Assembly: GCA_021811205.1 (NCBI GenBank)
Contig: JAJZPK010000032.1
Location: forward strand, 1-16,388
Direction: 5' to 3'
DNA from: Pseudomonadota bacterium
GTDB lineage: Bacteria; Pseudomonadota; Gammaproteobacteria; Burkholderiales; JABEVD01
Length of the DNA: 16,388 nt
Shown here: positions 1 through 16,388 of the stretch, one piece after another
Position numbering within the stretch: position 1 is the stretch's first letter
Layout of the letters: each line of letters begins with the position of its first letter
The notes under the pieces: generated by a model
What the model saw: the letters and a program-made list of their open reading frames with translations, nothing else
Told to the model about the DNA's origin: nothing
The model's database searches: none
Program-made: the position numbers and the translations under genes

Positions 1-322
1 ATCTAAGCAGACCGACAATCAGGTTCTGCAGACCGAAAAGCAGCCTGATGGCGGCATGGGCTATTACATCATGAAGGGCAAGGGGCACGAGTACAAAGCC
101 AACGTGCTGCTCGACATCAGGGGCGTACTTTGCCCTGGTCCCATCGTCGAAGCCAAGAAACTCCTGAACGGCATGCAGACAGGCGAAATCCTGAAGCTGA
201 CCAGCAATTGCCCCGGAATCCGGTCGGACATCGAGGGCTGGGCCAAGGTGACCGGAATGGACATCCTGGAATCGGTCGAAGTCGGACCCAGCGAATACGA
301 CTTCTTCATCCGGAAAGGCTGA
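1..322 (+). CDS. Tandem TusA-domain sulfur carrier protein, 5'-truncated
   Basis: The reading frame is open to the left window edge, so only the C-terminal part is present. From the ATG at 56 onward there is a complete TusA-like domain with the motif RGVLCPGPIVEAKKLL; the cysteine of CPGP is the residue that carries the persulfide in this family. Upstream of that ATG, the frame encodes KQTDNQVLQTEKQ... and then GYYIMKGK, which lines up well with the C-terminal end of the TusA at 4884-5111 (KQTGNELLEQ... then GEYVFFMKKK). I therefore read the gene as a fusion of two TusA domains, with most of the first lying outside the window; an 88-aa single-domain call starting at 56 would be an artefact. 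The stop TGA overlaps the next gene's ATG by one base. TusA proteins pass sulfane sulfur between partners in the cytoplasm. The second half has CPG where many TusA proteins have a CGS/GS loop. Confidence 0.8.
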   Translation, partial: SKQTDNQVLQTEKQPDGGMGYYIMKGKGHEYKANVLLDIRGVLCPGPIVEAKKLLNGMQTGEILKLTSNCPGIRSDIEGWAKVTGMDILESVEVGPSEYDFFIRKG

Positions 323-915
323 TGCGGGTCAAGAGCCGCTGGTTCAAGGCCGACCGGGAGAAAACGCCCAAGGAAATCGCGGGCGCAGCATCGTTCATTC
401 TCTGGAAAATCGCCCAGAACGCCCTCAAGAACCTGCGCGGCGCGGATTACGAGATTGAAGCAGGTCCGCGCTATTTCGACTATCTGCGGGAATTTTTGAT
501 CTTCCTGATCCTGATTTTTGACAGGATCGCATATGAGACCATGGAGAGCGAATCGAGGGCGGCTTTCACCCTCGAGCTCGCCCTCAGGGTGGCGGACAAT
601 TTCGCGGAAAACCAGAGCGCGCTCCTCGGCACGACCTTTGTTGAATCGAGAAGCGCCTTCATAGACAAGTTCAACGAACGCTCGGACGTCTACGCGCAAT
701 GCGGCTTCGACGAGAACGGACCCGACTTTGCCTTCATGCGCTACCTCGGACATTGCCTGCTCGACTATTGCGATGAACGGGACAGGAGCTGGGTCGTCGA
801 TCGCGTCATGCAGATCGATGCGATCGAAGCGGTATCCACGGTCAAGCGCGCCATGAAAGGTCTGCTCGATACAGAGCCCGAACATCGCCTGGGTTCGGGT
901 ATCGGTCCGGATTGA
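322..915 (+). CDS. Conserved-looking hypothetical protein, 197 aa
   Basis: I do not recognise this family. The start ATG at 322 shares its A with the stop of the TusA-domain gene (TGATG) and a purine-rich GGAAAGG lies just before it; this choice gives 197 residues, although the frame is open further upstream inside the previous gene. The protein looks soluble and largely helical. It has a basic N-terminus (MRVKSRWFKADREK), a strongly hydrophobic stretch around residues 57-67 (REFLIFLILIFDRIAY) that is too short and too flanked by charge to be a clear membrane helix, and a C-terminal part with isolated cysteines at 127, 145 and 150 but no metal-binding motif. Its position, translationally coupled between a sulfur carrier and a dioxygenase gene, suggests a role in the same sulfur pathway, but no function can be assigned. 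Confidence 0.8.
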   Translation: MRVKSRWFKADREKTPKEIAGAASFILWKIAQNALKNLRGADYEIEAGPRYFDYLREFLIFLILIFDRIAYETMESESRAAFTLELALRVADNFAENQSALLGTTFVESRSAFIDKFNERSDVYAQCGFDENGPDFAFMRYLGHCLLDYCDERDRSWVVDRVMQIDAIEAVSTVKRAMKGLLDTEPEHRLGSGIGPD

Positions 916-916
916 A

Positions 917-1726
917 ATGGACCATCCATCCTTCATGGATAGAAAGCTTCTTGATGCGCCGATTTCTGCCGAGGAACTCGTCGTCGAAGTCAATGACCCT
1001 GCATCATTGACCCCTTCAGAACTTGCCAAAATGTCGGAGTTGATCGGGAAATGCAACATGGCGATCTACAAAAGCCATGTTGCACATCCCGACATGAAGG
1101 CAGTCGGGCGCCAGTTTGGCCTGGAAAACCTGGATGCCAACTGGCTCGCCGGAGAAGACGGCATTTCCGAAATCAAGGTTTCCGAGTCAGGAAAAGGATA
1201 CATTCCCTACACGAACAAACCGATCAAGTGGCACACCGACGGCTATTACAATCCGTCGGAGCGAAAAATCCGCGCCATGCTCCTGCATTGCGCCCAGGAT
1301 GCCACGGAAGGCGGTGAAAACCGTCTGATGGACCACGAGATCCTGCATTGCCTCCTGATGGATCAGAATCCCGAGCATGTGAAAGCGCTGTCACAGGTTG
1401 ACGCGATGGTGATTCCGGAGCGGACCGACGAGAATGGCGTTGCGAGGGCCGCCGAATCCGGTCCCGTATTTTCGAACGACGCAGGGTTTCTCCACATGCG
1501 CTATACGGCAAGGACTCGATCCATTGCCTGGAAGCAGGACGAAGCAACGCAGGCCGCAGTCTCGGCGATCGAGGCCATCCTTTCCTCCTCTTCCCCCTAC
1601 ATGTACCAAATAAAGCTGGAACCGGGCATGGGCATCGTCTGCAACAACGTGCTGCATGACAGGTCCGCCTTCACCGGAAATTCACGTCTGCTCTACCGCG
1701 CCCGCTACTACGACCGCATCAAATAA
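917..1726 (+). CDS. TauD/TfdA-family Fe(II)/2-oxoglutarate dioxygenase
   Basis: The 269-aa protein carries the facial triad of this family: H106 and D108 in KWHTDGYYN, and a distal histidine H247 in NNVLHDRSAF, with R261 fourteen residues later (LLYRARYY) in the place of the 2-oxoglutarate-binding arginine. Length fits the family (about 270-300). Such enzymes hydroxylate substrates next to heteroatoms; TauD itself releases sulfite from taurine. The substrate here cannot be read from sequence, and the context (TusA fusion, no sulfonate ABC transporter nearby) makes true taurine use uncertain. It follows the hypothetical gene by one base (TGAAATG), so it is probably translated by coupling; there is no strong ribosome-binding site of its own. 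It ends at the large palindrome that separates it from the convergent fadL gene. Confidence 0.88.
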   Translation: MDHPSFMDRKLLDAPISAEELVVEVNDPASLTPSELAKMSELIGKCNMAIYKSHVAHPDMKAVGRQFGLENLDANWLAGEDGISEIKVSESGKGYIPYTNKPIKWHTDGYYNPSERKIRAMLLHCAQDATEGGENRLMDHEILHCLLMDQNPEHVKALSQVDAMVIPERTDENGVARAAESGPVFSNDAGFLHMRYTARTRSIAWKQDEATQAAVSAIEAILSSSSPYMYQIKLEPGMGIVCNNVLHDRSAFTGNSRLLYRARYYDRIK

Positions 1727-1777
1727 TTGGTGCCTGGTCTTGAATTATCAGCTGATAATTCAAGACCAGGCACCAAT
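1726..1777. repeat. Perfect 52-bp palindrome between convergent genes
   Basis: Two 26-nt arms are exact reverse complements with no spacer, centred on CAGCTG (1749-1754). The left arm begins at the last base of the dioxygenase stop codon with ATTGGTGCCTGGTCTTGAAT. In RNA from either strand it would fold into one long hairpin, so it may stop transcription from both sides, although neither side has a long T tract. Its size and perfection exceed an ordinary terminator, and the arm sequence reminds me of REP/MITE-type repeats associated with IS200-like (RAYT) transposases, which I cannot verify here. Confidence 0.9.
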
Positions 1778-1792
1778 CGGGGCACCAATCGG
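1769..1792. repeat. Tandem 12-bp direct repeat at the palindrome edge
   Basis: GGCACCAATCGG occurs twice head to tail (1769-1780 and 1781-1792). The first copy forms the end of the palindrome's right arm; the second abuts the stop codon of the minus-strand fadL gene. This could be a duplication made when the palindrome inserted or rearranged, or local slippage. Confidence 0.85.
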
Positions 1793-3046
1793 TCACCAGC
1801 CGTAGGCGATGCCAAGCGAATCCTCGGAAAGGCTGATGTTCGCATTGCCGCCCTGAGGAATCGAATTCGCCCCGATGATCGTATTCTTGAAGGCATGCAT
1901 ATAGGCCACCGAAATTTCGGATTTGTCTGCAAGGGTCCAGGTCGCACCGAGCGCAACATGATCCTGCACCGTGGCCGGCGACATGATGTTGAAAAAGGTC
2001 TGGTCATTCGGGATCTGCTGGCTGTTGTGGCTGTAACCTGCGCGAAGCTTGATCCCCTTGCCGGTATCATGACTCAAGCCGAATTTGTAAACCATCATGT
2101 TTTTCCATCCGAAACCCGCCCCATTGTCCGCGCCCAGATTGAATGGAACGCCTGGAGCGAGCGGATTGGCAATCGTCTTGATGCTGCCGTATTGAATGCT
2201 GTCGACATCTGCTGCCAAAATGGTATCCGCCGTCACCTTGACTGCAATACCGGCCCCGAACGACGCAGGAATATCGAGGGCGCCTTGTTCCGCAAAGAAT
2301 CCTGCGTACTTGGCGAACTTGCTCATCCGGGTTCTGCTCTGATAGGTCGCGCCAAGGGTGACGCCTGGATATACTTCCCCTATCCATCCGATATGAAACC
2401 CGTATCCGGTGGCAGTATCCGTACCATTGTTGCTGACATTTTGCGGCGAAGTGGAATAATTCGCGAACCCCTGGATGCCCTGGGCCGAAAATCGCTGGTA
2501 GGCAAGATTCAGGGAAATGCCGATCGCATTATTCGCACCGATTTTCCTGGACCAGGTGGGCGCCACGAATAGCTGCATCAGATTCACGCCGCCATTGCCT
2601 TGGCCTCCCAGTCCGCCGCCGAAAGGATTCACCGCATAATCACTGTTCATGCCACCGTTGCCGTAGACCGATACGCCTAACGAAGTCTTCCGGCTGATCA
2701 TCCTGTTGTAGCCGAATTCCGGAATGAGAAAATTGGATTTTCCGTTTCCGTCGTAATTGCCGTTGCTGGGCACGCCTGGACCAGGCGTTCCTGCACCGAC
2801 AATCTGGGCACTCCTTGCAGGCCTGAACAAATTCAAACCGAAATCGATCCTGTTGCCCACCATCACCATGCCCGCAGGATTGGTCGCGGCAGCCAGCGCA
2901 TCCTGTGGAAACGCGATGCCGACACCCCCCATTCCATTGGCCTTGATGCCATAGCCTTCAGAAAAATAACCTGTTGTCGCACTTGCTGAGGATGAAACCA
3001 GTATTCCCGCGACCAGCATCGCGTTGAAGATGACGCCTTTCATCAT
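1793..3046 (-). CDS. FadL/OmpP1/TodX-family outer-membrane channel (copy 1)
   Basis: This 417-aa protein begins with a signal peptide (MMKG..., hydrophobic core, cleavage probably after ASA at residue 23), so the mature N-terminus would be TTGYF. The N-terminal hatch signature follows, GMGGVGIAFPQDALAAATNPAG, with the NPAG box at residues 56-59; the rest alternates polar and aromatic residues like a beta-barrel and ends in Tyr-Gly-Trp. The family forms 14-stranded barrels that pass hydrophobic molecules. In sulfur oxidizers, FadL-like proteins have been proposed to take up or bind elemental sulfur, which fits the neighbours, but fatty acids or hydrocarbons remain possible. The start ATG at 3046 is preceded by AGCAGG. 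It is a paralogue of the gene just upstream (3132-4367) and lies beyond that gene's terminator, so it depends on read-through or its own promoter, which I cannot identify. Confidence 0.9.
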   Translation of the reverse strand: MMKGVIFNAMLVAGILVSSSASATTGYFSEGYGIKANGMGGVGIAFPQDALAAATNPAGMVMVGNRIDFGLNLFRPARSAQIVGAGTPGPGVPSNGNYDGNGKSNFLIPEFGYNRMISRKTSLGVSVYGNGGMNSDYAVNPFGGGLGGQGNGGVNLMQLFVAPTWSRKIGANNAIGISLNLAYQRFSAQGIQGFANYSTSPQNVSNNGTDTATGYGFHIGWIGEVYPGVTLGATYQSRTRMSKFAKYAGFFAEQGALDIPASFGAGIAVKVTADTILAADVDSIQYGSIKTIANPLAPGVPFNLGADNGAGFGWKNMMVYKFGLSHDTGKGIKLRAGYSHNSQQIPNDQTFFNIMSPATVQDHVALGATWTLADKSEISVAYMHAFKNTIIGANSIPQGGNANISLSEDSLGIAYGW

Positions 3047-3083
3047 TTACCTGCTCTCTGCATTGGGGTGGAACCGCCCATAA

Positions 3084-3116
3084 AAAAACCCGTCACCCGG
3101 AAGGTGACGGGTTTTT
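3084..3116 (-). terminator. Intrinsic terminator between the two fadL genes
   Basis: A perfect 14-bp stem (AAAAACCCGTCACC at 3084-3097 against GGTGACGGGTTTTT at 3103-3116) with a 5-nt loop. On the minus strand it ends in a run of seven T (3082-3088), the classic form, 15 nt after the upstream fadL stop. Because the other strand also ends in TTTTT it could work in both directions, although no plus-strand gene ends here. Confidence 0.9.
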
Positions 3117-3131
3117 CAGACACTTCTGTTG

Positions 3132-4367
3132 TTACCAGCCGTAGGAAATGCCGACCGAATCCTCGGACAAGGTATTGCTGGCTTCGCTTCCCGCAGGGTA
3201 ACCAATACCACCAGGAATAGAATTCACCCCATTGATTGTATTTCTGAAGGCATGCATGTAGAAAGCCGAAATCTCGGATTTGTTCGCCAGCTTCCAGGTC
3301 GCCCCCAGGGAAACGCTGTCCTTCACGATTCCGGGCGCCAGGATGTTGAAGAAAGTCTGGCTTGCATTGTAGGGTTCCTGGTTGTGCGTCCAGCCCGCTC
3401 TCAGCGTCGTTTGGGAATCCCAGTCATAAGAGACACCCAGCTTGTAGACCGTCATGTTCTGCCAGCCGAATCCTGCCCCATAGGAAGCGCCCAGATTGAA
3501 AGGCGGCGTTCCAAGCGGATTCGAAATTGATTTGACATCGCCGTACATGATGCGCTGGACATCAAAACCCACCGTTGTCGCGGGAGCAGCCTTGACCGCG
3601 ATGCCCGCCCCGTACCAGGCAGGAATGTCGAAGCTTCCCTGCTCGGCGAAAAGACCGCTGTACTTGCTGAATTTGCTCATCCTGGTCTTGGTCTGGTAGG
3701 TCGCACCCAGCGTGATATCGGGCGACACCTTGCCTATCCAGCCGATATGCAATCCATATCCGGTTGAAGTGTCTGTGCCATTGTTCGTCAAATTTGTATT
3801 AGAAATCGACATAGGTTGGAAATTTTGCAGGCCCTGTGCGGAAAACATCTGGTAGGCAATGTTCAGCGAGACGCCGACCGAATTGTTTTCATTGATTTTC
3901 TTCGACCAGGTCGGCGCGATGAAGAGCTGCGCAAGATTCACTCCTGCTTCACCTTGTCCAAAATTCGGATTAACTGAATAACTGGTATTCATCCCGCCAT
4001 TGCCGTAGATGGAGACGCCGAGCGAATAATCAGGGGCCATCATCCTGTTGTAGCCGAAGCTCGGAATCGGAAAAATGCTTCTGTCATTACCGCTGAATTC
4101 AGATGTGACACCACCTGCGGTAATCTGCGAGCTTCTGTTCGGATTGAACAGCTCCAAACCCAAATCCGCGCGATTCCCAATCAATACCATCCCGGCCGGG
4201 TTGGTTGCGGCAGCCAGCGAATCCTGCGGGAATGCGATGCCCACCCCGCCCATGCCTTCGGCCTTGATGCCGTATCCGTTTGCAAAATAGCCATTGGTAG
4301 CGTAGGCTGCAGGCGCGATCAACCCTCCCGCAACCAGCATCGAAACAAGCAGTTTTCTTTTCATCAT
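3132..4367 (-). CDS. FadL/OmpP1/TodX-family outer-membrane channel (copy 2)
   Basis: A 411-aa paralogue of the neighbouring protein, with the same architecture: signal peptide cleaved probably after AYA (residue 23), mature start TNGYF, hatch signature GMGGVGIAFPQDSLAAATNPAG with NPAG at residues 56-59, a barrel body and the C-terminus SYGW. The two copies match along their whole length, including blocks such as NNGTD and LHIGWIG/FHIGWIG, so they arose by tandem duplication and then diverged, mostly in loops. The start ATG at 4367 is preceded by GAGAGGGG. Only 38 nt separate it from dsrE2, so it is probably co-transcribed with tusA and dsrE2. That linkage to sulfur carriers favours a sulfur-related substrate rather than fatty acids; this is inference. 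Confidence 0.9.
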   Translation of the reverse strand: MMKRKLLVSMLVAGGLIAPAAYATNGYFANGYGIKAEGMGGVGIAFPQDSLAAATNPAGMVLIGNRADLGLELFNPNRSSQITAGGVTSEFSGNDRSIFPIPSFGYNRMMAPDYSLGVSIYGNGGMNTSYSVNPNFGQGEAGVNLAQLFIAPTWSKKINENNSVGVSLNIAYQMFSAQGLQNFQPMSISNTNLTNNGTDTSTGYGLHIGWIGKVSPDITLGATYQTKTRMSKFSKYSGLFAEQGSFDIPAWYGAGIAVKAAPATTVGFDVQRIMYGDVKSISNPLGTPPFNLGASYGAGFGWQNMTVYKLGVSYDWDSQTTLRAGWTHNQEPYNASQTFFNILAPGIVKDSVSLGATWKLANKSEISAFYMHAFRNTINGVNSIPGGIGYPAGSEASNTLSEDSVGISYGW

Positions 4368-4405
4368 GGTATTGCCCCTCTCTCCAATTAATTATTGCTA
4401 CAACT

Positions 4406-4873
4406 TCAAACAAACAGACAGATGTCGGTGTCTCCCGCGAATTCCATGAAGGTCGCCGCGCCGCCGAATTCGATGCCGTCAATGAAATCCTTCTTGTCGA
4501 ATTCGAACAGATCGACAGTCATCTGGCAGGCGACGAATTTCACGTCCGCTTCCTGACACAGGCTTCTCAGCTCCTCGAGGGATGCAACTCCCTTCTTCTT
4601 GAGCTTGTCCTTCATCATCATCGTCGCCATGGACTCCATGCCAGGCAGCATCTGCACGAAAACAGGCATGGGGACAGGCATCGGCATGGCCGGATTGGCC
4701 AGGGGGCTGATCTTGACGTCCGAAAGATCCTTTTTCAGGAGCTGCAGTCCGTAGAAGGTGAAGAAAATCTGAACATCGTACCCCAGGGCAGCGGCAGTGG
4801 ACCCCAGGATGAACGGGGGATAGGCCATGTCCAGCGTGCCCTTCGTGGCGATGATCGCCATTTTCTTGGTCAT
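4406..4873 (-). CDS. dsrE2: DsrE2-type (DsrE/DsrF/DrsH-like) sulfurtransferase protein
   Basis: The 155-aa protein starts MTKKMAIIATKGTLDMAYPP and carries the family's conserved cysteine block VACQMTVDLF (C116), the likely persulfide site; C106 and C152 are additional cysteines. There is a methionine/proline-rich stretch (residues 63-86) with a short hydrophobic segment nearby, typical of DsrE2 and often suspected to associate with the membrane. Length fits DsrE2 (about 155-165 aa). In sulfur oxidizers DsrE2, TusA and often rhodanese are encoded together and exchange sulfane sulfur. Here it lies 10 nt after tusA, with a weak AGGGAT ribosome site in the gap. No rhodanese gene is visible in the window, and no dsrAB or hdr genes. 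Confidence 0.9.
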   Translation of the reverse strand: MTKKMAIIATKGTLDMAYPPFILGSTAAALGYDVQIFFTFYGLQLLKKDLSDVKISPLANPAMPMPVPMPVFVQMLPGMESMATMMMKDKLKKKGVASLEELRSLCQEADVKFVACQMTVDLFEFDKKDFIDGIEFGGAATFMEFAGDTDICLFV

Positions 4874-4883
4874 GTCAGATCCC

Positions 4884-5111
4884 TCACTTCTTCTTCATGA
4901 AGAAGACGTATTCGCCATTTGCTTCGCTCTGCTCAAGCAACTCGTTTCCGGTCTGCTTGGCGAAGGCCTGCATGTCCTTGACGGAACCGCAATCGGTCGA
5001 GACAACCTTGAGTACCTCGCCTGAACCCATGTCGGCCAGCGATTTTTTCGTCTTCAGGATGGGAAGTGGGCAGTTGAGGCCGCGTGCGTCGAGTTCTTTC
5101 TGAAATTCCAT
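4884..5111 (-). CDS. tusA: TusA-family sulfur carrier protein
   Basis: With the start chosen here it has 75 residues, the usual TusA size. The motif LDARGLNCPLPILKTKK holds the persulfide-carrying C14 in the CPLP signature, and a second cysteine (STDCGS) sits in the usual loop. I prefer ATG 5111 because GGAG lies seven bases upstream; a GTG at 5150 would add 13 residues that no TusA needs and has no ribosome site. The protein shuttles sulfane sulfur in the cytoplasm, in sulfur oxidizers towards Dsr or Hdr-type oxidation. It is the first gene of tusA-dsrE2-fadL. Its upstream region carries the paired operator-like sites at 5198-5237, so it is probably controlled by the NarL-like regulator encoded in this window. 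Confidence 0.93.
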   Translation of the reverse strand: MEFQKELDARGLNCPLPILKTKKSLADMGSGEVLKVVSTDCGSVKDMQAFAKQTGNELLEQSEANGEYVFFMKKK

Positions 5112-5130
5112 GTTGGTCTCCGTAAAAAAC

Positions 5131-5148
5131 GTTTCACTTTCTTGAAAC
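5131..5148. promoter_or_regulatory. Inverted repeat in tusA leader
   Basis: GTTTCA-CTTTCT-TGAAAC: a perfect 6-bp inverted repeat with a 6-nt centre, 20 bases upstream of the tusA start codon. It lies downstream of the likely -10 region, so it would be in the 5' untranslated RNA or be a repressor site. Function unknown; a chance occurrence is possible. Confidence 0.4.
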
Positions 5149-5156
5149 ACATTCTC

Positions 5157-5165
5157 AATATAATG
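5157..5165 (-). promoter_or_regulatory. Candidate -10 region for tusA
   Basis: The minus strand reads CATTATATT; CATTAT (5160-5165) or TATATT (5157-5162) could serve as the -10 element. No -35 element sits at the right distance (TTGAGC at 5185-5190 gives spacers of 19 or 22), which fits a promoter that needs an activator bound at the upstream sites, about 55 and 79 bases from a start near 5150. Assignment is by eye. Confidence 0.35.
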
Positions 5166-5197
5166 CTATTAGGCGGAATTTGCCGCTCAACCGTCTA

Positions 5198-5213
5198 TAG
5201 CCGAAATGGGTCA
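5198..5213. promoter_or_regulatory. Operator-like 16-bp palindrome, proximal site, tusA side
   Basis: TAGCCGAAATGGGTCA matches the pattern T-A-R-C-C-S-N2-(A/T)-(T/C)-G-G-G-K-N-A shared by four sites in the window. The layout of two 7-bp half-sites around a 2-bp centre is that of NarL/NarP sites (TACYYMT-N2-AKRRGTA), though bases differ. The flanking GTCTATA (5193-5199) is also conserved at the second locus. Confidence 0.6.
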
Positions 5214-5218
5214 TGTCA

Positions 5219-5248
5219 TGATAACCCTCATGGGTTACATGGTTATCA
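5219..5248. repeat. Outer inverted repeat enclosing the distal operator
   Basis: TGATAACC (5219-5226) and GGTTATCA (5241-5248) are exact reverse complements around a 14-nt centre, nested with the distal operator palindrome. The right arm includes the stop codon of the Usp gene. In the Usp mRNA it can fold into a hairpin at the 3' end; there is no T tract, so it is at most a weak terminator or a 3' stabilising stem. Confidence 0.5.
5222..5237. promoter_or_regulatory. Operator-like 16-bp palindrome, distal site, tusA side
   Basis: TAACCCTCATGGGTTA is the most symmetric of the four sites (TAACCC and GGGTTA arms around TCAT). It begins exactly 24 bp after the proximal site, with an 8-nt gap, the same as in the soeA/sensor-kinase region. 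Likely bound by the response regulator encoded at 13281-13955. Confidence 0.65.
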
Positions 5249-6037
5249 TCGCACGACCAATACCGGCTTTTCCGACATTTCCACCACCTTCCGGGCAGTC
5301 CCGCCTGCATTGACATCCGACATGCCGACGACGGTAAGATCGGCATCAAAGGGTGCGGTCAGAATTTGGTCACAGGGCTGCCCCACCCTCACCAGCGTTT
5401 TCGCGACAACGCCTGACGCTTCTGCAACTTTCTTGGCGTTGGATAAGATACGCTCGGCGTCCTTCATCTTGTCTTCGCTTGCAGCAACGCAGAGCAGGTA
5501 AAGCGGCAAAGCGCATTCGGATGCAATCTCGGCGGAAACGGATGCGACCCGCTCCGATAAAGAAGAGCCGTCGACTGCCACCAGAATTCCCCTTGTCCAC
5601 ATCCGGCAGGCGCGAGGCACCATCAGCACCGAACAGGGCGAATTCGACACAACCTGGCTCACCATTTCGCCGATGAGGAGTTTCTCAAGAAACCCCCGCC
5701 TGCCTCGACGCCTGATGATGATCAGGTCGGATTTTCTGTCGAGCGCTTCACCGATGATTTCTTCGGCAGCCACCCCGCGCCTTGGCCGAATGGCAAGCTG
5801 TACACCGGCATCCTTCGCGATTTTTTCGAGCTCAGCCATTCTCGACGCGGTCTCCTGTTCGACGCGCTCGGCAAGAGGCTGGGCCGCAGCCTCGAACTCC
5901 GGATTGCTGGATATTGGCACAACAACCGAAAGAGGGAGCCCGCACGCTTTGGCCATTTCGAGCGCGACGCGCTCGGAACCCGAATCGAACTCGGTATGCT
6001 CGGTGGCCAGAAGAATGTTCGCGAAGGGATGCCCCAT
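5246..6037 (-). CDS. Tandem universal stress protein (two Usp domains)
   Basis: The 263-aa protein has two Usp domains, residues 1-142 and 148-263. The first starts with FANILLATEHTE and has the nucleotide-binding-type loop RRGRRGFLEKLLIGEMVSQ then the CSVLMVP strand. The second opens with GILVAVDGSS and ends PVLVV, but its loop is reduced to GMSDVNAGGTARKVV, so it may no longer bind nucleotide; asymmetric double-Usp proteins are common. Usp proteins sense or buffer energy and redox stress in the cytoplasm. The gene starts one base after the stop of the small membrane protein (TGAAATG), so it is the last gene of the soe operon; its link to sulfite oxidation or export is unproven. Confidence 0.9.
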   Translation of the reverse strand: MGHPFANILLATEHTEFDSGSERVALEMAKACGLPLSVVVPISSNPEFEAAAQPLAERVEQETASRMAELEKIAKDAGVQLAIRPRRGVAAEEIIGEALDRKSDLIIIRRRGRRGFLEKLLIGEMVSQVVSNSPCSVLMVPRACRMWTRGILVAVDGSSLSERVASVSAEIASECALPLYLLCVAASEDKMKDAERILSNAKKVAEASGVVAKTLVRVGQPCDQILTAPFDADLTVVGMSDVNAGGTARKVVEMSEKPVLVVR

Positions 6038-6038
6038 T

Positions 6039-6455
6039 TCAATGCCTCGATATCATGCCCGATGCAGCCAGAACGAGAATGGCGATTTCTAGCGCGCATA
6101 TGACAAAGTATACCCAGTCTCGACGCTTTGCATAGATGGGCATGACTGCGAAAATGCAGAAGATCGAGCACCCAGACAGGATCGCAATCCCCAGAAAGCT
6201 CGCAAGATCGCCATTTCCGAGCATGGTGATCCAGTCCCATCCTTTTGGCATGCCCGTCACCTTGAGATATTCCTGTGCCGGAAGCCCCCATACCTGGGGC
6301 AACTTTTCAAGCGGGATCCTGGGCGGAAGAATGTCGAAAACGTAGGCAACGAAAGTGCCGACCAGCGTCAGGAAACCTGCAAGCGTGCTCCAGTGGAGCC
6401 AGGCAGCATATCGAAGCTGCTCAGTATCGAACTGCTTTGGATCGTTCATGTCCAT
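6039..6455 (-). CDS. Small membrane protein of the soe-tauE operon, unknown function
   Basis: A 138-aa protein with three likely membrane helices: about residues 23-43 (LAGFLTLVGTFVAYVFDILPP), 85-110 and 115-134. Between the first two lies a roughly 40-residue loop with several prolines and tryptophans (LPQVWGLPAQEYLKVTGMPKGW). I do not recognise a named family with certainty; DUF1634-type proteins of similar size often accompany TauE/SafE permeases and are the closest idea, but I cannot confirm it. ATG 6455 overlaps the permease gene by 10 nt; the third codon is also ATG (6449) and would form the tight ATGA overlap, so the real start could be either. The coupling suggests a partner or accessory subunit of the exporter. 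Confidence 0.82.
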   Translation of the reverse strand: MDMNDPKQFDTEQLRYAAWLHWSTLAGFLTLVGTFVAYVFDILPPRIPLEKLPQVWGLPAQEYLKVTGMPKGWDWITMLGNGDLASFLGIAILSGCSIFCIFAVMPIYAKRRDWVYFVICALEIAILVLAASGMISRH

Positions 6456-7366
6456 ATCCCGAGCCCCTTGAGCAGCGCGCCCACCCCCGAGATGAACAGC
6501 ATGGCGATGACCAGCCTCCTGATCACGGAAGCGTTGAGCACAGAAAGCAGGTGCGCCCCGATTCTCGCCCCGATCATCATGCCGACGACGGAAGGGACGG
6601 CGATCACGGGCAGTATTGCGCCGTTGTCGAGATAATACCAGGTCGCCGAAGAGCTCGCCGTGGTCAGAATCAGGCTGGAAGTCCCCGCTGCGACCTTAAG
6701 GGGAACGCCCATCAGGAGATTGAGGACGGGCACGTTGGCCCAGCCCGCACCCACGCCGAACAGGCCGCCCAGAAAACCGATCACCAGGAACATGGCCATT
6801 CCGAGCGGTGTTCTGTGAACCTGCCAGTTCACGTCCTTTCCGGAAATCGCATCCCTGAAGATGCCGTGTATGGACAGCATCCTGGAAAGATTGTCGGATG
6901 CGGGAACATGGGGAAACTCCGACTTCTTGGCCGTCGCCATCAGCGCGACGATGCCCAGGATGGTGAGGCCCAGCGCTATCTGAACCACGTTCGCAGGCAG
7001 CGCGAGGCCCAGCATGGCGCCCCCTATCGCGCTGATGGACGCCCCGAAGGCGAGCGGCATGGCCAACCTGAGATTGGCCAGTCCACCTTTCAGAAGGGAA
7101 GGGCCTGCCGCAAGGGAACTCGCGAGCGCAACCAGCAGCCCTGCCCCCCGCACGAAATCGAGATGAAAGGGGAAAAAGCTTCCGACGATCGGCACGAACA
7201 AGACCCCTCCGCCCACGCCCGCAGGCACGGCCACGATGCCAAGGAAGAAGCACACGACGAAAAGCGCAAGCGGCCAGACCCACCATGCACCGCTCGCAGC
7301 CGCAGCGCCAGCGGCGAAGGCAGGGTGCGCAAAAAGAAGGAGAAACAGGGGCATCCAGCGCATCAT
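6446..7366 (-). CDS. TauE/SafE-family sulfite/sulfonate exporter
   Basis: The 306-aa protein is an inner-membrane permease with about eight helices. Both copies of the family's repeat signature are visible: VAVPAGVGGGVLFVPI (residues 46-60) and LGGLFGVGAGWANVPVLN (199-216), followed by GVPLKVAAGTS. The N-terminus MMRWMPLFLLLFAHPAFAA looks like a signal sequence or first helix. TauE/SafE proteins move small anions containing sulfur, such as sulfite, sulfoacetate or thiosulfate. Being 2 nt downstream of the sulfite dehydrogenase genes, sulfite export (or import of an external sulfur anion) is the natural inference. A cytoplasmic or periplasmic loop near residues 148-186 separates the two halves. 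Confidence 0.9.
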   Translation of the reverse strand: MMRWMPLFLLLFAHPAFAAGAAAASGAWWVWPLALFVVCFFLGIVAVPAGVGGGVLFVPIVGSFFPFHLDFVRGAGLLVALASSLAAGPSLLKGGLANLRLAMPLAFGASISAIGGAMLGLALPANVVQIALGLTILGIVALMATAKKSEFPHVPASDNLSRMLSIHGIFRDAISGKDVNWQVHRTPLGMAMFLVIGFLGGLFGVGAGWANVPVLNLLMGVPLKVAAGTSSLILTTASSSATWYYLDNGAILPVIAVPSVVGMMIGARIGAHLLSVLNASVIRRLVIAMLFISGVGALLKGLGIWT

Positions 7367-7368
7367 GG

Positions 7369-8346
7369 TCAGCCTATGCTCTGATAATAGAGATTCTGGG
7401 GATGGTTGGCCTCGGCAAAGAAATACCAGCGCTCTGCAAGGAGTCCGCCGTAATGCATGACGAACGCAAGCCCCATCAGCGCCGCAGAAGCAACGGAGAA
7501 GCTTAGCGCAAGGAGGGCGAGCGGGATGACGAAAGCGAAAATCAGAAAGGCAGGCTTCAGCATCCTGAAAAAGGCTTCGCTCTTGCCGTGGAAGAATTCA
7601 CGAGTATTGAACGAACCGCCCATGAATCCCATGGATTTCTGGACAATCTTGGGATGCTTCACTCCTATGGCAGTCTGGATGGTCGATTTGGGCCTCAATC
7701 GCTTGTTTCTGACAAGAGCTGCACTGCGCCCAACGAGGCCGAGGAAGGTGATGATGAACGCCCAACCCGAAAAGAATTTCGTCAATTCCGGCGCTGCAAC
7801 AGAAGCATAGAAAGCTGCAAGAATGAATCCTGAGGCCCCGCCGAGCAGAATGTAATTGACGACGGTGAGCGGGCTGTGCCATTCCCGCAGAAATTTCAGG
7901 CAGGCATAGATCATGGCAGTGCATCCGAAAAGCGTGAAAGCGAGCATGGTGCCGAATATGCCGAACAGGTCCGACAGATCGACAGGCACGCCGCTAGGCA
8001 GCGTCGCGACCAGGGGTTTCCAGTGCACAAGATGCATGAGTCCGTAGCAGAACACGACGCCCATGAATGCCGGCAGCACGATGACTTCGCGCGAAAGCCA
8101 GGAAGTGCGCCACTGGGTGGCCGCGCGCCAGGCACGCTCGGGGTGCCCCAGATGGAAAAACGAGGCGACGAGGCCGAGCGCGAGGAACACCAGCGCAATC
8201 AAGCTGCCGGTCGAATAAAAACCGTCCGCTTCCTTGGGAAGCAGGCCGAATGCCGCATAGGACTGCAGGGTGAACAGGGCCAGGAAAAGACCCTGCCCTG
8301 CGCCGATCAGCGTGGTGAGAAAGATGACTGAGAATGCTGGATTCAT
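7369..8346 (-). CDS. soeC: SoeC, DmsC-type membrane anchor of sulfite dehydrogenase
   Basis: A 325-aa integral membrane protein with about eight helices (roughly 5-28, 45-66, 87-108, 125-150, 160-182, 188-212, 262-284, 286-306). The DmsC-family signature is clear: SFFHLGHPERAWRA (62-75) followed by WLSREV (83-88). It anchors the catalytic and iron-sulfur subunits to the cytoplasmic face of the inner membrane and delivers electrons to the quinone pool. It starts 4 nt after soeB and ends 2 nt before tauE/safE. Sequence alone does not exclude another substrate for a DMSO-reductase-type complex; the sulfur gene context favours sulfite. Confidence 0.9.
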   Translation of the reverse strand: MNPAFSVIFLTTLIGAGQGLFLALFTLQSYAAFGLLPKEADGFYSTGSLIALVFLALGLVASFFHLGHPERAWRAATQWRTSWLSREVIVLPAFMGVVFCYGLMHLVHWKPLVATLPSGVPVDLSDLFGIFGTMLAFTLFGCTAMIYACLKFLREWHSPLTVVNYILLGGASGFILAAFYASVAAPELTKFFSGWAFIITFLGLVGRSAALVRNKRLRPKSTIQTAIGVKHPKIVQKSMGFMGGSFNTREFFHGKSEAFFRMLKPAFLIFAFVIPLALLALSFSVASAALMGLAFVMHYGGLLAERWYFFAEANHPQNLYYQSIG

Positions 8347-8350
8347 ACTG

Positions 8351-9082
8351 TTACCATGAAGTGATGTCGTCGAGCGAAGGCTCGCTCTTGGCCGGCTTGG
8401 GCAGAAGTCCGTCCACCTTGAGCGGATTGTCTGCGCGCTCCAGCTCGTCCTCGTGAATCTTGATGTTCGTCTTTCTGCGCGGCAGATAATGATTGGATGG
8501 ATGTGTACCCCATTCGGGCATCAATGCATAGCCGCCGTTTTCCCTGATTGCAACCGACACATTGGATTCGGGATCGTGAATGTCGCCGAAAAGCCGTGCG
8601 CTCGTCGGACAGGCCTTGACGCAGGAAGGCTTCCTGTCTATTTCGGCGAGCGACTGGTCGTAGATGCGGTCCACGCAGAGCGTGCACTTCTTCATCACCT
8701 TCTGTTTTTCGTCGATCTCGCGCACGCCGTAAGGACAGGCCCAGGAGCAATATTTGCATCCTATGCACTTGTCGTAGTCGACGAGCACGATGCCGTCTTC
8801 CTTGCGCTTGTAGGATGCGCCGGTCGGGCATACCGGAACGCAGGGCGGATCCTCGCAATGCAGGCAGGATTTCGGGAAGTGGACGGTCTCCGTGTGCGGG
8901 AATTCGCCCACTTCATAGGTCTGCACCCGGTTGAAGAACGTACCGGTCGGGTCTTGGCCATAGGGACGCTCGTCCACCAGGGGACCCGCGGATCCCGAAG
9001 TGTTCCATTCCTTGCAGCTCGTCACGCAGGCATGGCAGCCGACGCAGACGTTGAGGTCGATCACGAGGGCGAGCTGGGTCAT
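8351..9082 (-). CDS. soeB: SoeB, four-cluster [4Fe-4S] electron-transfer subunit
   Basis: From ATG 9082 the protein has 243 residues. Sixteen cysteines sit in four groups: C13-C16-C19-C23 (CVGCHACVTSC), C73-C76-C81-C85 (CLHCEDPPCVPVC), C106-C109-C112-C116 (CIGCKYCSWAC) and C133-C136-C154-C158, as expected for the NrfC/DmsB type with four [4Fe-4S] clusters. I chose this ATG because it forms ATGA with the soeA stop and is preceded by GGAGGG; an upstream alternative would add ten residues overlapping soeA. It has no signal peptide, so it is cytoplasmic, and it passes electrons from the molybdenum subunit to the membrane anchor. Confidence 0.93.
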   Translation of the reverse strand: MTQLALVIDLNVCVGCHACVTSCKEWNTSGSAGPLVDERPYGQDPTGTFFNRVQTYEVGEFPHTETVHFPKSCLHCEDPPCVPVCPTGASYKRKEDGIVLVDYDKCIGCKYCSWACPYGVREIDEKQKVMKKCTLCVDRIYDQSLAEIDRKPSCVKACPTSARLFGDIHDPESNVSVAIRENGGYALMPEWGTHPSNHYLPRRKTNIKIHEDELERADNPLKVDGLLPKPAKSEPSLDDITSW

Positions 9083-11970
9083 TTTTTCTTCCCTCCGAAA
9101 TAGGCGATCCATGAAGGCCTGGCCTTCATGCCCGGATAAGGCTTCATGGGCTCGAATTGCGGGGAGCTCACTTCCTCGCCCGCTTCGGCCTTGTAGATGC
9201 GCACGCGCACATCATACCAGGCGGCCTGCCCCGTGATCGGATCGGAATTGGAATGACGCAGCCCTTGCCTGTTCTCGGGCAGCTCTTCTGAAATCAGATG
9301 GTTGAGCAGGAAGCCCTTCTGCGATTCGTTGGCATCCGGGGTGAGGTTCCATGCCCCCGCTGCCTTGCCTATGGCATTCCATGTCCACACCGTTCCCGGT
9401 TCGACCGCTTCCGAATAGCGCGCCATGCAGCGCACCTTGCCCCATTGCGATTCGACCCAGATCCAGTCGCCGTCGGAAATCCCAGACGATTTGGCAGTGG
9501 CGGCATTCACGTAAAGATAATTGTAGGTATGGATCTGGCGCAGCCATGCGTTCTGCGAATCCCATGAATGGTACATGGCCATGGGACGCTGGGTCACTGC
9601 TGCAAGCGGATACTTGCCCTTGTCGCTCATCTGCGCTTCCAGAGGCTCGTAAAAGAACGGCAGCGGATCGAAATAGCTCTCCACGCGCTTTGCAAGATGC
9701 TCAGGGGGCTTGCGGGTAATTCCTCTGCCCTGGGCTGCCAGCCTGAATTTCTGCAGCACCTCGGAATAAAGGTGGATCAGGATGGGCTCGGAATAGCGCG
9801 TGATCCTGTTGCGCTGCGACCAGTCGAGATAGCCCTTGTTCCAGTTGCGCATGAACTGGTAGGAGCGCGGCAACTCGTAATGGAACACGCAATTGTTCTG
9901 AGCGTACATTTCCCATTGCTTGGGATTGGGCTCGCCGCGCATGAATTTCTCCCCCCCCTTGCCTCTCCAACCGGAAAGGAAGCCTATCCCCGAGCCGGGC
10001 TCGGTCTCGAAATTCACGATAAAGTCAGGATAATCCCGGTATTTCCGCCGCCCTTCCGGGGTGACGAAAGCGGGAAACTTGAGCCGTGTACCGAGTTCGA
10101 TCAGCACTTCCTGGAAAGGCTTGCAATCCCCGGTAGGCGGCATGATCGGAATCCTGACCGAATCGACCGGCCCGTCGAATTCGGAAATCGGACGATCCAG
10201 CATGGACATCACGTCATGACGTTCGAGATAGGTCGTGTCCGGCAAGATCAGGTCGGCGAAAGCGGTCATCTCCGAATGGAAGGCATCGCAGACGACGAGG
10301 AAGGGAATCTTGTATTCGCCGTCTTCCTTCTTGTCGTTCAGCATCTGCCGCACCTCCTGGGCATTCATGGTCGAGTTCCAGGACATGTTGGCCATGAAGA
10401 TCAGGAGGGTATCGATCTCGTAGGGATCGCCTCTCCAGGCATTGGTGATGACATTGTGCATGAGGCCATGCACGGAAAGCGGATACTCCCAGGAAAAGGC
10501 CTTGTCTATCCTGACGGGTTCGCCATTCTCGTCGACGAACAGGTCGTCAGGATCGGCCGGCCAGCCAAGCGCCAGGCCGTCGAGCGGATGATTGGGTTTC
10601 ACCGCGAGCGGACTGTTTGGCGTTCTCGCGCAGGGCGGAATCGGGCGCGGAAAAGGTGCCTTGTGGCGGAATCCGCCCGGTCTGTCGATGGTACCCAGAA
10701 TGGTCATCAGGATGGACATCGCCCTGATCGTCTGGAAGCCGTTCGAATGGGCTGCGAGTCCCCTCATGGCATGAAAGGCCACCGGATTGCCGACGACGGT
10801 ATCGTGCTCCTTCCCCCAGGAATCGGTCCATGCGATAGGCAGTTCGATTTTCTGGTCGCGCGCCGTGATGCCCATTTCATGCGCAAGGCGCTTGATGGTT
10901 TCAGCCGGAATGCCGGTGATCGCGCTCGCCCATTCCGGGGTGTAGTCCTTTACCCGCTCCTTCAGGAGCTGGAAGGCCGGCTTGACCGGCGTGCCGTCGG
11001 GCAAGTTGAATTCCCCGAAAAGGTAGGGGTCCGCCCCCTCGGTGTGCGTGATGACCGGCTTGCCGGTATTCCTGTCCCACCACAGCTTGTTCTGGGGATC
11101 GTAGCAGGCTTCCTCTTCAGGCACTTCGGTGCGCACAAACATGCCGAATTCGTCATGCGCGGCATCGAGATTCACGAGCTGCCCGGAATTCGTGTAGCGC
11201 ACCAGGAAGTCTCGATCGTAGAGGCCAAGCGCGATGATCTCGTGGATCAGCGCGAGAAACAACGCACCGTCCGTGCCCGGCCTGATCGGCACCCATTCGT
11301 CCGCGATCGCGGAATAGCCGGTTCTGACAGGATTGATTGAAATGAATCGCCCGCCTTCCCTCTTGAACTTGGAAATCGCAACCTTGAGCGGATTCGAATG
11401 ATGGTCCTCTGCGGTTCCGATCATGACGAACAGCTTGGCGCGCTCGAGATCCGGCCCGCCGAATTCCCAGAAAGACCCGCCTATCGTGTAGATCATCCCT
11501 GCAGCCATGTTCACGGAGCAGAAACCGCCATGCGCCGCATAATTGGGCGTACCGAACTGGCGAGCAAAAAGCCCTGTCAGGGCCTGCATCTGGTCACGCC
11601 CGGTAAAGAGCGCGAATTTCTTGGGATCGGTCGAACGGATTTTTCCGAGGCGATCTGCAAGGATGCCGTAGACTTCCTCCCATTCTATTTCCTCGAATTC
11701 TCCTGCACCGCGCTCGGCTCCTGCCTTTCTTCTGAGCGGCTTGGTGAGACGGGCAGGCGAATACTGTTTCATGATTCCGGACGAACCCTTCGCGCAGATC
11801 ACCCCGCCGTTCAGCGGATGGTCAGGATTGCCGTCGATGTAACGAACTTCCCCATCCCTGATATGGACGCGTATGCCGCAGCGGCAGGCGCACATGTAGC
11901 AGGTCGTGTTGCGTATTTCGGATTTCGCTTCCGGGACTGTAGGATCGTGAAGCGGGGTTGATGATGACAT
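9079..11970 (-). CDS. soeA: SoeA, molybdopterin catalytic subunit of cytoplasmic sulfite dehydrogenase
   Basis: A 963-aa DMSO-reductase-superfamily protein. The N-terminal [4Fe-4S] site is C24-x2-C27-x3-C31-x27-C59 (CYMCACRC, then GGVICAKG). C151 in HGGFCSVNM is at the usual position of a cysteine ligand to molybdenum. PIRPGTDGALFLALIHE marks the central molybdopterin region and the C-terminal guanine-dinucleotide domain begins near residue 790 (VTQRPMAMYHSWDSQNAW). There is no twin-arginine signal, so the enzyme stays in the cytoplasm; this separates SoeA from periplasmic polysulfide or tetrathionate reductases. SoeABC oxidizes sulfite to sulfate with quinone as acceptor. An AAGG lies seven bases before the ATG. 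It is the first gene of the six-gene operon; the promoter region holds the paired operator-like sites. The call of substrate rests on family resemblance and context. Confidence 0.9.
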   Translation of the reverse strand: MSSSTPLHDPTVPEAKSEIRNTTCYMCACRCGIRVHIRDGEVRYIDGNPDHPLNGGVICAKGSSGIMKQYSPARLTKPLRRKAGAERGAGEFEEIEWEEVYGILADRLGKIRSTDPKKFALFTGRDQMQALTGLFARQFGTPNYAAHGGFCSVNMAAGMIYTIGGSFWEFGGPDLERAKLFVMIGTAEDHHSNPLKVAISKFKREGGRFISINPVRTGYSAIADEWVPIRPGTDGALFLALIHEIIALGLYDRDFLVRYTNSGQLVNLDAAHDEFGMFVRTEVPEEEACYDPQNKLWWDRNTGKPVITHTEGADPYLFGEFNLPDGTPVKPAFQLLKERVKDYTPEWASAITGIPAETIKRLAHEMGITARDQKIELPIAWTDSWGKEHDTVVGNPVAFHAMRGLAAHSNGFQTIRAMSILMTILGTIDRPGGFRHKAPFPRPIPPCARTPNSPLAVKPNHPLDGLALGWPADPDDLFVDENGEPVRIDKAFSWEYPLSVHGLMHNVITNAWRGDPYEIDTLLIFMANMSWNSTMNAQEVRQMLNDKKEDGEYKIPFLVVCDAFHSEMTAFADLILPDTTYLERHDVMSMLDRPISEFDGPVDSVRIPIMPPTGDCKPFQEVLIELGTRLKFPAFVTPEGRRKYRDYPDFIVNFETEPGSGIGFLSGWRGKGGEKFMRGEPNPKQWEMYAQNNCVFHYELPRSYQFMRNWNKGYLDWSQRNRITRYSEPILIHLYSEVLQKFRLAAQGRGITRKPPEHLAKRVESYFDPLPFFYEPLEAQMSDKGKYPLAAVTQRPMAMYHSWDSQNAWLRQIHTYNYLYVNAATAKSSGISDGDWIWVESQWGKVRCMARYSEAVEPGTVWTWNAIGKAAGAWNLTPDANESQKGFLLNHLISEELPENRQGLRHSNSDPITGQAAWYDVRVRIYKAEAGEEVSSPQFEPMKPYPGMKARPSWIAYFGGKKK

Positions 11971-11999
11971 AGCCTTGATTTTCTAAATTCGATTCTCCC

Positions 12000-12005
12000 A
12001 TTGTA
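12000..12005 (-). promoter_or_regulatory. Candidate -10 element of the soe operon
   Basis: The minus strand reads TACAAT, five of six matches to TATAAT, about 30 bases before the soeA start codon. No good -35 hexamer lies at 16-18 bases, as expected for an activator-dependent promoter. A start near 11993 would put the two operator-like sites about 79 and 103 bases upstream. Confidence 0.5.
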
Positions 12006-12064
12006 GCCAAGACCGGCCACTCGGGAACCCCGTTATTAAGCGCAATCGACGCCCCAGGTGTCTA

Positions 12065-12080
12065 TAACCGTATCGGGTGA
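12065..12080. promoter_or_regulatory. Operator-like 16-bp palindrome, soeA-proximal site
   Basis: TAACCGTATCGGGTGA, the counterpart of the site at 5198-5213, preceded by the same GTCTATA flank (12060-12066). It lies between soeA and the divergent sensor kinase gene, so it could serve both. Confidence 0.6.
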
Positions 12081-12088
12081 GAAGGTCA

Positions 12089-12104
12089 TAACCCGCATGG
12101 GGGA
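12089..12104. promoter_or_regulatory. Operator-like 16-bp palindrome, sensor-kinase-proximal site
   Basis: TAACCCGCATGGGGGA, the counterpart of 5222-5237. It again begins 24 bp after its partner with an 8-nt gap. Over the whole 45-bp block (12060-12104 against 5193-5237) I count 31 identical positions without gaps. Confidence 0.6.
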
Positions 12105-12124
12105 TAACCACTCAACTATAAGTG

Positions 12125-12152
12125 TTGCAAGGAGTGACAAATAATTTATAAT
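12125..12152 (+). promoter_or_regulatory. Candidate promoter of the two-component operon
   Basis: TTGCAA (12125-12130), 16-nt spacer, then a perfect TATAAT (12147-12152). Transcription would start near 12159, at or past the first possible start codons (12157/12160), which bears on the start of the kinase gene. The paired operator-like sites would be centred about 63 and 87 bases upstream. Confidence 0.6.
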
Positions 12153-12195
12153 CGTTGTGATGAGCGCAGCCGTGAAGGAATCCGTTCCGGAAAAC

Positions 12196-13284
12196 ATGCC
12201 CTCGAACAGAGACGAATGCTCGACGCTGGCCGAAGGATTTCTGGGAACGATAGCAAAGATGACCGGCGCCATAGCTGGCGCGGTGCGCGTCCTTTCCGAC
12301 GATGGAAAGGAGATGCACCTGATAGGCTCCTTCGGCCTGGAGGAAGAAGTCGTCGAATGCGAGAGCACCACCGACAGCAGCTGCGGCGCCTGCGGTGCTG
12401 CCTTGCGTGAGCTGGAAGCACGCTTCGCAGGCGTGAAGACCTGCATGCTCCGCAACGGCAGGAATTTCTTCGGCAAAGGATGCAAAAGCATGGTTGCCGT
12501 TCCGCTCGTGGCCAAAAGCAAAACGATAGGCAGAGTCGACCCCTTTTTTTCCTCTCCGAAGACGATTCCGGAAGAAACCGAAAAAAACCTGTATTTCCTG
12601 GGCGAATTGCTCGCCATCGCGCTGGACAATTCGAGGCGCGCCAGGGAAAGCCGGCGCGCTGGCATCGTCACCGAGCGCCGCTGCATGGCCAACGAAATCC
12701 ACGATTCCCTGGCCCAGAACCTTGTATTCGCAAGAATGCGCATGAGCCTGTTGAACGAGGCGATCAGATCCCACAATGACGAACTCGCCGGAAAATACGT
12801 GAACGATGTCACCGAGGCGCTCTCTTCCGGCCAGCGCGCAGTTCGCGAGCTGATCACCCATTTCCGCAGTCCGATGGATCCGCTCGGACTCGAACATGCG
12901 CTGCGCGAACTCGTCGAGGAATTCAAGAAGCGCAGCGGACTCCCCCTGGAATTCAGCAACCGCGTTGCGGAATTCGACCTCCCCGTCGAGTACGAGCTTC
13001 AGGCATTCAACATCGTGCGCGAAGTGCTCGCCAACATCGCCGCACATTCCAGCGCCAGTTGCGCGCGCCTTGCCGTTTGCCGCAATGCCGAACAATTCGT
13101 GTTCGTCGTCGAAGACAACGGCTCCGGCATTCCAGACAGCGCGCCGGGCGAAGGGCATTACGGCCTCACGATCATGCGCGAGCGCGCGATGAAAATGGGC
13201 GGCACGCTCGAGGTGGAAAGTGCATGCGGCAAAGGCACCAAAGTGAAGCTGAGCATCCCCTGCAGTCCGGAGAAATTATCATGA
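12196..13284 (+). CDS. Soluble GAF-domain sensor histidine kinase, NarX-like (HisKA_3)
   Basis: With ATG 12196 the protein has 362 residues. An N-terminal GAF-like domain (about 10-145) contains a cysteine cluster C55-x7-C63-x2-C66 (CGAC), then C83 and C96. A HisKA_3 dimerisation domain follows with NEIHDSLAQNL (H169 phosphoacceptor), and an HATPase domain with an N-box-like NIVREVLANIAAHS, DNGSGI (307-312) and GHYGLTIMRERA. There is no membrane helix, so it senses something in the cytoplasm. The cysteines suggest a redox, iron-sulfur or persulfide signal; this is inference. ATG 12160 or GTG 12157 would add 12-13 residues but lack a ribosome site and coincide with the predicted transcript start, whereas GGA lies just before 12196. 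It overlaps the regulator gene by ATGA and is divergent from soeA. Confidence 0.88.
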   Translation: MPSNRDECSTLAEGFLGTIAKMTGAIAGAVRVLSDDGKEMHLIGSFGLEEEVVECESTTDSSCGACGAALRELEARFAGVKTCMLRNGRNFFGKGCKSMVAVPLVAKSKTIGRVDPFFSSPKTIPEETEKNLYFLGELLAIALDNSRRARESRRAGIVTERRCMANEIHDSLAQNLVFARMRMSLLNEAIRSHNDELAGKYVNDVTEALSSGQRAVRELITHFRSPMDPLGLEHALRELVEEFKKRSGLPLEFSNRVAEFDLPVEYELQAFNIVREVLANIAAHSSASCARLAVCRNAEQFVFVVEDNGSGIPDSAPGEGHYGLTIMRERAMKMGGTLEVESACGKGTKVKLSIPCSPEKLS

Positions 13285-13955
13285 CCGAAACCATCCGACT
13301 CGCCCTTGTCGACGACCATTGCCTCTGTCGGCGTGGACTCACAGAACTCTTCGATCATTGCTATGGCATTTCAGTGGTCGGAGGAACGGGAAATGCATCG
13401 GAAGTCATTCCCATCCTTCGGGATAAGCAACCCGATCTCCTGATCATGGATTTGCGCATGGAACCCGTCGATGGACTGACGATTCTCGACCAGATCAGGA
13501 AAGCGGGCATAGACACGCCTGTCGTCATCCTGACGATGAGCGATTCCGAGTCCGATCTTGCCGCTGCAATGCGACTCGGAGCGAAAGGCTATCTTCTGAA
13601 GGACATGGATCCTGAAGACGTCGTCAATGCGGTGCGACGCATCGCCGCCGGAGAACTTGTCGTCGCTCCTGCCATGACCATGAAACTGATGAATTTTCTG
13701 CAAAACGGCCAGCAGGAGCAGGTGCGCAAGAATTCACTGGAACTGCTGACGGATCGGGAACGCGAAATCCTTCAGCATTTGGCGCGCGGAGAAAGCAACA
13801 AGGTCATCGCCAGGACGCTCGACATCAGCTACGATACCGTCAAGCAGCATGTCAGGCATATTCTCTTCAAACTCAAGCTCGCATCACGTGTGGAAGCGGC
13901 CGTTTTCGCCGTGGAACAAAGGGCGAGCGAGCACCGGGTCAGTACCGGACACTAA
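13281..13955 (+). CDS. NarL/FixJ-family response regulator
   Basis: A 224-aa protein with a receiver domain (residues 5-122: acidic pocket D11 D12, phosphoacceptor D57 in LLIMDLRM, T85 and K107 as switch residues) and a C-terminal LuxR/GerE helix-turn-helix (about 154-215: LTDREREILQHLARGESNKVIARTLDISYDTVKQHVRHILFKL in three helices). Phosphorylation by the partner kinase should allow dimerised DNA binding. The gene overlaps the kinase stop by four bases (ATGA). Palindromes with NarL-like 7-2-7 geometry in front of soeA, this operon and tusA are the best candidates for its targets. Target assignment is inference from spacing and context. The stop codon overlaps the convergent msrA stop by three bases. 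Confidence 0.93.
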   Translation: MTETIRLALVDDHCLCRRGLTELFDHCYGISVVGGTGNASEVIPILRDKQPDLLIMDLRMEPVDGLTILDQIRKAGIDTPVVILTMSDSESDLAAAMRLGAKGYLLKDMDPEDVVNAVRRIAAGELVVAPAMTMKLMNFLQNGQQEQVRKNSLELLTDREREILQHLARGESNKVIARTLDISYDTVKQHVRHILFKLKLASRVEAAVFAVEQRASEHRVSTGH

Positions 13956-14488
13956 GGCTTGAGCCTTTCAGGAAATTTTGCCCGGAATTTTCCGAGCTTG
14001 GGTTCGATCGCGAACATGCAGTAAGGCTGGTTCCTGTTTCGATCGAAATAGCGCCAGTGATATTCTTCCGCAGGGTAAAATGCCCCGACCGGAGAGACCT
14101 CGGTCACGATGGGATGATCCCAGTGCCTTGCAGCCATTTCAATCGCTTTCTTGGCACTTTCCTGCTGATGATCCGAATGGTAATAGATCACCGACCTGTA
14201 CTGACTCCCTATGTCGTTCCCCTGACGGTTCAAACTGGTCGGATCGTGGATTGAGAAGAACACGGACAGAATTTCATCGTAGGATAGGGTCGAAGGGTCG
14301 AACGTCACCTGAACAACCTCAGCATGTCCCGTATCGCCAGTGCAGACCGCTTCGTAACTCGGATGATCAACGTGCCCGCCGCTGTATCCCGAAACAACCT
14401 CGATCACACCATTGAGTCTTGAAAATATCGCCTCGAGGCACCAGAAGCACCCGCCTCCAAGCGTCGCAATTTCCTTCTCTTCTGCCAT
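13952..14488 (-). CDS. msrA: Peptide-methionine (S)-S-oxide reductase MsrA
   Basis: From ATG 14488 the enzyme has 178 residues. The catalytic motif GGGCFWCLEA gives C14 as nucleophile; GHAEVVQV, the HDPTSLNRQGNDIGSQYRS block and a C-terminal cysteine (QPYC, C157) complete the family pattern. It reduces methionine-S-sulfoxide in free or protein-bound methionine, using thioredoxin. GAGGTGG seven bases upstream fixes this start; a TTG at 14521 would add eleven residues without support. The gene is convergent with the response regulator, and their stop codons overlap (CTAA). No msrB is nearby. Its link to the sulfur genes may be oxidative-stress defence or simple adjacency. Confidence 0.95.
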   Translation of the reverse strand: MAEEKEIATLGGGCFWCLEAIFSRLNGVIEVVSGYSGGHVDHPSYEAVCTGDTGHAEVVQVTFDPSTLSYDEILSVFFSIHDPTSLNRQGNDIGSQYRSVIYYHSDHQQESAKKAIEMAARHWDHPIVTEVSPVGAFYPAEEYHWRYFDRNRNQPYCMFAIEPKLGKFRAKFPERLKP

Positions 14489-14545
14489 GACCACCTCGCG
14501 AAATGCCGTCCATCTGCCCAATCATACCACTTGTCGGCTAACGCA

Positions 14546-14574
14546 TTGACAATGAAGTAGATATGGTTTTTGAT
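14546..14574 (+). promoter_or_regulatory. Candidate promoter of a small RNA
   Basis: A consensus TTGACA (14546-14551), 17-nt spacer, then TTTGAT (14569-14574; four of six). Transcription would start near 14581, just before a hairpin and about 60 bases before an intrinsic terminator on the same strand. No plus-strand gene follows. Confidence 0.45.
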
Positions 14575-14580
14575 TGAATC

Positions 14581-14641
14581 ATGAACCTTCTGAAGGTTCA
14601 ATCCTCTCCTCCTTACGGCCGGATTTTCCGGCCTCTTTTTT
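14581..14641 (+). ncRNA. Candidate small RNA with an anti-Shine-Dalgarno linker
   Basis: The predicted transcript of about 60 nt has a 5' hairpin (TGAACCTTC and GAAGGTTCA, 14582-14600), an unpaired pyrimidine linker CCTCTCCTCCTT (14603-14614), and a terminator hairpin with a T tract. The linker is complementary to a strong ribosome-binding site, a layout found in several trans-acting small RNAs. The region lies in a 151-nt gap between msrA and tonB and no protein gene on the plus strand explains the promoter and terminator. The opposite strand contains AAGGAGGAG, so the motif could instead be a ribosome site for a short minus-strand frame. Confidence 0.4.
14617..14641 (+). terminator. Intrinsic terminator, plus strand
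   Basis: GGCCGGA-TTT-TCCGGCC followed by TCTTTTTT (14634-14641). The T tract is on the plus strand only and runs into the tonB stop codon, so it ends rightward transcription and not the tonB transcript. The nearest upstream plus-strand gene stops over 650 bases away, supporting a separate short transcript. Confidence 0.8.
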
Positions 14642-15251
14642 ATTTCACCTGAAGCCTGAAACGGATGTCCTGGGTTGACGCAACGGGCTTGCCGTTCTGC
14701 AATGCAGGAAAGAATTTCCAGGTGTTCAAGGTATCGAGAACGGCCTGGTTCAGGCCGGGAAGCGGCGTCGCAATGACGAGCTCGACCTTGGCCGAACCGT
14801 CTTCGGCGATATGGAATCTCGCCACGACCAGGACATCCATCGCATCCTGCCTGAATTCGTCCGGAATAACAGGCTTCGGGTTGTAGATGGCGCGCGCGCC
14901 CATTGCGTTTCCGTCCTGCATCGGTGCCTGGGGAGGGACGGGCGGCGCGGGTTTTGCCGGCGGCGCAGGCTTGGCCTGAGGCGCTGGTTTTTCGGGCGGA
15001 GCAGGTTTCGCCGCTGGCTTCACGGGCGCAGGCCTGGGGATAATCCTGGGTTTCGGTGCCGCTCTCGAAGGCGCAGGCTTGGGCGCAGGGATTTCAATCA
15101 GTTTCGCATCGATCGGTTTTTGTTTCATAGGCGCCATTTGCGGCCTGGAAAAGAAAGCCCCGAACAGCCACATCAGCAGGAGCCATGCGATAAGCGCGCA
15201 GCTCAACGTCCATGGCAGGCGACGCCAGGGATTTTCGAATTCACTGACCAT
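14640..15251 (-). CDS. tonB: TonB-family energy transducer
   Basis: A 203-aa protein with the TonB layout: short cytoplasmic N-terminus, one membrane helix (about 14-35), a long proline/alanine/lysine-rich spacer (about 46-110, many PAP and KPAPP repeats) that spans the periplasm, and a C-terminal TonB domain (about 118-203; YNPKPVIPDEFRQDAMDVLV, then TLNTWKFFPALQNGKPV). It transmits proton-motive force from ExbB/ExbD to an outer-membrane receptor. The start overlaps exbD by 11 nt. The repeated proline codons in the spacer give local low complexity. It is the last gene of receptor-exbB-exbD-tonB, so it is probably dedicated to the receptor encoded just upstream. Confidence 0.93.
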   Translation of the reverse strand: MVSEFENPWRRLPWTLSCALIAWLLLMWLFGAFFSRPQMAPMKQKPIDAKLIEIPAPKPAPSRAAPKPRIIPRPAPVKPAAKPAPPEKPAPQAKPAPPAKPAPPVPPQAPMQDGNAMGARAIYNPKPVIPDEFRQDAMDVLVVARFHIAEDGSAKVELVIATPLPGLNQAVLDTLNTWKFFPALQNGKPVASTQDIRFRLQVK

Positions 15252-15645
15252 CTTTGACTGCGATCAGGAAATGCTCCGCCCCAGCCTGTTTCGCACGCAG
15301 CATGGCTTGCACCACGATGCCGTGCTGCGCTGCAGTGTCTGCCGAGACGATTATGCTGGCATCGGGTTTTTTCAGCATTTTTTGCAGCGTCGCCTGCAGC
15401 GTATCCAGCGTCACAGCCGTCTTGTCCAGGAAAATTTTTCCCTCCTTCGTGACGGTCAGCGTGACAGGCGTCTTGGGCTGCATGGGGGCTGCCTGCCCCT
15501 TGGGCAGATTGACGGGAAGGGAATGCAGGTTCTGCATGGACAAGGACGCCAGCATGAAGGTGGCCAGCAGGAAGAACATCACGTCGATCATCGGAATGAT
15601 CTCGATTCTCCCCCGCTTCGATGCCCTGCTCTTACGCAGCTTCAC
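15241..15645 (-). CDS. exbD: ExbD/TolR-family biopolymer transport protein
   Basis: A 134-aa inner-membrane protein with a basic N-terminus (MKLRKSRASKRGR), one helix (about 17-38) carrying the functional aspartate D21 in IIPMIDVMFFLL, and a periplasmic domain. D21 is the expected proton-path residue of ExbD/TolR. It assembles with ExbB into the proton-driven motor that powers TonB. It overlaps exbB by 14 nt and tonB by 11 nt, a tight translational arrangement. TolR is an alternative name by homology, but the tonB and receptor neighbours favour ExbD. Confidence 0.93.
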   Translation of the reverse strand: MKLRKSRASKRGRIEIIPMIDVMFFLLATFMLASLSMQNLHSLPVNLPKGQAAPMQPKTPVTLTVTKEGKIFLDKTAVTLDTLQATLQKMLKKPDASIIVSADTAAQHGIVVQAMLRAKQAGAEHFLIAVKDGQ

Positions 15646-16279
15646 TGGCCGCCCCTTCCTGATCCATCCTGATGTGGTCGATCAGACGCGTTCCCAGTCT
15701 TTCCATTTCGTCCAGCGCCTGAGACTGGAGGCGCGAAAAATAATTGAAAGCGAACAGACAGATGAGCGCGATGAAAAGGCCGAGTGCGGTTGCGATGAGT
15801 GCCTGGGCAACCCCTGCTGTCACACCGCTCGGATCGACCAGCCCCGCCCCGCCGATCAGCTTGAATGCATGCATCATACCCGTAATGGTGCCGAGAAGCC
15901 CGAGCAGCGGCGCTGCGGTCACCACGGTTTCGAGTATCCAGAGCCCGCGGCTCATCGATTTCTCGATCTGCTGCGCTTCGTCGGATGCGCGCGATTCGAC
16001 CCACCAGACGGGCTTTGCCCGGTTCTCCATGATGGGCCTGAAGAACCGTCCGAAATAATGCTTCGCGCAAAGCACCTCTATCTCCTGTTCGAACGATTCC
16101 CAGGAAAAACCATAGGTCTCGACAAGATGCAGCAGCTTTTCCGGCAAGCGAACGTACCTGAAGTGGACGTAGGCCTTGTCGATCATGATGACGAAGGCGA
16201 GCACGCCGAGCGCCAAAAGCGGATAAACCATGATCCCGCCAAAGCGTATCGCTTCCCATGTTTCGTTGATTCCCTGCAT
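15632..16279 (-). CDS. exbB: ExbB/TolQ/MotA-family proton channel protein
   Basis: A 215-aa protein with three membrane helices (about 15-35, 115-140 and 155-180) and a long cytoplasmic loop between the first two. The family signature TAAPLLGLLGTITGMMHAF (121-139) and the third-helix segment AQALIATALGLFIAL with T164 are present. It is the pentameric stator partner of ExbD. AAAGGAG lies nine bases before its ATG and overlaps the stop of the receptor gene. The operon order receptor-exbB-exbD-tonB is typical of dedicated TonB systems. Confidence 0.94.
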   Translation of the reverse strand: MQGINETWEAIRFGGIMVYPLLALGVLAFVIMIDKAYVHFRYVRLPEKLLHLVETYGFSWESFEQEIEVLCAKHYFGRFFRPIMENRAKPVWWVESRASDEAQQIEKSMSRGLWILETVVTAAPLLGLLGTITGMMHAFKLIGGAGLVDPSGVTAGVAQALIATALGLFIALICLFAFNYFSRLQSQALDEMERLGTRLIDHIRMDQEGAASEAA

Positions 16280-16290
16280 TTTCAGCTCCT

Positions 16291-16388
16291 TTAAAATCCC
16301 TTGCTCACGCCCATGTAAATACCGCGCGGGGGGCCGAATTGAGGTGCACCGACCCCAATGCCCGAACCGTCCCTGATCTCGTAGATGT
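16291..16388 (-). CDS. C-terminus of a probable TonB-dependent outer-membrane receptor, partial
   Basis: Only the last 32 codons are in the window, ending GPPRGIYMGVSKGF and TAA. A final strand that ends in phenylalanine with a GIYMGVSKGF-like pattern is typical of TonB-dependent receptors, and the exbB, exbD and tonB genes follow after 11 nt. The 5' part lies beyond the right edge, so neither substrate nor plug domain can be judged. Its identity is inferred mainly from context. Confidence 0.7.
   Translation of the reverse strand, partial: IYEIRDGSGIGVGAPQFGPPRGIYMGVSKGF

Follow-up and report, generated by a model that had tools for sequence, protein, structure and literature searches.

The window analysed here, by which we mean the whole stretch of 16,388 nucleotides, carries two look-alike non-coding blocks in front of tusA and soeA, and the question it raises is what these blocks are and which protein reads them. 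An earlier note on this DNA had described two 16-bp imperfect palindromes 24 bp apart at 5193..5237, the same pair in the same order and with the same 24-bp offset at 12060-12104, and 31/45 identical bases in an ungapped comparison of the blocks; the coordinates and sequences proved exact and a recount gave the same identity. In block A, which lies between the end of a usp gene (5246) and the start of tusA (5114), the starts of TAGCCGAAATGGGTCA (5198-5213) and TAACCCTCATGGGTTA (5222-5237) are 24 bp apart, and in block B, which is flanked by the start of soeA (11970) and that of the divergently oriented kinase gene (12157), TAACCGTATCGGGTGA (12065-12080) and TAACCCGCATGGGGGA (12089-12104) have the same order and offset. 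The best ungapped 45-mer in 1000 pairs of dinucleotide-shuffled intergenic regions reached 20-27 identities, and 0/1000 came to 31/45. When a matrix built from the four sites was run over the window, only these four positions scored above 15 (20.0 for TAACCCTCATGGGTTA), the next best, 10.7, lying inside tusA. The likeness of the blocks runs 25 bp past the left edge first drawn, up to an ATTAGG/ATTAAG box at 5168 and 12035. An RNA element was rejected as an explanation of the blocks, since no Rfam match was found within the window.

Block A faces tusA (4884..5114, minus strand; Pfam TusA, E 3.8e-24), the first gene of a tusA-dsrE2-fadL-fadL unit in which dsrE2 (4406..4873, minus strand) scores 283.6 bits with the NCBIfam model SulfCarrDsrE2, exceeding its cut-off of 210. 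Block B faces the gene of a soeA-like molybdenum oxidoreductase (9079..11970, minus strand; molybdopterin oxidoreductase matches), which heads a soeABC-tauE-(138 aa)-usp unit; among the 25 families shown for this protein none is above a curated cut-off, and the name soeA is that of the earlier note.

Comparison with related loci identifies both blocks as copies of one conserved, predicted promoter module of about 70 bp, facing tusA and soeA, of which each 45-bp block makes up the upstream half. For this comparison 79 loci were fetched from genome contigs with 21 aligned kinase sequences (best 80 of 84 stretches), and a pattern search in them gave 71 modules, the two of the window included (72 matches, of which a spurious one at L030 was dropped); 70 module rows were aligned. 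The order is operator, 6-9 bp, operator, a -35-like TAGAC(A/G), 17-18 bp and a -10-like YYTAAT, in which the operators are two 16-bp 7-2-7 inverted repeats of the type TARCCC-N4-GGGYTA with starts 22-25 bp apart, and the -35-like element abuts operator 1 without a gap. Read the opposite way, the module is GGYTA-TAGACA-N17/18-YYTAAT and is directed away from the kinase gene. Module A on the minus strand thus comprises the distal operator 2 (5222..5237), the proximal operator 1 (5198..5213), the -35-like TAGACG (5192..5197) and, after an 18-bp spacer, the -10-like CCTAAT (5168..5173) of the predicted tusA promoter. Module B, likewise on the minus strand, comprises operator 2 (12089..12104) and operator 1 (12065..12080), both placed by the matrix scan and the alignment of relatives, the -35-like TAGACA (12059..12064), placed by the flank count and the 70-row alignment, and, again after 18 bp, the -10-like CTTAAT (12035..12040) of the predicted soeA promoter. 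The GTCTATA flank that the earlier note had counted with the operator block is present at both places, but it forms the -35 side of the promoter, so that GTCTA is better read as a promoter element than as part of an operator.

The spacing of the sites is itself conserved. A symmetric matrix made from the four sites of the window was scanned over the loci of 78 relatives (1.28 Mb, L001 left out), and pairs with both sites at 7 or more numbered 9, 11, 11 and 18 at offsets of 22, 23, 24 and 25 bp, against 0-3 at each of the other offsets from 16 to 60. Among the 76 loci in which the kinase gene is preceded by 150 bp or more (L001 was excluded, and L028 and L077 were too short), 53 have a pair scoring at least 14 upstream of it; the figure for control stretches of 1140 bp is 43/1665, true tusA or sqr modules being present in some of these. 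No pair scoring 10 or more was found upstream of the kinase in 16/76 loci, among them L058, L061 and L063, where the module lies on the other side of the regulator gene. Two flanking elements that were not used in choosing the pair accompany it, GTCTA next to the pair in 48 of the 53 loci and ATTA at a fixed distance in 49 of them, and these are the fair counts of flank conservation. In the 70 aligned rows ATAGAC is conserved at 98-100% per column, a figure which, like that for ATTA, is partly imposed because the gathering pattern fixes parts of ATTA and GTCTAT; the -35/-10 spacer is 18 bp in 60/70 rows and 17 bp in 10/70. The operator pair is also kept before tusA in L001, L002, L003, L005, L019 and L026, and in L004 it is kept but displaced from tusA. 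In that locus (about 630-2880; L218) a gene that by eye is transposase-like separates the module from tusA by about 2.2 kb.

A scan with the plain sigma-70 consensus found no promoter in module A and, near module B, only that of the kinase gene itself. The -24/-12 pattern of sigma-54 promoters occurs in 1/70 module rows, and a sigma-54 promoter was therefore rejected. The earlier note had likened the sites to those of NarL; the geometry of a 16-bp 7-2-7 inverted repeat holds, but the half-sites depart from the NarL heptamer consensus TACYYMT at position 3, which is A or G in 7/8 half-sites of the window (C in one) and mostly A/G in the relatives. If transcription starts 7 bp after the -10 element, the operators would be centred at about -44.5 and at -66.5 to -69.5, and in module A at about -44.5 and -68.5 of the tusA promoter. 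This arrangement bears on the sign of control. NarL-type proteins can both activate and repress, and operator 1, abutting the -35 element, has a position compatible with either sign, so that dimers at -44.5 and -68.5 might instead keep the promoter shut, by blocking or looping it, as long as no sulfur signal releases them. We hold such repression to be unlikely, because both operators of the 70 aligned modules are situated upstream of the -35 element and none over the -10 element or the start, because the hexamers are poor, as in activator-dependent promoters, and because NreC, the nearest sulfur example that has been tested, activates sqr and pdo (excerpted text of PMC9918477).

With the module defined, its targets could be followed over whole genomes by means of a profile, R1, which was built from the 70 modules and models sequence only; its E-values are rough. 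To the left of the kinase gene the 79 loci carry soeABC, in its absence tauE, or else tusA-dsrE2, and some have none of these, as seen in a search with the window proteins only. The first gene behind the 71 modules encodes a calcineurin-like phosphoesterase in 35 cases and an FAD enzyme akin to sulfide:quinone reductase in 11; it is tusA (with dsrE2) in 13, soeA in 3, tauE in 3, and another gene or none in 6, as called by a picker that favoured long frames; the target calls in whole genomes were made by homology instead. In L119 two HdrA-like proteins, whose genes we take to be qmoA and qmoB, are encoded after the phosphoesterase. At E<=0.01 R1 matched 37/48 genomes of relatives. In the first set of these, the genomes from which 28 of the 79 loci come, 25/28 genomes were matched (those of L071, L072 and L073 were without), with 83 sites at 1-5 per genome; in the second set, most of which had been picked for unclear status or distance, 12/20 genomes were matched with 24 sites, and target classes were counted in the first set only. 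After removal of the 34/83 sites that were training rows (29 by script, 5 by coordinates), 45 of the 49 sites left in the 25 genomes adjoin dsr, sat, soeA, tusA-dsrE2, soxY, petA or phosphoesterase genes: the dsr cluster with divergent dsrA (10; G005:C18:170795 falls in a dsr cluster), soeA with divergent sat (9), sat alone (6), soeA (5), tusA-dsrE2 (10), soxY (2), petA (1) and phosphoesterase (2). Of the other four, two adjoin a gene that by eye is rhodanese-like (G005 and G025; no phosphoesterase is present at G025:C32:46360), one lies near a cytochrome and an fccB relative (G007), and one is a second site in the interval from phosphoesterase to kinase (G011). Six further sites had E-values of 0.01-0.1; inspection by eye placed five of them at, or next to, dsr, sox, soeA/sat or pet genes, and the sixth, at a porin gene in G010 (E 0.034), probably arose by chance. 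At two of the sites outside the main target classes (L117, about 3965, and L067, about 9510) the gene downstream of the promoter is by eye rhodanese-like, and possibly represents one more target. L080-L109 were read without regard to orientation.

Among the products of these genes DsrA, Sat, SoxY, SoxZ and the Rieske protein score above their NCBIfam cut-offs and DsrC above that of its subfamily, and the sqr-like protein passes no NCBIfam cut-off. The matches at sat alone and most of those at soeA/sat stop short of the canonical -35/-10, covering just positions 2-46 or so of the model; since only the operator half matches, the promoters at these sites differ, and at sat alone the match is oriented away from sat. 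Single genomes have sites before several unlinked operons, as expected of a regulon for sulfur oxidation: G006 has phosphoesterase-qmo, tusA, dsr, petA and soeA sites across four contigs, and G001 has soeA, tusA, dsr and sat sites across two. Thus the local regulon of tusA-dsrE2-fadL and soeABC-tauE-usp proposed before gives way to a genome-wide one that also takes in dsr, sat, sox, sqr-like, pet and qmo-linked genes. On the points of refutation that sequence can address, the earlier note is supported. The random scatter that would have spoken against it was not seen, with 1-5 sites per genome in 25/28. Its expectation of the motif before orthologous soeA and tusA held for the module-bearing genomes; in other genomes the motif is absent before soeA, which fits a clade-specific regulator.

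The proposed reader of the module is encoded next to block B. A sensor histidine kinase (12157..13284, plus strand) with Pfam matches to an N-terminal GAF, HisKA_3 and HATPase_c is followed by a NarL-type response regulator (13281..13955, plus strand; PDB 1a04, NarL, E 1.9e-47), the putative operator binder. The GAF match starts at residue 24, which leaves no room for a membrane sensor before it, and in the kinase no PAS domain was matched at E<=0.001 and GAF_2 is present; the scores of 151.5/553 bits for NarQ and 130.1/578 bits for NarX do not place the kinase with those nitrate sensors, in which two transmembrane helices enclose a periplasmic nitrate-binding domain. The regulator is of NarL/FixJ type, with a receiver domain and a LuxR-type helix-turn-helix (Pfam Response_reg, E 2.4e-25; GerE, E 2.8e-19), stays below the cut-off for strict NarL (NCBIfam NF007935, 216.9 bits vs 250) and has no AAA+ domain in Pfam. 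Among the 792 relatives of the kinase, those named in the matches listed belong to Burkholderiales, Gallionellaceae, Nitrosomonadales and Betaproteobacteria. Three cysteines of the kinase are conserved in an alignment of 102 rows, Cys76 in 95, Cys79 in 86 and Cys96 in 99, with Cys109 in 48; the signal sensed may be redox or persulfide. The AlphaFold model of the kinase (mean pLDDT 79.6) has DesK-type kinase cores as its best structural matches and gives little firm guidance on the cysteines. The two genes have a separate sigma-70-like promoter (TTGCAA-16-TATAAT, 12125..12152, plus strand; 10/12 consensus bases), which is found in the window and in L001, L002, L003, L019 and L026 and not in L004. 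Because the kinase gene has this conserved promoter of its own and the module points away from it, autoregulation is not indicated, a correction to the earlier note, which had counted the two-component genes in the regulon; the near-consensus promoter suggests that the regulator is supplied steadily and controlled through phosphorylation. In the window (12125-12160) and the same five loci the distance from the end of TATAAT to the start codon is 4-7 bp, so short that the kinase mRNA may be leaderless.

Whether a genome has the module goes together with the kind of regulator it encodes. On a tree of 76 module-positive and 25 module-negative regulators, made from all rows by a quick method, the presence of the module requires 5 changes against a shuffled mean of 22.6; in this tree unsearched genomes were labelled positive by their locus and L028 on one match with E 0.008. 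An earlier, hand-labelled tree gave 2 changes against a shuffled mean of 16.7, a result flattered by the omission of ten loci, namely L023, L024, L028, L031, L032, L057, L062, L068 and L077, of unclear status, and the cut-off L016. The clustering supports the claim that the NarL-type regulator of the window is the likely controller of the predicted sulfur regulon. The 11/48 genomes without an R1 match at E<=0.01 include three with regulators like those of module-bearing genomes (L057, L068 and L077), three that adjoin L066 on long branches (L071, L072 and L076) and five distant ones (L073, L074, L075, L078 and L079). The recognition helix reads TVKQHVRHIL in most module-positive regulators, as against TVKLHVRHIL or something close to it in the sister group and TVKVHVKHML in NarL; the Q/L residue is among those with which NarL contacts its bases. 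The operator in turn departs from NarL sites at position 3, which makes the residue a lead rather than a test. Q versus L as the sole determinant was rejected, for the four regulators of L066, L164, L166 and L175 are module-positive and carry L.

In the sister group a siroheme synthase gene lies next to the regulator gene in 5/12 loci read (L180, L182, L183, L184 and L186), together with genes for a CbiA-type and an IscA-type protein in L180, a pyridine-nucleotide disulfide reductase in L184 and an IscA-type protein in L186; by eye none of these genes was seen in the other 7/12. Such genes resemble dsrN and dsrR of dsr clusters. DsrR is cited as involved in the regulation of sulfur oxidation (excerpts of PMC11406059).

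The specificity of the module was further seen across 300 genomes of the order, in a scan with stricter filters than those used for the 28 genomes. R1 matched 17 of the 300 at E<=0.001, 8 of these 17 being also in the first set. A re-search with laxer filters of 40 of the 41 kinase-bearing genomes without a match (G293 was left out) gave 0/40 at E<=0.01, which is a recheck rather than an independent control, as the 40 had been chosen as negatives of the same scan. The kinase class, cut at a visible score gap (at least 262 bits; the next score is 246.8 bits, mostly from longer proteins), occurs together with dsrA in 57 genomes, the kinase alone in 0, dsrA alone in 7 (dsrA being found in 64/300) and neither in 236; Fisher's p of 5e-54 is too small, being inflated by shared ancestry. 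Of the 17 module genomes all have dsrA and 16 have the kinase; G220, which may be incomplete, has three sites and no kinase of the high-scoring class. In G279 soeA and the kinase gene have one in-frame stop each and are pseudogenes or carry assembly errors. The idea that the module is merely carried along with soeA was rejected: soeA (E<=1e-150) is found in 82/300 genomes, and the module is found in 17, of which 10 have soeA. A search for TA...TA palindromes in 20 upstream regions of soeA from module-free genomes (19 from genomes with the kinase class; one region of only 297 bases) turned up no pair, its only matches being two single AT-rich ones, in L201 and in L202. By eye, the soeA upstream regions of L201, L202, L203, L205, L212 and L213 share another AT-rich stretch, TATCAA...CTTATA...TATAAATAAAT or similar, perhaps the promoter of the sister group. 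Nitrate control, as automatic names such as NarX would have it, was rejected for this clade, since the targets are sulfur genes and 57/57 kinase genomes have dsrA.

These distributions also bear on whether a different protein, such as another LuxR-type regulator, a TspR-like sigma-54 activator or a repressor, binds a real shared promoter and operator, the kinase and regulator genes being mere neighbours. Binding is predicted here from the sequence, G220 has sites without a high-scoring kinase, and the TspR site TGTCCCAAATGGGACA is also a 16-bp CCC-N4-GGG palindrome (excerpted text of PMC6335251); these points are outweighed by the clustering of the module on the tree of response regulators, by the kinase in 16/17 module genomes, by the 15 module-free kinase genomes placed on the tree, which carry sister-group regulators, by the -24/-12 pattern in just 1/70 rows, and by the module lying in most loci between the kinase gene and a divergent target, whichever this is (soeA, tauE, tusA or the phosphoesterase). 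Another binder is improbable. Short motifs recur by chance, but chance similarity, or a dispersed repeat copied between the two intergenic regions, is refuted by the 0/1000 shuffles, by a spacing spectrum peaked at 22-25 bp and by sites in 25/28 genomes with 45/49 untrained ones beside sulfur-pathway genes, and has practically no probability left.

Accordance with known systems is partial. In Bacillus licheniformis NreB/NreC activates sqr and pdo on sulfide, and phosphorylated NreC binds DNA better (excerpts of PMC9918477); there, as is predicted here from sequence alone, a kinase and a response regulator activate sulfur-oxidation genes. According to the same excerpts, however, that kinase senses via PAS, perhaps with haem, whereas the kinase here has a GAF domain with three conserved cysteines, and the targets there are sqr and pdo in a firmicute, whereas the sites here extend across dsr, sat, soe, tus, sox and pet genes. 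The likeness to NarX/NarL and NarQ/NarP of Escherichia coli lies in the full-length alignment of the regulator with NarL (1a04), in the 16-bp 7-2-7 inverted repeat and in the C-terminal part of the kinase, which matches the NarQ and NarX models. NreC, too, is a NarL-family protein. Unlike NarX/NarQ, the kinase of the window has no sensor region before GAF, and unlike NarL sites, with C in the consensus at position 3, the operators here have mostly A/G, face sulfur genes and are paired at near-fixed spacing. In Acidithiobacillus caldus RsrS/RsrR and TspS/TspR control tetH/tqo and the sox-II cluster, TspR being sigma-54 dependent (excerpts of PMC6335251). That is likewise two-component control of thiosulfate oxidation via inverted-repeat sites, but the site sequences quoted in the excerpts differ from those of the module and, as opposed to TspSR, the regulator of the window has no AAA+ domain and 1/70 rows has the -24/-12 pattern. 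In Hyphomicrobium denitrificans thiosulfate oxidation genes are controlled by sHdrR and SoxR, which differ in being ArsR-type repressors without a kinase (excerpts of PMC12423496). In the open-access literature searched, no NarL-type regulator or operator was found for dsr, soe or tus genes in these bacteria, nor any named regulator for the Dsr, Apr/Sat and Soe route genes of sulfur oxidizers.

Considering the position of the modules, the targets belong to one regulon, and we assume that they are activated in the following way. The soluble GAF kinase would sense an intracellular sulfur or redox signal and phosphorylate the neighbouring NarL-type regulator. Two dimers of the latter, bound to the operators near -44.5 and -68.5, would then bring RNA polymerase to a promoter whose hexamers are weak. 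As the module stands before tusA-dsrE2, soeABC, the dsr cluster, soxYZ, sqr-like genes, petABC and phosphoesterase-qmoA-qmoB, and the operator pair also beside sat, much of the route by which sulfane sulfur becomes sulfate would be turned on by a single regulator. The predicted module, its geometry, the target list, the clustering on the regulator tree and the association with dsrA are seen in the sequences compared; the identity of the binder, activation over repression, the signal and the start sites are put forward as what these suggest. We regard the module as a genuine, conserved promoter switch of the sulfur-oxidation regulon in a group of sulfur- and iron-oxidizing bacteria, one that the linked two-component system very likely reads, and we consider it probable that this GAF kinase and its NarL-type partner act via the paired 7-2-7 operators as activators of such a regulon across the genome. 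A wider proposal, to which we lean with less assurance, is that the soluble GAF-kinase/NarL-type pair is a general control system of sulfur oxidation by reverse dissimilatory sulfite reductase in this betaproteobacterial order, near one-to-one with dsrA and reading the sulfur or redox state via the conserved CxxC...C, one clade using the two-operator cassette and the sister clade, partly beside siroheme-synthase and DsrN/DsrR-like genes, having switched its operator.

A candidate regulator, a predicted operator, a promoter geometry and a target list are now named, so that the question of control becomes testable. They bear on the switch to thiosulfate in iron oxidisers, Sideroxydans among them. 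Thiosulfate induces dsr and sox, but not tsdAB, in Sideroxydans lithotrophicus ES-1, a strain with the same species name as the source of L061, and the excerpts of PMC8788666 name no switch for the induction of dsr and sox. The near one-to-one occurrence of the kinase with dsrA could serve as a marker in metagenomes.

Some minor features accompany these genes. In the window two tandem genes for FadL-type outer-membrane proteins (1793-3046 and 3132-4367), parts of which are 73-81% identical in DNA, follow dsrE2, and a perfect loopless 52-bp palindrome with 26-nt arms (1726-1777) separates the convergent genes tauD and fadL; it may be a terminator that works in both directions or an artefact of assembly. 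In L113 (3811-4609) and in orthologs beside dsr in other genomes, a DUF6967 protein and a Pfam Cas6 match (PF09559, E 1.2e-52), the name of a CRISPR family within a dsr cluster, are found between the dsr module and dsrC.
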